Assembly (NCBI RefSeq): GCF_021730305.1
Contig: NZ_CP032674.1
Span: forward strand, 3,767,001-3,831,000
Reading direction: 5' to 3'
Length of the DNA: 64,000 nucleotides
Source: Xanthobacter sp. YC-JY1
GTDB taxonomy: Bacteria; Pseudomonadota; Alphaproteobacteria; Rhizobiales; Xanthobacteraceae
This document shows positions 1-64,000 of the stretch, one piece after another. Each line of letters begins with the position of its first letter. The stretch's first letter is position 1. Below the pieces are notes generated by a model that searched no databases, was not told the origin of the DNA, and saw only the letters and a list, made by a program, of their open reading frames with translations. The position numbers were made by a program, and so were the translations under genes.

Positions 1-241
1 GTCGAATGCTCCAGAGGTTGGCGGTGAAATAGTGCCAGCGTGCACGATGGGTCGGGTCGAGGTCACGCACCTCTAAACTCGTTAGCACGGCCTCCGCTCG
101 GTCCAAGCCTACGGCGCTCGCGGCTTCGGCACTGAGGTCCACCAACAGGGCGGCCAAGGTCATCGCATCGTTGTCGGACAGGCCCGTCGGGTCGATGGTC
201 ATTAGCCTGGTGAGATCGGGGCTGTTCTCGAAGTCCGCCAT
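1..241 (-). CDS. Hypothetical protein, N-terminal part (runs off the left edge)
   Basis: An open frame with good codon bias starts with ATG at 241 and runs leftward past base 1, so only about 80 residues are visible. The protein starts MADFENSPDLTRLM and continues with helix-rich sequence ending in ARWHYFTANLWSIR. The Tyr-Phe-x-Ala-Asn-x-Trp-Ser pattern is reminiscent of TPR-containing LA2681-type HEPN proteins, but this is only a resemblance. It is divergent from the gene at 296, with 54 bases between them that contain a perfect palindrome. Function is unknown; coding status is fairly sure because the frame is open throughout and amino-acid composition is normal. Confidence 0.6.
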   Translation of the reverse strand, partial: MADFENSPDLTRLMTIDPTGLSDNDAMTLAALLVDLSAEAASAVGLDRAEAVLTSLEVRDLDPTHRARWHYFTANLWSIR

Positions 242-264
242 GTTCGTTTTTTCGGGCCTGTCGT

Positions 265-279
265 GACGCGCATCGCGTC
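265..279. promoter_or_regulatory. 15-bp palindrome in a divergent intergenic region
   Basis: GACGCG-CAT-CGCGTC is a perfect 6-bp inverted repeat with a 3-base centre. It lies in the 54-base gap between the divergent starts at 241 (minus) and 296 (plus). The position suits a shared operator, but no regulator can be assigned. Confidence 0.4.
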
Positions 280-295
280 TGCGATACCATGAGTC

Positions 296-1183
296 ATGGA
301 TAGCGAATCAGATCTTTCCGACGTCGAGGCGCCGACGCCTTCTTTTGCCGAAGTCTGGCGGGGCCGCCGGGTCCATTGGCAGGACCGCAGCACCTGGTTC
401 GGCGCGTTGGAAACGTGGCTCGAGAGAGAGTGGCGGCCGGGTGGCAAGGCCCGTCTCCAGAAGCGAAAGCTCGATCTCTGCTGGGACGACAGCGAATGGC
501 TTGACGCTCTCGAGTGCCATGTGCAGCCGAGTGTGGAGACTTTGATCGAGGGGTTGGCGGATGAATTGGCGAAAGCGAAGCTACGGACCTTCTATGGCTG
601 CCGCGTGCCGGATGCTGGCGTCTTCCATCGAGAGGGATTGCGGCGCAACGACCCGGCGGAGCTCGAAGCGCTGGCGCGCCGGTTGGTGGCAGAGCATGAC
701 GACCTGGCATGGATGCGCCAGAATATCGAGGCGATAATCGCCGGCTTCGACGACCGGGAGCGCGACACCGGACGGCTCTATGTCTCCGCCGATGAGCGGC
801 CGCAGCTCGACCACAGCGGCCACTATCTCCTCTTTGGTAGCGAGTGGCTTCAGTGCCTGCTCGGCCCGGGCGCTCGTCGCGCGTTGAAGCGGTATGGGAC
901 GCCGACCGTAGTGGAAGTCGACCTACCCTTTGACTGGGCATCGGAGGAGACGCGTCGAGAATTCGCTCGGCATCTGCTGCAGGAGTGGACCCGGGTTTTC
1001 GTGACGGGGGAGACATTCTCGCCGGCCCTCGATTTCTCGGTGACCCTGCTACGGGACATTCCTGCCGAGATGGTGGTCGGACACTCGCATCCCAGGATGC
1101 TGAAGAACCCCTTCATGCAGTACCGCACGGAACGAACCGCCAATCCGACATGTCCGCACTGTGTGGGTAGCGCCAATGCATAG
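296..1183 (+). CDS. Unrecognised 295-aa protein
   Basis: A full-length ORF starts MDSESDLSDVEAPTPSF and ends with a Cys-x-x-Cys segment (CPHC). I do not recognise the family. The middle holds FYGCRVPDAGVFHREGL, then a long helical stretch, then SGHYLLFGSEWLQ and TPTVVEVDLPF. Such spaced blocks (aromatic-Gly-Cys-Arg, a Ser-Gly-His-Tyr turn, a late hydrophobic strand) occur in ADP-ribosyltransferase-like toxins, but I cannot confirm that fold. It is divergent from the partial gene at the left edge and lies next to mobile-element DNA, so a cargo or defence/toxin role is possible but is inference only. Confidence 0.6.
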   Translation: MDSESDLSDVEAPTPSFAEVWRGRRVHWQDRSTWFGALETWLEREWRPGGKARLQKRKLDLCWDDSEWLDALECHVQPSVETLIEGLADELAKAKLRTFYGCRVPDAGVFHREGLRRNDPAELEALARRLVAEHDDLAWMRQNIEAIIAGFDDRERDTGRLYVSADERPQLDHSGHYLLFGSEWLQCLLGPGARRALKRYGTPTVVEVDLPFDWASEETRREFARHLLQEWTRVFVTGETFSPALDFSVTLLRDIPAEMVVGHSHPRMLKNPFMQYRTERTANPTCPHCVGSANA

Positions 1184-1342
1184 GGGAAGACCCTCCCCTG
1201 GCCGACTGAGCCAGGACCGCCTGCGCAGTGACCGAACAAAAAGCCGGTCATTTCCGAACTCTGACAACTCGCGAACTTAACGGCGCGGATGTCCGCTCCC
1301 TGCGCTGAAGCCAATGACCGCTTCTGGCGCGCGTCTTCACCG

Positions 1343-2196
1343 TCACGCCTCTTCCAGCCGCGCCGCGTGCCAATCGATGTGGCTGGCCATGAAGGTCGAG
1401 ATGAAGAAATAGGAATGGTCGTAGCCCTCGCGCATATTGAGCGTGACGGGGATGCCCGCAGTCTGGCAGGCATCGACCAGCAGCTCCGGCCGAAGGCCCG
1501 TCTTCAGGAACGGATCCGCCGAGCCCTGATCGACAAGGAACTCCGGAAAGTGCTTGCCGTCCTCGATCAGCGCCACGGCGTCGTAGGAGCGCCACGCCAA
1601 CTTGTCATTGCCGAGATATTTCTCCAACGCCGGCCGTGACCAGTCCGCGGTCGATGGCTGGACGATCGGAGCGAAGGCGGAACAGCTCCTGAAGCGGTCG
1701 GGATGCTTCAGCGCGAAGGTAAGCGCGCCATGCCCACCCATCGAGTGGCCGAAAATGCCCTGCCGGCTCATATCCGCAGGAAACTCGGCGGCGATGAGCG
1801 CGGTGAGTTCCTCGACGATGTAGGAATACATCCGGTAGTGCGGCGCGTAGGGTTCCTGCGTCGCGTCCAGATAGAAGCCGGCACCGGAGCCGAACTGCCA
1901 ATTATCCGGCTCGTCCGCGACATGGGCGCCGCGCGGGCTGGTGTCGGGCGCCACGATGATGACGCCGCGCTCGGCCGCCGCCGCGCGATACTCGCCCTTC
2001 TCCATGACATTGGCATGGGTGCAGGTGAGCCCCGACAGATACCAAAGCACCGGCACCGGCTCACTTGCGGCCCGAGGAGGCACGAAGACGGCGAAGGTCA
2101 TGGTCGAGCCGGTCACCTTCGAAGAGTGCCGATAGACGCCCTGCACACCGCCATGGGACTTCGCCGTCGAGACTGTTTCCATCGCCATCTTCTCCA

Positions 2197-2197
<1 letters not shown>
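1343..2197 (-). CDS. fghA: S-formylglutathione hydrolase
   Basis: An esterase-D type serine hydrolase of 284 aa that cleaves S-formylglutathione to formate and glutathione, the second step of glutathione-dependent formaldehyde oxidation in the cytoplasm. Visible marks are the oxyanion-hole region LSGLTCTHANV near residue 55, the nucleophile motif GHSMGGHGAL, the acidic residue in VDQGSADPF and the catalytic His in GYDHSYFF. Length is normal for the family (about 280 aa). Its ATG overlaps the stop codon of frmA as TGATG, which points to translational coupling. An alternative start is the Met at residue 6. The gene lies in an frmR-frmA-fghA operon. Confidence 0.95.
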
Positions 2198-3324
<1,127 letters not shown>

Positions 3325-3356
3325 GAGTTTTTCCCTTTGTCTGGATCGGTGTACGG

Positions 3357-3638
3357 CTATTTCAGATAGGTGCGCAGGATCTGCATGATGTCGTTGAGGT
3401 CATCCGGCATCGGGGCAACCCCTGTCTTTGCGGCTAAGGGACCGATAGTGTCGCGCAGATGACTGTCGAGCACTTCGGCCATCAGCCCACCCGCCGCTCC
3501 GCGAAGCGCGGCGATCTGCTGGAGCAGCAGGCGGCATTCCACCCCCGCCTCGATCGCGCGTTCCAGCGCCTCGGCCTGGCCCTTGATGCGGCGCAGGCGC
3601 GTCAGGGCGCGCTTCTTGTCATCCGGCGAATGCGGCAT
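3357..3638 (-). CDS. frmR: Formaldehyde-responsive repressor FrmR (CsoR/RcnR family)
   Basis: A 93-aa all-helical repressor. It begins MPHSPDDKKR and has ECRLLLQQIAALRGA. Pro2, Cys35 and His60, the residues linked to formaldehyde or metal sensing in this family, are all present. In E. coli FrmR a methylene bridge between Pro2 and Cys35 of neighbouring subunits releases DNA. It is the first gene of the frmR-frmA-fghA operon, the usual arrangement. A palindromic operator candidate lies 47 bases upstream of its start. The length and the conserved MAEVLDSHLRDTI helix fit FrmR better than CsoR. Confidence 0.93.
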   Translation of the reverse strand: MPHSPDDKKRALTRLRRIKGQAEALERAIEAGVECRLLLQQIAALRGAAGGLMAEVLDSHLRDTIGPLAAKTGVAPMPDDLNDIMQILRTYLK

Positions 3639-3684
3639 AGAGGCACCGATGCGTGCGAACTGGAGGCTCCACGAGTCACGGAAT

Positions 3685-3702
3685 TATACTGATGGGAGTA
3701 TA
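3685..3702. promoter_or_regulatory. FrmR operator candidate
   Basis: TATACT-GATGGG-AGTATA is a perfect 6-bp inverted repeat around a G-rich centre, placed 47 bases before frmR. CsoR/FrmR-family operators characteristically have AT-rich arms around a G-tract, so autoregulation of the formaldehyde operon here is likely. Confidence 0.65.
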
Positions 3703-3809
3703 TGCGCAATCCCTGCTCGCCGCCGCTCATGGGGACTGCTGCGCGTGGCCTCCCCCGCAGAAAGTGGGCTGAAAGGATGGGGGATCAGCCGTCTGGCTGT
3801 CATCCCGGC

Positions 3810-4076
3810 ATGACTCGCACCGATCTCATTGCGAACAATGCGGCTCGCTGGAGCATCAGCGCGATCATGCGCTGCTTCTCGCCGGTGCTGTACCAGCCGG
3901 CATGGCGAGGGGTTTTCGAGACGCTGTATGCCGCCGCAGACCGGCAGCGCGGCGGTGGCTATCCGGAACCTGACAGGCTGGCCATAACGCGCGCCTATCC
4001 CACAGAAGAAAAACCTCCGCAGCAAACACGCGACACTTCAGTGGCGGCTCGGCTGCAGAAGCGCCACCGGATCTGA
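3810..4076 (+). CDS. Small ORF or coding remnant (88 aa)
   Basis: An open frame begins MTRTDLIANNAARWS and ends at TGA 4076. It has moderately good codon bias but no clear ribosome binding site and no recognisable domain. It sits between the formaldehyde operon and the place where the ICE trb genes would be expected. It could be the broken edge of a former gene. The whole stretch 3703-4257 contains no other convincing gene and becomes strongly AT-rich from 4077 to 4190. Confidence 0.2.
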   Translation: MTRTDLIANNAARWSISAIMRCFSPVLYQPAWRGVFETLYAAADRQRGGGYPEPDRLAITRAYPTEEKPPQQTRDTSVAARLQKRHRI

Positions 4077-4116
4077 AAATACTAAATTTCTCATAAACCA
4101 TCAGAATTAACTTCTA

Positions 4117-4239
4117 CTATATACAATAATATTTTGGATCAAATACAAAATAAGCTGACATAAATTCATAAATCACTATTGTTTCCGCATGGAAACGTAC
4201 GAACGTCTGCTTTTCGGCCCGCACCGAACGTCCGCTCAT
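4117..4239 (-). pseudogene. Possible trbB start remnant running into AT-rich DNA
   Basis: Directly after the copG-like gene an ATG at 4239 opens a frame of 40 codons (MSGRSVRAEKQTFVRF, then AT-rich codons) ending at TAG 4117. In related ICEs the gene following the CopG-like protein is trbB. The first 15 or so codons have element-like composition; the rest do not. I read this as a trbB 5' end cut by a deletion or insertion. It is too short to identify by sequence. Confidence 0.25.
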
Positions 4240-4257
4240 GGCGCGAGAGCCCCTTTC

Positions 4258-4695
4258 TCAGGCTTTGGCAGCACCGCCGTCCTCGGCGATCTCCTGCGCC
4301 AGCCTCGGCCCCTTCGCGAGCCGCCGCCCCAGCGCCGCGACGAACGCCTCATACCGCTCACCAGCCTTGGCTCGCGCCGCCTGCCCGGCCGGCTCCGGCA
4401 AGGGCGGCGTGGTCACGAGCCAGAACCGCACGAACACGGCCAGCGTCTCGACCGAGATGCCGACGTCGCGCTCCATCCGCGTCATCCGTCTGTCCAGCTG
4501 ATCCAGGCGCTTGGCGATCGCGGCCTCGCGCCGCTCGGCTGCGTCGGGAGACAGGAACGATGCGATGGCAGCTTCCGCGATCAGCGACTGGGGCTGGTCC
4601 CGGCGCGCGGCATAATCTGCGAGCAACGCCATGGTGTCCGGATCGAGATAGACCGAGATCTGCGCCTTCTTCTTACGTGGGACCATCGCTGTCAT
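4258..4695 (-). CDS. CopG/ribbon-helix-helix conjugation-associated protein
   Basis: A 145-aa protein. The N-terminal part KKKAQISVYLDPDTMALL followed by a helix resembles ribbon-helix-helix DNA-binding proteins. The middle is a charged coiled-coil-like stretch (KRLDQLDRRMTRMERDVGI), and a hydrophobic segment follows. Genes of this type sit between traG and trbB in rhizobial-type ICEs. Here the start overlaps the traG stop as ATGA, so they are translationally coupled. Downstream, the expected trb genes are missing. Confidence 0.8.
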   Translation of the reverse strand: MTAMVPRKKKAQISVYLDPDTMALLADYAARRDQPQSLIAEAAIASFLSPDAAERREAAIAKRLDQLDRRMTRMERDVGISVETLAVFVRFWLVTTPPLPEPAGQAARAKAGERYEAFVAALGRRLAKGPRLAQEIAEDGGAAKA

Positions 4696-6671
4696 AACTC
4701 CAAGCCGTCGTTGGGATCGAGCGAGACCTGACGCGCGACGCCCTGCATGAGACGGGTCATGCGACTGGTCCGGGCCACGTCGTCGTCCGTCTCATCGACC
4801 GGATCGATCTCGAACTCGTTGCGGGGTTGCGCAGGCGCCTCCAGGGTCTCCACCCGCGCCAGCTCCGGTTGGCGCCGCTGCTCCGTTCCCGTGGTGTCCT
4901 CATCATCGGTCTCCTCGACCATCAGGCTCAGCTGCGACGGTGTCGGCAGTGGGAGCACGGTCCAGTCGTCGGGCTGGCGATCGCGAGGGGCCAAGAGCTC
5001 CGGGGGGTGCAGCACCCGTTCCCTGAACCGCTCATCCTCGTAATATCGGGCCTTCTTCGCCCGGATCGGCGGAGTCCCGGCGACCATGACGATCTCGTCG
5101 GCAGGTGGAAGCTGCATCACCTCGCCCGGCGTGAGGAGCGGGCGTGCCGTCTCCGACCGAGAGACCATGAGGTGGCCGAGCCAGGGCGATAGCCGGTGCC
5201 CGGCATAGTTCTTCATCGCCTTCATCTCGGTGGCGGTGCCGAGCGCATCCGAGACGCGCTTGGCGGTGCGCTCGTCATTGGTGGCGAAGCTCACCCGCAC
5301 ATGGCAGTTGTCGAGGATGGAGTTGTTCGGGCCATAGGCCTTCTCGATCTGGTTCAGAGACTGGGCGATGAGGAAGGCTTTGAGGCCATAGCCAGCCATG
5401 AAGGCGAGCGCAGACTCAAAGAAGTCTAGACGGCCGAGCGCCGGGAATTCGTCGAGCATGAGCAGCAGACGATGGCGCCCGACCTTCGCCTTCAGGTCCT
5501 CGGTCAGGCGCCGGCCGATCTGGTTGAGGAGGAGGCGGATCAGCGGCTTGGTGCGGTTGATGTCGGAGGGCGGCACCACGAGGTAGAGCGTCGAGGGGGC
5601 CTTGCCGCCGACGATATCGGCGATGCGCCAGTCGCAGCGCCGCGTGACCTCGGCGATCACCGGATCACGGTACAGGCCAAGGAATGACATGGCGGTGGAG
5701 AGCACGCCGGAGCGTTCATTGTCGGATTTGTTCAGCAGCTCGCGGGCGGCACTGGCGATGACGGGATGCGGGCCAGCCTCGCCCAGATGAGCGATCTTCA
5801 TCATCGCGTCGAGCGTGGTCTCGATCGGCCGCTTCGGATCGGAGAGGAAGGCGGCGACACCGGCGAGCGTCTTGTCCTTCTCGGCATAGAGCACATGGAG
5901 GATGGCGCCCACGAGGAGGGCGTGGCTGGTCTTCTCCCAGTGGTTGCGCTTTTCCAGCGAGCCCTCGGGGTCCACCAGGATGTCGGCAATGTTCTGGACG
6001 TCGCGCACCTCCCACTCCCCGCGTCGGACCTCCAGCAGGGGATTGTAGGCGGCGGAGCGCACATTGGTGGGGTCGAACAGCAGCACGCGCCCGTGCCGGG
6101 CCCGGAAGCCGGCAGTGAGCTGCCAGTTCTCGCCCTTGATGTCATGGACGATGGCCGAGCCAGGCCAGGTGAGCAGCGAGGGCACGACGAGGCCGACGCC
6201 TTTACCGGAGCGGGTGGGCGCGAAGCACAGGACGTGCTCGGGTCCATCATGGCGCAGATAGTCCCCTCCGTGGCGCCCCAGCACCACGCCGTCGGGACCG
6301 AGCAGCCCAGCCGCGCGGATCTCCTCGGGCTCGGCCCAGCGGGCGGAGCCATAGGTCTCGACGCGCCTTGCTTCCCGCGCCCGCCAGACCGAGAGCCCGA
6401 TGGCGGCGGCGATGGATAGGAACCCGCCCGAGGCGGCGATGATCGCCCCCTCGGTGAAGATGGCCGGCGCATAGGCGTCGTAGAAATACCACCACCAGAA
6501 GAAGGCCGGCGGGGGATAGACGGGCCAGCGCCCCAGCAGGAACCAGGGCGGGCCGAGCTGGTCCTGGAAACCAAGCCGCCACGCCATGAACTGCGTGGCG
6601 CCCCAGCTGGTGGCGAGCACGATGGCGAGGACGAGGAGGATCTGGCCCCAGAGAATCTTGGTCGCGGACAT
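4692..6671 (-). CDS. traG: TraG/VirD4-family type IV coupling protein
   Basis: A 659-aa inner-membrane ATPase that links the relaxase-DNA complex to the conjugation channel. From the chosen start there are hydrophobic segments near residues 6-30 and 70-95, then the Walker A motif APTRSGKGVG at 151-160 and a Walker B motif LLLMLDEFPALG in the C-terminal half, followed by the family's IAQSLNQIEKAYG. The start at 6671 (MSATKIL) is preferred over the upstream ATG at 6683 because GGAG precedes it at a good distance. It lies directly after the relaxase gene and overlaps copG. It looks intact. Confidence 0.93.
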   Translation of the reverse strand: MSATKILWGQILLVLAIVLATSWGATQFMAWRLGFQDQLGPPWFLLGRWPVYPPPAFFWWWYFYDAYAPAIFTEGAIIAASGGFLSIAAAIGLSVWRAREARRVETYGSARWAEPEEIRAAGLLGPDGVVLGRHGGDYLRHDGPEHVLCFAPTRSGKGVGLVVPSLLTWPGSAIVHDIKGENWQLTAGFRARHGRVLLFDPTNVRSAAYNPLLEVRRGEWEVRDVQNIADILVDPEGSLEKRNHWEKTSHALLVGAILHVLYAEKDKTLAGVAAFLSDPKRPIETTLDAMMKIAHLGEAGPHPVIASAARELLNKSDNERSGVLSTAMSFLGLYRDPVIAEVTRRCDWRIADIVGGKAPSTLYLVVPPSDINRTKPLIRLLLNQIGRRLTEDLKAKVGRHRLLLMLDEFPALGRLDFFESALAFMAGYGLKAFLIAQSLNQIEKAYGPNNSILDNCHVRVSFATNDERTAKRVSDALGTATEMKAMKNYAGHRLSPWLGHLMVSRSETARPLLTPGEVMQLPPADEIVMVAGTPPIRAKKARYYEDERFRERVLHPPELLAPRDRQPDDWTVLPLPTPSQLSLMVEETDDEDTTGTEQRRQPELARVETLEAPAQPRNEFEIDPVDETDDDVARTSRMTRLMQGVARQVSLDPNDGLEL

Positions 6672-6695
6672 GCGGCGCTCCATTGATGTGTGAGG

Positions 6696-8435
6696 TCAGA
6701 GACCGAGGTCGCGCTTGCGGCCAAAGGACCAGTCGATGCCGCCATCGGCGCGGGCGACACCCGAGAGGTGCCGGCCGAGTTGCTTCTCCAGGGACGGTGA
6801 CCAAGGCACGAGCTGGAAGCCCAATCCATCGTCGATCATGGCAAAGCGGCCAGAGGCGAGCGCGAAGCGCTGGCGGTAGGTGCCGGAGACATAGTCTCCC
6901 GTTCCTGACCGATTGAACGGCTGCCCAGTCTCGGCGGCGAGCTTCTCGCCCAATGCCTCCACCTCTCGCCGGCGCAATGTCTCGATCAGGTCACGGGCGA
7001 AGGTGACGCGCTGGCCCTGCCGCTCAGCCAGCCCCTCCCGGACCAGATGGTCGGCCCGGCGATCCATAGCCTCACGCACCTCGGCGCCGAAGCCGCCTTC
7101 GGAGAGCGATGTCGGCGCGCGGCTGAGCGCCTGCCGGTCGAGCCAGGTGGCGCCCGAAGCTGTGACCTGTTGTTCGATGGCGAGATCGGAGCGGACGGCC
7201 AGGGCGACCCGCTGCTGGCCGCGCCCGTCCTCGAACCGCCGGAGCTCCACGATGGCGCCGGACGCGCCGTCACTGGCCGCATCGAGGTCGGGCAGCCGGA
7301 TGTGATGGGTGCGGCCGTCGACGCCGTCCACCACGGCATAGGCCGTGCCCTTCAGTTCGTCATCGAGACCGCGGTCAATGAGGCGGCCGATGATGGGCGC
7401 GGCCAGGCTCTCTCCCGCGAGCACGTAGCTCGCCGTGCCGCGCTCAATACCCTGTGCCGTGAGGGCCCGGTGCATCCGCTTGATGATGTCGCCGCGGTCG
7501 CCGAGGACCCGCAGGGTCGCCTCAGCCTTCTCGTCGATGACCCACTGGCCGGGGCCGATCTCGTCCGCGAGGCCGAGGGTCTCGAGCTTGCGCAGCCGGC
7601 CCACCTTCAACGGAAGGAAGGCATCCGGCCCGCCATCGGCGTTATGCGCCACGTCAATGACACCGGCCTCGCGCTGATCGCGAACCAACTGGCGATCGAG
7701 CTGGGTCCAGCCCTCCGCCTCCACCTGCCGCTCGACGGCATGGCGGATGTCGAGGTCGGCGCGCGGGCCTAGCTCCTGGGTCACCAGATCCTGCGCGCGA
7801 GCGCGCATACCCTCCTTGATGTAGTCGCGAGAGATGACGAGGTCCTCGCCATCGTCGGTCCGGCCCCGCACCAGGATATGGAGGTGCGGATTGTCAGTAT
7901 TCCAATGGTCGACGCCGACCCAATCCAGCCTCGTGCCGAGGTCCTTCTCCATCTGGCTCGTGAGGTCGCGAGCGAAGGACCTGAGGTCGGCCATGTCCGC
8001 CGCGTCCTCGGGCGACACGATGAAGCGGAAATGGTGCCGGTCGTCGGCGCAGCGCTCCGCGAAGGCGCGGCCGTCCCCCTCCTCAGCGCCCGGCCCGAAC
8101 AGGCGAGCCTTCTCTCCGTCCCGGGTTACACCCTCTCGCCGAAGATAGCTGAGGTGCACGGACAGCGGTGCAGCACGTGCCGTGTGCCGGACCACACGGG
8201 TCTTGATCACGACGACACGCGAGCGCCTGGTGAGGAACCGATTGGCCGCGATGCTCGCCGTCCGGCCGCGGCCGAAGTGCGAGCGCGTGCTGGACGAGAT
8301 GCGGCCGGATCGGGAGACGTGCCCGCCGGCCTTCTGGGCCGCCGCGAGGGCCTGGGCGATGAAGGGGCGGACCCGCTGCGCGCGGGTGAAGCGGATGCGG
8401 CCCGGTCGGACGCGGAAGTCACGCTCATCGGCCAT
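6696..8435 (-). CDS. VirD2-type relaxase with DUF3363
   Basis: A 579-aa MOBP-like relaxase expected to nick oriT and pilot the strand. The N-terminus is Arg-rich. Motifs seen are HLSYLRREGV (Tyr97 is a candidate nucleophile), DRHHFRFIVSPED near 132, and the metal-binding His-x-His in NPHLHILVRG (184-186). The long C-terminal half matches the DUF3363 region that accompanies these relaxases. It corresponds to RlxS of rhizobial symbiosis islands. The ATG at 8435 (MADERDF) is preferred to an upstream TTG. It is followed 24 bases later by traG. Confidence 0.92.
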   Translation of the reverse strand: MADERDFRVRPGRIRFTRAQRVRPFIAQALAAAQKAGGHVSRSGRISSSTRSHFGRGRTASIAANRFLTRRSRVVVIKTRVVRHTARAAPLSVHLSYLRREGVTRDGEKARLFGPGAEEGDGRAFAERCADDRHHFRFIVSPEDAADMADLRSFARDLTSQMEKDLGTRLDWVGVDHWNTDNPHLHILVRGRTDDGEDLVISRDYIKEGMRARAQDLVTQELGPRADLDIRHAVERQVEAEGWTQLDRQLVRDQREAGVIDVAHNADGGPDAFLPLKVGRLRKLETLGLADEIGPGQWVIDEKAEATLRVLGDRGDIIKRMHRALTAQGIERGTASYVLAGESLAAPIIGRLIDRGLDDELKGTAYAVVDGVDGRTHHIRLPDLDAASDGASGAIVELRRFEDGRGQQRVALAVRSDLAIEQQVTASGATWLDRQALSRAPTSLSEGGFGAEVREAMDRRADHLVREGLAERQGQRVTFARDLIETLRRREVEALGEKLAAETGQPFNRSGTGDYVSGTYRQRFALASGRFAMIDDGLGFQLVPWSPSLEKQLGRHLSGVARADGGIDWSFGRKRDLGL

Positions 8436-8678
8436 GACGCGCGCCCGCAATGTGGGAGAAAGTCAACGAGACCAGAGACTTGAGCGCTCGATGCACATTT
8501 CCGATCAGCGGTGCAATGTGCGTTCGGCTCAAAATTACCAAGCAAAAACAACCGCCCGACCGAAGCGCACCCTGCGCCCTTTTATCTCGCCATCGAACGG
8601 TTGGGGTGCCCGTCTTCCCGCCCTGCCTTCGCCCTGACGCGACGCAGCCCGAGAACGCACGAATGGAGGCTGAGGCGA
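8436..8678. other. Candidate oriT region upstream of the relaxase
   Basis: This 243-base non-coding gap lies between the lytic transglycosylase gene and the relaxase gene, where oriT lies in related ICEs. It contains the inverted repeat GCACATT (8493-8499) / AATGTGC (8515-8521), followed by an A-rich, lower-GC stretch near 8530-8555. Inverted repeat, AT-rich flank and relaxase adjacency are what an oriT needs, but no nic site can be proven by eye. Confidence 0.45.
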
Positions 8679-9455
8679 TCATGGCGCACCTCCCCTACCC
8701 GGTCGGGCGACGAACAAGCCGGCCGATGGCGGGACGATGGCTGAGACATCGCTCACACCTAGTGCGGGCGGCACGCTGTCCGTCTGCGGTCGATCCGTCG
8801 CCAGCGTGCGGGCTGGTGGCAGAATGAAGATCGGAGCGCGAGCCCACGGTGGCTGCCCCGGCTGCGGCGCGGCGGACACTCCGGATGCATCCGCACCGGT
8901 GTCGTCGCGCGCGACGACGTGCGCGAGCGCTTCGACATAGGTGCGCGTTTCCTGAGGCAGGGGCCGTCCCTTCCGGGACGCTTCGTAGCGGCTTGGCCCC
9001 GCGTTGTAGGCGGCGAGGAAGCCGGGATTACCGTAGCGATCGAACAGCTCTCGCAGATAGGCGGCCCCGGCCATGATGTTGTCATGGGGATCGTAGGGAT
9101 CGTCGCCGAGGCCATAGTGGACGCGCAGCTCGGCCCAGGTCTGCGGCATGATCTGCATCAGCCCCATGGCGCCTTTGGGCGAGGTCGAGCGCGCGTCCCC
9201 GCCGCTCTCCGCTCGCAGTACAGAGCGGATCCAGGGGGCGGGTATGTCGAAGCGCTCAGCAGCCTCCGCGATGAGATCGGCGTAGCGATCGATGGGAGAC
9301 GAGGATTTCTGTGTTGACGGTGCGTCCGTTGCGAGTGCAGCCATCGGCGAGCTCAAGGGCATCCCGGAAAGGAGAAGGATGACGGCGACACGGCGGCTTC
9401 CGCGCAACTTGAGAAACCGGCAGGCGACAGGCGAAATCAGTCTGGTCCGCGGCAT
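8679..9455 (-). CDS. Conjugation-associated lytic transglycosylase
   Basis: A 258-aa periplasmic enzyme that locally opens peptidoglycan for the conjugation machinery. Starting at MPRTRLISPVACRF, residues up to about 45 form a signal-peptide-like basic plus hydrophobic stretch (VAVILLLSGMPL). The SLT domain follows with LRAESGGD (catalytic Glu), KGAMGLMQIMPQTW and FLAAYNAGPSRY. The C-terminal about 100 residues are Pro/Ala-rich and low in structure. The frame stays open upstream of 9455, but that part overlaps traF and is less likely to be translated. Confidence 0.88.
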   Translation of the reverse strand: MPRTRLISPVACRFLKLRGSRRVAVILLLSGMPLSSPMAALATDAPSTQKSSSPIDRYADLIAEAAERFDIPAPWIRSVLRAESGGDARSTSPKGAMGLMQIMPQTWAELRVHYGLGDDPYDPHDNIMAGAAYLRELFDRYGNPGFLAAYNAGPSRYEASRKGRPLPQETRTYVEALAHVVARDDTGADASGVSAAPQPGQPPWARAPIFILPPARTLATDRPQTDSVPPALGVSDVSAIVPPSAGLFVARPGRGGAP

Positions 9456-9498
9456 GGCGGCCTCGCGAAGCTGATGATGGTTGGGATGGTGGTGACGC

Positions 9499-10044
9499 TC
9501 AGCGCGTCGGCGCGCGCCAGACGAAGTGGCTGTCGCCGGCCTCATCGGTGAAGATCGGCATGGCGCGGCCGATCACGGTGCTTGCCGGCAGCGGCCCGAA
9601 GTACCGTCCGTCGAGGCTGTCCGGCACATCGAAGTTCATGAGGAAGAGCTCGCCTTGGGCGATGCGGCGACACCCACGCCAGACCGGCAGCGGTCGCCCC
9701 ATGCGGTCGCGCTCCAGCGCTTCGCCGTAGGCCACGCCATCGACGGTGATGATGCGGTCCATTCGGCAGACCTCCTGTCCGGGAAGCGCTGCCACCCGTT
9801 TCATCAGCGGCACGCCGGCGCCCACATAGCCGCGCTCCACCAGGAAGCGGGCGAGCGCTGCCGGCGGCTTGATGGCGAGGAGGTCGGTGACCTCCAGCCG
9901 GCGCGCCGACTCGATGGCATAGAGCCCGATGGGCGCGCTGGCGGAAACGTTCCACACCAGCTTGAGCGGCGTCGGAACGAACGACGCGGCCGCCACCCCC
10001 ATCACCGAGAAGTACGTGACCATCACGGTGCCGAAGCGGGTCAT
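9499..10044 (-). CDS. traF: TraF-type S26 signal peptidase
   Basis: A 181-aa membrane-anchored peptidase of the TraF/LepB family that matures the conjugative pilin. An N-terminal membrane segment covers about residues 6-22. The catalytic Ser is in NVSASAPIGLY (Ser36 region) and the catalytic Lys in VPLMKRVAALPG. Later come LFLMNFDVPDSLDGRYFGP and a conserved AMPIF. The ATG at 10044 overlaps the stop of the DUF2840 gene as ATGA, which decides the start. Its pilin substrate (trbC) is not in the window. Confidence 0.9.
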   Translation of the reverse strand: MTRFGTVMVTYFSVMGVAAASFVPTPLKLVWNVSASAPIGLYAIESARRLEVTDLLAIKPPAALARFLVERGYVGAGVPLMKRVAALPGQEVCRMDRIITVDGVAYGEALERDRMGRPLPVWRGCRRIAQGELFLMNFDVPDSLDGRYFGPLPASTVIGRAMPIFTDEAGDSHFVWRAPTR

Positions 10045-10571
10045 GCCTCGCACTCCCTCCGCTTGAGCCACCCTTGATGGCGATCCAGCGTGTAAGGGCG
10101 CGGTGCGTGACTGGCTGCCAGACGGTGGTGGACATGACGCCAATGGTCCGGCGCCACATCCGCGCCGTGGATGCCGAGGGCATCGACGGCATCCACGTGC
10201 TGGAGCACTTTCTCCACCTTCGGCCAGCCATCGACGCGCAGCAGGATCTCGCCACCCGGTCGCACGAAAGGCAGCGTCTGGTAGGACTCGCCCGGTGCGA
10301 CGGCGCGCACGACGTCGAGGCGCGACACCACGGTGCCGAAGTCGTTCGCCGCCCATCGAACGAAGGCGAAGATGCTGTCTGGTGCAAACGAGACGATACG
10401 GCGGCTGCGGTCGAGGGTTTGCGCATGGACCGGCCGGCCGAAGCGGATCCAGTTCTCGATCCGCTTCTCGATCCAGGTCAGTTCCACATGGGTCAGCTGG
10501 TCGGCGGTCGGTGTGGCGGGTGATGCGGCGATGGGTTTGGGAACGGAGGACGGCACCGGCGGGCTCATCAT
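10041..10571 (-). CDS. DUF2840 family protein
   Basis: A 176-aa protein of a family found almost only in rhizobial-type ICEs, between the partition genes and traF. After a Pro/Ser-rich N-terminus it has THVELTWIEKRIENWIRFGR, SIFAFVRWAANDFGT and a closing HWRHVHHRLAASH segment, all typical of DUF2840. Function is not established. Both ends overlap neighbours by 4 bases (ATGA), so it is part of a tightly coupled operon from repA to traF. Confidence 0.88.
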   Translation of the reverse strand: MMSPPVPSSVPKPIAASPATPTADQLTHVELTWIEKRIENWIRFGRPVHAQTLDRSRRIVSFAPDSIFAFVRWAANDFGTVVSRLDVVRAVAPGESYQTLPFVRPGGEILLRVDGWPKVEKVLQHVDAVDALGIHGADVAPDHWRHVHHRLAASHAPRPYTLDRHQGWLKRRECEA

Positions 10572-10822
10572 GAGGCGTCTCCTGATGTCGGTGGAAATTC
10601 TCGGGCGAGGAGATCGCGGAGCATGTCCGCGACGGTCTGGCCGCGACTGAAGGCGGCGATCTTGATGCGCCCGCGCAGGTCGGGCGTGACGTCGATGGTG
10701 AGCCGCGCGGTGAAGGCCTCGGATGGGGCATCACCTGCCGGCTTGGCCTCCGCAGCCTTGATCCACTGCTCAGGATTGGCGGGCCGCGCGGCGAAGCCCT
10801 TGCGGGTCGGCGGCGCGCTCAT
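10568..10822 (-). CDS. Small ribbon-helix-helix partition-associated protein
   Basis: An 84-aa protein. The C-terminal half ARLTIDVTPDLRGRIKIAAF, then SRGQTVADMLRDLL, reads as one beta strand and two helices, the ribbon-helix-helix layout of ParG/CopG-like proteins. Lying directly behind parA with an ATGA overlap, it is probably the centromere-binding or regulatory partner of the ParA ATPase. Confidence 0.75.
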   Translation of the reverse strand: MSAPPTRKGFAARPANPEQWIKAAEAKPAGDAPSEAFTARLTIDVTPDLRGRIKIAAFSRGQTVADMLRDLLAREFPPTSGDAS

Positions 10823-11472
10823 AGGGCGGTTTCCGGAACACCGAGACCGACGATCTCAGCAGCCAGGGCAGCAATCTCCCGCGCCGCCGGCCCCTCCGCA
10901 TCGAGCTCGCTGACGAGGCGGCCGGACTGTGCCGACATGGCGAAGGCGACGCGCTGGCCAATGGTGGTCGCGAGCACGGGCGGATCGTGATCCGCCAGCG
11001 TCTCCGCGGTCTCACGGGCGAGCACGGTACGAGTGCCGCAGCGGTTCAGCACGAAGCGGGCGGCCAGTTCCGGCCGGTAGATGCGCGCCTCATTCAGGAG
11101 CGCGAGCATCTCCGCGGAGGCCCAACCATCGAGGGGCGAGGGCTGCACCGGGATCAGCACGAGGTCGGCGGCGAGGAGCACGGAGCGCATCAAGCCGGCG
11201 ACACGGGGCGGCCCGTCGATGACGATTATATCGGCATCCCGCGCCAGTTCGGGGGCTTCGCGATGCAGCGTGTCGCGGGCAAGTCCCACGACGCCGAAGA
11301 GACGCGGCAGGCCCTCGCGGCTGCGTTGCTGTGACCAGTCGAGGGCGGAGGCCTGGGGGTCCGCATCGATCAGGGTGACGCGCTCGCCGCGGCTCGCCCA
11401 CGCGCCGGCAAGGTGCAGGGCAAGCGTCGTCTTGCCGACTCCGCCCTTTTGGTTCAGCAGCGCCACGATCAT
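10819..11472 (-). CDS. parA: ParA family ATPase
   Basis: A 217-aa partition ATPase. It has the deviant Walker A motif LNQKGGVGKTTLAL near the N-terminus, the switch DADPQAS, and IVIDGPPRVAGL for Walker B. It lacks an N-terminal HTH, so it is a short type Ib ParA that would rely on the small RHH protein downstream. It may stabilise the excised circular ICE. Its start overlaps the repA stop as ATGA. Confidence 0.93.
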   Translation of the reverse strand: MIVALLNQKGGVGKTTLALHLAGAWASRGERVTLIDADPQASALDWSQQRSREGLPRLFGVVGLARDTLHREAPELARDADIIVIDGPPRVAGLMRSVLLAADLVLIPVQPSPLDGWASAEMLALLNEARIYRPELAARFVLNRCGTRTVLARETAETLADHDPPVLATTIGQRVAFAMSAQSGRLVSELDAEGPAAREIAALAAEIVGLGVPETAL

Positions 11473-12623
11473 CGCCGGCCTCCCGACGGGCTCGCGGGAG
11501 GCAAATCGGCTGCGGGAAGAGCTTCTGGCGCCTGAAATCCGTCTTTACGGAAAGACGGAAGGGCTTCATCCTTAGAGGTGAGCAGATGGGCAGGCTTTTG
11601 GGCCGGCTGAGCGCAGTTATCCACATTGGCCGCGCGCCTTTTAAAGTTAGAGTCTATGTTAGACTCTAAGTTAGGGGCGCGATTTTGCGTTTTCGGGCTT
11701 GGGGTTAACCTCTGTTTGAGTTCCCGAAAGCACGAGGGGCCAGTTCCCGATGGCACGTGGCACCGGGTTCCCGATGGCACGAAGGGATTCACAGGTTGTC
11801 CACAGGCCGGCTCGAAGGCGAGCAGCGCGCGCGCACCCGCGTCACACTCCAGGAAGAGGGTGTAGCCGGGCAGCGGCTGGCGGCGGATGATGTCCCGCAG
11901 CTCGAAGGCGAAGCGCTTGAAGGGCGAGAGGCTGCCCGATTTCAGGTGCAGGTGGCGGAAGTCGAAGCGCCAGCCGTCGGGCTGGTGACCGCCATGCTTG
12001 CGCACAAGCCGATAGAGCCAGCGGTCGAGCCCGCCCGTCAGCTCGAAATAAGCCCGGTCGATGGTGAGGACGAGGGCGTCCTCCACGATGGCGCAATAGA
12101 ACCAGTCGGGGACGATAAGCTCGATTCCCGCGGGCCGTCCGTCCCGGTCGGTGCGCTCCTTCCATTCGTTGATCCAGGAGAAGCGATGGCGCCGTCCCTC
12201 GGCCGGTTGGCGGATCGAGGTGGACACGGTGGTGGACTGCAGCCGGTCGAGCGCCGCCTTCAGGCGCTGGTAGTCCCGGAGCGAGGTGCCGCGGCCCACG
12301 AACCTGAGGATCTCATAGGGGGTCGCGGCCATGAACCGCGAGGTGCGCAGCCCGGCATCGCGGGCCTCCACGATCTGGCTCGCCGCCCAAATCAGGATGT
12401 CCGCATCCCAGATGGTCGCCATGCCATGGTCAGGCACGGCCTCGACCCGGATGGAGACATCGCCCGCCGCAAAATCGATTGGGGTGATGCGATGGGTCTT
12501 GGAGAGGGAGAAGAAGGGATAGGCCATGAGATCCTGCGCATCTCGTGGCGCGAACGCACCGGGAAGCGCGCGGAACAGATCGAGCTGTCCGCGCTCCGGC
12601 TGGGAGTGATGCCGCGCCGCCAT
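11469..12623 (-). CDS. repA: Replication initiator protein A (RepA-like)
   Basis: A 384-aa protein of the RPA family (PF10134) that would initiate replication of the circular form of the element. Typical blocks are AYPFFSLSKTHRITPIDF, MATIWDADILIWAASQI, ATPYEILRFVGRGTS and ALDRLQSTTVSTSIRQ. Later come YFELTGGLDRWLYRLVRKH and RDIIRRQPLPGYTL. The C-terminal about 110 residues after the conserved domain are low in complexity and less GC-rich. The start at 12623 (MAARHHSQ) is chosen because conserved sequence follows it, while the upstream open frame overlaps the AlpA-like gene. Confidence 0.9.
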   Translation of the reverse strand: MAARHHSQPERGQLDLFRALPGAFAPRDAQDLMAYPFFSLSKTHRITPIDFAAGDVSIRVEAVPDHGMATIWDADILIWAASQIVEARDAGLRTSRFMAATPYEILRFVGRGTSLRDYQRLKAALDRLQSTTVSTSIRQPAEGRRHRFSWINEWKERTDRDGRPAGIELIVPDWFYCAIVEDALVLTIDRAYFELTGGLDRWLYRLVRKHGGHQPDGWRFDFRHLHLKSGSLSPFKRFAFELRDIIRRQPLPGYTLFLECDAGARALLAFEPACGQPVNPFVPSGTRCHVPSGTGPSCFRELKQRLTPSPKTQNRAPNLESNIDSNFKRRAANVDNCAQPAQKPAHLLTSKDEALPSFRKDGFQAPEALPAADLPPASPSGGRR

Positions 12624-12639
12624 TGGAGAAGGGTTCCGA

Positions 12640-12921
12640 TCAGCGTGCGAAGCGACGGGGCTCGACAACGCCGGGCAGGCCCTGTCGCTTGGCCGGCAGG
12701 ACGCAGCCGCGCGGATCGGAGGTGGAGGTGACGGCGCCACGGGCGACCCAGGCCTGCAGGTCCTCGATGGCATAGACGACGCGTCCGCCGAGCTTGCGAT
12801 AGGCGGGACCGGTTCCGTAGGTGCGGTGCTTCTCTAGCGTCCGGGGCGAGAGGCTGAGGAAGACGGCGGCTTCCTTGGTGCGCAAGTAGCGTGGCGGCAG
12901 CGGGACAGCGTCGGGTCGCAT
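12640..12921 (-). CDS. AlpA/MerR-like HTH protein, candidate excisionase or activator (RdfS-like)
   Basis: A 93-aa protein starting MRPDAVPLPPRYL. A winged-helix AlpA-type domain is visible: RTKEAAVFLSLSPRTLEKHR, GPAYRKLGGRVVYAIEDLQAW. In ICEMlSymR7A the gene in this place and of this type is rdfS, the recombination directionality factor that triggers excision and is activated by FseA. Here it lies immediately downstream of the FseA-like frames and 16 bases before repA. That role is inferred from synteny. Confidence 0.8.
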   Translation of the reverse strand: MRPDAVPLPPRYLRTKEAAVFLSLSPRTLEKHRTYGTGPAYRKLGGRVVYAIEDLQAWVARGAVTSTSDPRGCVLPAKRQGLPGVVEPRRFAR

Positions 12922-13017
12922 GGATCGGGCCTCCGTGGGCGATCTCGGGCCGCTGGTCATCAGCGGCGGATGGCGATCACGGTGGCGAAGGGCAGCCGTC
13001 GAGGGGGATGGGGAAGT

Positions 13018-13044
13018 TGAGGGGGGCGAAAATCCCCACCCTCA
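13018..13044. promoter_or_regulatory. Imperfect inverted repeat upstream of the RdfS-like gene
   Basis: TGAGGGGGG (13018-13026) faces CCCCACCCTCA (13034-13044) across a short AT-richer centre. It lies about 100 bases upstream of the RdfS-like start, in the 140-base gap after the FseA-like gene. This is where an FseA-activated promoter would be expected. It could equally be an RNA hairpin at the end of the FseA-like transcript. Confidence 0.35.
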
Positions 13045-13061
13045 GGATGCCGGCGATGCAG

Positions 13062-13830
13062 CTATGGTCTTCTGCGATGACGCAGGAGCTTGAGATATCC
13101 GCCGCCGATCATGGCGAGGCCGCCTTTGACGAGGCCGATGACCTGGTCGCGCAGCGCCGAGGTTTTCCAGGGCTCGGACGCGACGCGCTTGTGGCCGTAA
13201 AGGACCATGGCGATGTCGCGGTAGCTGGCGCCGTTCGCCCGACCATCGGCCGCCAGCATCATGGTGCGCAGCCGGCCACGCTGCTGCGCGGTGATGCGGG
13301 TGTCGGGGATCACCGGCCGACCCTCGACGGCGCGCCAGAAGCGGGTCAAGGCCTCCAGCCGCCCAATGGTGTCCACGTCCAGCGGGATCAATGCCGCCAG
13401 CGGCGCCTCGGAGCGTGTGCCGGTCAGCAGCAGCACCTGCGCGGCATGAGGTGCCGGACCATGGACCCAGTATCGGCCCTCGGTGCTATCGCGCGGCGCA
13501 ACCATGCCGCCGAACGACACGCTGGGCGCGCCCGGAAGAAACGCGGGCTGTTGGGCGAGAAGCACGATGGCCGGATCGACAACCGGCGACCACGGGACGT
13601 TCTGTTCCACGGCGGAGAGAGATGGCCGCGCGGCGAAATCGCAGCCCCCAGCGTTGCTCCACCTCCCGGGGGAGCGGGTCGGCGTCCGAGCCGGCCGTCA
13701 CGAGGGCCAGGTAGTGGTCCTGGTAGGTCTCGTCCCGGCGCAGGCACTCCCAGGCGAGGCCTTCGACGGAGAGGTCATCGAAATAATCGTAGCTGGCATC
13801 CTCTCGCCAGCGCGATGTATCGGGCTTCAT
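13062..13830 (-). CDS. FseA-like excision activator, two frames joined by an apparent +1 frameshift
   Basis: Two overlapping frames on the minus strand together encode about 255 aa. The first, from ATG 13830 (GAGG is 7 bases upstream), has the DUF6499-type start TSRWREDASYDYFDDLSVEG and LAWECLRRDE up to WGLRF. In that frame the sequence after WGLRF turns Arg-rich and featureless. In the +1 frame it continues FAARPSLSAVEQNVPW and into a full DUF2285 domain (ASYRDIAMVLYG, then WKTSALRDQV and MIGGGYLKLL). Members of the family read WGLRF followed directly by an Ala-rich turn, so the join is at TTT-C (13638-13635). In ICEMlSymR7A, FseA is made by programmed +1 frameshifting of two such frames and activates rdfS. 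Mutation or sequencing error is the alternative. Confidence 0.82.
13635..13641 (-). promoter_or_regulatory. Candidate +1 ribosomal frameshift site
   Basis: Read on the minus strand the site is CGA TTT C in frame 1. A Phe tRNA on TTT can slip to TTC, after which GCC GCG begins the DUF2285 frame. The peptide made by this slip matches the family consensus at the junction without any gap. Confidence 0.6.
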
Positions 13831-13957
13831 CACTCGCCTCCGCATCAAGGGTGCGTGTCGAGCGAGGACAATCTGGGATTGAGAATACTGGGGGAAGTCT
13901 GCCGGGGAGCATCGCGTGATGCGGCTGCGGCATCACCCCTGCAAACAGGCCGCAACG

Positions 13958-14215
13958 TCAGACAGTGCGGCTGAGGAGGTCCTTGTAGCCGCTGGAAGCC
14001 ACCCATCTGGCCCGGGCCAGATGGCTGTCATGGACATGACGGGCGCGTTCGGGCTCCCGGGCCGCGTCGATGCCGAACAGCACCGAGACGATCTCCTCCC
14101 AGCCGGCGCCATCCGCCGTGGCGTCCAAAAGGCGCGCATAAAGCTTGATGTGCGCCCGGTCGTAGTCGGTGAGATCGGGAGCGATTGGGACGGTGTCTGC
14201 AAACGCGTCGGTCAT
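13958..14215 (-). CDS. QseM-like antiactivator (small DUF2285 protein)
   Basis: An 85-aa single-domain DUF2285 protein starting MTDAFADTVP. Typical sequence is YDRAHIKLYARLLDA, WEEIVSVLFGID, then REPERARHVHDSHLARARW and the closing GYKDLL. In rhizobial ICEs, QseM binds FseA and the quorum-sensing activator and holds transfer off. The start at 14215 is preferred because GGGG precedes it; an in-frame ATG at 14233 is possible. It is divergent from the QseC-like gene, as in ICEMlSymR7A, and upstream of the FseA-like gene in the same direction. Confidence 0.82.
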   Translation of the reverse strand: MTDAFADTVPIAPDLTDYDRAHIKLYARLLDATADGAGWEEIVSVLFGIDAAREPERARHVHDSHLARARWVASSGYKDLLSRTV

Positions 14216-14365
14216 GTCACCCCACGTTTCCATGCCTGGCGCAACCTTCGTCTCTTCTAGACGACGGCGGATGGTGAAGCGAGCCCGTGAGCTGGGGCAT
14301 TCCCGGGACCGCTCGATGATCGATTGGCATCGGGAGTGCCGCCGTCTAACCCGCTAAGGCCGCTT

Positions 14366-14389
14366 GATTACATATTATAGTTGATAATC
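14366..14389. promoter_or_regulatory. AT-rich imperfect palindrome between qseM-like and qseC-like genes
   Basis: GATTA (14366-14370) and TAATC (14385-14389) face each other around an AT-rich core in an otherwise GC-rich region, about 30 bases before the QseC-like start. A divergent promoter with QseC-type operators is expected here. Eight of twelve positions per half-site are symmetric. Confidence 0.45.
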
Positions 14390-14420
14390 TCCAAGTGTGT
14401 AAATTGCGATCCGTCTGCGC

Positions 14421-14639
14421 ATGGACATGCGTAAGCTGGTCGGTCGGAACTTCGCGCGCCTGCGTCAGGAGAAAGGCCTGACGCAGGAGGATGTCGAGGC
14501 GCGCTCCGGTTTCAGCCAGCAGTACATCAGCGGCCTCGAGCGTGGCCGGCGCAACCCCACTGTCATCACCCTCTACGAGCTGGCTCAGGCGCTGGGGGTC
14601 AGCCACGTCGAGCTGGTGCAGCCCGACGGCAACGACTGA
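14421..14639 (+). CDS. QseC-like XRE-family regulator
   Basis: A 72-aa Cro/CI-type helix-turn-helix protein. It contains NFARLRQEKGLTQEDVEAR and SGFSQQYISGLERGRRNP, a complete HTH, then TLYELAQALGV. It ends shortly after the domain. In ICEMlSymR7A, QseC sits divergently from qseM and by binding the shared promoter sets a bistable on/off state. The same geometry here makes this assignment likely. It is the only rightward gene in this block and is followed by a strong hairpin. An alternative start is Met at 14427. Confidence 0.85.
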   Translation: MDMRKLVGRNFARLRQEKGLTQEDVEARSGFSQQYISGLERGRRNPTVITLYELAQALGVSHVELVQPDGND

Positions 14640-14661
14640 CCGGAGAGCCTGGGGTGGGAAA

Positions 14662-14685
14662 GCCCCGGCCGGAGCCGGCCGGGGC
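14662..14685. terminator. Bidirectional hairpin between qseC-like and DUF736 genes
   Basis: GCCCCGGCCGG and CCGGCCGGGGC are perfect 11-base arms with a 2-base centre. It lies 22 bases after the stop of the QseC-like gene and 10 bases after the end of the converging DUF736 gene. No long T-run follows, but position and stem strength fit a shared terminator. Confidence 0.7.
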
Positions 14686-14695
14686 CTTGGGCGGC

Positions 14696-15022
14696 TCACT
14701 CGCCGCGTCGCCCGCTGGGGCGGGACCAGATCAGCGAGAAGGTGTCGGCGTCCTCGTCGTCGAAGAGGTTGGCATAGATGGGGGCGTTAAAGCTCGGGTC
14801 GTCGAGCTTGAGGCCCAGATAGTCGCGGCCTTCGCTGGAGCGCTTGGACCAAGCGGCGCCGATCTCGATCCGGCCCACCAGGACCCGGTGGCTGGGGGCG
14901 TTCTCGCCGTTGGCGCGCAGATCGGGGACGATGCGCACGCCCTTGGCCTGGACGCTGAGGGTGACGATCTCGCCGGTGAACTCGTTCGCGCCGGTCTTCT
15001 TGAAGGTGCCGATGGTGGCCAT
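14696..15022 (-). CDS. DUF736 family protein
   Basis: A 108-aa protein with the hallmark start MATIGTFKKTGANEFTGEI, RVLVGRIEIGAAWSKRS and LGLKLDDPSFNAPIYANL. DUF736 proteins are small beta-rich proteins almost always found on rhizobial ICEs and plasmids near the FseA/RdfS control genes. The biochemical role is unknown. It is convergent with the QseC-like gene. Confidence 0.9.
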   Translation of the reverse strand: MATIGTFKKTGANEFTGEIVTLSVQAKGVRIVPDLRANGENAPSHRVLVGRIEIGAAWSKRSSEGRDYLGLKLDDPSFNAPIYANLFDDEDADTFSLIWSRPSGRRGE

Positions 15023-15256
15023 TGTAAGTCTCCGTCTTCCGTTTCCGAGCCCGCACCACGCGGCCTCGATGGCGATCGGAAGGCCGGAGGCGACCGACGC
15101 CGCATCGCCTCGGGGTCCCCCTCCGGGGTGAGGATTGCGACCGCAGCGCAGCGGAGGACGGCGCGAGAGGGACTTTCTTGACTCGCGAGGAATGACGGCG
15201 CCTCGGGGTCCCCACGCGACCTGTCGCGTGGGGTGGGGTCCGGCAGGGGAAGAAAG
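15023..15256. other. Intergenic stretch, nothing recognised
   Basis: This contains the likely promoter of the DUF736 gene and GC-rich short inverted repeats such as CACGCGAC / GTCGCGTG near 15213-15231. No coding frame is convincing. Confidence 0.3.
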
Positions 15257-15385
15257 TCATGATGCGCCGTTGCGGTTCAGGCGGTCGAGGCGCAGCCGCC
15301 CTTCGGCCAGATCCGCCCATTGGAGAGGCCGTTTGGAGCGGTCGACCGACGGATACCGGACGGGGATGATGGCGACCCGCCGCAA
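15257..15385 (-). CDS. Possible 42-aa ORF
   Basis: A short frame with element-like codon use, starting at TTG 15385 and ending with TGA 15257. It encodes VAIIPVRYPSVDRSKRPLQW and then a Leu/Arg-rich tail. A stop lies just upstream in frame, so the protein cannot be longer. There is no clear ribosome binding site. It reads more like protein than the competing frames, but it may be a remnant. The 278 bases from 15386 to 15663 show nothing else. Confidence 0.25.
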   Translation of the reverse strand: MRRVAIIPVRYPSVDRSKRPLQWADLAEGRLRLDRLNRNGAS

Positions 15386-15663
15386 CCTCGTAGAAGACCG
15401 GCCCGATCCTCTTCGGCTTTACGTCTCCCGTTCCGGGCCGGCTCCGTGTGCTTCCGCCGCGCCGGGTCCAACCGGCCAAGATCGCTCCCACCATGCGCTG
15501 GTCCGCAACTGACCGCGAGGCGTCGTCTCGTCTCAAGAAATCGCGATCGACCGCCGCTTGGGCCTTTGCCGCAAGCGGGCCGGCGCCACCGATCTCCATC
15601 CTCGGACAGCGCGAGCGGAAAAGCTCTTTCGGCTCCGGCCCTGCCGAATGACATGGAGCGTGC

Positions 15664-16104
15664 TCAGACCTGCGCAAGGTCCCGGCTGGACGGGCCGGCG
15701 GCCGCCATGCCCGCGACCCGCGACAGCGTCGTGATGCCGATGGCAAGAGCACCGATGATCGAGAAAACGATCTGCCACGTCTCGGACGGCATGGCGAGCT
15801 TCGCGATACCATACGTGGCGTGATAGCCGACGAAGGCGGCCGGGGCGACGAAGGCGAGCGCAATGGGGAGGCGCACCCACATCGGACGCACGATCACGAG
15901 GAGAACCTGGCCGATGCCGAGCATGATCCCGCCGGTGATCAGGCCAACGATGATCGCACCAAGCCAGCCCCCGCCGGTATGGTATGCCCAAGTGCCGGTG
16001 CTGACGGCGGCGAAGAATGGCAGCGCGAAGACGGCGAGCGTAAACAGCAGCCAGCACAATAACGCGATGGCGGCGAGAACAAGCAGGATGCCGAGAAAAA
16101 TCAT
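15664..16104 (-). CDS. Small integral membrane protein
   Basis: A 146-aa protein with four or five predicted membrane helices: FLGILLVLAAIALLCWLL, then a second through AVFALPFFAAV, a Gly-rich IIVGLITGGIMLGIG, a later IALAFVAPAAFVGYH and a final VFSIIGALAIGITTL. No catalytic motif is visible. Similar small membrane proteins are common in the accessory part of rhizobial ICEs. Function is unknown. Confidence 0.75.
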   Translation of the reverse strand: MIFLGILLVLAAIALLCWLLFTLAVFALPFFAAVSTGTWAYHTGGGWLGAIIVGLITGGIMLGIGQVLLVIVRPMWVRLPIALAFVAPAAFVGYHATYGIAKLAMPSETWQIVFSIIGALAIGITTLSRVAGMAAAGPSSRDLAQV

Positions 16105-16241
16105 GGTGGTGTCTCCGTGAGGAAAGCTCTGACGGTCGCGCCTTCCACCACCACCACGGCGCGATCACCAGCATAGCAAGAGAAGATGCGTGCAGGAATC
16201 CCAGTAAGGGGGACACCCGGCACGTCATGCGCACACCTCCG

Positions 16242-16442
16242 CTATCTGGCGAAGGGATCGATTTCACGGACGATCTGCGACGCGTCACCGTCGAACTCGT
16301 CGGCTGGCACCACCGACAGGCTGCCGTCACCGGCGCGGAAGATCACGATGACGACCATCAGGGTCTTGGCGAGGCTGAGGGCGAAGGCCTGTGCATCGGT
16401 GGAGGACATGGGGGCCGGCTCCTGCTCGAAGCGGAGGACCAT
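16242..16442 (-). CDS. Small hypothetical protein (66 aa)
   Basis: A short ORF with good codon bias reading MVLRFEQEPAPMSSTD, then a hydrophobic LAKTLMVVIVIF and VVPADEFDGD. A second in-frame Met at residue 12 could be the start. Nothing identifies a function. It may be a small secreted or regulatory ICE protein. Confidence 0.5.
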   Translation of the reverse strand: MVLRFEQEPAPMSSTDAQAFALSLAKTLMVVIVIFRAGDGSLSVVPADEFDGDASQIVREIDPFAR

Positions 16443-16795
16443 CCCCCGCTGACCGGCGCCCGACGGGTCCGGCCGAGGGCCGCAATCACCGCGCAGGCGA
16501 AGCGGAGCGGCGGCACGCTATGCGTAGCCGACCCCTTGTGGGTTGATGGCGTCAGGCCCTCGGCCGGTACCTAAGGATCAGCGCAAAAAAGCGGGGGTGG
16601 ATCGTCGCTCGTAGATCGGCAGGTGCGGCCGTCTCCCTGCATAAGCAGGCTCTGGAGGCTTTGTTCAGGTCCACGTCTGATGAGTACAGGTCCTGCTCGT
16701 CAGTCCGGTGAAAATCAATAACGGAGCCAGCACTTTCATGAGAAACGTTCAGGGCTCGTGAAATTCGATTCCGATGGTCGAGGAAGGGGCAGCGC
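16443..16795. other. Non-coding gap with a distant GC-rich inverted repeat
   Basis: No convincing gene. GGCCGAGGGC (16471-16480) and GCCCTCGGCC (16556-16565) are perfect inverted 10-mers 75 bases apart. The part from 16570 to 16790 is lower in GC than its neighbours and carries no recognisable feature. Confidence 0.3.
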
Positions 16796-17719
16796 TTACG
16801 CGCCGCCCGACCCGAACCGATAGACCGGGATGCCGAGCTTGCGAGCCTTGTCGGCGAGATTGTCCTGGATGCCGGTGCCGGGGAAGACGATGACCCCGAT
16901 GGGCATGACCGCGAGCATCTGGTCGTTGCGCTTGAAGGGCGCGGCCTTGGCGTGCTTCGTCCAGTCCGGCTTGAACGCGACCTGGGGCACCTTGCGCGCA
17001 TCGGCCCAGCAGGCGGCGATCCGCTCGGCGCCCTTGGGCGAACCGCCGTGCAGCAGCACCATGTCGGGGTGCTTGGCGTGCACCTGGTCGAGCTTCGCCC
17101 AGATGAGCTTGTGATCGGCCGTGTCACCACCGGAGAAGGCGATCTTGGGTCCTGAGGGCATCAGCACCTCGGTCTTCGAGCGCCTGCGGGCGGCGAGGAA
17201 GTCGCGGCTGTCGATGAGGGCGGCGGTGAGGTGCCGATGGTTCACCATGGATCCGGTGCGGGGGCGCCAGGCTGAGCCGGTGTGGCGCTCGAAGGCGTCG
17301 GCGGCTTCGTCGCGCATCAGCTCGAAGGCATCGCGGCGCTCGATGAGACTCTGCCCCTCGGCGATGAGGCGTTCTAGTTCCACCGAGCGCACCTCGCTGC
17401 CATCCTGCTCCTGCTGGCTGCGGCGTTGGCCCTGCTCGTTATCGTCAAGGGTGCCCGAGATGCGGCCGGCGGCACGGTGGAAGAGATGGACGGTGGACCA
17501 CAGGAGGTCGGGAAGGTCGGGCTCCAGGCGGGTGTCCTGCAGGGTCGCGATGAGAGCATCGAATATGTCGGCGATGGCGCCGGTGATGTGGTTGGCCTCG
17601 GGAAGGGGCCGGGGATCGGACTCGTCGTTGAGCGGGCGGTAGCCGTAGAGCTGAAGCTCCTGCAGCAGGTGATCGGTGGGAGAAGAGGTGTGCCGGGGTT
17701 CGTCGTGCTCGGCGCCCAT
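16796..17719 (-). CDS. DUF2493 (SLOG-like) domain protein
   Basis: A 307-aa protein starting MGAEHDEPRHTSSPTDH, with GGAG before the ATG. The N-terminal two thirds are helical and charged. The C-terminal about 110 residues form a nucleotide-binding Rossmann-like domain: KIAFSGGDTADHKLIWAKL, DMVLLHGGSPKGAERIAA, GVIVFPGTGIQDNLADKA. This is the DUF2493/YAcAr type, related to SLOG proteins that bind nucleotides or ADP-ribose derivatives. It is a frequent ICE gene of unknown role and lies in the block with toprim, ParB and DUF932 genes. Confidence 0.82.
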   Translation of the reverse strand: MGAEHDEPRHTSSPTDHLLQELQLYGYRPLNDESDPRPLPEANHITGAIADIFDALIATLQDTRLEPDLPDLLWSTVHLFHRAAGRISGTLDDNEQGQRRSQQEQDGSEVRSVELERLIAEGQSLIERRDAFELMRDEAADAFERHTGSAWRPRTGSMVNHRHLTAALIDSRDFLAARRRSKTEVLMPSGPKIAFSGGDTADHKLIWAKLDQVHAKHPDMVLLHGGSPKGAERIAACWADARKVPQVAFKPDWTKHAKAAPFKRNDQMLAVMPIGVIVFPGTGIQDNLADKARKLGIPVYRFGSGGA

Positions 17720-18023
17720 GGGATGCTCCGTCGGTTGGACCGCAGCCCTGCGGCCTTCATGGCGACGAAGCCGGCGGGCGGGTCGGACCTGCACCCCGCG
17801 GGAAGCGCGGGGCCGGAGCGTGAGCGGAGGATGGCGGAGGCCGACGATTTTGCTTCGCGATGGAACGGCGCGCAGCGGCGCCGGAAAATCGTTGGCCGCA
17901 GCCATTGTTGGGTCGGCACGTTTGCTGGCCGATCGCCCTCTGGAAGGCCTGGCTGCGGGTCCTCTGTCGACGGTGAGCCTCAGAGCATGCCGTTAGCGCA
18001 TCCCCGCTCCCTGCTCCTTCAAG
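17720..18023. other. Intergenic region with a long stem-loop
   Basis: Between the toprim gene (stop 18024) and the DUF2493 gene lies GGCCGACGATTTT (17839-17851) facing AAAATCGTTGGCC (17885-17897), 12 of 13 pairs. A second GC-rich hairpin lies inside the loop. Read leftward it follows the toprim gene by about 130 bases and precedes the DUF2493 gene by about 120. It could be a terminator, a structured leader or a DNA site. Confidence 0.4.
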
Positions 18024-19061
18024 TCACGGGCTCAGCATCATGAAGCGGCTGACATCCTCGGGGACAAGCTGGCATCGCAGTTCGGCCCGCAACGCATCGA
18101 AACCAAAGGCGCGCATATCCTCGTTGAAGTCTCCGAGAGTTGGGGAGAGGACGATGACCTCGATCCCGGCGGATGCCGCCCGCGAAACGAGACTGTCCCG
18201 TGCTCGATCTCCGGCCGGATCATTGTCGCGGACGATGTAGAGCCGTCGCAGCCCTGGTGGAAATGCGATGGCGGCGAGGTGTGCTGCCGAGAGCGCGGCC
18301 GCCATCGGGATGTTCGGAACTACGCAGCGCAGGGAGAGGATCGTCTCGATGCCCTCGCCGGCGGCCATGGCCTCGCTTGGGGTGCCGAAGCGGACAGCAT
18401 GGCCGAGCAAGTGTCCCATGGCACGCCGGGGCGTGGCGATGGCTGCCTTGTCGGCGCCGTCCGGGGTGAGCCAGGTGCGATGCACGCCCGTGATGCGACC
18501 GCGGAAATCCGTGACGGCAGCGACCATGGCCGGCAACGGCTGGATGGGACCGTGCGCATCCGGGCGATAGAAGCAGCGCGGGTGAAAGCGCAGGCTTCCG
18601 GTTTCGTGCAAAGCCGTGATGCCGCGGTTCCGCAGATACGTCTCCACGATTGTGCCCGGAATCGGCTTGGCGGCTGCAAAGAGCCGTTGTGCCGAGATGA
18701 CCGGATTGGCGGACGTGGGCGCTGCTCTCCGGTCCACCCCTTCTGGCTCTCGCCGCGATTGCGGCAGACGGAGGAAGGTCTCAGCTTCGGCGACGACATC
18801 GGCGAAGATGGACAAGCCCCGGCTCTCGCGGATCACGTCGAGAAGGTCGCCGTGCTCTCCCGTGGCCGCATCGGTCCATTTTCCGGCCAGGCCATGCGCG
18901 CTATCCGACAGCCGCACGAACATGGAGCGGCCGGGCGTGTTGCGAACATCGCCCACCTGCCAATAGTGCCCCTGCCGCCGGCCTGCGGAGAGATAATGGC
19001 GGCAGACCGCCTCTGCCTGCCGCCCCAGCCGCCGGGCGAGGTCATGCGCAGCATCCGCCAT
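18024..19061 (-). CDS. Toprim-domain primase-like protein
   Basis: A 345-aa protein. The N-terminal part resembles the non-catalytic part of plasmid/ICE primases (RRQGHYWQVGDVRNTPGRSM, then KWTDAATGEHGDLLDVI). The toprim domain has the Glu motif AGEGIETILSL and the Asp-x-Asp motif LYIVRDNDPAGDRARD. No zinc finger is seen. It is probably involved in priming or DNA processing of transferred ICE DNA. The role is inferred from the fold and from its place between ParB-like and DUF2493 genes. Confidence 0.85.
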   Translation of the reverse strand: MADAAHDLARRLGRQAEAVCRHYLSAGRRQGHYWQVGDVRNTPGRSMFVRLSDSAHGLAGKWTDAATGEHGDLLDVIRESRGLSIFADVVAEAETFLRLPQSRREPEGVDRRAAPTSANPVISAQRLFAAAKPIPGTIVETYLRNRGITALHETGSLRFHPRCFYRPDAHGPIQPLPAMVAAVTDFRGRITGVHRTWLTPDGADKAAIATPRRAMGHLLGHAVRFGTPSEAMAAGEGIETILSLRCVVPNIPMAAALSAAHLAAIAFPPGLRRLYIVRDNDPAGDRARDSLVSRAASAGIEVIVLSPTLGDFNEDMRAFGFDALRAELRCQLVPEDVSRFMMLSP

Positions 19062-19151
19062 GAGGACGCTCCAAGAAAAAGGCCCGCCGACCGGACCTCG
19101 CGACAGGGAGATCGCGGAGCCTCGGGCGACGGGCCAGGTTGCCCAGGAGGA

Positions 19152-21215
19152 CTATTCGGCGGCGATCGGGGGACAGGCCGCCTCGGGCTCCTCAGTCTCG
19201 GCGAGCTCGTCCTCTTCGCCCATGGCCGTTGCGCCGTCCTTCTCCGCCGTCTTCTCGCCGGTGGTGTCGGACGGCTGGGTCCGCAGCGGCTCCGGGAGCC
19301 ACCCGCCTTCGGCAAGGAGGGTCTCAGCCTCCCGCGCCATGTCGCCCTTCTTGAGGTGGGCGATCCGCTCCGCCGCACGTTCCCCCTTCGCCTCGGTCAC
19401 CGCCTGCAGAATGCGGGCCTTGGTCACCCGGCCGAGGAAGGTGTCGACGGTGGGCTTCCACCCGGCCGCCGCCATGTCGAGTGACACCGCCTGCGCCAGC
19501 CTATCGGCATGGGCGAAGGCGCGTGGACGGCGGTTCCAAGCCTCATGCACAGCATTGACCGAGAGGCTCACCACATGGGCGAACAGGGCGGCCTGGCTGT
19601 CGCGGTCCCATCCACTCAGGGTGTCCCAGAGCGCAACCGGCTCCTTGGGCAGCCCCTTAGCCCAGCTTTCGTGCCGGACACGGATCGCCTCGGCCGAAAC
19701 GCTGTCGTTGAGGCCCGGCGCCTGGGCGTTGAAGGACACGCTCTTGAGATCGAGCTCGAGGCAGCTATCCGAGCCATAGGCGTAGAAGGCCTTCAGCGTG
19801 AGGGCGTGGACCGCCGCGAGGAAGGCCACATCGGGCTGTTCGCCCAGCGCATGGCGCAGGCCGAGGGTGCGATGGGTGGTCAGCTCCGTGAGCAGCCGGT
19901 CGGAGATCGGGGCGAGGTCGCCTTCCTCCTCGGGCTCAGCAGGGGCATCGGGTGTGGCCGCCTCCTGGAGAGAAGTCGATGCCACATGGTTTGCATCATC
20001 GGTCTCGGTGGAAGTGGCATGCTCCTCTTCGACCGGCACCTCGTCCTCCGGGCGGACATAGCCCCGCTCCACCCGGAGCTTGCCGTCCTGCGCGATGCTG
20101 ACGAAGGCGCCGGCGCGGCCGACCTCCGCCGGATCGAACGCGAGAGGACGCGTATCAAAGGCTTCCAGCACCGCCTCGAGCTCACCGAGCCGCGCATCGA
20201 CCTCCTCGGGAAGCTCGTCGGCATCGGCATGTTCTTCGGAGAGGCGATCATATGCGGCCTGGGCCGTCGCCCGAGCTGCCTCCTCTTCCTCGGTCAGGGG
20301 CGTCGGCTCACCCCGCAGCTGGCGCAGGCCGTAGGTGTGGCCATAGGCGAAGTCCGGCGCCACTTCGATCCACTTCCAGCCTTCGCTCCGAATCCCGTTG
20401 GCCTCGGCGGCGAGCTTCTCCGCCACCATGCGATCGACGAGGGTGACATCCTGCAGCCAGCCGCCGTCGTCCCCCTGGAACAGGTCGCGCAGCACCGTGC
20501 CGCCAGCCGTCTCATAGGCCTCGATGCCGATGAACCGGGCCCGCTTGTCGGATGCCCGCACCGCCCCCTCGGTCAGCATGCGCCGGATGACATAGGGCTG
20601 CTTGTCGTAAGCCTGGGCGAGACGCTCCAGCACCTGCTCCTGCCGCTCATGGTCGCCGGAGACGGTGAAGGCCATGAGCTGGTCAAGGGTGAGGCCATCC
20701 TCGGCATAGACGTCGAGGAGCTTCGCAGAGAGCGATGCGAGCTTCAGCCGCTGCTTCACCACCATCACCGAGACGAAGAAGGCAGCCGCGATCTCCTCCT
20801 CGGACTGGCCCTTCTCCCGCAAGGCCAGGAACGCCCTGAACTGGTCGAGCGGGTGCAGCGGTGCGCGCTGGACATTCTCGGCAAGCGAATCCTCCTCGGC
20901 GATGCCGCCCTCGCGCACGATGCAGGGCACCGGCGCGGTCCTGGCGAGGCGCTTGCGCTTCACCAGAAGTTCCAGCGCCCGGTAGCGCCGTCCGCCGGCC
21001 GGGATCTCGTACATGCCGGTCTCGACGCCATCCGCATCGATCACGGCTCGGACATTGAGGCCCTGGAGCAGGCCCCGCCGGGCGATATCCTCGGCGAGTT
21101 CCTCGATGGACACGCCCGCCTTCACCCGGCGGACGTTGGACTGGCTGAGCACCAGCTTGTTGAAGGGAATGTCGCGGGACGACGAAAGGGTGATCTTCTG
21201 AACGGCCGTGGCCAT
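19152..21215 (-). CDS. Large ParB/RepB-like DNA-binding protein
   Basis: A 687-aa protein. The ParB N-terminal domain begins at KLVLSQSNVRRV and includes ARRGLLQGLNV, EIPAGGRRYRALELL and DSLAENVQRAPLHPLDQ. A helix-turn-helix region follows (GQSEEEIAAAFFVSVMVVKQ). The rest is a long acidic linker (about residues 300-420, Glu-rich) and an uncharacterised C-terminal half. The extended length and the GGRR form of the ParB motif are usual for ICE and plasmid versions. They may act as DNA-modulating or nuclease-like factors more than in classical partition. The start at 21215 gives the conserved MATAVQKI. Confidence 0.87.
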   Translation of the reverse strand: MATAVQKITLSSSRDIPFNKLVLSQSNVRRVKAGVSIEELAEDIARRGLLQGLNVRAVIDADGVETGMYEIPAGGRRYRALELLVKRKRLARTAPVPCIVREGGIAEEDSLAENVQRAPLHPLDQFRAFLALREKGQSEEEIAAAFFVSVMVVKQRLKLASLSAKLLDVYAEDGLTLDQLMAFTVSGDHERQEQVLERLAQAYDKQPYVIRRMLTEGAVRASDKRARFIGIEAYETAGGTVLRDLFQGDDGGWLQDVTLVDRMVAEKLAAEANGIRSEGWKWIEVAPDFAYGHTYGLRQLRGEPTPLTEEEEAARATAQAAYDRLSEEHADADELPEEVDARLGELEAVLEAFDTRPLAFDPAEVGRAGAFVSIAQDGKLRVERGYVRPEDEVPVEEEHATSTETDDANHVASTSLQEAATPDAPAEPEEEGDLAPISDRLLTELTTHRTLGLRHALGEQPDVAFLAAVHALTLKAFYAYGSDSCLELDLKSVSFNAQAPGLNDSVSAEAIRVRHESWAKGLPKEPVALWDTLSGWDRDSQAALFAHVVSLSVNAVHEAWNRRPRAFAHADRLAQAVSLDMAAAGWKPTVDTFLGRVTKARILQAVTEAKGERAAERIAHLKKGDMAREAETLLAEGGWLPEPLRTQPSDTTGEKTAEKDGATAMGEEDELAETEEPEAACPPIAAE

Positions 21216-21389
21216 GGGATGCTTCTCCGCGACGGGCGGCCGGAGAACCTCTCTCTCAACCTCCAACCCGTCACGAAGCACGGCGCCGTCCTCTTCCTCT
21301 GAGGACGGCGCCGCAGAACCGACGATCCGGAAAGCCGGCACCACATGAAGCCGGAGACACGGCAATCCGCATCTCCGGCTTTGCGGATC

Positions 21390-22586
21390 TCAGGCAGCGC
21401 GATCAAGGAGCTTCTTTGCCCGGGCCTCCAGATCGAGGCGCGCATCCTGGTGCGGCTTGTCCCGCGCCACCGCTGTGATGCCCTGCACGAAGTCGAAGAT
21501 GCTCTCGGGCTTGCGGCCTTCCTCGGCGAGCACGGTGTCGATCACCTTCTGCGTCTCGGCCTTGGAGAAGCCCTTGCGGCGCAAAAACTCGGTGCGGTCT
21601 TCGTCGGTGCGCGCCACGATGCGCTCGCGGGCCGCCCTGATTCCGTTGACGAAGGGCATGGGGGAGGAATTGGCGAACCGCTCCAGGGCCGGCGCGGCCT
21701 GATGGGCAAAACGGGAGGCGGCATACTTGGAGTGGCGGATGGTGATCTCCTCAAAATCCTCCACGCCCCATAGGTTGCGGTTCTGGCAGACCGCCCGCAG
21801 ATAGAAGCTGGCGATGCCCAGCGTCTTCGCCCCCACCTCCGAGTTCCAGCAATAGAAGCCCCGGAAGAACAAGTCGGGCGAGCCATCCGGCAGCCGGCCG
21901 GCCTCGATGGGGTTGAGGTCGTCCACCAGGAACAGGAAGACGTCCCGGTCCGAGGCATAGAGCGTGGTGGTGTCCTTGGTGATGTCGATGCGGGGATTGT
22001 AGATGCCGGTCGACCAATCGAGCACGCCGGGCACCTTCCAGCGGGTATCGCCCGTGCCGTTGCCGGCAATGCGGCGCACGGCGTCCACCAGCTCATGGTC
22101 ATAGATGCGGCCGTAGTCGGGGCCGGTGACGGCCCGGAGCTCGACGCGTCCGTCTTCGATCTCGAGCGTCTTGACCTGCTCGGCACGATGGGATGTGAGT
22201 CCGTATTGCAGATTGATGCCGGCCAATGGTGCCGGGAGCTGGCGCAGATAGGCGGCAGGCGCGCCGATGAGGCTCGCAAGCTGGCCGAAGCTCCAATGGG
22301 TCGGGACAACTGGAGCATCTGCCCCGGGGAACGCGAGCGTCAGCCGGTCCGGCGCCTCGCGGCTGGCGTCGACGCGGATGGCGGCGCTCTCCACGGTGCG
22401 CGTCCGGCTCCGGTCGGACCGCCCGCGCACCGCACCGTAGAGCTCCGACAGCGACAAATAGCGCTCGTCCGCCGGCCGGGAGAACCACTCGGAGGACACA
22501 CGGCCGATCCGCTCGCCGCGGCTCGCATCCACCTTGTAACCGCGCGCCGCATCGCGGTGTCCTTCGAGAACCTGAACCTCGATCAT
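21390..22586 (-). CDS. DUF932 family protein
   Basis: A 398-aa protein of the DUF932 (phage/plasmid-like protein) family. Characteristic blocks are HWSFGQLASLIGAPAAYLR, LQYGLTSHRAEQVKTL, RAVTGPDYGRIYDHELVD, then DRDVFLFLVDDLNPIE and WNSEVGAKTLGIASFYLR. The start at MIEVQVLEGHRD (22586) is preceded by GGAG. It is a common ICE accessory gene of unknown function and is the first gene of the leftward element block in this window. Confidence 0.87.
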   Translation of the reverse strand: MIEVQVLEGHRDAARGYKVDASRGERIGRVSSEWFSRPADERYLSLSELYGAVRGRSDRSRTRTVESAAIRVDASREAPDRLTLAFPGADAPVVPTHWSFGQLASLIGAPAAYLRQLPAPLAGINLQYGLTSHRAEQVKTLEIEDGRVELRAVTGPDYGRIYDHELVDAVRRIAGNGTGDTRWKVPGVLDWSTGIYNPRIDITKDTTTLYASDRDVFLFLVDDLNPIEAGRLPDGSPDLFFRGFYCWNSEVGAKTLGIASFYLRAVCQNRNLWGVEDFEEITIRHSKYAASRFAHQAAPALERFANSSPMPFVNGIRAARERIVARTDEDRTEFLRRKGFSKAETQKVIDTVLAEEGRKPESIFDFVQGITAVARDKPHQDARLDLEARAKKLLDRAA

Positions 22587-23016
22587 GGGACCAAACTCCA
22601 CGACGGGTGCCGGGAGCCTCTCTCCCGATCCTCAACCCGTCACGGAAATCCGGACCAACCTCTCACTCTCGGCGGTCCAGGTGGAGCGCCGACCGAATCT
22701 ACAAGAGCGGTTCACGCGGATGGATGAAATTTGGTTGCATTGACGCGAGTGACGGTCACGCCGCCATTCCCTCTGGAGTGCGCCATAGGCTGAAGTTCGC
22801 TGCGGCTGCAACGGACGGCCGGTTCGGGGCCGGTGGCAGACTGGCCGCTATTGGGGACTTCAAACGAGCAGCGGACATATCGCCCCGATGAATTGCCAAA
22901 GGGTGGAGCTGACCAAAAGGTACCTTCGAAACCTCCGCTTCGAAGTCCATGTCAAATTGTTGGGTGGTCTACTGCTAGCCGAGGATGCGATCCAACACCG
23001 TTCGCAAGCCTCGGAA
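22587..23016. other. Junction between ICE core and cargo, no gene seen
   Basis: 430 bases with no convincing frame. It includes the promoter side of the DUF932 gene and lower-GC DNA around 22910-22990. Degenerate sequence resembling rhizobial intergenic repeats is present but too diverged to delimit. Confidence 0.3.
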
Positions 23017-23580
23017 TTACAAGACTGACCCGTCCGTGATCCCCGCTTCGATCCAGGCGCGCGTCTGCTCCAGGATCTCGTCCGAAAGAGCGGGGTCATC
23101 AATGGCGCGGGCGAGGATGACGGCGCCCACCATAGCCGCCCAGCTTCCAATCGCGGTGCGGCGCCGGTCTGCCGGATGCGCCTGCGGGAGCGCTGTCTCG
23201 ATACGGGCGATCTGCGAGCGAAGCCCTTCCGTCATCGCCGCGCGTGCCGCTGGGGTCTGGTGGCGTATGGCGGCGGCAAGGCCCGCCGTGGGGCAACCCG
23301 CGGCCGGATTGTCACGATGGCGTGGCGACAGATAGGTGCTCAGATAATGGCTGAAATCGCCATTTCCGCCAGAGTCCGCCGCGAGGGCATGGGCCAATGT
23401 CTGCGCGACCAGATCATCCTTTGAACTGAAATGCCCATAAAAGCCGCCATGGGTGAGCCCGGCGGCCTTCATCACCTCGGCCACGCTGACCGCGTCGAAC
23501 CCCCGGTCGCGAAACAGCGAGCTGGCGGCTTCGAGGATGCGGCGGCGGTTCTCCGCCATCTGCTCGCGGCTGACCTTCAT
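23017..23580 (-). CDS. TetR/AcrR family repressor
   Basis: A 187-aa regulator. The N-terminal HTH is standard: RRRILEAASSLFRDRGFDAV, SVAEVMKAAGLTHGGFYGHF, then KDDLVAQTL. The ligand domain has GCPTAGLAAAIRHQ. The start at 23580 (MKVSREQ) has a strong GGAGG. It is divergent from the SDR gene at 23690, and the gap contains a 17-bp inverted repeat that is the probable shared operator. Likely effectors are reactive or electrophilic small molecules, inferred only from the dehydrogenase neighbours. Confidence 0.92.
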   Translation of the reverse strand: MKVSREQMAENRRRILEAASSLFRDRGFDAVSVAEVMKAAGLTHGGFYGHFSSKDDLVAQTLAHALAADSGGNGDFSHYLSTYLSPRHRDNPAAGCPTAGLAAAIRHQTPAARAAMTEGLRSQIARIETALPQAHPADRRRTAIGSWAAMVGAVILARAIDDPALSDEILEQTRAWIEAGITDGSVL

Positions 23581-23611
23581 TTCAGATTCCTCCGCCCCCG
23601 TCATTGACAGT

Positions 23612-23659
23612 TACATGATGGTCATCATATTTATGATCAAACATGATGACCATCATGTA
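23612..23659. promoter_or_regulatory. TetR operator: perfect 17-bp inverted repeat
   Basis: TACATGATGGTCATCAT (23612-23628) and its exact complement ATGATGACCATCATGTA (23643-23659) are 14 bases apart. Each arm is itself nearly palindromic (ATGATGGTCATCAT), so two TetR dimers could bind. It occupies most of the gap between the TetR and SDR starts, with both promoters inside or next to it. Confidence 0.75.
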
Positions 23660-23689
23660 TATGACTACGAATTGAAGAGAGAGCAACCC

Positions 23690-24478
23690 ATGGCGGCGCA
23701 CCCCTCCGTTCTCGTCACCGGCGCCTCGACCGGCATCGGCGCGGCTTATGCCGCGCGGTTCGCCCGCCGTGGGCATGATCTGGTGCTGGTTGCCCGCAAC
23801 ACGGCGCGCATGAAGGCGCTGGCGGCTCGCCTGCGTGAAGCGACCGGCGTGGCGATCGAGATCGTCACGGCCGATCTGACCCAGCCCGCCGACCTCGCGG
23901 CCGTCGAAGCCCGCCTGCGCGAAGACGTGCGTATCGGCATCCTCATCAACAATGCCGGAACGGCCATTGGCGGCAGCTTCATCGAGCAGGGCACCGAGGA
24001 CGTCGCGCGTCTGCTCGCCCTCAACACCACCGCCGTCCTGCGGCTGGCCAGTGCCATCGCGCCGCGTCTGGCACAGGCCGGCGAGGGTGCGATCGTCAAT
24101 ATCGGCTCGGTGGTCGGGATCGCGCCGGAATTCGGCATGACCGTCTATGGGGCGACGAAGGCCTTCGTGCTGTTCCTGTCGCAGGGGCTCAGCCTCGAGC
24201 TCGGCCCGAAGGGCGTCTATGTTCAGGCCGTGCTCCCCGCCGCCACGCGTACCGAGATCTGGGGTCACGTCGGCGCGGACGTCGACGCCATGGCCGGGGT
24301 GATGGACGTCAATGAGCTGGTCGACGCGGCCATGATCGGGTTCGACCGCCGCGAGGCCGTCACGATCCCGCCGCTGCCCGATGTGGAGCAGTGGAACGCC
24401 TTCCAGGTCGCGCGTCAGGCCATGCTGCCGAACACCCGCCAGGAACACGCCGCCGCGCGCTACCGGACGGCCGACTGA
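23690..24478 (+). CDS. Short-chain dehydrogenase/reductase
   Basis: A 262-aa classical SDR. It has the cofactor motif VLVTGASTGIGAAYA, an NADP-favouring ARN after the second strand, the NNAG motif ILINNAGTAIG, and the catalytic Ser / Tyr-x-x-x-Lys set (NIGSVVGI, VYGATKAF). Substrate cannot be told. It starts at ATG 23690 after a purine-rich GAAGAGAGAG site. It leads a three-gene rightward operon controlled by the divergent TetR gene. Confidence 0.9.
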   Translation: MAAHPSVLVTGASTGIGAAYAARFARRGHDLVLVARNTARMKALAARLREATGVAIEIVTADLTQPADLAAVEARLREDVRIGILINNAGTAIGGSFIEQGTEDVARLLALNTTAVLRLASAIAPRLAQAGEGAIVNIGSVVGIAPEFGMTVYGATKAFVLFLSQGLSLELGPKGVYVQAVLPAATRTEIWGHVGADVDAMAGVMDVNELVDAAMIGFDRREAVTIPPLPDVEQWNAFQVARQAMLPNTRQEHAAARYRTAD

Positions 24479-24570
24479 GCCTTTGCCCGCCACGGTCGGG
24501 CGCGCCGGCACCAGTCCCGTCCTTCCGACCGGCGGCGGGCAATCCGCAGGAAACCAGAGAGCACACCATC

Positions 24571-25572
24571 ATGAAGGCCTTCATCCTCGACAAGTACAAG
24601 AAGAGCGGCATCCTGCGCTTTGGCGAAAGGCCGGAGCCCTCATTGGGTGATGAGGATGTCCTGGTCGAGATCCACGCCGCCGGGCTCAACCCTCTGGATT
24701 CCAAGATCCGGGATGGCGCCTTCAAGCCCCTTCTTCCGTATCGCCCGCCTTTCGTGCTGGGACACGACATGGCGGGACGGGTCGCGCGGGTTGGCGCGGA
24801 GGTCCGCCGCTTCAAGGCGGGGGACGAGGTCTATGCCCGTCCGCGCGATGGCCGGGTCGGAACCTTCGCGGAGCGGATTTCCATCCATGAGGATGATCTC
24901 GCGCTGAAGCCGAAGAACCTGACCATGGAGGAGGCGGCGTCCATCCCCCTGGTCGGGCTGACGGCCTGGCAGGCCCTGGTCGACCGCGCCGATTTGCGCA
25001 AGGGACAGAAGATCCTCATCCACGCGGGCTCGGGCGGCGTTGGGACATTCGCCATTCAACTGGCCAAGCATCTCGGCGCGACGGTCGCGACGACAACCAG
25101 CACCGCAAATGTCGATCTGGTCCGAAGCCTCGGCGCCGATGTCGTGATCGACTACAAGACGCAAAACTTCGAGAAAGTCCTGACGGGCTACGATGTCGTC
25201 CTGAACAGCCTGGACGGCGACACGCTCATGAAGTCCCTGAGCGTGCTGAAGCCCGGCGGGAAGCTGATTTCGATCTCCGGCCCACCGGACGCCGATTTCG
25301 CGCGGCAGCAGGGGCTGAACTGGATGCTGAGTCAGTTCATGCGCCTTCTGAGCTTCGGCATCCGCAGCAGGGCCAAAGCCCGTGGTGTCCGCTACTCCTT
25401 CCTGTTCATGCGGGCGGATGGCGGGCAACTGGGCCAGATCACGGCGCTGATCGAGGCCGGGATCATCCGCCCGATCATGGACCGGATCTTCCCGTTCGAA
25501 GCGACCAACGAAGCCTTGGCCTATCTCGACACCGGACGGTCCAAAGGCAAGGTTGTCCTTAGGCTGAAGTGA
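24571..25572 (+). CDS. Zinc-free quinone oxidoreductase-like MDR (NADP-dependent)
   Basis: A 333-aa medium-chain dehydrogenase/reductase of the quinone reductase / alkenal reductase type. The GroES-like part has VEIHAAGLNPLDSKIRDG and VLGHDMAGRVARVG. The cofactor motif HAGSGGVGTFAIQLAKHLGA is typical of NADPH quinone reductases. Zinc ligands are absent. It is the second gene of the TetR-controlled operon, 92 bases after the SDR gene. A role in reducing enones or quinones is family-based inference. Confidence 0.9.
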   Translation: MKAFILDKYKKSGILRFGERPEPSLGDEDVLVEIHAAGLNPLDSKIRDGAFKPLLPYRPPFVLGHDMAGRVARVGAEVRRFKAGDEVYARPRDGRVGTFAERISIHEDDLALKPKNLTMEEAASIPLVGLTAWQALVDRADLRKGQKILIHAGSGGVGTFAIQLAKHLGATVATTTSTANVDLVRSLGADVVIDYKTQNFEKVLTGYDVVLNSLDGDTLMKSLSVLKPGGKLISISGPPDADFARQQGLNWMLSQFMRLLSFGIRSRAKARGVRYSFLFMRADGGQLGQITALIEAGIIRPIMDRIFPFEATNEALAYLDTGRSKGKVVLRLK

Positions 25573-25685
25573 CGGCGGCATCGCCTCACCCTGACGCATG
25601 GCCGGCCCTACGACGCCGGCCGGCGGCGACTAGTTGGGCCGCGATGGCGGACCCGTTCCCTCGTCCGCAAACCGGATCAGCAGCT

Positions 25686-26501
25686 ATGTCCTCACTCTCT
25701 CCGAAAACCGCTCTTGTGACGGGGGCGTCGTCCGGCATCGGCCGGGCGAGCGCCGAAGCCCTGGCGCGGGCCGGCTTCACCGTCTTCGGCACCAGCCGCA
25801 AACCGGGCGGAACCGCCCCGAGCGAGGTCACGATGCTGGCCTGCGATGTGACGGATGACGAATCCGTGGCCGCCCTGGTGTCGGAGGTGCTTGCGCGCAC
25901 CGGGCGCATTGATGTTCTCGTCAATAATGCCGGCGTCGGAATGTTCGGAGGCGCCGAGGAATCCTCGGCCGCGCAGGTTCAGCGCCTTTACGACGTCAAT
26001 CTGTTCGGCGTTGTCCGGGTCATCAACGCGGTGCTGCCGTCAATGCGGGCGCGCGGGCAGGGCCGCATCATCAATCTCAGCAGCGCACTCGGGTTTATCC
26101 CCGCGCCGTATTCGGCCCATTATGCCGGAAGCAAGTTCGCTGTTGAGGGCTATTCCGAGTCGCTCGATCACGAGGTCCGCGCCTTCAATGTCCGCGTCTC
26201 CCTGATCGAGCCCGGAACGGTGACCGGCAATTTCGACCAGAGCGCGCTGGAGCCCGACGCCAAGAAGGCGGAGTATGATGGCGGCCGCGCCTGGGTGCAT
26301 GACTTCCTCAGGAAGTCGTTGCCGAAGGCGGTCACGCCCGAAGAAGTGGCAGAGGCGGTGCGTCGGGCGGCCACGGCTTCGCGCCACAGCCTGCGTTACC
26401 CGGTCGGCAAGGTCGCGAAGCAGGTCAGCCTGCTGCGTCGCCTCATGCCCGCGCGGCTGTTCGACAAGGCGCTGCGCCAGCAATTCGGCCTGCCAAGTTG
26501 A
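25686..26501 (+). CDS. Short-chain dehydrogenase/reductase
   Basis: A 271-aa SDR with ALVTGASSGIGRASAEALA, VLVNNAGVGMFGG and the Ser / Tyr-x-x-x-Lys pair (INLSSALGFI, SAHYAGSKFAVEGYSESL). The C-terminal extension with SLIEPGTVTG is found in retinol dehydrogenase/ketoreductase-like members. It is the last gene of the TetR-controlled group. The start at MSSLSPKTALVTG is taken because the glycine motif begins soon after; the upstream open frame lacks family sequence. Confidence 0.9.
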   Translation: MSSLSPKTALVTGASSGIGRASAEALARAGFTVFGTSRKPGGTAPSEVTMLACDVTDDESVAALVSEVLARTGRIDVLVNNAGVGMFGGAEESSAAQVQRLYDVNLFGVVRVINAVLPSMRARGQGRIINLSSALGFIPAPYSAHYAGSKFAVEGYSESLDHEVRAFNVRVSLIEPGTVTGNFDQSALEPDAKKAEYDGGRAWVHDFLRKSLPKAVTPEEVAEAVRRAATASRHSLRYPVGKVAKQVSLLRRLMPARLFDKALRQQFGLPS

Positions 26502-27020
26502 GGACGCTGCAGCCTCGCTCTTGCTTCGTGCTGATCATACTGCGGACGACCAAGACCGGGCGCGAAGTCAGAATGCACGGGCGTATGTGGCAAGGCCGGC
26601 TGAAACGGCTGTGACGTTCCATCTTGGCAGGGGGCTCTGTTATTTGGCCCACTGTCCGTTTGTGGACGACCCGCCGACTTTAGCTTCTGGCGAAAGGGTG
26701 GCTGCGAACCATTTCTCGCGGATGTCCGCCTTTGGACTGCGACCGTTCCCAGCTCAATGTCCACAATGGGGACTTTGCTAACAGGCCGCTCCGGGGCCGT
26801 ATCCAGACGGTCAGCTCTTTGGCGCCGAAGATCGAACAGCTTCCGGCGAAAATGGGCTGATCTCGACTGCGGCTTACCACCCATCGCGGCCGCTCACGCC
26901 CCACCAGGGTCATGGCAGCTTCTCGTCCTGAGCAGCCGGTCGACTTAGCTCGGGATGGCTTGGCGTGGCATGATGTGTCGCGAGGGGCCCAATGCCGCAG
27001 AGAAACTCACTCAGCCGCTT
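26502..27020. other. Non-coding stretch with one copy of a dispersed repeat
   Basis: No gene is seen. It includes repeat copy A at about 26682-26780, which resembles the sequence at about 33250-33350. Confidence 0.4.
26682..26780 (+). repeat. Diverged dispersed repeat, copy A
   Basis: The most conserved part is 26721-26759, GATGTCCGCCTTTGGACTGC and on to CAATG. Copy B at 33293-33331 reads AATGTCCGCTTTTGGGCCGC in the same orientation. Flanking sequence on both sides also aligns (AGCTTCTGGCGAAAGGGTG here, AGCTATTGGCGCAAGGGTG there). By eye about 70 percent of positions match over about 100 bases. Confidence 0.55.
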
Positions 27021-27299
27021 TCAGGCCCCAAGCTGAGCTTCAATCGCTGCTTTGTCCACGACCGACCACACTTGGACGATGCGGCTCCGATCGAAACGAT
27101 AGAAGACATTCTCGGAAAAGATTACGCGGCGACCGTTGATCGGAAGGTCCAAGAACGGCCTCGTCGGCCTGCAGTCAAACTTCAAATGGCTGCCGATCTG
27201 CGGCGGCTGAACGACCACCAAGTCCGTTTCAAAACGCGGATCGGATATGTCTTGGACGTTTCGTTCGAGCATGCCCCGGTACCTGGTTTGAAGCGCTCC
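27021..27299 (-). pseudogene. C-terminal fragment of a SnoaL-like/ester cyclase domain
   Basis: The open frame right after the amidohydrolase stop encodes about 92 residues: TRYRGMLERNVQDIS, then FDCRPTRPFLDLPINGRRVI, FSENVFYRFDRSRIVQVWSV and DKAAIEAQLGA. The ending (Gly-Arg, then Phe-Ser-Glu-Asn-x-x-Tyr-Arg-Phe, I-x-x-x-Trp, Gln-Leu) is typical of NTF2-fold SnoaL-like proteins, which are about 130-140 aa. The first 40-50 residues are missing. It lies in the same frame as the amidohydrolase directly after its TGA, which suggests a deletion junction. Confidence 0.65.
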
Positions 27300-28259
27300 T
27301 CATGCCTTGATGCGCATGATGTCGATCGCATTGCCGCGAGCGACCTTCGCGCGGGTCGTCTCGTCAAGCGGCGCGGCATCGAGGAAGCGGCCCGCCGTCG
27401 CGGAATTCTCGTACGGATAGTCGATGGAGAACAGCACCTTGTCGGCCCCGAGCGCGGAGAGCGCCGCGACCAGCGGGACGTCGTCGAACTGGCCGGACGT
27501 GGTCACGAACATGTTCCGCTTCAGATAGAACGACGGCACCTCCTTGAGGGGGCGCTTGCCGACGATGAGTGCGGCGCGGCTGTCAAAGCGCCACAGATGG
27601 TAGGGCAAGGTCTCGCCCATGTGGCCGATGATGATCTTCAGCCCGGGAAAACGGTCGAACACGCCGGAGAAGAGCAGGCGCAGGAAATGCGAGGAGGTCT
27701 CGAAGTTCCACTCCCAGGTCGGCTTCACGAGCTCCGGGGCGCCTTCGAGCACGTAGGGCAGCACGAAGGAATCCGTCGGGTGCAGATAGAGCGGCGTGTC
27801 GAGAGCCTGCATGCGCTCCCAGAACGGATCGTATTTGGGATCGTCGAGATAGACGCCGTTCGTGTGGCCGTTGACCATTGAGCCGACAAAGCCGAGATCG
27901 CGCACACAGCGCTCCAGCTCGGCGGTTGCCGCCGGCACATCCTGCATGGGCAAATGGGCAAAGCCCCGATACCGGGCCGGCTGCTTGACGACCTCGGCCG
28001 CCAGCCGGTCATTGGCGTCGCGGGCGAGCTTCACGGCCACGGCGGGGTCGGGCTCGGCCTGCACGCCCGGCCCGGATATGGACAACACGGCGATATCCAC
28101 GCCGGCCTCATCCATGGCGGCAAGCCGGCGTTCGCCGAAATCGAGCATGAGCTGGGTCAGGTGCTCCGCGCCTTCCGCCGATACGCGCGGCATCGCAGCC
28201 CGCATGTGCGGCTCCAACCCGGGCGTGATGAAGTGCTCCTCAAGGGCGATCTTTTTCAC
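27300..28259 (-). CDS. Amidohydrolase of the ACMSD / gamma-resorcylate decarboxylase type
   Basis: A 319-aa metal-dependent TIM-barrel enzyme. MKKIALEEHFITPG carries the Glu-x-His metal site. Later ligands are in PLYLHPTDSF and IIIGHMGETLPYHLWR, and the C-terminal Asp is in VLFSIDYPYEN. The LEEHF start and IDYPYE ending are characteristic of non-oxidative hydroxybenzoate decarboxylases (2,6-dihydroxybenzoate) and related amidohydrolases. It is intact and divergent from the sulfatase gene, with 278 bases between. Its 3' neighbour is a truncated SnoaL-like gene. The substrate is inferred. Confidence 0.87.
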   Translation of the reverse strand: MKKIALEEHFITPGLEPHMRAAMPRVSAEGAEHLTQLMLDFGERRLAAMDEAGVDIAVLSISGPGVQAEPDPAVAVKLARDANDRLAAEVVKQPARYRGFAHLPMQDVPAATAELERCVRDLGFVGSMVNGHTNGVYLDDPKYDPFWERMQALDTPLYLHPTDSFVLPYVLEGAPELVKPTWEWNFETSSHFLRLLFSGVFDRFPGLKIIIGHMGETLPYHLWRFDSRAALIVGKRPLKEVPSFYLKRNMFVTTSGQFDDVPLVAALSALGADKVLFSIDYPYENSATAGRFLDAAPLDETTRAKVARGNAIDIMRIKA

Positions 28260-28468
28260 GGGGGCTCCGGGGCTGGCGGCTGCGGGCGCAAGCGAGAACG
28301 CCGCAATCTACAGCGGCGAACTCTGGATGAGAAGGGAGCGTCCCGTGCAGAAAAGCCCGCAACGATTCCGCCGAGCTTAAGCTTTTCCTTTACTTGCGGA
28401 CAGCGGGTGAATGCCCGCGCCCTTCAATTTCCCACAAAAATTTCGCTCGAGCTGACGACGTTCACACA

Positions 28469-28490
28469 ATCGTTTCTCCCATGGAACGAT
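28469..28490. promoter_or_regulatory. Inverted repeat between amidohydrolase and sulfatase genes
   Basis: ATCGTTTC and GGAACGAT, 7 of 8 symmetric positions with a 6-base centre, lie 48 bases before the sulfatase start and about 210 bases from the amidohydrolase start. This is a plausible operator. No regulator gene is adjacent. Confidence 0.4.
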
Positions 28491-28537
28491 ATATTGAGGC
28501 CTGATCATTCCTCGACGCATGGTGGGAGGACCGGAAA

Positions 28538-30331
28538 ATGGGCGAGAAGAAGCCTGAAGGGACCATTGTGCCATCCCGAAGAGAGATTTTCACCTCCGGC
28601 GCCGCCTTGGTGGCTGCCAGCCTTCTGCCGAAGGAGACACAGGCCGGGGGCCTGCCGTCCCGGGCGCCGTCTCCGATCAAGGCGCCCGATGCACCGCCCG
28701 GCGGCTACAACATCCTGTTCATCCTGGTGGACCAGGAGCACTTCTTCGACGCATGGCCGTTTCCGGTGCCGGGCCGCGAATGGATCAAGGCCAACGGCAT
28801 CACCTTCACCAACCACCAGGCTGCGTCCTGCGTGTGTTCGCCGGCGCGCTCGACGCTCTATACCGGGCTCCACATTCCCCATACCGGCGTCTTCGACAAC
28901 GCCAATGCCCTGTGGCAGCCGGACATGTCGACGGATGTGAAGACGGTGGGCCACCGCCTCGCCCAGCTCGGCTATCACGCCGCCTATCAGGGCAAGTGGC
29001 ACCTTTCGATCAATCTCGACCAGGTGAACGAGGCCATCGACGCACCGTTCGCGAAATATCGCGAGATCATCGAAAGCTACGGCTTCGACGACTTCTTCGG
29101 CGTCGGCGACATCAACGACCGCACGCTGGGCGGCTATAATTACGACGACACCACCACGGCCTTCGCCACCCGCTGGCTGCGCACCCGCGGCCAGGAGCTG
29201 AAGGCGGCAGGGAAGCCCTGGTATCTGGCGGTGAACTTCGTCAATCCCCATGACGTGATGTTCATCAATTCCGACCTGCCGGGCCAGACGGTCCAAGGCA
29301 AGCAGACTTCCATGCCTATCGCTCGCGCGCCGGAAAACGACCTTTACAAGGCCACATGGGACGTGCCCTTGCCGTCCACGCGCACCCAGGCCTTCGACGC
29401 TCCCGGCCGCCCCAAGGCGCAGCAGATCTATCAGGAGGTCATCGATTTCCTGGTCGGCCAGTGGCCAGACGAGGACCGCCGCTGGCGGGTGCTGCAGAAC
29501 TACTATTTCAACTGTATTCGCGACTGTGACCTACAGGTCTTCCGCATGCTGGAGGCGATCAAGGCCAACGGCATGTCGGATGACACCATCATCGTCTTCA
29601 CCGCCGATCACGGCGAGCTGGGCGGCCATCATCAGATGCGCGGCAAGGGCAATTGCACCTACCGCCAGCAAAATCACCTGCCCCTGATGATCGTTCACCC
29701 CGCCTATCCCGGCGGGCTCACCTGCAATGCGGTGACCTCGCAGATCGACCTCGCCCCCACCATCCTCGCGCTCACCGGCGCGGCGCCCGACAAGCTAAAG
29801 CAAGCGGGCGAAGGATTGCCGGGCCATGATTTCTCGTCCCTGCTCACCACGTCGGGCGCCGCCAAGCCGGATACGCTGCGGCCGGGATCGCTGTTCTGCT
29901 ACAACATGTTGAGCTATCAGGACGCTCGCTGGGCGGCCCATTTCGACGTGAAATCGGACACGTCGGTCCCGCTCGCCCAACGCATCGCCGCGATGGAAAA
30001 GCAACCACCGGACTTCCAGCTGCGCTGCTCCATTCGCAGCGTGTTCGATGGCCGCTACCGCTTCTCCCGCTACTTCTCCCCGCAGGGCTTCAACACGCCC
30101 ACGACCTGGGAGGAACTGACAGGGAAGAACGATCTGGAAGTCTACGACCTGCAGAGCGATCCCGACGAGGTGAACAACCTCGCCATGAAGGGGCGGGCAT
30201 CGAGCGACCTCATCATGGAGCTGAATGCCAAGCTGAACGGTCTCATCGCCGCCGAGGTCGGCGTGGACGATGGCAGCTTCCTGCCGTTTAAGGACGGCAA
30301 ATGGGCGTTCCCCCCCGCGAGCGAACGGTAA
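28538..30331 (+). CDS. Sulfatase family enzyme with Tat-like signal
   Basis: A 597-aa alkaline-phosphatase-superfamily sulfatase. The N-terminus has PSRREIFTSGAALVAASLL, a twin-arginine plus hydrophobic stretch ending near Ala36. Metal residues are in FILVDQEHF. The sulfatase signature C-x-P-x-R is C100-S-P-A-R104, so Cys100 is the residue converted to formylglycine. TADHGELGGHHQMRGKGN supplies further metal ligands. Second-shell residues fit arylsulfatase or choline-sulfatase-like enzymes. A strong GGGAGG precedes the ATG. No sulfatase-modifying enzyme gene is in the window. Confidence 0.9.
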   Translation: MGEKKPEGTIVPSRREIFTSGAALVAASLLPKETQAGGLPSRAPSPIKAPDAPPGGYNILFILVDQEHFFDAWPFPVPGREWIKANGITFTNHQAASCVCSPARSTLYTGLHIPHTGVFDNANALWQPDMSTDVKTVGHRLAQLGYHAAYQGKWHLSINLDQVNEAIDAPFAKYREIIESYGFDDFFGVGDINDRTLGGYNYDDTTTAFATRWLRTRGQELKAAGKPWYLAVNFVNPHDVMFINSDLPGQTVQGKQTSMPIARAPENDLYKATWDVPLPSTRTQAFDAPGRPKAQQIYQEVIDFLVGQWPDEDRRWRVLQNYYFNCIRDCDLQVFRMLEAIKANGMSDDTIIVFTADHGELGGHHQMRGKGNCTYRQQNHLPLMIVHPAYPGGLTCNAVTSQIDLAPTILALTGAAPDKLKQAGEGLPGHDFSSLLTTSGAAKPDTLRPGSLFCYNMLSYQDARWAAHFDVKSDTSVPLAQRIAAMEKQPPDFQLRCSIRSVFDGRYRFSRYFSPQGFNTPTTWEELTGKNDLEVYDLQSDPDEVNNLAMKGRASSDLIMELNAKLNGLIAAEVGVDDGSFLPFKDGKWAFPPASER

Positions 30332-30366
30332 GCGACGTTTTGCTCATCGGGGCCCTGAGCGCCTCT

Positions 30367-30828
30367 TCATTCGCCAACCGAGACCTTGTCCGAGATCGCC
30401 GTTCCGCCCTCCTCCCCCCAGCGGGGAAAGGAGGTGAGGTCCAGGTCGAAGAGGTCAAGCACACGGCCAATCGTATGAGTGACCATGTCGTCGAGGGATT
30501 GAGGCCGAGAATAGAACGCGGGGACGGGCGGCGCGATGATGCCGCCCATCTCCGTGATCGTTAACATGCTCCTCAGATGTCCCGCGTGAAGCGGTGTTTC
30601 CCTGACCATCAGCACAAGCCGGCGGCGCTCCTTCAAGCAGACGTCCGCCGCTCGGCTGATAAGTCCCGCGGTTACGCCATGGGCGATTTCGCTCATGCTC
30701 CGAATCGAGCAGGGCGCGACGATCATGCCCATGGTTCTGAAGGAGCCACTGGAGATCGGCGCGCCGATGTCACCCGGCGCATATACGACGTCGGCAAGGC
30801 TCCGCAGGTCGTCTGCGGTCAGAGCCCG
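30367..30828 (-). pseudogene. UbiX-like flavin prenyltransferase, N-terminus missing
   Basis: The open frame (153 codons) begins after a TAA at 30829 and reads LADVVYAPGDIGAPISSGSF, then GMIVAPCSIRSMSEIAHG, RAADVCLKERRRLVLMVRE and PPVPAFYSRPQSLDDMV. This is the C-terminal three quarters of UbiX/PadA1-type flavin prenyltransferase (about 190-200 aa). The N-terminal Gly-rich flavin-binding start is absent and no start codon is properly placed; the first Met is at 30732. It is convergent with the sulfatase gene. UbiX makes prenylated FMN for UbiD decarboxylases, but no ubiD is in the window. Confidence 0.8.
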
Positions 30829-30960
30829 TTATATCGGCGCCCCTTTGTGCTTGCCCTCGACGACCGTGTATTCTGCATAGTTATCATTCCAATAGCGGCG
30901 TACAAGCTTGAGGCAAAATTCCTGAAACGACCTTTCTACTTTTAGACGTATGTGTTGCAT
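30829..30960 (-). CDS. 43-codon ORF abutting the UbiX remnant
   Basis: ATG 30960 opens MQHIRLKVERSFQEF and ends VVEGKHKGAPI at TAA 30829, in the same frame as the UbiX-like remnant that follows. Composition is AT-richer than the remnant. It may be the end or start of a different broken gene brought next to ubiX by a deletion. No family is recognised. Confidence 0.25.
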   Translation of the reverse strand: MQHIRLKVERSFQEFCLKLVRRYWNDNYAEYTVVEGKHKGAPI

Positions 30961-31060
30961 ATCCGATGCAGTGACCATGTGTGAACAGAAATATCCTTAA
31001 TAGCGAGTATTTGATCGGCTCGTAAGCGTCCTGAGACCTGAGCATTTGTTGAAATCATGG

Positions 31061-33079
31061 TTAAGCTGGTGCGTTCATATCCTCAGCATCCGCCTGCGCA
31101 TCCACGTCGGCCGGGGGCGGACTCCTTGGGTCGATCTTCAAAATCGATGCCTTTAGTTGCGCTATTCGAGCTTCGATTTCGTCCGTCGTGACTTCGACCT
31201 GGAGCTTTTCAGCGATGAAGTGAAGCCGAGCCTCGCATTCACGGACGATCTGTCCCCAGGTTTTCACCCAAACCATATGCGACGGGTGCTCCATTAGTAA
31301 GCCAACGGGCCGATCCTTCTGCGTCACGCGGCTTTTGACGGTTTCGTCGTAATCTCCAGTGATTAGATAGAAATGCCACATATTTGAAGTATCTTTATAT
31401 TCCGGTAATTCCTGGATAGCATTGACATAATCCTCAAGTTGATCCAGCTCTTTTCGTGTAATCGTTAAGGATGGGCGCTTGAGTTCTATTAATAGAAACT
31501 CGCGATGCAGAGCGTGGGGATGTGGAACGATACGGCCGAGAAATGAATCTACACGTCCCGTCGAGCCGTCCAATTTTGAAACCCGCCCTTTCCGTCGCTT
31601 CGCGCCGAGCTCCTCGGAGACGCGATCCATGACGCGGGTAAGTCCGGCTTCGGCGAGGGTGATGTGGAAATTTTCACCGAAAATCCAGGTATTTGCCTGG
31701 ATCAGAACGTCCAACTCACCCCGTTCCTTGACCGTCCGACGATGGATAGGATTGAAAACGACGCCCTTTAGAACCTCAAGCGCGACGATCCGATCGGCGA
31801 TGAGTGTCGATGCAGAGATTATATTGCCGAGGTTTGTCTTTTGAAGAAGGCTCGAAAACTCATCTTGCCGGCTGCGTGGTAGATTGAATACATGGTGTAG
31901 GATGATATGGATGGCTTCGGGATTATGTCGCAAGGCTTCTCGCAGCAACCCCAATGTCATCTTCTTCAGTGGATTTTCAGCTTTTTTGAAATCGCGGGAA
32001 TACGACGCCACAGCATGAATCGCGATATCTAGAACTTGTCGCTCTCGCTTTTCGACCTCATCCTTCGGATCTCCCTCGTATGGGTAAACGCCATCATCCT
32101 TCAGTTGCTGGATAAGTTCCCCAGATTTCTCGGCCAGCCGGGCTCTGAAGTGGTCCGTAAGTTCGGTGCGAATGTGCTCGACGACGGCAGCGAAATCGGG
32201 ATCGCTCAGGCCATCTATCTCCAGGAGGTTGGCGTCCGCAATTTCTTGGAAGAACGGGGTGTAAGCGTAAGCAGAAAACTCGAACCCAGGTGCTGTCACA
32301 TTGGCCGGCAACGATCCTAGGACAACGCCGCTTTCTCCCCCGAAGTGGATTTTGCGCCCTCCAGTGCTTTGCTTCCATTCGATAATTTTGATCGTGAGAT
32401 CTTTGACTATTCGTGTCGGACAGATCACGGAATGCGCGGGGAGTTCGCGCGCGTTCACAATAGACGACGCAGGTTCGATCCTTCGTCCGTCGAAAATGAT
32501 CGCGACGTCGGGATATTGCAATACATAGGGCGCAAAAATCGCGGTGAACTCGAGCCGCGCCTCATCCGTACTCAACCAGTCGTATTTCTCCTTTAGGGGC
32601 CGAAGGACGACCACGGTTCCCGTGTTCCTATCGTGCTCACCCAACTCAGCCTCTTGCACGTCGGCCTTACCCAGGGCGTTCGCGGAGATGTCGATTGTGA
32701 GCTTTCGAAGCTCGCCGTCGGCCTCATAAATACTTGCCCATCGCGCTTTGTCGGCGAGCGAATAGAATCTCAAGCGACCCTGGCCTTCCTTGCCGTGGAT
32801 CGCCCTGTTGAGGTCCGTTCGAGATCGGCTGCGTTTCCAGGATGCGCCCCAGTTCTCGAAATCGGTATTGGCGCGTTCGCCAGTGATACCCTTACCGTTG
32901 TCTCGCACTGCGATGCCGTCGAGGCCATCAAGAGCGTTGCGGTCAAGCTCCACGGCTATCTCGGTTGCGTCCGCATCAAGGGCGTTCCAGACGAACTCGG
33001 CCAATGCCTTAATTGGGTCTCGGGTCGTTGCAGCCTTTTGAAGAGCGTCTTGCTGTGCCTTTAGCTGCAGAACCGTCAT
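31061..33079 (-). CDS. GHKL ATPase fused to a Shedu-like PD-(D/E)XK nuclease
   Basis: A 672-aa protein with two readable modules. The N-terminal GHKL (Hsp90/MutL/MORC-type) ATPase has the N-box EFVWNALDADAT (Glu28, Asn32, Asp35), the G1 box VRDNGKGI (59-66) and a GKEGQGRLRF lid at 96-105. After a middle region comes RGELDVLIQANTWIFGENF, which resembles the 'NPWIFG' block of DUF4263/Shedu nucleases, then VDSFLGR (Asp511), LLIELKRPS (Glu532, Lys534) and QLEDY (Gln547, Tyr551), a complete PD-(D/E)XK plus QxxxY set. GC content is clearly lower than the neighbours. It stands alone next to a tRNA gene in mobile DNA, so an anti-phage role is likely by inference. Confidence 0.85.
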   Translation of the reverse strand: MTVLQLKAQQDALQKAATTRDPIKALAEFVWNALDADATEIAVELDRNALDGLDGIAVRDNGKGITGERANTDFENWGASWKRSRSRTDLNRAIHGKEGQGRLRFYSLADKARWASIYEADGELRKLTIDISANALGKADVQEAELGEHDRNTGTVVVLRPLKEKYDWLSTDEARLEFTAIFAPYVLQYPDVAIIFDGRRIEPASSIVNARELPAHSVICPTRIVKDLTIKIIEWKQSTGGRKIHFGGESGVVLGSLPANVTAPGFEFSAYAYTPFFQEIADANLLEIDGLSDPDFAAVVEHIRTELTDHFRARLAEKSGELIQQLKDDGVYPYEGDPKDEVEKRERQVLDIAIHAVASYSRDFKKAENPLKKMTLGLLREALRHNPEAIHIILHHVFNLPRSRQDEFSSLLQKTNLGNIISASTLIADRIVALEVLKGVVFNPIHRRTVKERGELDVLIQANTWIFGENFHITLAEAGLTRVMDRVSEELGAKRRKGRVSKLDGSTGRVDSFLGRIVPHPHALHREFLLIELKRPSLTITRKELDQLEDYVNAIQELPEYKDTSNMWHFYLITGDYDETVKSRVTQKDRPVGLLMEHPSHMVWVKTWGQIVRECEARLHFIAEKLQVEVTTDEIEARIAQLKASILKIDPRSPPPADVDAQADAEDMNAPA

Positions 33080-33866
33080 ACGATTGCCCCATGGTCTTAG
33101 CGCATAAGTTTGGCATGACGCTCGGGCTTGGCGCTAGGGTGACCTCTGCAACAAGGTGTGGGTTCAGCTGAAGCCCTATCGCGCTCACTAAACACAAGGT
33201 CGAAGGTTCAAGGCCCTCCGCCTTCGTCCGTTTTCAGGCGTTCCACCAATTTCAGCTATTGGCGCAAGGGTGCCTACGCGCCGCATTTCACTAATGTCCG
33301 CTTTTGGGCCGCGGCCGTTTCCAGATGAATGACCGAGATGGGGCGCACAGCGGACGTTCGCCACCGCCTCACTGAGGTGCCGCTATGGGTCATCTTTTGC
33401 CTCTGCAGTGAGGTCAGCCCCGGGCTTCCCGTTCATTCGGGGCTTAGCAAATCCGGAAACACAGTTCCCGACGGAAGCGTGGTAGGGGCCCCCAGTTCTT
33501 GGTGCTCCCGTCTTCAGGACAGTCATATAGCGCCTGCTTCCCACAAGGAGGGAGAGGTGGTCGCGAGTTGAAGGGACAGAAGCTCGATGTGACGGGAGGC
33601 GGGAGCGGACCAGGTGCTTGAGATTGACGATCTGTGAGCGGCGGGGAGGCATCGGGCGTCTGCCGACTTCCGTGCTCTTCAGGGGCCGCCGTGGAAGCAG
33701 GCTCGGCGAGCCGAGCGTCTCATAGACCGTCGAATTTTGGAGAAAACGAGATTCAGATCCAGGCGGGAGCCGCGCCCCGATCTTGCCAAGGCGGTCAATG
33801 AGCGTCCAGCGACAGGATGGAAAAACGCGACTTCCGCGCAAATACCAAAGCAACTTCTGATTGCAA
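33080..33866. other. Gap between the GHKL gene and tRNA-Arg; repeat copy B, otherwise unexplained
   Basis: 787 bases. Copy B of the dispersed repeat lies at about 33250-33350. From 33540 to 33840 frames are open on both strands but their products are Arg/Ser/Pro-rich and match nothing I know. This is the element end next to the tRNA 3' end, where an attachment site is expected. No integrase is present. Confidence 0.35.
33250..33350 (+). repeat. Diverged dispersed repeat, copy B
   Basis: This matches copy A (about 26682-26780) in the same orientation. The core 33293-33331 (AATGTCCGCTTTTGGGCCGC, then GGCCGTTTCCAG and GAATG) is the best-conserved part. Together the copies bracket about 6.5 kb of cargo. 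Confidence 0.55.
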
Positions 33867-33943
33867 TGGCGCACCCGACACGATTCGAACGTGTGGCCTC
33901 CGCCTTCGGAGGGCGGCGCTCTATCCAGCTGAGCTACGGGTGC
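33867..33943 (-). tRNA. tRNA-Arg (anticodon CCG)
   Basis: A complete cloverleaf can be drawn on the minus strand. The acceptor is GCACCCG/CGGGTGC with discriminator G and encoded CCA. The D arm is GCTC...GAGC, the anticodon arm CCGCC-CTCCGAA-GGCGG with anticodon CCG, and the T arm ACACG-TTCGAAT-CGTGT. The 3' end faces the accessory half of the window, as expected for an element inserted at a tRNA 3' end. Confidence 0.95.
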
Positions 33944-34067
33944 CTGCTGCTTACGCAGTGCTTACTCGGATTTCCTGCGAAAGTTAAGCTCCACGAGCCA
34001 ACCCTCACAAGCCATTGAATTCAAAAACTCTTTTCCTCGCACTTTTCGCATCGGCCGGCTTGACACG

Positions 34068-34110
34068 TGCCTTCGGAGGGCAACGCTCTATCCAGCTGAG
34101 CTACGGGTGC
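34068..34110 (-). pseudogene. 5' fragment of a second tRNA-Arg(CCG)
   Basis: Forty-three bases match the 5' half of tRNA-Arg: GCACCCGTAGCTCAGCTGGA, then TAGAGCGTTG and CCCTCCGAAGGCA. After that the sequence departs from any tRNA. The first 27 bases equal those of the complete gene 125 bases away, but the anticodon stem differs (TTGCC here, CCGCC there). It looks like the old chromosomal tRNA gene broken by integration, or a relic of an earlier insertion. Confidence 0.8.
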
Positions 34111-34296
34111 GTGGCGCAGGAGCGGGTTTCTTTTATCGGAAGGCTTGCGGCGCGGCAACAGGGGATGGGGCGGTGTCCACGGCGCAGTGCGGATGACCAG
34201 CGGAGCCTTGCCGGAGCGCGATTGGCCCTGTTGCGGCGCCGGAGTGAGGCGGGGGCAGGAGCGCCTCACGCCGGACAGAGGACATCCCCAGAGCCA
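34111..34296. other. Intergenic, nothing recognised
   Basis: GC-rich DNA between the tRNA fragment and the end of the GntR gene. Short hairpins only, no gene. Confidence 0.3.
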
Positions 34297-34971
34297 TCAG
34301 CCGGCGTCCTCCAGCGCCTCCGATTCGGCATGGAGTGCTGCAAGCAGCGTCATGAAGCGCTCGCCCTGCACCAGCACGTGGGCCCGCAGGCGCTCGGCGG
34401 CGAGCGGGCCGTCGCCAGCGAACAGGGCGTCGACGATGCCCTGGTGCTCGGCGAAGGACGCCTCCACGCGGCGCGGCACTTTCAGCTGCAGGCGGCGATA
34501 GGGCTGGAGCCCCCGCTGCAATCTCAGTGCTTCCCCTGCCAGAACCCGGTTGCCGGTGGCGGCATAGATGGCGGCGTGGAAACGGGCATTGGCGGGATAA
34601 TAGGCCTCCTCGTCGCCCGCGGCGGCGGCGATGCGGCAGGTCTCGTGCGCGTCCGAGATCGCCTCGCGGTCGGAGGGGCCCATGCGCTGCACGGCAAGCC
34701 GGCCGCAGGAGGCCTCGATCTCGGCCATCAGCTCGAAGGATTCGATGAGTTCGCGCGGGCCGAGCAGCACCACGAAGGCGCCGCGGCGGGGGCGGATTTC
34801 CACCAGACCGGACGACGAGAGCTGGATCAGCGCCTCGCGGATGGGCGTGCGTGAAACGCCGAACCGCTCGGCGAGGCCCACCTCGTCGAGCCGCTGCCCG
34901 GGCTTCAGCCGGCCGGCGACGATGTCGTCCTCCAGCGCCTCCCTGAGCCTCGGCGTCTGCTCTCCCCGCAC
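34297..34971 (-). CDS. GntR/FadR-type regulator (FCD domain), probably of malonate genes
   Basis: A 224-aa regulator. The winged HTH reads TPRLREALEDDIVAGRLKPG, then RLDEVGLAERFGVSRTPIRE and SGLVEIRPRRGAFV. The C-terminal FCD domain has AEIEASCGRLAV, ARFHAAIYAATGN and EHQGIVDAL, with His residues suited to metal/ligand binding. GTG 34971 is preferred as start because AAGGAG lies 8 bases upstream; the open frame extends further but without family sequence. It is divergent from matA/matB and the TRAP genes, as MatR is in rhizobia, so malonate control is likely. Confidence 0.87.
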   Translation of the reverse strand: MRGEQTPRLREALEDDIVAGRLKPGQRLDEVGLAERFGVSRTPIREALIQLSSSGLVEIRPRRGAFVVLLGPRELIESFELMAEIEASCGRLAVQRMGPSDREAISDAHETCRIAAAAGDEEAYYPANARFHAAIYAATGNRVLAGEALRLQRGLQPYRRLQLKVPRRVEASFAEHQGIVDALFAGDGPLAAERLRAHVLVQGERFMTLLAALHAESEALEDAG

Positions 34972-35275
34972 GACGGCGCTCCTTGCGAACTCCCCGTCAT
35001 CAGAAAGCCGAGTCCGGCCATTCAATGCAAGAGAGAAAATCTTGCATACATGAATATTGACAAAAAATGCAGTTGGATTTCTATTGCCGACAGACGCCGC
35101 GGGGATCCTGGAAGATGCCACATCTTGATACCGGAGCGCCACTTTTGCCCCAGACCCAAAGCGGGATCACCCGAAAGAGAACGCTCCGGCGGGCGGCCTT
35201 GGGCTTGCCTTCGCGGACCGAGCGCCGTCCCATGACGGTGGGGATGTCCGGTAGCGGGGCTGGTGGAGTGCGGCG
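34972..35275. other. Divergent promoter region between gntR and malonyl-CoA decarboxylase
   Basis: The 304 bases hold an AT-rich patch (35020-35090) with the inverted repeat described separately. No gene is seen. Confidence 0.4.
35025..35047. promoter_or_regulatory. GntR/MatR operator candidate
   Basis: ATGCAAG (35025-35031) and CTTGCAT (35041-35047) form a perfect 7-bp inverted repeat with a 9-base spacer in the AT-rich patch. The adjoining CTTGCATACAT resembles the TTGTATACAA type sites bound by FCD-family MatR proteins. Confidence 0.5.
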
Positions 35276-36646
35276 ATGAATTCGAACGCGTCCTTCTTCG
35301 GCGATCTTCTCACCACCATCGCGGATCGCGGCCGCGCCCTGCTCGACCGCAACACCCGCACGTCCGGCGCCACCAAGGCGGCGACGCTGGTGGAACGCTG
35401 CGAACAGCTTCTCTCCGGTCGCGGCGAAGCCTCGGGCGTGGCCCTCGCCACCGACATCCTCGACCGCTACGCCCGCATGAAGACCGGCGAGCGCATCGCC
35501 TTCTTCGAGGCGCTGGCCGAGACCTTCGGGCCGGACCGCGCCCGTCTCGATGCGGCGATCGCCAGCTATGGCCGCACCGGATCGGATGCGGCGACGGCCG
35601 AACTGCACCTTGCCAGCGAGCCGCGCCGGCAGGAGCTGTTCCGCCGCTTCAACATGGCCGCAGGCGCCACCCTCTCCCTGGTCCGGATGCGCGAGCACCT
35701 GATGGACGCCATGGTCCACCGGCGCGACCTTGCCGCCGTGGATCGCGATTTCGGCCACCTGTTCTCGTCCTGGTTCAACCGGGGGTTCCTCGTGCTGCGA
35801 CGCATCGACTGGTCGACGCCCGCCAATGTGCTGGAGAAGATCATCCGCTATGAGGCGGTGCATGCCATCCGCGACTGGAACGACCTGCGCGCCCGCGTCG
35901 ACAGCCCGGACCGGCGTTGCTACGCCTTCTTCCATCCGGCGCTGGTGGACGAGCCGCTGATCTTCGTGGAGGTCGCGCTCACCAAGGACATTCCCGGCGC
36001 CATCGCCCCGGTGCTGGACCAGTCGCGCGAGTTGCTGGAGCCGGAGAAGGCCACCACGGCCGTCTTCTATTCCATCTCCAACTGCCAGCGCGGGCTTGGC
36101 GGCGTCTCCTTCGGCAATTTCCTCATCAAGCAGGTGGTGGAGGAGATTTCCCGCGAGATCCCCTCGCTCACCACCTTCGTTACCCTCTCCCCCGTCCCCG
36201 GCTTCCGCGCCTGGCTCGACGGCGAGCGCAAGGCCGAGACGCCGGCCGCCCTCACCGCCGCCGACAAGGAGACGCTCAAGGCGCTGGATACGCCGGACTG
36301 GGCCGAAAAGGCGGAAGTGCGCGAGGCGCTGACGCCGGTGCTGAACGCCGCCGCGGCCTATTATTTCCTCGTCGCCCGCACTTCCAAGGGCAAGCCGGTG
36401 GACCCGGTGGCCCGCTTCCACCTCGGCAACGGCGCGCGGCTGGAGAAGATCAATCCCATGGGCGACCTCTCGCCCAAGGGCATCGCCCAGGCGGCGGGGC
36501 TCATGGTGAATTACCGCTATGTCCTCAACGACATCGAGAAGAACCACGAGGCCTTCGCCGGCAAGGGCGAGGTTGTCGCGAGCGCGGCGGTGAAGAAGCT
36601 GCTGCGGGCGGATGCGGGCGCCCGCGCCCTCGTTCCGGCTTCCTGA
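35276..36646 (+). CDS. matA: Malonyl-CoA decarboxylase
   Basis: A 456-aa decarboxylase that converts malonyl-CoA to acetyl-CoA and CO2. The N-terminal part is the helical oligomerisation domain. The catalytic domain has HAIRDWNDLRARVDS, RCYAFFHPALVDEPLIFVE, VFYSISNCQRGLGGVSFGNF and LTTFVTLSPVPGFRAWL; the conserved His and Ser are in FFHPAL and LSPVPG. The C-terminal RFHLGNGARLEKINPMGD is typical of the family. Length is usual for the bacterial enzyme. It is followed 61 bases later by matB, giving the matAB malonate pathway. Confidence 0.95.
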   Translation: MNSNASFFGDLLTTIADRGRALLDRNTRTSGATKAATLVERCEQLLSGRGEASGVALATDILDRYARMKTGERIAFFEALAETFGPDRARLDAAIASYGRTGSDAATAELHLASEPRRQELFRRFNMAAGATLSLVRMREHLMDAMVHRRDLAAVDRDFGHLFSSWFNRGFLVLRRIDWSTPANVLEKIIRYEAVHAIRDWNDLRARVDSPDRRCYAFFHPALVDEPLIFVEVALTKDIPGAIAPVLDQSRELLEPEKATTAVFYSISNCQRGLGGVSFGNFLIKQVVEEISREIPSLTTFVTLSPVPGFRAWLDGERKAETPAALTAADKETLKALDTPDWAEKAEVREALTPVLNAAAAYYFLVARTSKGKPVDPVARFHLGNGARLEKINPMGDLSPKGIAQAAGLMVNYRYVLNDIEKNHEAFAGKGEVVASAAVKKLLRADAGARALVPAS

Positions 36647-36707
36647 ACTTGCCCGTGTCCTGAGCTGACCGCCGCGCCACCGGCACAGCCGCCAACGAGA
36701 CGAAGAT

Positions 36708-38237
36708 ATGACCGAGAACCACCTTTTCAGCGCCATCCGCGCCGCCATCCCGGCGATGGACAAGCCCCTCGCCCGCCTCATGGACGGGACGGTGGAGACC
36801 TATGGCGACGCGCTCGCCCTGTCCGCCCGCCTCGCCAACCTCCTCGTCGCGCGCGGCGTGAAGCCCGGCGACCGGGTGGCGGTGCAGGTGGAGAAATCCT
36901 GGCCCGCCCTCGCGCTTTATCTGGCGACGATCCGCGCGGGCGCGGTCTATCTGCCGCTCAACACGGCCTATACGCTGAACGAGGTCGAGTATTTCCTTTC
37001 CGACGCCGAGCCCGCCGTGTTCGTGTGCCGGCCGGAGATCGAGCAGGACGCGCGGGCGCTGGCCACCCGGCTCGGCGTCGGCGCGGTGGAGACCCTCGGC
37101 ACCGACGGGAAGGGCTCCCTCACCGATGCCGCCGCCGCCTTCCCCGATACGTTCGAGGACGCGGCGCGCGGCCCGGAGGATCTCGGGGGCATTCTCTACA
37201 CCTCGGGCACCACGGGCCGCGCCAAGGGCGCCATGCTCACGCACGCCAACCTGCTCTCCAATGCGCAGACGCTGAAGGACTACTGGCGTTTCACCGCGGA
37301 CGACGTGCTGCTGCACGCGCTGCCCATTTTCCACACCCACGGCCTGTTCGTGGCTTCCAACATCATCCTGCTGGCCGGCGCGAGCATGGAGTTCCGCTCC
37401 AAGTTCGATCCGAAGGAGGCCATTGCCCTCATGTCGGCGGGCAAGGTGACGACGCTCATGGGCGTGCCCACCTTCTACACGCGCCTGCTCGACCAGCCCG
37501 GCCTCACCCGCGAGGCGACGAAGGGCATGCGGCTGTTCATCTCCGGCTCCGCGCCGCTGCTCGCCGAGACCCATCGCGCCTTCGAGGAGCGGACCGGCCA
37601 CGCCATCCTCGAGCGCTACGGCATGACCGAGACGGGCATGAACACATCCAACCCCTATGACGGCGCGCGCATCGCCGGCACGGTGGGCTATCCCCTCCCC
37701 GGCATCAGCGCGCGCGTCACCGATCCGGAGACCGGCGCGGTGCTTCCCACCGGCGAGATCGGCATGATCGAGGTTGAGGGGCCGAACGTGTTCAAGGGCT
37801 ACTGGCGAATGCCGGAAAAGACCGCCTCCGAGTTCCGCGACGGCTTCTTCATCACCGGCGACCTCGGCAAGATCGACGAGAAGGGCTACGTGCACATCGT
37901 CGGCCGCGGCAAGGATCTGGTCATCACCGGCGGCTTCAACGTCTATCCCAAGGAAGTGGAAGGCGAGATCGACGCCATCCCGGGCGTCGTGGAAAGCGCG
38001 GTCATCGGCGTGCCCCACCCGGATTTCGGCGAGGGCGTCACAGCCGTCATCGTCGCCCAGAAGGAGGCGACGCTGACGGAAGAGGCCGTCCACCGCGCCC
38101 TCGAAAATCGTCTTGCGAAGTTCAAGCAGCCCAAGCGCGTATTCTTCGTCTCCGAACTGCCGCGCAACACCATGGGCAAGGTGCAGAAGAATATCCTTCG
38201 GGATACCTACAAGGACATTTATCGTAACGTTGCGTAA
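36708..38237 (+). CDS. matB: Malonyl-CoA synthetase
   Basis: A 509-aa acyl-adenylate-forming ligase that activates malonate to malonyl-CoA with ATP and CoA. The P-loop-like motif is ILYTSGTTGRAKGAMLTHAN, the A5 motif ERYGMTETGMNTSNPYDG, the A7/A8 hinge FFITGDLGKIDEKGYVHIVG-RGKDLVITGG, and the A10 lysine is in NTMGKVQKN. The YGMTETGMN form with following Asn-Pro-Tyr is the MatB type. With matA and the TRAP transporter it lets the cell use malonate as acetyl-CoA source. Confidence 0.95.
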   Translation: MTENHLFSAIRAAIPAMDKPLARLMDGTVETYGDALALSARLANLLVARGVKPGDRVAVQVEKSWPALALYLATIRAGAVYLPLNTAYTLNEVEYFLSDAEPAVFVCRPEIEQDARALATRLGVGAVETLGTDGKGSLTDAAAAFPDTFEDAARGPEDLGGILYTSGTTGRAKGAMLTHANLLSNAQTLKDYWRFTADDVLLHALPIFHTHGLFVASNIILLAGASMEFRSKFDPKEAIALMSAGKVTTLMGVPTFYTRLLDQPGLTREATKGMRLFISGSAPLLAETHRAFEERTGHAILERYGMTETGMNTSNPYDGARIAGTVGYPLPGISARVTDPETGAVLPTGEIGMIEVEGPNVFKGYWRMPEKTASEFRDGFFITGDLGKIDEKGYVHIVGRGKDLVITGGFNVYPKEVEGEIDAIPGVVESAVIGVPHPDFGEGVTAVIVAQKEATLTEEAVHRALENRLAKFKQPKRVFFVSELPRNTMGKVQKNILRDTYKDIYRNVA

Positions 38238-38241
38238 GACA

Positions 38242-38258
38242 CCCGCCACATAGGCGGG
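38242..38258. terminator. Short hairpin after matB
   Basis: CCCGCC-ACATA-GGCGGG, a perfect 6-bp stem, lies 5 bases after the matB stop. No T-run follows, so it may reduce rather than stop transcription into the TRAP genes. Confidence 0.35.
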
Positions 38259-38405
38259 ACACAGGGCCGACGGCGGAGCAACCGCCGCGGCCGACAGGAC
38301 GGGGAGCCGGAGGCGGGAAACCTCAGGACACCCCGAACGACCAAAAAAATGAAATGGGAAACGCCACAGGCCGCATCCAAGGCGGACGCACGGGAGGACA
38401 ACACC

Positions 38406-39410
38406 ATGATCGGATCACGGACCATTGCGCGCGCTTGCGCGCTCGCCTGCGCCATCGCGTTTTCGGCGCCGGCCTTGGCCCAGGACATCACCCTGCGCGC
38501 CTCGCACCAGTTTCCGGGCGGCAAGGGAGACCCGCGCGACGAGATGGTGCAGATGATCGCCCGCGACGTCGCGGCGGCCAATGTCGGCATCAAGATCCAG
38601 GTCTTCCCCGGCGCTTCGCTGTACAAGGCGAACGAGCAATGGGGCGCGCTGACGAAGGGCCAGCTCGACATTTCGTCCTTCCCGCTCGACTACGCCTCCG
38701 GCCGCGTGCCCCAGTTCTCGGTGACGCTGATGCCAGGCCTGGTGCGCAACTTCGACCGGGCTGATCGGCTCAACAGCTCACCCTTCATGCAGGACATCAA
38801 GAAGATCGTCGAGGCGCAGGGCGCCATCGTGATCGCCGACGCCTGGCTTTCCGGCGCCTTCGCCTCCAAGAAGGGCTGCATCACCGGGCCCGACAGCATC
38901 AAGGGGCAGGTGACGCGCGCCGCCGGTCCTGCCTTCGAGCAGATGTTGGCGGCCGCCGGTGCCTCCATCGCCTCGATGCCGTCCTCCGAAATCTATTCGG
39001 GCATGCAGACGGGCGTGCTGGATGCCACCAACACCTCCTCTGAGAGCTTCGTCTCCTACCGCCTGTTCGAGCAAGTGAAGTGCCTCACCGCGCCGGGCGC
39101 CAATGCACTGTGGTTCATGTACGAGCCGGTGCTCATGTCCAAGCAGGTGTTCGACCGGCTTAAGCCCGACCAGCAGAAGGCCATCCTTGCGGCCGGAAAG
39201 AAGGCGCAGGACTGGTTCGCGCAGGAGGTGCGCAAGGGCGACCAGAAGCTCGTCGACACCTTCAAGAAAGCCGGCGTCGAGGTGATCGAGATGTCGGCGT
39301 CCGACTATGACGCCTGGCTCAAGGTGGCGCAGGCCAGCGCCTACAAGAACTTCTCGGAAAAGGTGAAGGGTGGCGACGAGTTGATCAAGAAGGCCCTCGC
39401 CGTCCAGTGA
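38406..39410 (+). CDS. dctP: TRAP transporter periplasmic binding protein (DctP-like)
   Basis: A 334-aa extracytoplasmic solute receptor. The signal peptide is ARACALACAIAFSAPALAQ, cleaved after AQ near residue 26. The mature part has ITLRASHQFPGGKGDP, DISSFPLDYASGRVPQF, then SEIYSGMQTGVLDATNTS and WFMYEPVLMSKQVFDRL, all typical of DctP proteins. GGGAGG before ATG 38406 decides the start. Directly after matAB, it is most likely the malonate or dicarboxylate receptor. Confidence 0.92.
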   Translation: MIGSRTIARACALACAIAFSAPALAQDITLRASHQFPGGKGDPRDEMVQMIARDVAAANVGIKIQVFPGASLYKANEQWGALTKGQLDISSFPLDYASGRVPQFSVTLMPGLVRNFDRADRLNSSPFMQDIKKIVEAQGAIVIADAWLSGAFASKKGCITGPDSIKGQVTRAAGPAFEQMLAAAGASIASMPSSEIYSGMQTGVLDATNTSSESFVSYRLFEQVKCLTAPGANALWFMYEPVLMSKQVFDRLKPDQQKAILAAGKKAQDWFAQEVRKGDQKLVDTFKKAGVEVIEMSASDYDAWLKVAQASAYKNFSEKVKGGDELIKKALAVQ

Positions 39411-39509
39411 CCGGGCGGGCGCCTGCCGCGCCCTGATGGCCTTCGCCGCCCGCCGCACTGACGGCGGGTGGCGCTCCACACGCGCCCACGCTTTGCCGCC
39501 GAGGCTTCC

Positions 39510-40016
39510 ATGACCCGCTCATTCCTCCACGCCGTGGATTTCCTGTCGCGCGCCGTCGCGATCCTCGCCGGGCTCCTGCTCGTCGCCTCCATGGTGGTCA
39601 TCTGCCAGATGATCTTCATGCGCTACGTGTTCCGCGCGCCCACCATCTGGCAGACCGATTTCGTGGTGTTCACCGCGACGGCCGCGGTCTTCCTCGGCGC
39701 ACCCTATGTGCTGCTGACGCGCGGCCATGTGGGGGTGGATGTCATAGAGATCATGGCGGCAAAGCCCGTGCAGCGGGTGCTGGGCATCATCGGGGCGGTG
39801 CTCGGCCTCCTGTTCGCCATCGCTATGACGGTGGCGAGCAGCATCTTCTTTCACGAGGCCTATGTGAATGAGTGGCGCACCTCCACGGTCGCCGCCATCA
39901 CATTGTGGATTCCTCTTCTACCGCTGCCCGTTAGCTTCGCCCTCCTCACCCTCCAGTACGTGGCCGAACTGGTGCGCCGCATCTCCGGCACGGACGGCTT
40001 CGGAGCGCACCCGTGA
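39510..40016 (+). CDS. dctQ: TRAP transporter small permease (DctQ-like)
   Basis: A 168-aa membrane protein with four predicted helices: AVAILAGLLLVASMVVICQ, then TDFVVFTATAAVFLGAPYVL, VLGIIGAVLGLLFAIAMTV and a last around LPVSFALLTLQYVAEL. MRYVFRAPTIWQTDF is the characteristic DctQ segment. The start at 39510 has GAGG upstream. Its stop overlaps the dctM start as TGATG. Confidence 0.9.
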   Translation: MTRSFLHAVDFLSRAVAILAGLLLVASMVVICQMIFMRYVFRAPTIWQTDFVVFTATAAVFLGAPYVLLTRGHVGVDVIEIMAAKPVQRVLGIIGAVLGLLFAIAMTVASSIFFHEAYVNEWRTSTVAAITLWIPLLPLPVSFALLTLQYVAELVRRISGTDGFGAHP

Positions 40017-41338
40017 TGACCCTCTCCCCCACCACGTCGGGCCTCGTCGTCATCGGCATCCTGTTCGCGCTTCTCGCCACGGGTATGCCCATCGCCTTCG
40101 CCCTCGGGCTCACCGCTATTTTCGGCCTGCTGATGGCCAGCGGATGGGGCGTGTTCGAGGTGCTGGCCGAGACCATGTTCGCCGGCATCGCCAACCTCGC
40201 CTATGTCTCCATTCCCATGTTCGTGCTGATGGGCGCAGCGGTCGCCGCTACCCCCGCGGGCCGCGATCTCTACGAGGCGCTGGACCGCTGGCTGAACCGG
40301 GTGCCGGGCGGGCTGGTGCTTTCCAACATCGGCGCCTGCGCGATCTTCGCCGGCATGACGGGATCGAGCCCCGCCACCTGCGCCGCCATCGGCAAGATGG
40401 GCATTCCGGAGATGCTGAAGCGCGGCTATCCCGCGTCGGTCGCCACCGGATCCATCTGCGCGGGCGGCACCCTCGGCATCCTCATCCCGCCCTCGGTGAC
40501 GATGATCGTCTACGGCATCGCCACCGAGACCTCCATCGGCCGGCTGTTCCTGGCGGGCGTGATGCCGGGCCTGATGCTCACCGCCATGTTTATGGCGTGG
40601 TCGCTCTACGATTGCAGCCGCAAGGGATTCCGCTTCGACGATCGCGGAACCCGCTTCTCCTTCAGCCAGAAACTGGAAGCGCTGCCGAAGGTCCTGCCCT
40701 TCCTCATCATCATCCTCGGAACGCTCTATGTGCTGTACGGCGGCGTCGCCACGCCTTCGGAGGCGGCGGGCGCGGGCGCCTTCCTGACGCTCGGCGTCGT
40801 CATCGTCATGTACCGGCTGTTCCGGCCGAAGCCGGTGTTCGAGATCTTCTCGTCCACCCTCAGGGAGAGTGTCATGATCATGATGATCATGGCCTCGGCG
40901 GAATTGTTCGCCTTCGCCCTGTCCTCGCTCTTCATCACCCAGACCGTGGCGGCCTCGATCGCGGGCCTGGACGTGAACCGCTGGGTGCTGATGGCGATCA
41001 TCAACCTGTTCCTGCTGGTGGCCGGCATGTTCCTGCCGCCGGTGGCGATCATCGTGATGTCGGCACCGCTGCTCTACCCCATCATCGTGTCGTCAGGATT
41101 CGACCCCTACTGGTTCGCCGTGATCCTGACCATCAACATGGAGATCGGGCTCATCACCCCGCCGGTGGGGCTGAACCTGTTCGTAGTGAACGCCATCGCC
41201 CCGCAGGTGCCGACAGCCCAGGTGCTGAAGGGCGCCCTGCCCTACGTGCTGCTGATGATCGGCGGCATTGTCGTGCTCAGCATATTTCCCGGCATCGTCA
41301 CCTGGCTGCCGGACACGGTGATGGGCCCCGTGAAGTGA
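40016..41338 (+). CDS. dctM: TRAP transporter large permease (DctM-like)
   Basis: A 440-aa protein with about 12 membrane helices. Family marks are ATGMPIAFALGLTAIF, FVLMGAAVAATPAGRDLYEAL, AGMTGSSPATCAAIGKMGIP, GGTLGILIPPSVTMIVYGI and the late IGLITPPVGLNLFVVNAI. It overlaps dctQ by TGATG, and its stop is 4 bases from the converging transglutaminase gene. It completes the TRAP system placed after matAB. Confidence 0.94.
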   Translation: MTLSPTTSGLVVIGILFALLATGMPIAFALGLTAIFGLLMASGWGVFEVLAETMFAGIANLAYVSIPMFVLMGAAVAATPAGRDLYEALDRWLNRVPGGLVLSNIGACAIFAGMTGSSPATCAAIGKMGIPEMLKRGYPASVATGSICAGGTLGILIPPSVTMIVYGIATETSIGRLFLAGVMPGLMLTAMFMAWSLYDCSRKGFRFDDRGTRFSFSQKLEALPKVLPFLIIILGTLYVLYGGVATPSEAAGAGAFLTLGVVIVMYRLFRPKPVFEIFSSTLRESVMIMMIMASAELFAFALSSLFITQTVAASIAGLDVNRWVLMAIINLFLLVAGMFLPPVAIIVMSAPLLYPIIVSSGFDPYWFAVILTINMEIGLITPPVGLNLFVVNAIAPQVPTAQVLKGALPYVLLMIGGIVVLSIFPGIVTWLPDTVMGPVK

Positions 41339-41342
41339 AGCC

Positions 41343-42227
41343 TCAGCGCACCACCGGCACCACGTCCACGCCCACGGCGAGGATGTGGTCGCCGGACGAG
41401 ACGATCACCCCGTCTACCGGCGAGACATCCGCATAATCGCGGCCGACGGCGAGGATGATGTGGTCGTCCCCGGCGGGGATGGCGTTGGTAGGGTCGAGCC
41501 CGATCCAGCCGAAGGCCGGCCCGCACCACACCTCGGCCCAGGCATGGGTGGCATCCGCCCCCTCCAGCCGCGGCTGACCCTCGGGCGGGATGGTGCGCAG
41601 ATAGCCGGAGACGTAGCGCGCCGGCAGGCCGAGCCCGCGCAGGCCGGCGATCATCACCTGGGCGAAGTCCTGGCACACGCCCGCCTTCGCCGCGAACGCC
41701 TCGTGGGGCGAAGTGGTGACGATGGTGGCGCCGGGCTCGTAGGTGAACTCGTCATGCACCCGGTGCATCAGCTCCAGCGCGGCCTCCAGCACGGGGCGGT
41801 CGCCGCGGAAGCTGGTCGCCGTCCAATCGGTGATCTCGTTGTCGATGGGCACCGCCCGGCTCGGGAACAGACCGTGGGCGGCCGCGTCCGGCCCCAGGTC
41901 CGTCTCCTCCAGCGCGGCGGCGCGTACCTCGTCCACCAGCGGGGTGGTCGCCGGGTCCGGCAGGGGCGTCGCGGTCACGTCCACCCGGCTGCGGGTGGTG
42001 ATGGAGAGATGGCCGTGGGGCTGGTCGATGGTGAGCCAGGTCAGGCCGTTGCCGAAGAAGTCGGTGCCCTGCTCCAGCTCCGCCGGCTCAGGGTCCACAT
42101 CGAGGATGTGGGCGATGACGTGCTGATGGCCGAAGCGGTCCACCGGCGTCATGCGCAGCACCTGCCGCACCACGCGCACCGGCACCTGATAGCTGTAGGT
42201 CGTGGTCTGGCGAATATCGTAGAGCAT
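41343..42227 (-). CDS. Transglutaminase-like cysteine peptidase family protein
   Basis: A 294-aa protein with the N-terminal beta domain (MLYDIRQTTTYSYQVPV) and a transglutaminase core. The catalytic Cys is in AKAGVCQDFAQVMIAGLR, the His in GADATHAWAEVW and the Asp in GWIGLDPTNAIP. It is the last gene of a leftward three-gene cluster: DUF2126 transglutaminase, ATP-grasp/alpha-E fusion, this gene. Such clusters are thought to make or cleave peptide/isopeptide products, but no function is proven. It is separated from the fusion gene by a tandem repeat. Confidence 0.9.
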   Translation of the reverse strand: MLYDIRQTTTYSYQVPVRVVRQVLRMTPVDRFGHQHVIAHILDVDPEPAELEQGTDFFGNGLTWLTIDQPHGHLSITTRSRVDVTATPLPDPATTPLVDEVRAAALEETDLGPDAAAHGLFPSRAVPIDNEITDWTATSFRGDRPVLEAALELMHRVHDEFTYEPGATIVTTSPHEAFAAKAGVCQDFAQVMIAGLRGLGLPARYVSGYLRTIPPEGQPRLEGADATHAWAEVWCGPAFGWIGLDPTNAIPAGDDHIILAVGRDYADVSPVDGVIVSSGDHILAVGVDVVPVVR

Positions 42228-42231
42228 TTGA

Positions 42232-42363
42232 CGTTGCTTTCGCTCAGGCGCCGCGCGGGCTGTCTCGTTGCTTTCGCTCAGGCGCCGCGCGGGCTGTCTC
42301 GTTGCTTTCGCTCAGGCGCCGCGCGGGCTGTCTCGTTGCTTTCGCTCAGGCGCCGCGCGGGCT
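42232..42363. repeat. 34-bp tandem repeat, four copies
   Basis: Three full copies of a 34-base unit begin at 42232, 42266 and 42300, and a fourth of 30 bases at 42334. The unit opens CGTTGCTTTCGCTCAGGCGC and continues CGCGCGGGCTGTCT. The copies are identical by eye. The array fills the gap between the ATP-grasp/alpha-E gene and the transglutaminase gene, so it is in the transcribed leader of the latter. Recent expansion is likely. Confidence 0.9.
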
Positions 42364-42383
42364 TGGGGCTCGCGGGGCTCGCA

Positions 42384-44912
42384 TCACATGCCGAAGGTGA
42401 GCGTCATCTCCGGGGAATGTCCCTGGAGGAAATAGTGCGACGACACTTCGTCGGAGAGCTGCATCAGCATCTTCTCCATGGCGTCGAACCATTGCGGCTC
42501 GAAGCTCTCGGCCGTGCTCGCGGCAAGCTCGGCCTGCATGCGGGCGACGATGCGCTCCCACAAGGGCGGCGGCGCATCCTGGTCGCGACCGGGCAGCACC
42601 TTGAGGTGGTTCGCCATGCGATGCACCTGGAAGGCCACCGAGCGCGGATTGTCCGGGTCCAGCAGCACGAGGTCCAGCACCGGGCCGCGGGCTTCCATCA
42701 TCACATAGCGCGTGCGGTAGGTGATGAGGCTGTCCGCCACCTGCAGCAGCGCATCGAGCGACCCCTGCGGGGCGCCGATCTCGCCGAAGGTGCGGGCAAA
42801 GCGCAGGGTACCGATGGCGCGCTCCGTGCGCCGGCCGATCTCCAGGAAGCGCCAGCCGGTGAGCCGGTTCATGTTCTCCGAGGCGAGGCCCGAGAAGGCG
42901 GCGATAATGCGCAATGCCGCGTCGGCCCGCTCCGCCACATCGGCTTCGGAGGGGGCGGCGGGGACCGGCTGGGAGACGCAGGTCTCGAGATCCACCAGCG
43001 CGCGCCACGCATCCGGCGAGAAGCGGTCGCGGATGACGGAAGCCGCCGAACGCGCCGCCTGCACCAGCTGCGGCAGGGCGCCGGGCACGTCGCGGCGGGT
43101 GAGCACGGCCACGGCATAGCGGGTGGGCGTGGCGCGGGCGAGATCGCGCGGCATGGCGCCCCACGCTCCGAGCAGGCCCAGCAGGCGCGACACGAGCGGG
43201 CTGGTGCCGGTGTCGCCGCTCTCGGCGAGGCGGCCCACCAGCACGCGGGAGAGGCGCAGCGTCGCCTCGGCCCGCTCCACATAGCGGCCGAGCCAGAAGA
43301 GGTTGTCGGCGGCACGGCTCGGCAGGGTGCCGGAGGAGCGGCGGACCTTCACATTGTCCGGGCTCGGCAGCAGCGTGGTGTCGGCCACCTCGCCGTCCGC
43401 CAGCACCCACACGTCCGCCGAGCGGTCGCCCTTCTGCATGGAGACGGCGCGGGCGTCAGCGGCGGAAGAGATGCGGCAGAAGCCGCCCGGCATCACCGAC
43501 CAGCCCTTTTCGGTGGCGGTGAGGAACACCCGCAGCATGAACGGGCGGGGCGTGAGCTTCTCGCCGGTCCATACCGGCGTGGTGGAGAGGCGGGCGATGT
43601 CCTGGCCCACCACGTCCGCCCCGCGGCGGGCGAGCAGGGTGGAAAGGCGCCGCCGGTCGGCCTGGGTGAGGTCGGCGCCCAGCACCGAGCCGCCATCCGG
43701 CAGTCCCGGCAGCGCCCGGCCGAAGGCAGAGGAGATGACGAGCTCGTCCAGATGCTCCATCACCTGCGCCCGCTCGGCCGGCTGGCCGCACCACCAGGTG
43801 GCGACGTGGGGCAGGCTGAGCGGCCGCCCGGTGAGCCGGGTGGCGATGCGCGGAAGGAAGGCGAGCAGCGCCGGCGCCTCCACGATGCCGGAGCCGAGCG
43901 CATTGGCGAGCGCCACGCCCCCCATGCGCACCGACTGGACAAGCCCGGGCACGCCGAGGCGCGAACGGGCGTTCAGCTCCAGCGGGTCGGCGAAATCGGA
44001 GTCGAGGCGGCGCAGCAGCACGTCGATGCGCCTAAGGCCCGCCACCGTGCGCACATGCAGGGTATCGCCCCGCACGGTGAGGTCCTCGCCTTCCACCAGC
44101 AGGAAGCCGAGATAGCGGGCGAGCAGCGCGTGCTCGAAATAGGTCTCGTTCAGCGGCCCGGGGGTGAGGAGGCCGATGCGGCCCTCCCCCGTCCGGTCGA
44201 GCTTCATCAGCGAGGTGCGCAGCGCCTGGAAGAAGGCGGCGACGCGCTTCATGTTCAGGTTGCGCGAGACATCCGGCAGCGCGCGCGTCGAGGCGAGGCG
44301 GTTCTCCAGCGCGTAGCCGGCGCCGGATGGCGCCTGGGTGCGGTCGGCGAGCACCCACCAGCGCCCGTCCGGGCCACGCCCCACGTCGGCGGCGTAGACG
44401 CGCAGGAAGCGCCCACCCTCGGGGCGCACGCCCACCAGCGGCCGCAGGAATTCCGGGCTGCCGGCCACAGCCGCCGCTGGCAGATCGCCATCGGCGACCA
44501 GATGGGCGTCGCCATAGAGATCCTGAAGCACCTCTTCCAGCAGCTCGGCGCGCTCGATGAGGCCGGCAGAGAGGGCCTCCCAGTCCGAATTGCCGATGAT
44601 GAGCGGCATGTGGCTGAGCGACCACGGCCGCTCGCCTCCACCCGCATCGTCATAGACACGATAGAAGACGCCGCTATCCCGGAGATAGCGGTCCGCGGCG
44701 GAGAAGCGCCGGCGCAACTCCTCGGGGCCAAGCTCTGCCAGTGCGGCGAGGAAGGGCTGCCAGTGACGGCGCGGCTGGCCGTCCGCATCCATCATCTCGT
44801 CGCGGGTGGCCGGCAGTGTGCGGTAGCCGCCGATCAGACTTTCGGCTGCGGCCCGTTCGAATACCTCGCTCCGCTGCTCCGCACCCGACACGATCACCCC
44901 TTCCGCGGGCAC
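42384..44912 (-). CDS. Circularly permuted ATP-grasp and alpha-E domain fusion protein
   Basis: An 842-aa protein. Residues about 20-500 are the circularly permuted type 2 ATP-grasp (DUF404/DUF407): RYLRDSGVFYRVYDDAGGGE, WWVLADRTQAPSGAGYALEN, LLTPGPLNETYFEHALLARY, NALGSGIVEAPALLAFLP. From about 520 the alpha-E domain follows (SRAADNLFWLGRYVERAEAT, then GWRFLEIGRRTERAIGTLR). These two are usually separate adjacent genes; here they are one chain. It probably forms an amide bond in an unknown peptide. It sits between two transglutaminase genes and shares their direction. Confidence 0.9.
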   Translation of the reverse strand: MPAEGVIVSGAEQRSEVFERAAAESLIGGYRTLPATRDEMMDADGQPRRHWQPFLAALAELGPEELRRRFSAADRYLRDSGVFYRVYDDAGGGERPWSLSHMPLIIGNSDWEALSAGLIERAELLEEVLQDLYGDAHLVADGDLPAAAVAGSPEFLRPLVGVRPEGGRFLRVYAADVGRGPDGRWWVLADRTQAPSGAGYALENRLASTRALPDVSRNLNMKRVAAFFQALRTSLMKLDRTGEGRIGLLTPGPLNETYFEHALLARYLGFLLVEGEDLTVRGDTLHVRTVAGLRRIDVLLRRLDSDFADPLELNARSRLGVPGLVQSVRMGGVALANALGSGIVEAPALLAFLPRIATRLTGRPLSLPHVATWWCGQPAERAQVMEHLDELVISSAFGRALPGLPDGGSVLGADLTQADRRRLSTLLARRGADVVGQDIARLSTTPVWTGEKLTPRPFMLRVFLTATEKGWSVMPGGFCRISSAADARAVSMQKGDRSADVWVLADGEVADTTLLPSPDNVKVRRSSGTLPSRAADNLFWLGRYVERAEATLRLSRVLVGRLAESGDTGTSPLVSRLLGLLGAWGAMPRDLARATPTRYAVAVLTRRDVPGALPQLVQAARSAASVIRDRFSPDAWRALVDLETCVSQPVPAAPSEADVAERADAALRIIAAFSGLASENMNRLTGWRFLEIGRRTERAIGTLRFARTFGEIGAPQGSLDALLQVADSLITYRTRYVMMEARGPVLDLVLLDPDNPRSVAFQVHRMANHLKVLPGRDQDAPPPLWERIVARMQAELAASTAESFEPQWFDAMEKMLMQLSDEVSSHYFLQGHSPEMTLTFGM

Positions 44913-45015
44913 CCCTGCCCGCGCATCATCTTCCTGTGCCCGGTGGGTCCGGGTTCTCCATTATGACCGTGCTGGCGCCAGATGCACCCCTCTTCGGAGC
45001 GCTTCCAGCCTGCGC

Positions 45016-45040
45016 CCGCCGCAGGGCGCGCCTGCGGCGG
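45016..45040. terminator. Strong hairpin between the DUF2126 gene and the fusion gene
   Basis: CCGCCGCAGG-GCGCG-CCTGCGGCGG has perfect 10-bp arms. It lies 22 bases beyond the stop of the DUF2126 transglutaminase gene (read leftward) and about 100 bases before the ATP-grasp/alpha-E start. There is no T-run, so it may attenuate or stabilise the message rather than terminate fully. Confidence 0.45.
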
Positions 45041-45061
45041 ACCTTCGGCACGGTCGCGCGA

Positions 45062-48000
45062 TCAGGCGCTGGCAGGGCGCCGCAGATCGAGGGTGGTCGG
45101 GAACTCGTCCGGCGCCGTCTCCAGCACCACGTCGAGGGTGCCGGGGGTGTGGCCGAAGGTCTGGAAGCGGGCGAGGCGACGGGCCTCGGCCTCGTAGGAG
45201 TTCACCGGGAAGGTGTCGTAGTTCCGCCCGCCCGGATGGGAGACGTAATACATGCAGCCGCCGCGGGAGCGCTCGCTCCAGGTGTCCACGAGGTCGAAGG
45301 TGAGCGGCGAGTGCACCGGGATGGTGGGATGCAGGCCCGACCAAGGCTGCCACGCCTTGTAGCGCACGCCCGCCACATAGGTGCCGTTGCGGCCGGTGGG
45401 GGCCAGCGGCACCTTGCGGCCGTTGCAGGTGAGGATGTGGCGCGAGGGGTTGAAGCCCTCCACCTTCACCTGCAGGCGCTCCACGGAGGAGTCCACGTAA
45501 CGGGCGGTGCCGCCCACCACGCCTTCCTCGCCGAGCACGTGCCAGCATTCCAGCGCCTGCCGCACCTCGATGTCCACGCCCGCCTGCTGCACCTTGCCGA
45601 AAGCGGGGAAGCGGAACTCGAACTGGGCGCGGAACCACTCGGGATCGATCTGGTAGCCGGCGTCGGAGAGGTCTTCCACCACGTCGAGGAAGTCCTGCCA
45701 GACATAATGCGGCAGCATGAAGCGATCGTTGAGGATGGTGCCCCAGCGGGTGCAGTGGCCGTGCACCGGCTTGTTCCACAGCCGCGCGATGAGGGCCCGC
45801 AGCAGCAGCTGCTGGGCAAGGCTCATGCGCCAGTCCGGCGGCATCTCGAAGCAGCGGAACTCCACGAGGCCCAGCCGGCCGGTGGGGCCATCCGGCGAAT
45901 AGAGCTTGTCGATGGAGATTTCGGTGCGGTGGGTGTTGCCGGTGACGTCCACCAGCAGGTTGCGCAGCAGCCGGTCCACCAGCCACGGGGCCGGGGGCTC
46001 GCCCTGCCCGGGTGCCGGGAACTTGGAGAAGGCGATCTCCAACTCATACAGGCTGTCGTGCCGCGCCTCGTCCACCCGCGGATGCTGGGAGGTGGGGCCG
46101 ATGAACAGGCCGGAGAAGAAATAGGACAGGCAGGGATGCCGCTGCCAGTAGAGCAGCAAGCTCTTCAGCACGTCCGGCCGACGCAGGAAGGGGCTGTCGG
46201 CGGGGGTGGAGCCGCCCACCACCACGTGGTTGCCGCCGCCGGTGCCGGTGTGGCGCCCGTCCACCATGAACTTCTCGGTGCCGAGGCGGGCGAGCCGCGC
46301 CTCCTCATAGAGGATGCGGGTGATCTCCACGCAACCGGCCCAGCTGGCGGACGGATGGACATTCACCTCCAGCACGCCCGGATCGGGCGCGATGCGGATG
46401 AGGTTGAGGCGGTAGTCGAAGGGCGGCGGATAGCCCTCCATGTGGATGGGCGTGTTGAGCTCGATGGCCACCTGCTCGAGGGCGGCGACGAGGTCGAGAT
46501 AGTCCTCCAGGATCTCCACCGGCGGCAGGAACACGCACAGGCGGCCGTTGCGCGGCTCGACGCAGAGCGCGGTGCGGGTGTCGGCGGTGAAGATCTGAGT
46601 GTCGTACTTGGCGAGATATTCGCGCGCCAGCTCCTGCGCCCGCTCGCCGACGCCGTAGGCCTCGGTGCGCGGGGCGATGGAATGGCGCGGCATGCTACCC
46701 GGGCCGCCGGGCGTGCCGGCGTCCGTGCCATCAGTGCCCGCGCCGACACCGCCCTGCCCCGCGCTGTAGCGGGCGGAGAAGTCGGCGGCATCCGGCAGCG
46801 GCGCACGCGGCTCGAAGGGATCGGCCTCGACGATGTAGGGATAGCGCGTGGGCGCCAGATAATGCAGCGATTCCAGCGGCAGGCGGTAGCCCATGGGGCT
46901 CTCGCCGGGGATCAGGAACAAGAACTGGCGACGGTAGGTCCATTCCTCCGAACGCCACGCCGGGCCGGCCGGCGTCCAGACGCGGCGCAGCGGCAGCACC
47001 GAGCCGGTGGCGGTGCCGAGGCCCTGATTGAAGGTGCGCGCGAGCATGCGCCGCTGCACCTCGTCCGCCATGCGCGGATCGCCGGGGGCGATGTTCTCGG
47101 GAAGGTTCTGCTCCTTCCACATGTAATAGATGTTGTCCTCGAACGCCTGCTGGACGAACTCGCTGCCCACGGCGAGCTTCTCGGCCACCGCCTTGCAGAA
47201 GCGCTCGGCGTCGGCCGGCGTGACGCCGTAATTGACCTTCTCGTCGGCGATCAGGTCCTCGCGCTGCCAGATGGGCTGGCCGTCCTTGCGCCAGAACAGG
47301 TCGAAGGACCACCGCGGCAGCGTCTCGCCGGGATACCACTTGCCCTGGCCGTAATGCAGCACGCCCTCGGTCTCGAAGCGGCGGCGCAGGCGGCGGATGA
47401 GCTCGTCCGCGCGCTCGCGCTTGTGTGGGCCGAGCGCCTCGGTGTTCCACTCGGGCGACTGGTAGTCGTCGATGGACACGAAAGTCGGCTCGCCACCCAT
47501 GGTGAGGCGCACGTCGCCAGCCTTGAGATCCTCGTCCACCTTGTGGCCGAGCTGGTCGAGGGCCGCCCAGGTCTCATCCGAGAAGGGCAGCGTGACGCGC
47601 GGCGCCTCGGCGACGCGGACCACCTGCATGTCGAAGCCGAATTCGACCTCGGCTTTCTCGTTCACATAACCGCTGATGGGCGCGGCGGAGCTGTAGTGCG
47701 GCGTGGCGGCGAGCGGGATGTGGCCTTCGCCGCACAGCAGGCCCGAGGTGGGGTCGAGGCCGATCCAGCCGGCGCCGGGCACGAACACCTCGCACCAGGC
47801 GTGCAGGTCGGTGAAGTCCACGTCGGTGCCGGAGGGACCATCGAGGGCCGCCACGTCCGGCTTGAGCTGGATGAGGTAGCCGGAGACGAAGCGGGCGGCG
47901 AGGCCGAGATGGCGCAGCAGCTGCACCAGCAGCCAGCCGGTGTCACGGCACGAGCCGAGCTTGCGCGTCAGGGTCTCGTCAGGCGTCTGCACGCCCGGCT

Positions 48001-48487
48001 CCATGCGGATCACATAGCCGACTTCGCTCTGCAGGCGCTGGTTGAGATAGACCAGGAAGTCGACGATGCGGGTCTTCTCGCGCGGGACGGAGGCGAGATA
48101 GTCGGCGAACAGGGTGCCTTCATCCTCCAGCTCGAGATAGGGCGCGAGCTCGGCCTTCAGCGCCGGCGCATACTCGAACGGGAAGCTCTCCGCATATTCC
48201 TCGACGAAGAAGTCGAACGGGTTGATGACGTCGAGCTTGGCGAGGAGGTCCACCTCGACCTTGAACTCCGTGACCCGCTCGGGAAACACGATGCGGGCCA
48301 GCCAGTTGCCGAACGGATCCTGCTGCCAGTTGATGAAGTGGTCAGCCGGCGAGATCTTCAGCGAATAGGCGGGGATGTCGGTGCGGCTGTGCGGCGCCGG
48401 CCGCAGCCGGATGACCTGCGGCCCCATGGAGACCGGGTGGTCGTAGGTGTAGCTCGTGACGTGATGCAGGCTCGCGAGGATCGACAT
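45062..48487 (-). CDS. Large transglutaminase-DUF2126 protein
   Basis: A 1141-aa protein. The N-terminal 280 residues are a transglutaminase-like module: start SILASLHHVTSYTYDHPVSM, catalytic Cys in TRKLGSCRDTGWLLVQLLRH, His in FTDLHAWCEVFVPGAG, Asp in WIGLDPTSGLL. The remaining about 850 residues are the DUF2126 region with LRRRFETEGVLHYGQGKWYP, TGTGGGNHVVVGGSTPADSP and VHGHCTRWGTILNDRFMLP. It is the first gene of the leftward cluster and intact. Family function is unknown. Confidence 0.93.
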   Translation of the reverse strand: MSILASLHHVTSYTYDHPVSMGPQVIRLRPAPHSRTDIPAYSLKISPADHFINWQQDPFGNWLARIVFPERVTEFKVEVDLLAKLDVINPFDFFVEEYAESFPFEYAPALKAELAPYLELEDEGTLFADYLASVPREKTRIVDFLVYLNQRLQSEVGYVIRMEPGVQTPDETLTRKLGSCRDTGWLLVQLLRHLGLAARFVSGYLIQLKPDVAALDGPSGTDVDFTDLHAWCEVFVPGAGWIGLDPTSGLLCGEGHIPLAATPHYSSAAPISGYVNEKAEVEFGFDMQVVRVAEAPRVTLPFSDETWAALDQLGHKVDEDLKAGDVRLTMGGEPTFVSIDDYQSPEWNTEALGPHKRERADELIRRLRRRFETEGVLHYGQGKWYPGETLPRWSFDLFWRKDGQPIWQREDLIADEKVNYGVTPADAERFCKAVAEKLAVGSEFVQQAFEDNIYYMWKEQNLPENIAPGDPRMADEVQRRMLARTFNQGLGTATGSVLPLRRVWTPAGPAWRSEEWTYRRQFLFLIPGESPMGYRLPLESLHYLAPTRYPYIVEADPFEPRAPLPDAADFSARYSAGQGGVGAGTDGTDAGTPGGPGSMPRHSIAPRTEAYGVGERAQELAREYLAKYDTQIFTADTRTALCVEPRNGRLCVFLPPVEILEDYLDLVAALEQVAIELNTPIHMEGYPPPFDYRLNLIRIAPDPGVLEVNVHPSASWAGCVEITRILYEEARLARLGTEKFMVDGRHTGTGGGNHVVVGGSTPADSPFLRRPDVLKSLLLYWQRHPCLSYFFSGLFIGPTSQHPRVDEARHDSLYELEIAFSKFPAPGQGEPPAPWLVDRLLRNLLVDVTGNTHRTEISIDKLYSPDGPTGRLGLVEFRCFEMPPDWRMSLAQQLLLRALIARLWNKPVHGHCTRWGTILNDRFMLPHYVWQDFLDVVEDLSDAGYQIDPEWFRAQFEFRFPAFGKVQQAGVDIEVRQALECWHVLGEEGVVGGTARYVDSSVERLQVKVEGFNPSRHILTCNGRKVPLAPTGRNGTYVAGVRYKAWQPWSGLHPTIPVHSPLTFDLVDTWSERSRGGCMYYVSHPGGRNYDTFPVNSYEAEARRLARFQTFGHTPGTLDVVLETAPDEFPTTLDLRRPASA

Positions 48488-48646
48488 TTAGGGCACCAGG
48501 TCCTGCGGGCGACAGCCCAGGGATAGGATCGACTGTGGGTTCAGCGGTGGGATCGGCAGCGGGTCCGAGAGACGGTCGGGGAACGGCTCCTGTTTCCGGT
48601 CAAGGTTAGACAAGCCGGACAAGGGGCGGAAGCGCGACTTTGCGGC

Positions 48647-48675
48647 GGCAACCGCCCCGATCGAGGGCAGTTGCC
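48647..48675. terminator. Hairpin after the RND permease gene
   Basis: GGCAACCGCCCC (48647-48658) and GGGCAGTTGCC (48665-48675) pair with one mismatch across GATCGA. It is 30 bases downstream of the leftward RND gene stop at 48706. There is no T-run. The rest of 48488-48705 shows only GC-rich DNA. Confidence 0.45.
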
Positions 48676-48705
48676 GAAGGAAGAGGCAATGCGCACGCGC
48701 CCGGA

Positions 48706-51700
48706 TCAGGCAGATGCGGGTGCCGGGGGCACTCCCGCGTCCGGAGCCGGAGGCGGCTCGGGCGGCGCATGGCCAGCGCTGGACTTCTTCTTGCCCTTGC
48801 GGCCTTCCTCGAAGCGCTGGAGCACCGTGTAGAAGGACGGCACGAACAGCACGGCAAGGCAGGTGGAGGCGAGCATGCCCGACACCACCGCGATGCCGAT
48901 GGACTTGCGCGAGTTGGCGCCGGCACCCGTGGCGAACACCAGCGGCAGCACGCCGAGGATGAAGGCGAACGAGGTCATGAGGATGGGGCGGAACCGGAGG
49001 CGCGAGGCCTCCACCGCCGCATCCATGATCTCCATGCCCTCCGCCCGTTTCTCGCGGGCATACTCGACGATGAGGATCGCGTTCTTGGAGGCGAGCGCGA
49101 TCAGCAGCACGAGGCCGATCTGGGTGTAGAGGTTGTTGGGAACCCCGAGCCCGAGCAGCGCGCTGACGGTGCCCAGCAGCGCCAGCGGCACCGCGAGGAT
49201 CACCGACAGGGGTTGGATCCAGCTTTCATACTGGCCGGCCAGCACGAAGTAGACCAGCAGAATGGCGAGCCCGAACACATAGTAGATCTGATTGCCGACC
49301 GCCTTCTCCTGATAGGACATGGCGGTCCACTCGAAGCCCGTGCCCGGCGGCAGGGTGGAGGCGGCGATCTGCTCCATCAACGACAGCGCCTGTCCGGACG
49401 AGAAGCCCGCGGCGTTGGTGCCGACGATGGTGGACGAAGGATACAGATTGTAGAGCGAGATCAGCGGCGGACCCAGCACCATCTTGACGTCCACCACGGT
49501 CCCGAGGGGGATCATGGCGTTCTGGGTGGGCGAGCGCACCTTCAGCTGCATCAGGTCGGCCGGCGTCACGCGGAAGCCCGCATCGGCCTGGATATAGACC
49601 TGGAAGACGTTGCCGAACTTGTTGATCTGGTTGACATAGGTCGAGCCCAGATAGGCCGAGATGGTGTCGAACACCTGGCCGACCGTGATTCCCAGCGTCT
49701 CCGCCTTGATCCGGTTGACCTCCACCTGAACCTGCGGCGCGCCGGCGCGGAAGGACGAGGAGACGTGGCTGAGGGCCGACTGCGCCCGCGCCTTGTCCAC
49801 CATGGACGAGGTGATCTGCTCCAGCAGCTGGTAGTCGAAATTGCCGTTGCGGATCTGCGGCTGCATGGTGAAGCCGGCCGCGTTGCCGATGCCCTGGATG
49901 GCCGGCGGCACGAGGATGACTACCTCTGCCTCATCAACGCCAGCCACCGCCTTGTTCAGGTTTTCATACATCGAGAGCAGATCCTGCCCCTTGGTAGCGT
50001 AGCGCACATCCCAGGGGGTCAGGGTGATGTAGGTGACACCCGCATTGGCGAGGGTGGAGGAGTTGTCGAGCACCGAGATGCCGGAGATCGCCAGCACGGT
50101 CTGGACGCCCGGCACTTTGCGGATGCGTTCGGAGACATCCGCCATCACCTTCTTGGTGCGGTTGAGGTTCGAGGCGTCCGGCAGCTGAACGTGGGCAAGG
50201 AAGTAGCCCTGGTCCTCGATGGGCAGGAAGGCCGTGGGAATGCGGGTGAGCCCATAGCCGGCGAGACTCATGAGCGCGACGGCGATGAGCACCATCAGCT
50301 TGGAATGGTGCACCATACGGCTGATAAGGCCGGCATACCAATGCTCAGCTTTGCCATAGATGGCGTTGAAGCCGCGGTAGATGAAGTTGCGCTTTTCCGG
50401 CGGCACCGGCTGACGCAACCAGAGCGCGCACTGCGTCGGCTTAAGGGTCGCCGCGTTGATGGCCGAGATGAAGGCGGTCGCCGCGATGACAAGGGCGAAC
50501 TGCTTGAACATCTGCCCTGACAGGCCGGGAATGAACGAGGCCGGCAGGAAGACGGACATCAGCACGAGGGTGATGCCCACCACCGGGCCGAACAGTTCGT
50601 CCATGGCCTTCTCGGCCGCGGGCTGTCCCGCCATGCCCTCTTCGATGTGCCGCGCCACGCCTTCCACGATGACGATGGCATCGTCCACCACGATTCCGAT
50701 GGCGAGGATGATCGCGAACAGGGTCGAGAGGTTGATGGTGAAACCCATGGCGTCCATGGCGGCGAAGGCACCGATGATGGTCACCGGAACGGTCGTGGCA
50801 GGCACCAGTGTCGCGCGCCAATCCTGCAGGAATAGCAGGATGACGACGAGCACGAGGATGGCCGCCTCGAACAGGGTCTTCCACACCTCGTCAATGGAAG
50901 CGGTCACGAACAGGGTGGTGTCGAAGGGAATGGCGTAGTCGAGACCTTCGGGAAAGCTCTTCTTCAGGTCTTCCATCTTCGCGGCCACGCGCTTGGCCAC
51001 GTCGAGCGCGTTGGCGGCGGGGAGCTGGAAAATGCCGATGCCGGCCGCAGGTTTGTTGTCCTGCATGAAGTCCTTGGAATAGCTCTGCGCCCCCAGCTCC
51101 ACGCGGCCGATGTCGCGGATTCGCACGATCCGGCCGCCATCGGAATTGTCCACCTTGACGATGATGTTCTCGTAATCCTTCACGTCATCGAGGCGGCCGG
51201 AGACGTTCACCGTGTACTGGAACGACGCGTTGGACGGTGCCGGAGGAATGCCGAGCTGGCCGGGCGTGACGATCTGGCTCTGCTTCTGGATGGCGTTCGA
51301 CACATCGGTGGGGGTCAGGCCGAACGCCTGCATGCGGTCGGGATCCATCCACACACGCAGGGCGTAGGTGCCAGCGCCAAACACCGCGACATTGGCGACG
51401 CCGTCAACCCGCTCCAGCTCGTTCTGGATGTTGATGATGGCGTAGTTGTTCAGGAACAAGCCGTCATACTTGCCGTCCGGCGACACCAGGGTCACGAACT
51501 CGAGGATCGAGGTGCCCTTCTGCAGGATGGTCACGCCCTGCGCCTGTACCGCATTCGGCAAGGAGGCGAGGGCGATGTTGACGCGGTTCTGCACCAGCAC
51601 CTGCGCCATGTTGGGATCGGTGCCGATCGCGAACGACACGACCAGCGTGTAGGTGCCGTCCGACGCGGACCAGGACTGCATGTAGATCATGCCCTCGACG

Positions 51701-51915
51701 CCGTTGACCTGCTGCTCGATTGGCAGGGCCACGGTGTCGATCATCGTCTTGGCGGAGGCGCCCGGGTAGGAGGTCGAGACCGTCACCGTGGGCGGCACGA
51801 TGTTTGGATACTGCGACACCGGCAGGCGGATCAGCGAGACGAGGCCGATCAGCACGAAGACCATGGCGAGAACGTTCGAGAGGACCGGCCGCTCGATGAA
51901 AAAGCGCGAAATCAT
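48706..51915 (-). CDS. RND multidrug efflux permease (HAE1/AcrB family)
   Basis: A 1069-aa inner-membrane proton-drug antiporter. The start MISRFFIERPVLSNVLAM is diagnostic. Also seen are SQYPNIVPPTVTVSTSYPGA, the proton-relay double Asp in AIGIVVDDAIVIVEGV and GLVLLIALASKNAILIVEYA near the end. Length is typical for AcrB/MexF-like pumps. The adaptor gene lies 27 bases upstream in the same operon. No outer-membrane channel gene or local regulator is adjacent, so a TolC-like channel elsewhere would be used. Confidence 0.96.
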   Translation of the reverse strand: MISRFFIERPVLSNVLAMVFVLIGLVSLIRLPVSQYPNIVPPTVTVSTSYPGASAKTMIDTVALPIEQQVNGVEGMIYMQSWSASDGTYTLVVSFAIGTDPNMAQVLVQNRVNIALASLPNAVQAQGVTILQKGTSILEFVTLVSPDGKYDGLFLNNYAIINIQNELERVDGVANVAVFGAGTYALRVWMDPDRMQAFGLTPTDVSNAIQKQSQIVTPGQLGIPPAPSNASFQYTVNVSGRLDDVKDYENIIVKVDNSDGGRIVRIRDIGRVELGAQSYSKDFMQDNKPAAGIGIFQLPAANALDVAKRVAAKMEDLKKSFPEGLDYAIPFDTTLFVTASIDEVWKTLFEAAILVLVVILLFLQDWRATLVPATTVPVTIIGAFAAMDAMGFTINLSTLFAIILAIGIVVDDAIVIVEGVARHIEEGMAGQPAAEKAMDELFGPVVGITLVLMSVFLPASFIPGLSGQMFKQFALVIAATAFISAINAATLKPTQCALWLRQPVPPEKRNFIYRGFNAIYGKAEHWYAGLISRMVHHSKLMVLIAVALMSLAGYGLTRIPTAFLPIEDQGYFLAHVQLPDASNLNRTKKVMADVSERIRKVPGVQTVLAISGISVLDNSSTLANAGVTYITLTPWDVRYATKGQDLLSMYENLNKAVAGVDEAEVVILVPPAIQGIGNAAGFTMQPQIRNGNFDYQLLEQITSSMVDKARAQSALSHVSSSFRAGAPQVQVEVNRIKAETLGITVGQVFDTISAYLGSTYVNQINKFGNVFQVYIQADAGFRVTPADLMQLKVRSPTQNAMIPLGTVVDVKMVLGPPLISLYNLYPSSTIVGTNAAGFSSGQALSLMEQIAASTLPPGTGFEWTAMSYQEKAVGNQIYYVFGLAILLVYFVLAGQYESWIQPLSVILAVPLALLGTVSALLGLGVPNNLYTQIGLVLLIALASKNAILIVEYAREKRAEGMEIMDAAVEASRLRFRPILMTSFAFILGVLPLVFATGAGANSRKSIGIAVVSGMLASTCLAVLFVPSFYTVLQRFEEGRKGKKKSSAGHAPPEPPPAPDAGVPPAPASA

Positions 51916-51942
51916 GGGCGCTGCCTCATGTTCGAGGGCGGG

Positions 51943-53259
51943 TCAGTTCTTCGGCGTCGCAGGGGTCGCACCCGGCGTCGCCGGAGCAGAGGGAGCCGGC
52001 GGCACCGAGGGGATCGCGCGGGCCGGCGCATCCGCCGGTGCGACACCCGCCGGCTTCGGCAGAGGCTTGGTCCCGTCGTCCACCGGCGGGGCGATGGCGA
52101 CGATCTTGCCCACCTCCACGTCGATCTTGGAGCCGGGCACCGCGCGCTGCATGCCGTTGATGATGACGCGATCCGTCGTCTTCAGACCGCTGAGCACGGC
52201 GCGCAGGCCATCCGCCTGGAGCTGGCCGAGGGTGATCTGCGTCTGGCCGACCACATTGTCGGAGCTGACGGTCAGCACGTAGGGGCCGAGCTGGTTGTAG
52301 CTGACGGCGGAATCCGGAACGAGGATGGTCGGCGCCGGCTGACCCAGCGGCACGCGCACGCGGGCGAACAGGCCGGGCAGCAGCACGAAGTCGTCATTCT
52401 GGAAGATGCCGCGGACGGTGAGCGTGCCGAGGTTGGGGTCCACCTGCGGCGCGATGTAGTCGATGCGGCCGACGTGGGGATAGCCGGTCTCGGTCTGCAG
52501 GCCGATCTCGATGGGAATATCCGGCAGGTCACGGGTCAGGCTGGTCAGGGAGCGCCCCCGCTTGGCCAGTTGATCCTTGATTCGCAGCACTTCCTGCTCG
52601 CTGAGCGTGAACCACACCCAGATGGGGTTGAGCTGGACGATGGTGGCGAGCTTGGTGGGGCCGCTATAGCCGACGAGGGCGCCGACGTCCTGGAGGTGGG
52701 CCGTCACCGCGCCGTCGAAAGGCGCGTTGACCTGGGTATAGCCGAGATTGATCTGGGCGAGCTGCAGCGAGGCCTCGGCATTGGCCACCTGGGCGACGGC
52801 GGAATCGCGCTTGGCGCGCGCCTGGTCGAGGGCGGCCTGCGAGGCGAAGTCCTGCTTGGCGAGCTGGTTCTGGCGGTTGAACTCGGCCTCGGCCTGCACC
52901 TGCGACGCCTGGTTGGCGGCGAGCGTGGCCTTCGCCTGGTCGACCTGCGCGATGTAGGTGTCCTGCTCGATGACGAACAGGGTGGTGCCCTTCTTGGCGA
53001 AGGCGCCGTCCTTGTAATTGATGTTGGTGAGGAAGCCCTGCACGCGGGCGTTCAGGTCCACCGAATTGATGGCGGCGGTGTTGCCGGTCAGCTCAAGGAA
53101 CCGCGTGATCGGCTGTTCCAGCACGGTCGCAACCGTCACCTTGGGCGGCGGCGGGGGTACGTAGGTGTTCTTTTCCTCGCACGCGGACAGGAGGAAGGCA
53201 GCTCCGAGAGCCACGCTCGCGCAGCCCAGCCGACCCGATACCCGGATACCCCCCACCAT
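51943..53259 (-). CDS. RND efflux periplasmic adaptor lipoprotein (MFP family)
   Basis: A 438-aa adaptor. The start at 53259 (MVGGIRVSGRLGCASVALGA) gives a proper lipoprotein signal with lipobox LLSAC. Then come the lipoyl half-motif FLELTGNTAAINSVDLNARV, a coiled-coil hairpin (about residues 100-180, AQVDQAKATLAANQASQVQA) and the beta-barrel region PDIPIEIGLQTETGYPHVG. The Pro/Ala-rich C-terminal tail after about residue 385 is unusual but common in GC-rich genomes. It leads the operon with the RND permease. Confidence 0.93.
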   Translation of the reverse strand: MVGGIRVSGRLGCASVALGAAFLLSACEEKNTYVPPPPPKVTVATVLEQPITRFLELTGNTAAINSVDLNARVQGFLTNINYKDGAFAKKGTTLFVIEQDTYIAQVDQAKATLAANQASQVQAEAEFNRQNQLAKQDFASQAALDQARAKRDSAVAQVANAEASLQLAQINLGYTQVNAPFDGAVTAHLQDVGALVGYSGPTKLATIVQLNPIWVWFTLSEQEVLRIKDQLAKRGRSLTSLTRDLPDIPIEIGLQTETGYPHVGRIDYIAPQVDPNLGTLTVRGIFQNDDFVLLPGLFARVRVPLGQPAPTILVPDSAVSYNQLGPYVLTVSSDNVVGQTQITLGQLQADGLRAVLSGLKTTDRVIINGMQRAVPGSKIDVEVGKIVAIAPPVDDGTKPLPKPAGVAPADAPARAIPSVPPAPSAPATPGATPATPKN

Positions 53260-53644
53260 ACCAACACCCCCACTATCAGACGCGGCGGATACTAAGCAGC
53301 GGGTTATTGCGTGTCCATGAAAGGAATTGGCCGCGCGGGCTTTCCATGCAGATTGATGCCGCACCTGTGCAGCGCGGCAACGCTTGGGGAAACCACCGCC
53401 GCGCACGGCGCCGCACGCCCCTCGCATTGACATTGCACCGACCCGTTCATAAGTGTCCGCATGGTGCGCTGCCCGCGGAAGCGGGGCGGTTGCGGCTGCG
53501 CGTTCGTTCGCTGCGCCCGCCTGCCCCGCCTTCGGACTTGCTGACGCCCCATTGCGGGTGTCCAACGGCGCGCATCGTTGCCCGGAGGTCCGGCGGTCCG
53601 TCTCCGCCCTCCTTCAGACCTGACGGAACGGAATAGAGAAACCC
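53260..53644. other. Divergent promoter region between the efflux operon and secA
   Basis: The 385 bases have no convincing gene; frames open across it are Arg/Pro-rich. Promoters for the leftward efflux operon and rightward secA must lie here. No inverted repeat stood out. Confidence 0.4.
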
Positions 53645-56425
<2,781 letters not shown>

Positions 56426-56435
56426 GGCGGCGCTT

Positions 56436-56460
56436 CCCGGCGCGGTCATCCCGCGCCGGG
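56436..56460. terminator. Bidirectional terminator hairpin after secA
   Basis: CCCGGCGCGG-TCATC-CCGCGCCGGG has perfect 10-bp arms. It lies 10 bases past the secA stop and 16 bases past the end of the converging membrane-protein gene. Confidence 0.7.
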
Positions 56461-56476
56461 CCGTGGGTCTTCGGGA

Positions 56477-57106
56477 TCAACCGCGCCGGTGGCCGATCGC
56501 CCGGTCGACACCGACGAAGATCAGCGCGGTGGTGAAGAACACGACCGCCAGCACCACGGCATTCTGGGCCATCTTCTCCGCGCCGAGCTTGGCCGGATCG
56601 AGGAACCAGTAGGCGTACCAGCCGTCCGCCTCGCCCCGCGCCAGCGCATAGACGAGATAGGCCAGCGGCGGCGCCATGGCCCACACGGTATCGGCCAGCC
56701 GCAGCCGCCCATGCGGCCCCACCAGCCAGACGATGAGGAACAGCACCGGCACCGCCTGATGCAGCAGGCGGTCGGCGACCAGTTGCGCGCCTTGCGGGCT
56801 CCACACGTTGCGCAGCAGCAGGGCATAGATGACGCCCACCAGCACGATGGAGACCACCGCCGTCAGCCGCGCCCGCGCTCCGGTGAGAGCGTGCAGCCCG
56901 CCCAGCGCGATCTCGGTGGCGACGATGGCGACGCCCAGATTGGTGAGAACGGTGAAGAAGCCGAGGAAGCGCCACAGCGCCGGGCCGAAGCCCTGGCCGA
57001 CGGCCGCCATCTTCTGGACCACGATGACCAGCTGGAGGATCAGCGCCGCCCAGCCGACGACAGCGGTGAGGGCGGCCATCCGCCGGCACCAGACACCATG
57101 CCCCAT
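56477..57106 (-). CDS. Pr6Pr-family membrane protein
   Basis: A 209-aa protein with about six membrane helices. It has AALTAVVGWAALILQLVIVV, then RFLGFFTVLTNLGVAIVATE, the loop GVIYALLLRNVWSPQGAQLV, HQAVPVLFLIVWLVGPHG and YAYWFLDPAKLGAEKMAQN. The Phe-Phe-Thr-x-Leu-Thr-Asn and Trp-x-Pro-x-Gly motifs are those of the Pr6Pr/FAR-17a-AIG1-like family. The GGAGG before ATG 57106 decides the start; 57079 is an alternative. Function is unknown. Confidence 0.8.
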   Translation of the reverse strand: MGHGVWCRRMAALTAVVGWAALILQLVIVVQKMAAVGQGFGPALWRFLGFFTVLTNLGVAIVATEIALGGLHALTGARARLTAVVSIVLVGVIYALLLRNVWSPQGAQLVADRLLHQAVPVLFLIVWLVGPHGRLRLADTVWAMAPPLAYLVYALARGEADGWYAYWFLDPAKLGAEKMAQNAVVLAVVFFTTALIFVGVDRAIGHRRG

Positions 57107-57209
57107 TCCCCGCCTCCCCAGCCGCTCCCCCAGGGGCGCGCGAAAAGCGTAGGCTGAACGCTCCACGCTCGGCAAGGCCGCTTCGGGATGAGTCACGCGT
57201 CCGCGGAGA

Positions 57210-58076
57210 TCAGCCGCCGGTCTGGACGATCCGCAGATATTGCCCGGCGGCATCGGCCGGCACGGCGCCGCGCTGGGCGAGATGGTGCAGGCCGTTCAGG
57301 GCGAGATCGAACGAGCGGTAGCAATAATGCGCGATCAGCACGAGGTGCTTCAGCTGTTCGGTGGTCATGGCTTCGGGCTGGAGGAAGTTGCGCACGTAGA
57401 CCGCATCGCCCTCCACCAGCTGGTTCAGGGTGGCGTAGACGTCGGGCCCGCGCATGGGCAGGATCATTCGACGGCTGGTGGACGCCATCATGTGCGGAAT
57501 GAAGCCCCGCGCCCGCAGCGCAAGGTCCATCTCCCCATAGGTCGCCTGCCCCTTGTAGAGCGGCACGAACGAGACTTCGAGCTGAATGCACACCGCCTCG
57601 GACAGGGTGTCTCCGGCGCCGTCCAGCACTGCGCGCTCGCCGCCCTGGAGGTCCATCTTCAGCATCTCGATGCCGTCGATCTCCGGCACGGCCGAGAGGG
57701 CCACCGTGTCGATCTGCCGACGCTCCAGCACCCGCCCCCACTCGGCGAGGCCGGGGAAATGGGAGAGGACGTGCGGATCGGGCTCCAGCAGGCTCGTCAT
57801 TCCGGAAGCCGAGCAGACGTGGAGCGTCCGGCGCTGTCCGTCAGCGATCGCGTGGGGCAGATAGGTCTCGAGATCGCTCTTTGCCGCGCCCAACCGGGCC
57901 AGCGCCTCCGGCTGGGCCTCGAAGCCGACGACCCGGCACAGGCGCCGGGCGAGGAGCGGCTTGTAAGGCGGATCCCCGTCGATGGGGTTGGCGCCGATAT
58001 CGACCACCCGGGTGAGGTGATCCGTGCGGAGCAGGAGCGCGAGTGGGGACGGCGCGACGTCTGACACTCGGCTCAC
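57210..58076 (-). CDS. FkbM-family methyltransferase-like protein
   Basis: A 288-aa protein with a SAM-binding core: RVVDIGANPIDGDPPYKPLL (motif I), VVGFEAQPEALARL (acidic motif II), and LKMDLQGGERAVLDGAGDTL with the Lys-Met-Asp-x-Gln-Gly variant of the FkbM motif (usually Lys-x-Asp-x-Glu-Gly). The C-terminal about 100 residues are helical and specific to this subfamily, often found in glycan or tetratricopeptide contexts. Target is unknown. It lies 8 bases before the L,D-transpeptidase-like gene on the same strand. Confidence 0.82.
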   Translation of the reverse strand: MSRVSDVAPSPLALLLRTDHLTRVVDIGANPIDGDPPYKPLLARRLCRVVGFEAQPEALARLGAAKSDLETYLPHAIADGQRRTLHVCSASGMTSLLEPDPHVLSHFPGLAEWGRVLERRQIDTVALSAVPEIDGIEMLKMDLQGGERAVLDGAGDTLSEAVCIQLEVSFVPLYKGQATYGEMDLALRARGFIPHMMASTSRRMILPMRGPDVYATLNQLVEGDAVYVRNFLQPEAMTTEQLKHLVLIAHYCYRSFDLALNGLHHLAQRGAVPADAAGQYLRIVQTGG

Positions 58077-58083
58077 TCCAATG

Positions 58084-59310
58084 TCACCGCGAGAAAGTAG
58101 TGGTATTCACGGCCGGTGACGATCCGTTGAGCGTGCCGGTGGCGCTGGCCGCGGCGGGCTTTGCCGCAGCAGTGACAACGGGCTGGGGCTTGGCCGGGGC
58201 GCCGGGGGCCGTCGCGGCAGGTGCCGCCACTGCGCCGGTGCTGCCGGTGGTGGCCGGGGCGCCGTCGCCGTCGTCGGCGCGCATCAGGGCATCCGCCTGG
58301 AGCTTGGCCGGCGTCTCCTTCGGCGGGTTCACATATTCAGGCAGGCGGCCGGGGGCCTCGGTGTAGGAGAGCTGGCCGGTCTCGCGCTCCTTGAGCTTGG
58401 CGAGGAACACGGGATGCATGCCGCCGTCGGCGCCGGTCTTCACCGGGGCCACGGGAGAGGTGGTGGCGAGCGCCGCCATCTGCGCGTCGTCGGAACGCTG
58501 CTTGGCGGACACCGCCGAGGCGATCTGCTCCGGCACCTGATAGGGTGGGCAGGCCTGGCTGGCCTCGAAGGAGCGACCCGGCGCCGGCGTGGCATCGAAC
58601 ACGTAGGTGCGGTTGCAGACCGACACCTTCGGCTCCTGCCTCGTCACCTCGAAGTGGTCGGAGCCCTGCTTCAGGTTCCGCCAGAACGCCATGTTGGGGT
58701 TGTTGCGGTAGCGGGCGAGGTTCTTCGCCGTCATCCGGAAGGGATAGGCCTGCACCTGGAAGGCGCGCTGGCCACCGGCGAAGCTCTCGCGGGCGAGGGA
58801 GAAGATCTCCGAAATCTGGTCGTCGGTCATGGCGTAGCAGCCCGAGGACGAGCAGTCGCCGTGCACCATCAGGAAGTCGCCGGTGCGGCCATAGGCCTTG
58901 TCATAGGCGTTGGGGAAGCCGAGGTTGAACGCCAGATAGTAGCTGGAGTTCGGGTTCATCTGGCCGGGCGTGATGGTGTAGAAGCCCTCCGGCGCCTGCC
59001 GGTCGCCGGTGCCCACCTTCGGGCCCAGCTCGCCGGACCAGCGGCAGATGGGATAGGTCTTCAGAAGCGCGTACCGGCCTTCCGACGTGACCTTCCAGAC
59101 CTCCAGCTCCGATTCCTGCTTGTAGATGCGCACCAGGATGGGGGTCGAAGGCGCCATGTCCTTCTTGGCCAGCAGCGACACCATCTCCGGCGTCAGCGGC
59201 TTGTTGGCCTTGCGCGCGACCTCGGAATCGGTGGCGTTGCAGCCCGCGAGGGCGAGGGCCGCGCAGGCGGCGAGGCCGGCCATGCGCAAGCGCGAGGAGA
59301 GGGTCGTCAT
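58084..59310 (-). CDS. L,D-transpeptidase (YkuD/YafK-like) lipoprotein
   Basis: A 408-aa protein. The start at 59310 gives a lipoprotein signal (MAGLAACAALALAGC). The YkuD/YafK domain has VRIYKQESELEVWKV, TYPICRWSGELGPKVGTGDR, QAPEGFYTITPGQMNPNSSY and the active-site region FLMVHGDCSSSGCYAMTDDQ with the His-Gly-Asp and the catalytic Cys after Ser-Ser-Gly. The C-terminal about 150 residues are Ala/Pro-rich. The likely role is peptidoglycan cross-linking or hydrolysis at the outer-membrane/periplasm side. Confidence 0.88.
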   Translation of the reverse strand: MTTLSSRLRMAGLAACAALALAGCNATDSEVARKANKPLTPEMVSLLAKKDMAPSTPILVRIYKQESELEVWKVTSEGRYALLKTYPICRWSGELGPKVGTGDRQAPEGFYTITPGQMNPNSSYYLAFNLGFPNAYDKAYGRTGDFLMVHGDCSSSGCYAMTDDQISEIFSLARESFAGGQRAFQVQAYPFRMTAKNLARYRNNPNMAFWRNLKQGSDHFEVTRQEPKVSVCNRTYVFDATPAPGRSFEASQACPPYQVPEQIASAVSAKQRSDDAQMAALATTSPVAPVKTGADGGMHPVFLAKLKERETGQLSYTEAPGRLPEYVNPPKETPAKLQADALMRADDGDGAPATTGSTGAVAAPAATAPGAPAKPQPVVTAAAKPAAASATGTLNGSSPAVNTTTFSR

Positions 59311-59540
59311 CGGACGGCTCGTGGCTAAGCGGCTCAACGCGAAACTCCCGGGTCCGGACCGGCCAATCAGGCCGAGAAGGCTAACCGGTCCCCCTTGACG
59401 CGACGTTACGAACGTCGCCCCGGCTCGATGGAGAAAATAAGGCAAATGCGGCCAAGATGGGGAGGCACCGGCGCCGATCCCCCATGCCGCAGCGCCATGG
59501 TTAAGGATTCCTTACCGCTGTGGCCGCGAAACCGCGCCCC

Positions 59541-60494
59541 TCACAGGGAGCGGCCGATGGCGAGAAACTTGTCGCGGCGGGCCTTGCGGACCTGGGGGCC
59601 GTCGAGCCCGGCGAGGGAGGACAGCGCATCGGCGATGGCGTCGCCCGCCGCCGCGATGGCCGCATCCGGGTCGCGGTGGGCGCCACCGGCGGGCTCCTTC
59701 ACGATGCCGTCGATGACGCCGAACCTCAGCAGGTCCTGCGCGGTGATCTTCATGTTGGTGGCCGCGTCCTGCGCCTTGGCGGTGTCGCGCCACAGGATGG
59801 AGGCCGCGCCTTCCGGCGAGATCACGCTGTAGATGGCGTGCTCCATCATCAGCACCTTGTTGGCGGTGGCGATGGCAATGGCACCGCCGGAGCCGCCCTC
59901 GCCGATGATGAGGGCCACGTTGGGCGCGGAGAGCGCGAGGCAGGCGTCGGTGGAGCGGGCGATGGCCTCGGCCTGTCCGCGCTCCTCGGCGCCGATGCCG
60001 GGATAGGCGCCGGCGGTATCCACCAGCGAGATCATGGGCACGCCGAAGCGGTCGGCCAGCTCCATGATGCGGGCGGCCTTGCGATACCCCTCGGGGCGGG
60101 CCATGCCGAAATTGTGCCGGATGCGGGTCTCGGTGGAAGAGCCCTTCTCGTGGCCGAGCACGCACACCGCCTCGCCACGGAAGCGGGCGAAGCCGCCGAT
60201 GATGGCCTCGTCCTCGCCGAACTTGCGGTCGCCGGCGAGCGGGGTGAAGTCCTCGAACAGGCCGCGGGCGAAGTCGGCGAAATGCGGCCGCTGCGGATGG
60301 CGGGCCACCAGCGTCTTCTGCCAGGGCGTCAGATTCGCATAGAGCGCGACAAGGGCGTCGCGTGCCTTGCCTTCGAGCTTCACCACCTCGTCGGTGATGG
60401 CCACGCCGTCGCCGGAAGAGGAGAGCGCACGCAGCTCTTCCACCTTGGCCTCGAGTTCGGCAACCGGCTTCTCGAAGTCCAGATAGCTGCGCAT
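59541..60494 (-). CDS. accA: Acetyl-CoA carboxylase carboxyltransferase subunit alpha
   Basis: A 317-aa subunit of the carboxyltransferase that transfers CO2 from carboxybiotin to acetyl-CoA, the first step of fatty-acid synthesis. It has the N-terminal MRSYLDFEKPVAELEAKVEE, the oxyanion/CoA motifs FGMARPEGYRKAARIMELAD, PMISLVDTAGAYPGIGAEER and LIIGEGGSGGAIAIATANKV. Length and sequence are standard. It is a lone housekeeping gene. Confidence 0.97.
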   Translation of the reverse strand: MRSYLDFEKPVAELEAKVEELRALSSSGDGVAITDEVVKLEGKARDALVALYANLTPWQKTLVARHPQRPHFADFARGLFEDFTPLAGDRKFGEDEAIIGGFARFRGEAVCVLGHEKGSSTETRIRHNFGMARPEGYRKAARIMELADRFGVPMISLVDTAGAYPGIGAEERGQAEAIARSTDACLALSAPNVALIIGEGGSGGAIAIATANKVLMMEHAIYSVISPEGAASILWRDTAKAQDAATNMKITAQDLLRFGVIDGIVKEPAGGAHRDPDAAIAAAGDAIADALSSLAGLDGPQVRKARRDKFLAIGRSL

Positions 60495-60707
60495 GAGGGT
60501 CCGTGAGGTTTGAGGAGGTCGGCGCCCCCTAAAGCGGCGGGAAGCTGCCTTTGCCGCGCGGGCAAGTCAAGGTCGCCAGATCAAGTCGGCGCGCGGCGCG
60601 AACAAAAGGCCCGTCGCGCGGCCCTGCCGTAAAGGCAAGGCGACGCTGCAACGGAACCGAAGCGAGAAGCGTTGTCCCCAAATCATGGTGACATCATGGA
60701 GGCTGTC

Positions 60708-60914
60708 ATGAAACCGCAAGACGCGACGCCGCAGAAGGCCAAGGAGGGCCCCCCGCCCGCCGATACGGCCGAGGAGCGCCGGGTGGAGGCGCAGCGCCAG
60801 AAGCCGGCCGCCGGCCCGCATGCCAAGCCGCAATTGACCGATCCCGAGAAGACGCCGGGGGCCGGCGCCCTGCCCGATCCCGACAAGCCGCAGGACCCGG
60901 ACGCGACCGGCTGA
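60708..60914 (+). CDS. Small Pro-rich hypothetical protein (68 aa)
   Basis: A hydrophilic, Pro/Lys/Asp-rich protein (MKPQDATPQKAKEGPPPADT, ending DPDKPQDPDATG) with no predicted structure. GGAGG lies 7 bases before ATG 60708, which decides this start over upstream Met codons. Low complexity makes homology unreliable. Similar short disordered proteins occur near accA in related genomes, but the role is unknown. Confidence 0.55.
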   Translation: MKPQDATPQKAKEGPPPADTAEERRVEAQRQKPAAGPHAKPQLTDPEKTPGAGALPDPDKPQDPDATG

Positions 60915-61011
60915 CGCAGCCGGCCGGCGACGGGGGCCGGCGGCCGGCCTTGTTCCGGAGGGGCTGCTGGGGCTATTGCTGGCACGCCACTTCCCGGGGA
61001 CCCTTCCGACG

Positions 61012-61302
61012 ATGCGCGCGCTGCTCGACGTTATCCTTGTCGTTCTCCAGCTCTATGTCTGGATCCTCATTGCCGCGGCCGTGCTGTCCTGGCTGGTCGC
61101 ATTCAACGTCGTCAATCCGTACAACTCGTTCGTGCGGAACGTGGGCGAGTTCCTGTTCCGGGTGACGGAGCCGCTGCTGGCGCCCATCCGCAACCTGCTG
61201 CCCAATCTGGGCGGCATCGACCTGTCGCCGATGGTGCTGATCCTCCTCATTTTCTTCCTGCAGCAAGTCATCGCCTACTACATCTACCCCTACGTGTTCT
61301 GA
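61012..61302 (+). CDS. YggT family membrane protein
   Basis: A 96-aa protein with two membrane helices: LLDVILVVLQLYVWILIAAA and LSPMVLILLIFFLQQVIAYY. Between them is VNPYNSFVRNVGEFLFRVTE-PLLAPIRNLLP, the conserved YggT stretch. YggT proteins are linked to osmotic tolerance and to cell division/membrane placement in some bacteria. It is followed 10 bases later by the DUF167 gene, a frequent pairing. Confidence 0.92.
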   Translation: MRALLDVILVVLQLYVWILIAAAVLSWLVAFNVVNPYNSFVRNVGEFLFRVTEPLLAPIRNLLPNLGGIDLSPMVLILLIFFLQQVIAYYIYPYVF

Positions 61303-61312
61303 GCCGGGCGCC

Positions 61313-61636
61313 GTGGCGGCCGACGCATCCTTCGTGCGCGTCCTGCCGGACGGCGTTGAGGTGACGGTGCGTGCGACGCCGCGCGGCGGCCGCGATGCCG
61401 TGGACGGTGTCGCGGCCCTGTCGGACGGGCGGGAGGTGCTGAAGGTGCGCGTGCGGGTGGCGCCGGAGGATGGCGCCGCCACCGCCGCCGTGGCCAAGGT
61501 GGTGGCCGGCGCGGCGGGCGTCGCCGCCTCTCAGGTCCGGCTCACCTCGGGCGCGACGGCACGGGTGAAAACCTTCCGCATTGCCGGCGATGGCCCGGAC
61601 CTCGCGGCGAAGCTCGCCGCCGCCGCGGGGAAATGA
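61313..61636 (+). CDS. DUF167 (YggU-like) family protein
   Basis: A 107-aa protein starting at GTG 61313. VRVLPDGVEVTVRATPRGGRD followed by LKVRVRVAPEDGAATAAVAK and RLTSGATARVKTFRI matches the DUF167/YggU fold. Function is not known. It forms a probable two-gene operon with the YggT gene and converges on the cupin gene with a 3-base gap. Confidence 0.88.
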   Translation: MAADASFVRVLPDGVEVTVRATPRGGRDAVDGVAALSDGREVLKVRVRVAPEDGAATAAVAKVVAGAAGVAASQVRLTSGATARVKTFRIAGDGPDLAAKLAAAAGK

Positions 61637-61639
61637 GCC

Positions 61640-61990
61640 TCAGGCGGGCTTCACGAAATCCTCGCGCATGGGCGTGAACACGTCCACCAGCACGCCGGGC
61701 TCGATGCACACCGCTCCGTGGTGCACGCCGGAGGGCACATAGAAGCTGTCCCCCGCCTTCAGCCGCTCGGTGCGCCCGCCGATGGTCAGCTCGAACACGC
61801 CGCTCTCCACGCTGGTGATCTGCGTGTGGGGATGGCTGTGCGGCACGCCCATCTGCCCTGGCGCGCGGGCGATGACGCGGACCAGCATGATCTCGTCGTT
61901 AAAGGTGAGGATCTGCCGGCTCACCACCTCGTCCAGCACCTCCACCGGTGTGGTCTCGGCGAAGGCGAAGACGCTGCCTTTTTCACTCAT
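61640..61990 (-). CDS. Cupin-domain protein of the uronate cluster
   Basis: A 116-aa single-cupin protein. The metal-binding cupin motifs are GVPHSHPHTQITSVESGVFE and SGVHHGAVCIEPGVLVDVF. A start at MSEKGSVF is supported by AAAGGA upstream. It lies 13 bases after kduD in the same direction, so it probably belongs to the kduI-kduD-cupin operon. Cupins like this (KdgF-type) open the ring of unsaturated uronates made from pectin or alginate, which fits the neighbours. Confidence 0.85.
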   Translation of the reverse strand: MSEKGSVFAFAETTPVEVLDEVVSRQILTFNDEIMLVRVIARAPGQMGVPHSHPHTQITSVESGVFELTIGGRTERLKAGDSFYVPSGVHHGAVCIEPGVLVDVFTPMREDFVKPA

Positions 61991-62003
61991 GTCTTGGGTC
62001 CTT

Positions 62004-62765
62004 TCAGCGCGCCAGCCAGCCGCCGTCCACCGGCAGCACGATGCCATGCACATAATCCGCCGCGCGAGACGACAGGAACACCGCCGCGCCGCCAATGTCG
62101 GTCGGGTCGCCCCAGCGGCCGGCCGGGATGCGGCCGAGGATGGCGGCGTTGCGGTCCGCATCCGCGCGCAGCGCCTCGGTGTTGTTGGTGACGAAATAGC
62201 CGGGGGCGATGGCGTTCACGTTGATGCCCTTCGCCGCCCATTCGCAGGCGAGCAGCCGGGTGAGGCCGGCCAGCCCGCTCTTGCTGGCCGTGTATGAGGG
62301 AATGCGGATGCCGCCCTGGAAGGAGAGCAGCGAAGCGATGTTGACGACCTTGCCGCCCTTCCCGTCCGCCAGCATGCGCCGCGCGAAGGCCTGGGTGAGG
62401 AAGAAGGTGGACTTGAGGTTCACGTCCATCACCTCGTCCCAGTCGGTCTCGGTGAAGTCGAGGGCGTCGGCGCGGCGGATGATGCCGGCATTGTTGACGA
62501 GGATATCGATCCGCCCGCCGATCTCCGCCTCGGAGACGATGCGGTCGATGGGCTGGAGCGTGCCGAGGTCGGCGGCGACGGCGGTGAAGCTGCCGCCGGT
62601 AGCCGTCACCAATGCGGCCGTCTCGTCCATCGCGGAGCGGCCGACCCCCACGACGCCCGCGCCGGCGGCGGCGAGCGCGACGCAGATGGCCTGGCCGAGG
62701 CCGGTATTGGCGCCGGTGACGACGGCCCTGCGGCCGGACAGATCAAACGGAGTCACGACACTCAC
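62004..62765 (-). CDS. kduD: 2-dehydro-3-deoxy-D-gluconate 5-dehydrogenase
   Basis: A 253-aa SDR that interconverts 2,5-diketo-3-deoxygluconate and 2-keto-3-deoxygluconate. It has RAVVTGANTGLGQAICVAL, ILVNNAGIIRRADALDFTE, DVNLKSTFFLTQAFARRML, the Ser / Tyr-x-x-x-Lys pair (IASLLSFQGG, PSYTASKSGLAGLTRL), and INVNAIAPGYFVTNNTEALR, which is characteristic of KduD. It overlaps the kduI stop by 4 bases and so is translationally coupled to it. Confidence 0.93.
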   Translation of the reverse strand: MSVVTPFDLSGRRAVVTGANTGLGQAICVALAAAGAGVVGVGRSAMDETAALVTATGGSFTAVAADLGTLQPIDRIVSEAEIGGRIDILVNNAGIIRRADALDFTETDWDEVMDVNLKSTFFLTQAFARRMLADGKGGKVVNIASLLSFQGGIRIPSYTASKSGLAGLTRLLACEWAAKGINVNAIAPGYFVTNNTEALRADADRNAAILGRIPAGRWGDPTDIGGAAVFLSSRAADYVHGIVLPVDGGWLAR

Positions 62766-63601
62766 TTCAGTTGGTCCATGGCAACCATGTCCATGTCCGT
62801 ATAGTCGATATTGTCGCCGCCCATGCCCCAGATGAAGGTGTAGGCGCGCGTGCCGCAGCCGGAATGGATGGACCAGGGCGGCGAGATCACCGCCTGCCCG
62901 TCCGCCACCACGATATGGCGCGTCTCGGTCGGCTGGCCCATCAGGTGGATGACGCGGGCGTCCGCCATGAGGTCGAAATAGAGATAGACCTCCGAGCGCC
63001 GGTCATGGACGTGGCAGGGCATGGTGTTCCAGACGTTCCCCTCGTCCAGCTGGGTCATGCCCATCACCAGCTGGCAGGAGGTCACCACGTCCGGGTGGAT
63101 CATCTGGTAGATGGTGCGCCGGTTGGCAGTGGCGGCCTCGCCCAGCAGCATCTTCTTGGCTTGCGCGATCCGCACCACCTTGGTCTCGTGGCGCGCGTGG
63201 GCCGGGGTGGAGAGCAGATAGAAGCGGGCCGGCACATCGGCGCTGTCCGAGATGAACAGAACTTCCTTCGTGCCCATGGGCACATAGATCGCGTCCCGGT
63301 GCCCCAGCGCATGGACAACGCCGTCCACGCTCACCTTGCCGGCGCCGCCGATGTTGAAGACGCCCAGTTCCCGCCGGTCGAGGAAGTTCGGCGAGCCGAT
63401 GGTCGCCTTGTCGCTCTCCAGCGCCAGCGGCACCGTGACGGGCGTGGCCCCGCCGATGACGAAGCGCTCCACATGGCTGTAGGTGAGCAGCACCATGCCC
63501 GGCTCGAACAGGCGTTCCACCAGATAGTTGCGCCGGAGCGCCTCGGTGTCGAAGCCGCGCGCGGCCTCCTGGTGGTGCACGTGGCGCACGTCGATCATCA
63601 T
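62762..63601 (-). CDS. kduI: 5-dehydro-4-deoxy-D-glucuronate isomerase
   Basis: A 279-aa cupin-fold isomerase of pectin breakdown. It converts 5-keto-4-deoxyuronate to 2,5-diketo-3-deoxygluconate, the substrate of KduD. Typical blocks are YSHVERFVIGGATPVTVPL, NFLDRRELGVFNIGG, the zinc site MPCHVHDRRSEVYLYFDL and SPPWSIHSGCGTRAYTFIWG. Full length. Two adjacent Met codons make the exact start ambiguous by one residue. It follows the TRAP permease gene on the same strand after 44 bases. Confidence 0.95.
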   Translation of the reverse strand: MMIDVRHVHHQEAARGFDTEALRRNYLVERLFEPGMVLLTYSHVERFVIGGATPVTVPLALESDKATIGSPNFLDRRELGVFNIGGAGKVSVDGVVHALGHRDAIYVPMGTKEVLFISDSADVPARFYLLSTPAHARHETKVVRIAQAKKMLLGEAATANRRTIYQMIHPDVVTSCQLVMGMTQLDEGNVWNTMPCHVHDRRSEVYLYFDLMADARVIHLMGQPTETRHIVVADGQAVISPPWSIHSGCGTRAYTFIWGMGGDNIDYTDMDMVAMDQLK

Positions 63602-63645
63602 GGGGCAGTCTCGGGGCAGGAGAACAGGGACGAGCAGAACGGGGA

Positions 63646-64000
63646 CTAGCGGAACGCGGCCGGCAGCCAGAGCGACACCGCCGGCACATAGGTGACGATC
63701 ATCAGCACCGCGATGGAGGCGCCGAAGAAGGGCCAGATGGTCTTCATGGCCTCGCCGATGGTGATCTTGCCCACGGCGCAGCCCACGAACAGCACCGAGC
63801 CCACGGGCGGCGTGTTCAGCCCGATGCCGGCGTTGAGGATCAGGATCACCCCGAAATGCACGGGATCGATGCCGAAGGCCTTCACCAGCGGCAGGAAGAT
63901 GGGGGTGCAGATGATGATCATCGGCGCCATGTCCATGAAGGTGCCGAGGATCAGCAGGATGATGTTGATGAGCAGCAGGATGACGTAGGGGTTCGAGGAG
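63646..64000 (-). CDS. TRAP transporter large permease (DctM-like), C-terminal part
   Basis: The open frame enters from the right edge. About 117 residues are visible: VILLLINIILLILGTFMDMA, PMIIICTPIFLPLVKAFGID, then NAGIGLNTPPVGSVLFVGCA and a last membrane helix. The Asn-x-x-Ile-Gly-Leu-x-Thr-Pro-Pro-Val-Gly motif is that of DctM proteins. Placed directly before kduI, it probably imports unsaturated oligogalacturonides or uronates. The N-terminal two thirds lie outside the window. Confidence 0.9.
   Translation of the reverse strand, partial: SSNPYVILLLINIILLILGTFMDMAPMIIICTPIFLPLVKAFGIDPVHFGVILILNAGIGLNTPPVGSVLFVGCAVGKITIGEAMKTIWPFFGASIAVLMIVTYVPAVSLWLPAAFR

Follow-up and report, generated by a model that had tools for sequence, protein, structure and literature searches.

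A gene divided between two overlapping reading frames on the minus strand of the window, the whole 64,000 nt stretch of Xanthobacter sp. YC-JY1 DNA analysed here, is very probably the fseA of an ICEMlSymR7A-type ICE, in which a +1 slip joins the frames, FseA activates rdfS and QseM acts as antiactivator. The two frames (Table 1), the conserved site at which they meet, a switch of coding constraint from one frame to the other and the neighbouring genes are read directly from the DNA. Comparison with related loci gives good support to the view that the split, in what would be a new FseA-family member, represents a conserved control point of a type described previously rather than a mutation. Annotation of such a conserved split gene as two genes or as a pseudogene would mislead.

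Table 1. Positions of the fseA-like gene, its slip site and neighbouring features in the window
Feature	Position	Strand	Basis or remark
fseA-like gene, both frames, ATG to stop	13062..13830	-	769 nt, a simple reading frame plus one base
Frame 0: DUF6499 (PF20109), then unconstrained tail past the slip site	13486..13830	-	PF20109 74 bits (Pfam cut-off 23.8); variable sites
+1 frame: middle region and DUF2285 / RovC-type DNA-binding domain (PF10074)	13062..13634	-	124.4 bits (Pfam cut-off 26.4)
Slip site CGA TTT C	13635..13641	-	TTT 13638-13636, C 13635
TGGGGG (Trp-Gly codons), Shine-Dalgarno-like	13645..13650	-	ends 6 nt 5' of TTT
GGAGG, likely ribosome-binding site of the DUF6499 frame	13837..13841	-	sequence reading; just 5' of the start codon, ATG 13830-13828
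rdfS-like gene (HTH_17), predicted excisionase / recombination directionality factor	12640..12921	-	PF12728 (on longer ORF 12640-12960); PDB 8dgl
Candidate FseA box upstream of rdfS, TGGGGA-N18-TCCCCA	13009..13038	-	inverted arms, 18 bp apart
qseM-like gene, DUF2285 alone, upstream of fseA	13958..14233	-	PDB 7uqt; PF10074
Sigma70-like promoter TTTACA-N18-TATAAT 5' of qseM	14374..14403	-	11/12 consensus bases
Divergent XRE-family gene (QseC-like / RihR-like)	14421..14639	+	PF01381; 93% identical to the L096 XRE protein
Downstream transfer region	4692..12773	-	RepA-like (PF10134), ParA-like, DUF2840, S26 peptidase (TraF-like), SLT, DUF3363 relaxase (RlxS-like), TraG

Reading frames and conservation of the +1 register

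The preliminary description had proposed an FseA-like activator in a DUF6499 and a DUF2285 frame, and both Pfam scores lie over their cut-offs at exactly the coordinates given for it. The N-terminal DUF6499 part carries the motif AWECLRRD, matching the AWEFLRRN-like motif of the family, and is directly adjoined by the C-terminal DUF2285 domain in the +1 frame; a four-copy profile matched RovC (PDB 6xz5), a DUF2285-type DNA-binding domain, at E 4e-4. Across the site, frame 0 reads TGG GGG CTG CGA TTT CGC and remains open until a stop at 13488-13486, the stretch TGG GGG CTG CGA TTT C occupying 13650-13635 on the minus strand. A +1 programmed frameshifting (PRF) site, TGGGGGCTGCGATTTC, is present beside UGGGGG at WGL, an element already noted for the FseA family in the accessible text of PMC10359603. 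The joined reading, TGG GGG CTG CGA TTT (C) GCC GCG CGG CCA, gives WGLRF-AARP. As the frames overlap by ~200 nt in the window's own sequence, the point of slippage is not fixed by a single sequence and relatives are needed to locate it.

A scan of 151 loci gave 151 DUF6499 matches, 148 of which are paired with a DUF2285 match and three of which, L146, L148 and L150 with one match each, are unpaired. Removal of 24 paired loci as repeats of identical sequence left 124 distinct loci, 59 found via the host genome's own DUF2285 copies, 61 found in other genomes via the DUF6499 profile and four being the own copies; the profile-derived loci represent part of the matches listed in other genomes, and the sample is not exhaustive. 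Among the 124 distinct loci sampled, the register is +1 in 112, continuous in 11 and offset by 2 in one (L127), counts which do not represent independent events since close loci share ancestry. All 59 loci found with the own DUF2285 copies are +1, as are 49 of the 61 derived from the DUF6499 profile in other genomes, among the matches listed, the remainder consisting of 11 continuous loci and one other. DUF6499 scores are lower in continuous loci, 27.8-55.2 bits compared with 39.1-91.2 bits in +1 loci, with overlapping ranges. The six nearest named loci are from Xanthobacter and are 91-94% identical in the DUF2285 frame.

Alignment with other fseA loci, the check proposed in the preliminary description, indicates that TTT-C and the extra base are conserved, and an uninterrupted close relative of the window's fseA, which would have counted against the original reading, was not seen among the 124 distinct loci of this non-exhaustive sample. 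The extra T, first presented as an oddity of one locus, is instead a shared family arrangement. That this base arose through erroneous sequencing, or through a recent mutation shifting the frame and inactivating this copy of fseA, draws its sole support from the incompleteness of each frame alone and is of practically negligible probability, as the register is common to all four copies in the host genome and to the 112 distinct +1 loci and coding constraint continues downstream in the +1 frame. Thus, of the two possibilities initially entertained, a control point or a mutation, conservation of register and site leads us to reject mutation or read error, and regulated slippage at the window's site would be expected from the behaviour of the published family.

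In a tree of 123 DUF2285 pieces, one of the 124 having been dropped as too short, at least five changes are required between the +1 (112) and continuous (10) states, and the starred branches force two such changes. Many branches of this tree are long, and the history of gain and loss of the +1 state stays ambiguous on it.

Position and codon signature of the slip site

The site can be read in 109 of the +1 loci, the 112 minus L019, L118 and L135, which contain no in-frame TGGGG. Counting Trp as the first codon, the fifth is TTT in 107 of these 109 loci and is followed by C in 105 and by T in two of the 107, with the complete CGATTTC present in 47/109. The earlier placement of the +1 register at TTT C is consistent with this pattern and with all four own copies. 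Exceptions are observed: L103 and L135 have TGT C for TTT C, L119 has ACC at the usual codon and TTT one codon on, L118 has no motif, and L019 has lost the Trp and retained TTTC. The loci without the usual codon or register (L103, L135, L119, L118 and L127) may either have decayed or use a different slip.

Stop codons limit the interval in which slippage can take place. A +1-frame TGA is found in L101 and L136 with just two bases separating it from TTT, and in L020, L039, L114, L128 and L133 a 0-frame stop starts 9 nt past the first T, placing the slip within -2 to +9 nt of the first T (~11 nt) if the site is common to all loci. Codon constraint changes frame at the same place. In seven close loci, variable sites at codon positions 1/2/3 of frame 0 number 12/14/34 upstream of the site and 15/5/4 over the next 150 nt, the most variable position there being position 3 of the +1 frame. 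This shift leaves the frame-0 tail, which ranges from 2 to 236 codons in length across loci, without visible constraint. Continuous homologues read WGLRLLEDP or similar, and the joined WGL-x-F-xxxP aligns with them free of gaps, its Pro being present in 106/109 loci, which bears out the WGLRF-AARP junction predicted at the outset. The frame-0 Leu before the slip codon is retained in 104 of 109 loci, using five different codons.

Synonymous codon use at the site is strongly skewed, in contrasts that are inflated by shared ancestry. Phe at the site is encoded by TTT in 107/107 loci compared with 2/23 at the conserved downstream Phe of the RFW motif, and TTT is used 24% of the time for Phe elsewhere in the fseA-like genes. 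Similarly, GGG encodes the site Gly in 93/109 versus 7/148 for the paired Gly residues of GGY, CGA encodes the Arg preceding TTT in 48/51 versus 38/212 in the LRR motif, and the site Leu is TTG or TTA in 80/104 versus 18/106 in the LRR motif. The G run consists of five G in 91, six in two and only four in 16 of the 109 loci.

This signature bears on a further explanation, in which two separate proteins are produced and translation of the DUF2285 frame begins independently at a start codon within it, as argued for rihF1a/rihF1b in the accessible text of PMC9601964. Possible start and stop codons do exist in each frame, also in L096, and GTG 13610 is a possible start of the window's DUF2285 frame. 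However, the first +1-frame ATG, GTG or TTG lies anywhere from 4 to 385 nt past TTT (median 112), giving no conserved start, a start within 15 nt of TTT occurs in just 4/109 loci, the fixed TTT, GGG and CGA are left without explanation, and both halves of rihF1 are needed together according to the same text (PMC9601964). Separate proteins are consequently very improbable, and re-initiation is rejected, a start codon not being conserved in the +1 frame.

The G run itself raises the question of whether RNA polymerase rather than the ribosome slips. Transcriptional slippage on GGGGG would be favoured by the five-G run in 91 and the six-G run in two of 109 loci, but loss of one G yields WGCDF, which lacks the Leu kept by five codons in 104/109 loci, in L101 and L136 a +1-frame TGA separates the G run from TTT, and 16/109 loci have four G only. 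With the wrong peptide and a TGA in the path in two loci, this route was rejected as highly improbable, and ribosomal slippage at TTT is retained as the preferred reading. Stable RNA structure 3' of the slip site was not detected in the four own copies (z 0.41, -0.52, -0.36 and 0.35); a downstream stem-loop was therefore discarded as a stimulator, z-scores being ~0 in 4/4 copies.

Proposed mechanism and genetic setting

A 2015 PNAS study reportedly described tRNA-Phe slippage from UUU to UUC in FseA of ICEMlSymR7A. In the window, ribosomes would translate the DUF6499 frame first; once UUU occupies the P site, tRNA-Phe would in a small fraction of cases re-pair one base on, at UUC, allowing synthesis to go on in the DUF2285 frame and to produce an FseA of 255 residues. 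Pausing or slippage is probably promoted by the Shine-Dalgarno-like GGGGG lying behind the ribosome. In prfB, the G run ends 3 nt before the slip codon; the corresponding distance in fseA is 6 nt, and GGGGG does not have to function as the run in prfB does. FseA is then expected to bind an inverted repeat 5' of rdfS, switching on excision and transfer, and QseM from the gene directly upstream would block FseA by binding its DUF6499 part. The occurrence and rate of slippage, the DNA binding and the antiactivation are attributed to the window's FseA by analogy with the published family: the accessible text of PMC10359603 describes fusion of Msi172 and Msi171 into FseA by a low-frequency +1 frameshift, binding of FseA dimers to an inverted repeat at the rdfS promoter, prevention of activation by QseM binding to DUF6499, and a requirement for a +1 shift in ~61% of 4709 FseA homologues. 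A structural model of joined FseA has already been published.

Neighbouring genes correspond to this circuit. The gene adjoining fseA downstream encodes a product matching RdfS (PDB 8dgl) at E 9.2e-9, as predicted for a wHTH recombination directionality factor, and the upstream gene encodes a product without DUF6499 that matches QseM (PDB 7uqt) at E 4.7e-20, with a PF10074 score of 26.2 bits, slightly below the 26.4 cut-off. Both neighbours had been named in the preliminary description and are confirmed. Its third, a QseC-like gene, holds in part: a divergent XRE gene is present beside qseM, but the equation with QseC is uncertain given its 93% identity to the XRE protein of L096, the locus of another genome of the same family considered below, and the role reported for RihR, the XRE protein at that place in ICEAc, which activates the integrase gene and does not regulate rihF1 according to the accessible text of PMC9601964. 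Two overlapping sigma70-like sites are found upstream of qseM compared with a shuffle mean of 0.3; outside the window, 18 kb before it, is a TrbE-type match. Across the 112 +1 loci, QseM-like and RdfS-like neighbours occur together in 89, RdfS only in six, QseM only in three and neither in 14, one of the latter having too little upstream sequence to judge.

Published FseA boxes have spacers of 15 or 16 bp in the accessible text of PMC10359603; the 18 bp spacer of the window's candidate departs from these values and gives it weaker support. The copy near 657 kb has an FseA-box-like inverted repeat with a 15 bp spacer. A box of perfect hexamer repeats spaced by 15/16 bp was rejected for the single interval scanned 5' of rdfS, with 2/95 loci matching compared with 2.0 in shuffles. 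The pattern TGNNGA-N12..21-TCNNCA, formulated post hoc, is present in 31 and absent from 81 of the 112 loci, mononucleotide shuffles giving a mean of 1.4 and a maximum of 4. The repeat 5' of rdfS is of TGGGGA type in three own copies and of TGTCGA type in the fourth, the one near 657 kb. The TGNNGA...TCNNCA arms agree at the centre in 29/32 matches, and the centres differ between copies; such copy-specific centres might insulate co-resident FseA copies from one another.

The host genome (5.39 Mb, one contig) contains four DUF6499 matches pairing with four full-length DUF2285 matches, and each pair has a shorter DUF2285 match upstream. All four copies are +1 and have the common site TGG GGG nTG nnn TTT CGC, which is still kept in a copy whose DUF2285 frame shares just 38% identity with that of the window. 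Each of the four qseM-fseA modules, located near 657, 1148, 1185 and 3780 kb in the chromosome, lies within ~7 kb of a DUF3363 relaxase match, and TrbE-type matches in the genome number three only. ICEs of the R7A type are known for quorum-sensing control, yet the LuxR autoinducer-binding domain PF03472 gave no match in the host genome, in a search whose control produced a match in 1 of 14 genomes (E. coli), and the LuxI-type PF00765 likewise gave none, in a search whose controls were also silent. With no autoinducer-binding domain found in the genome, TraR would not drive this copy, and TraR control of the window's fseA looks absent. Four co-resident copies with no TraR-type protein detected thus provide a setting for FseA, QseM and the frameshift without quorum sensing.

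ICEAc and comparison with known systems

L096 contains an fseA-like locus at 930-1698 on the minus strand, with a NodA gene 59 kb away. Gene order there runs from an integrase end through XRE, a QseM-like stretch identified by eye without a score, DUF6499 and DUF2285 to an IS481-type transposase, and the order given for ICEAc in the accessible text of PMC9601964 is intC, rihR, rihF2, rihF1b, rihF1a, AZC_3878. From this order and the distance to NodA, we infer that L096 is the rihF1 locus of Azorhizobium caulinodans ICEAc. The locus is 80% identical to the window in the DUF6499 part and 58% in the DUF2285 frame, and has the junction TGG GGA CTT CGA TTT CGC in +1 register. PRF is stated in that text (PMC9601964) to be absent from rihF1, on the ground that each gene has start and end codons of its own; it also reports that rihF1 deletion cuts ICEAc transfer ~1000-fold and that neither rihF1 half alone restored transfer to the delta-rihF1 strain. 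One joined protein would explain these deletion and complementation results more simply, and the published negative becomes directly testable. A literature search, beyond whose reach the key 2015 papers lay, found no description of the Xanthobacter locus or of an rihF1 frameshift in the text accessible to it. To the published FseA family, the present analysis adds the undetected LuxR domain, the codon skew at the site and the +1 site of L096.

A wider reading is put forward tentatively, and we consider it possible rather than probable: the site may belong to a larger +1 cassette, GGGGG-UUG-CGA-UUU-C, where UUU would slip more readily because the E-site codon, CGA or one of a few others, is weakly held, and this cassette may act without quorum sensing as a main brake on ICE transfer in Xanthobacteraceae, including ICEAc of A. 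caulinodans.

Slippage in prfB is likewise +1 with an upstream Shine-Dalgarno-like G run, and occurs at CUU before an in-frame UGA under autoregulation by RF2. In contrast to prfB, fseA has no stop codon in the A site, the 0-frame stop lying 2 to 236 codons on. RovC, described in the accessible text of PMC10359603 as activating a type VI secretion system, has a DUF2285-type DNA-binding domain in common with the window's protein but is distant. The rihF1b-rihF1a pair of ICEAc (ORS571), for which PRF is said to be absent (PMC9601964, accessible text), corresponds to L096 in gene order, and L096 has CGA TTT CGC. A system much like that of the window is FseA (Msi172-Msi171) of ICEMlSymR7A from Mesorhizobium japonicum, in which DUF6499 and DUF2285 are likewise found in two frames with +1 PRF and UGGGGG at WGL and in which QseM and RdfS are the circuit partners (PMC10359603, accessible text), both matched by the window's neighbours. 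The arrangement upstream differs: in R7A, fseA follows traI2 under a TraR-activated promoter (traI2-msi172-msi171; PMC5882170, accessible text), whereas in the window fseA follows qseM.
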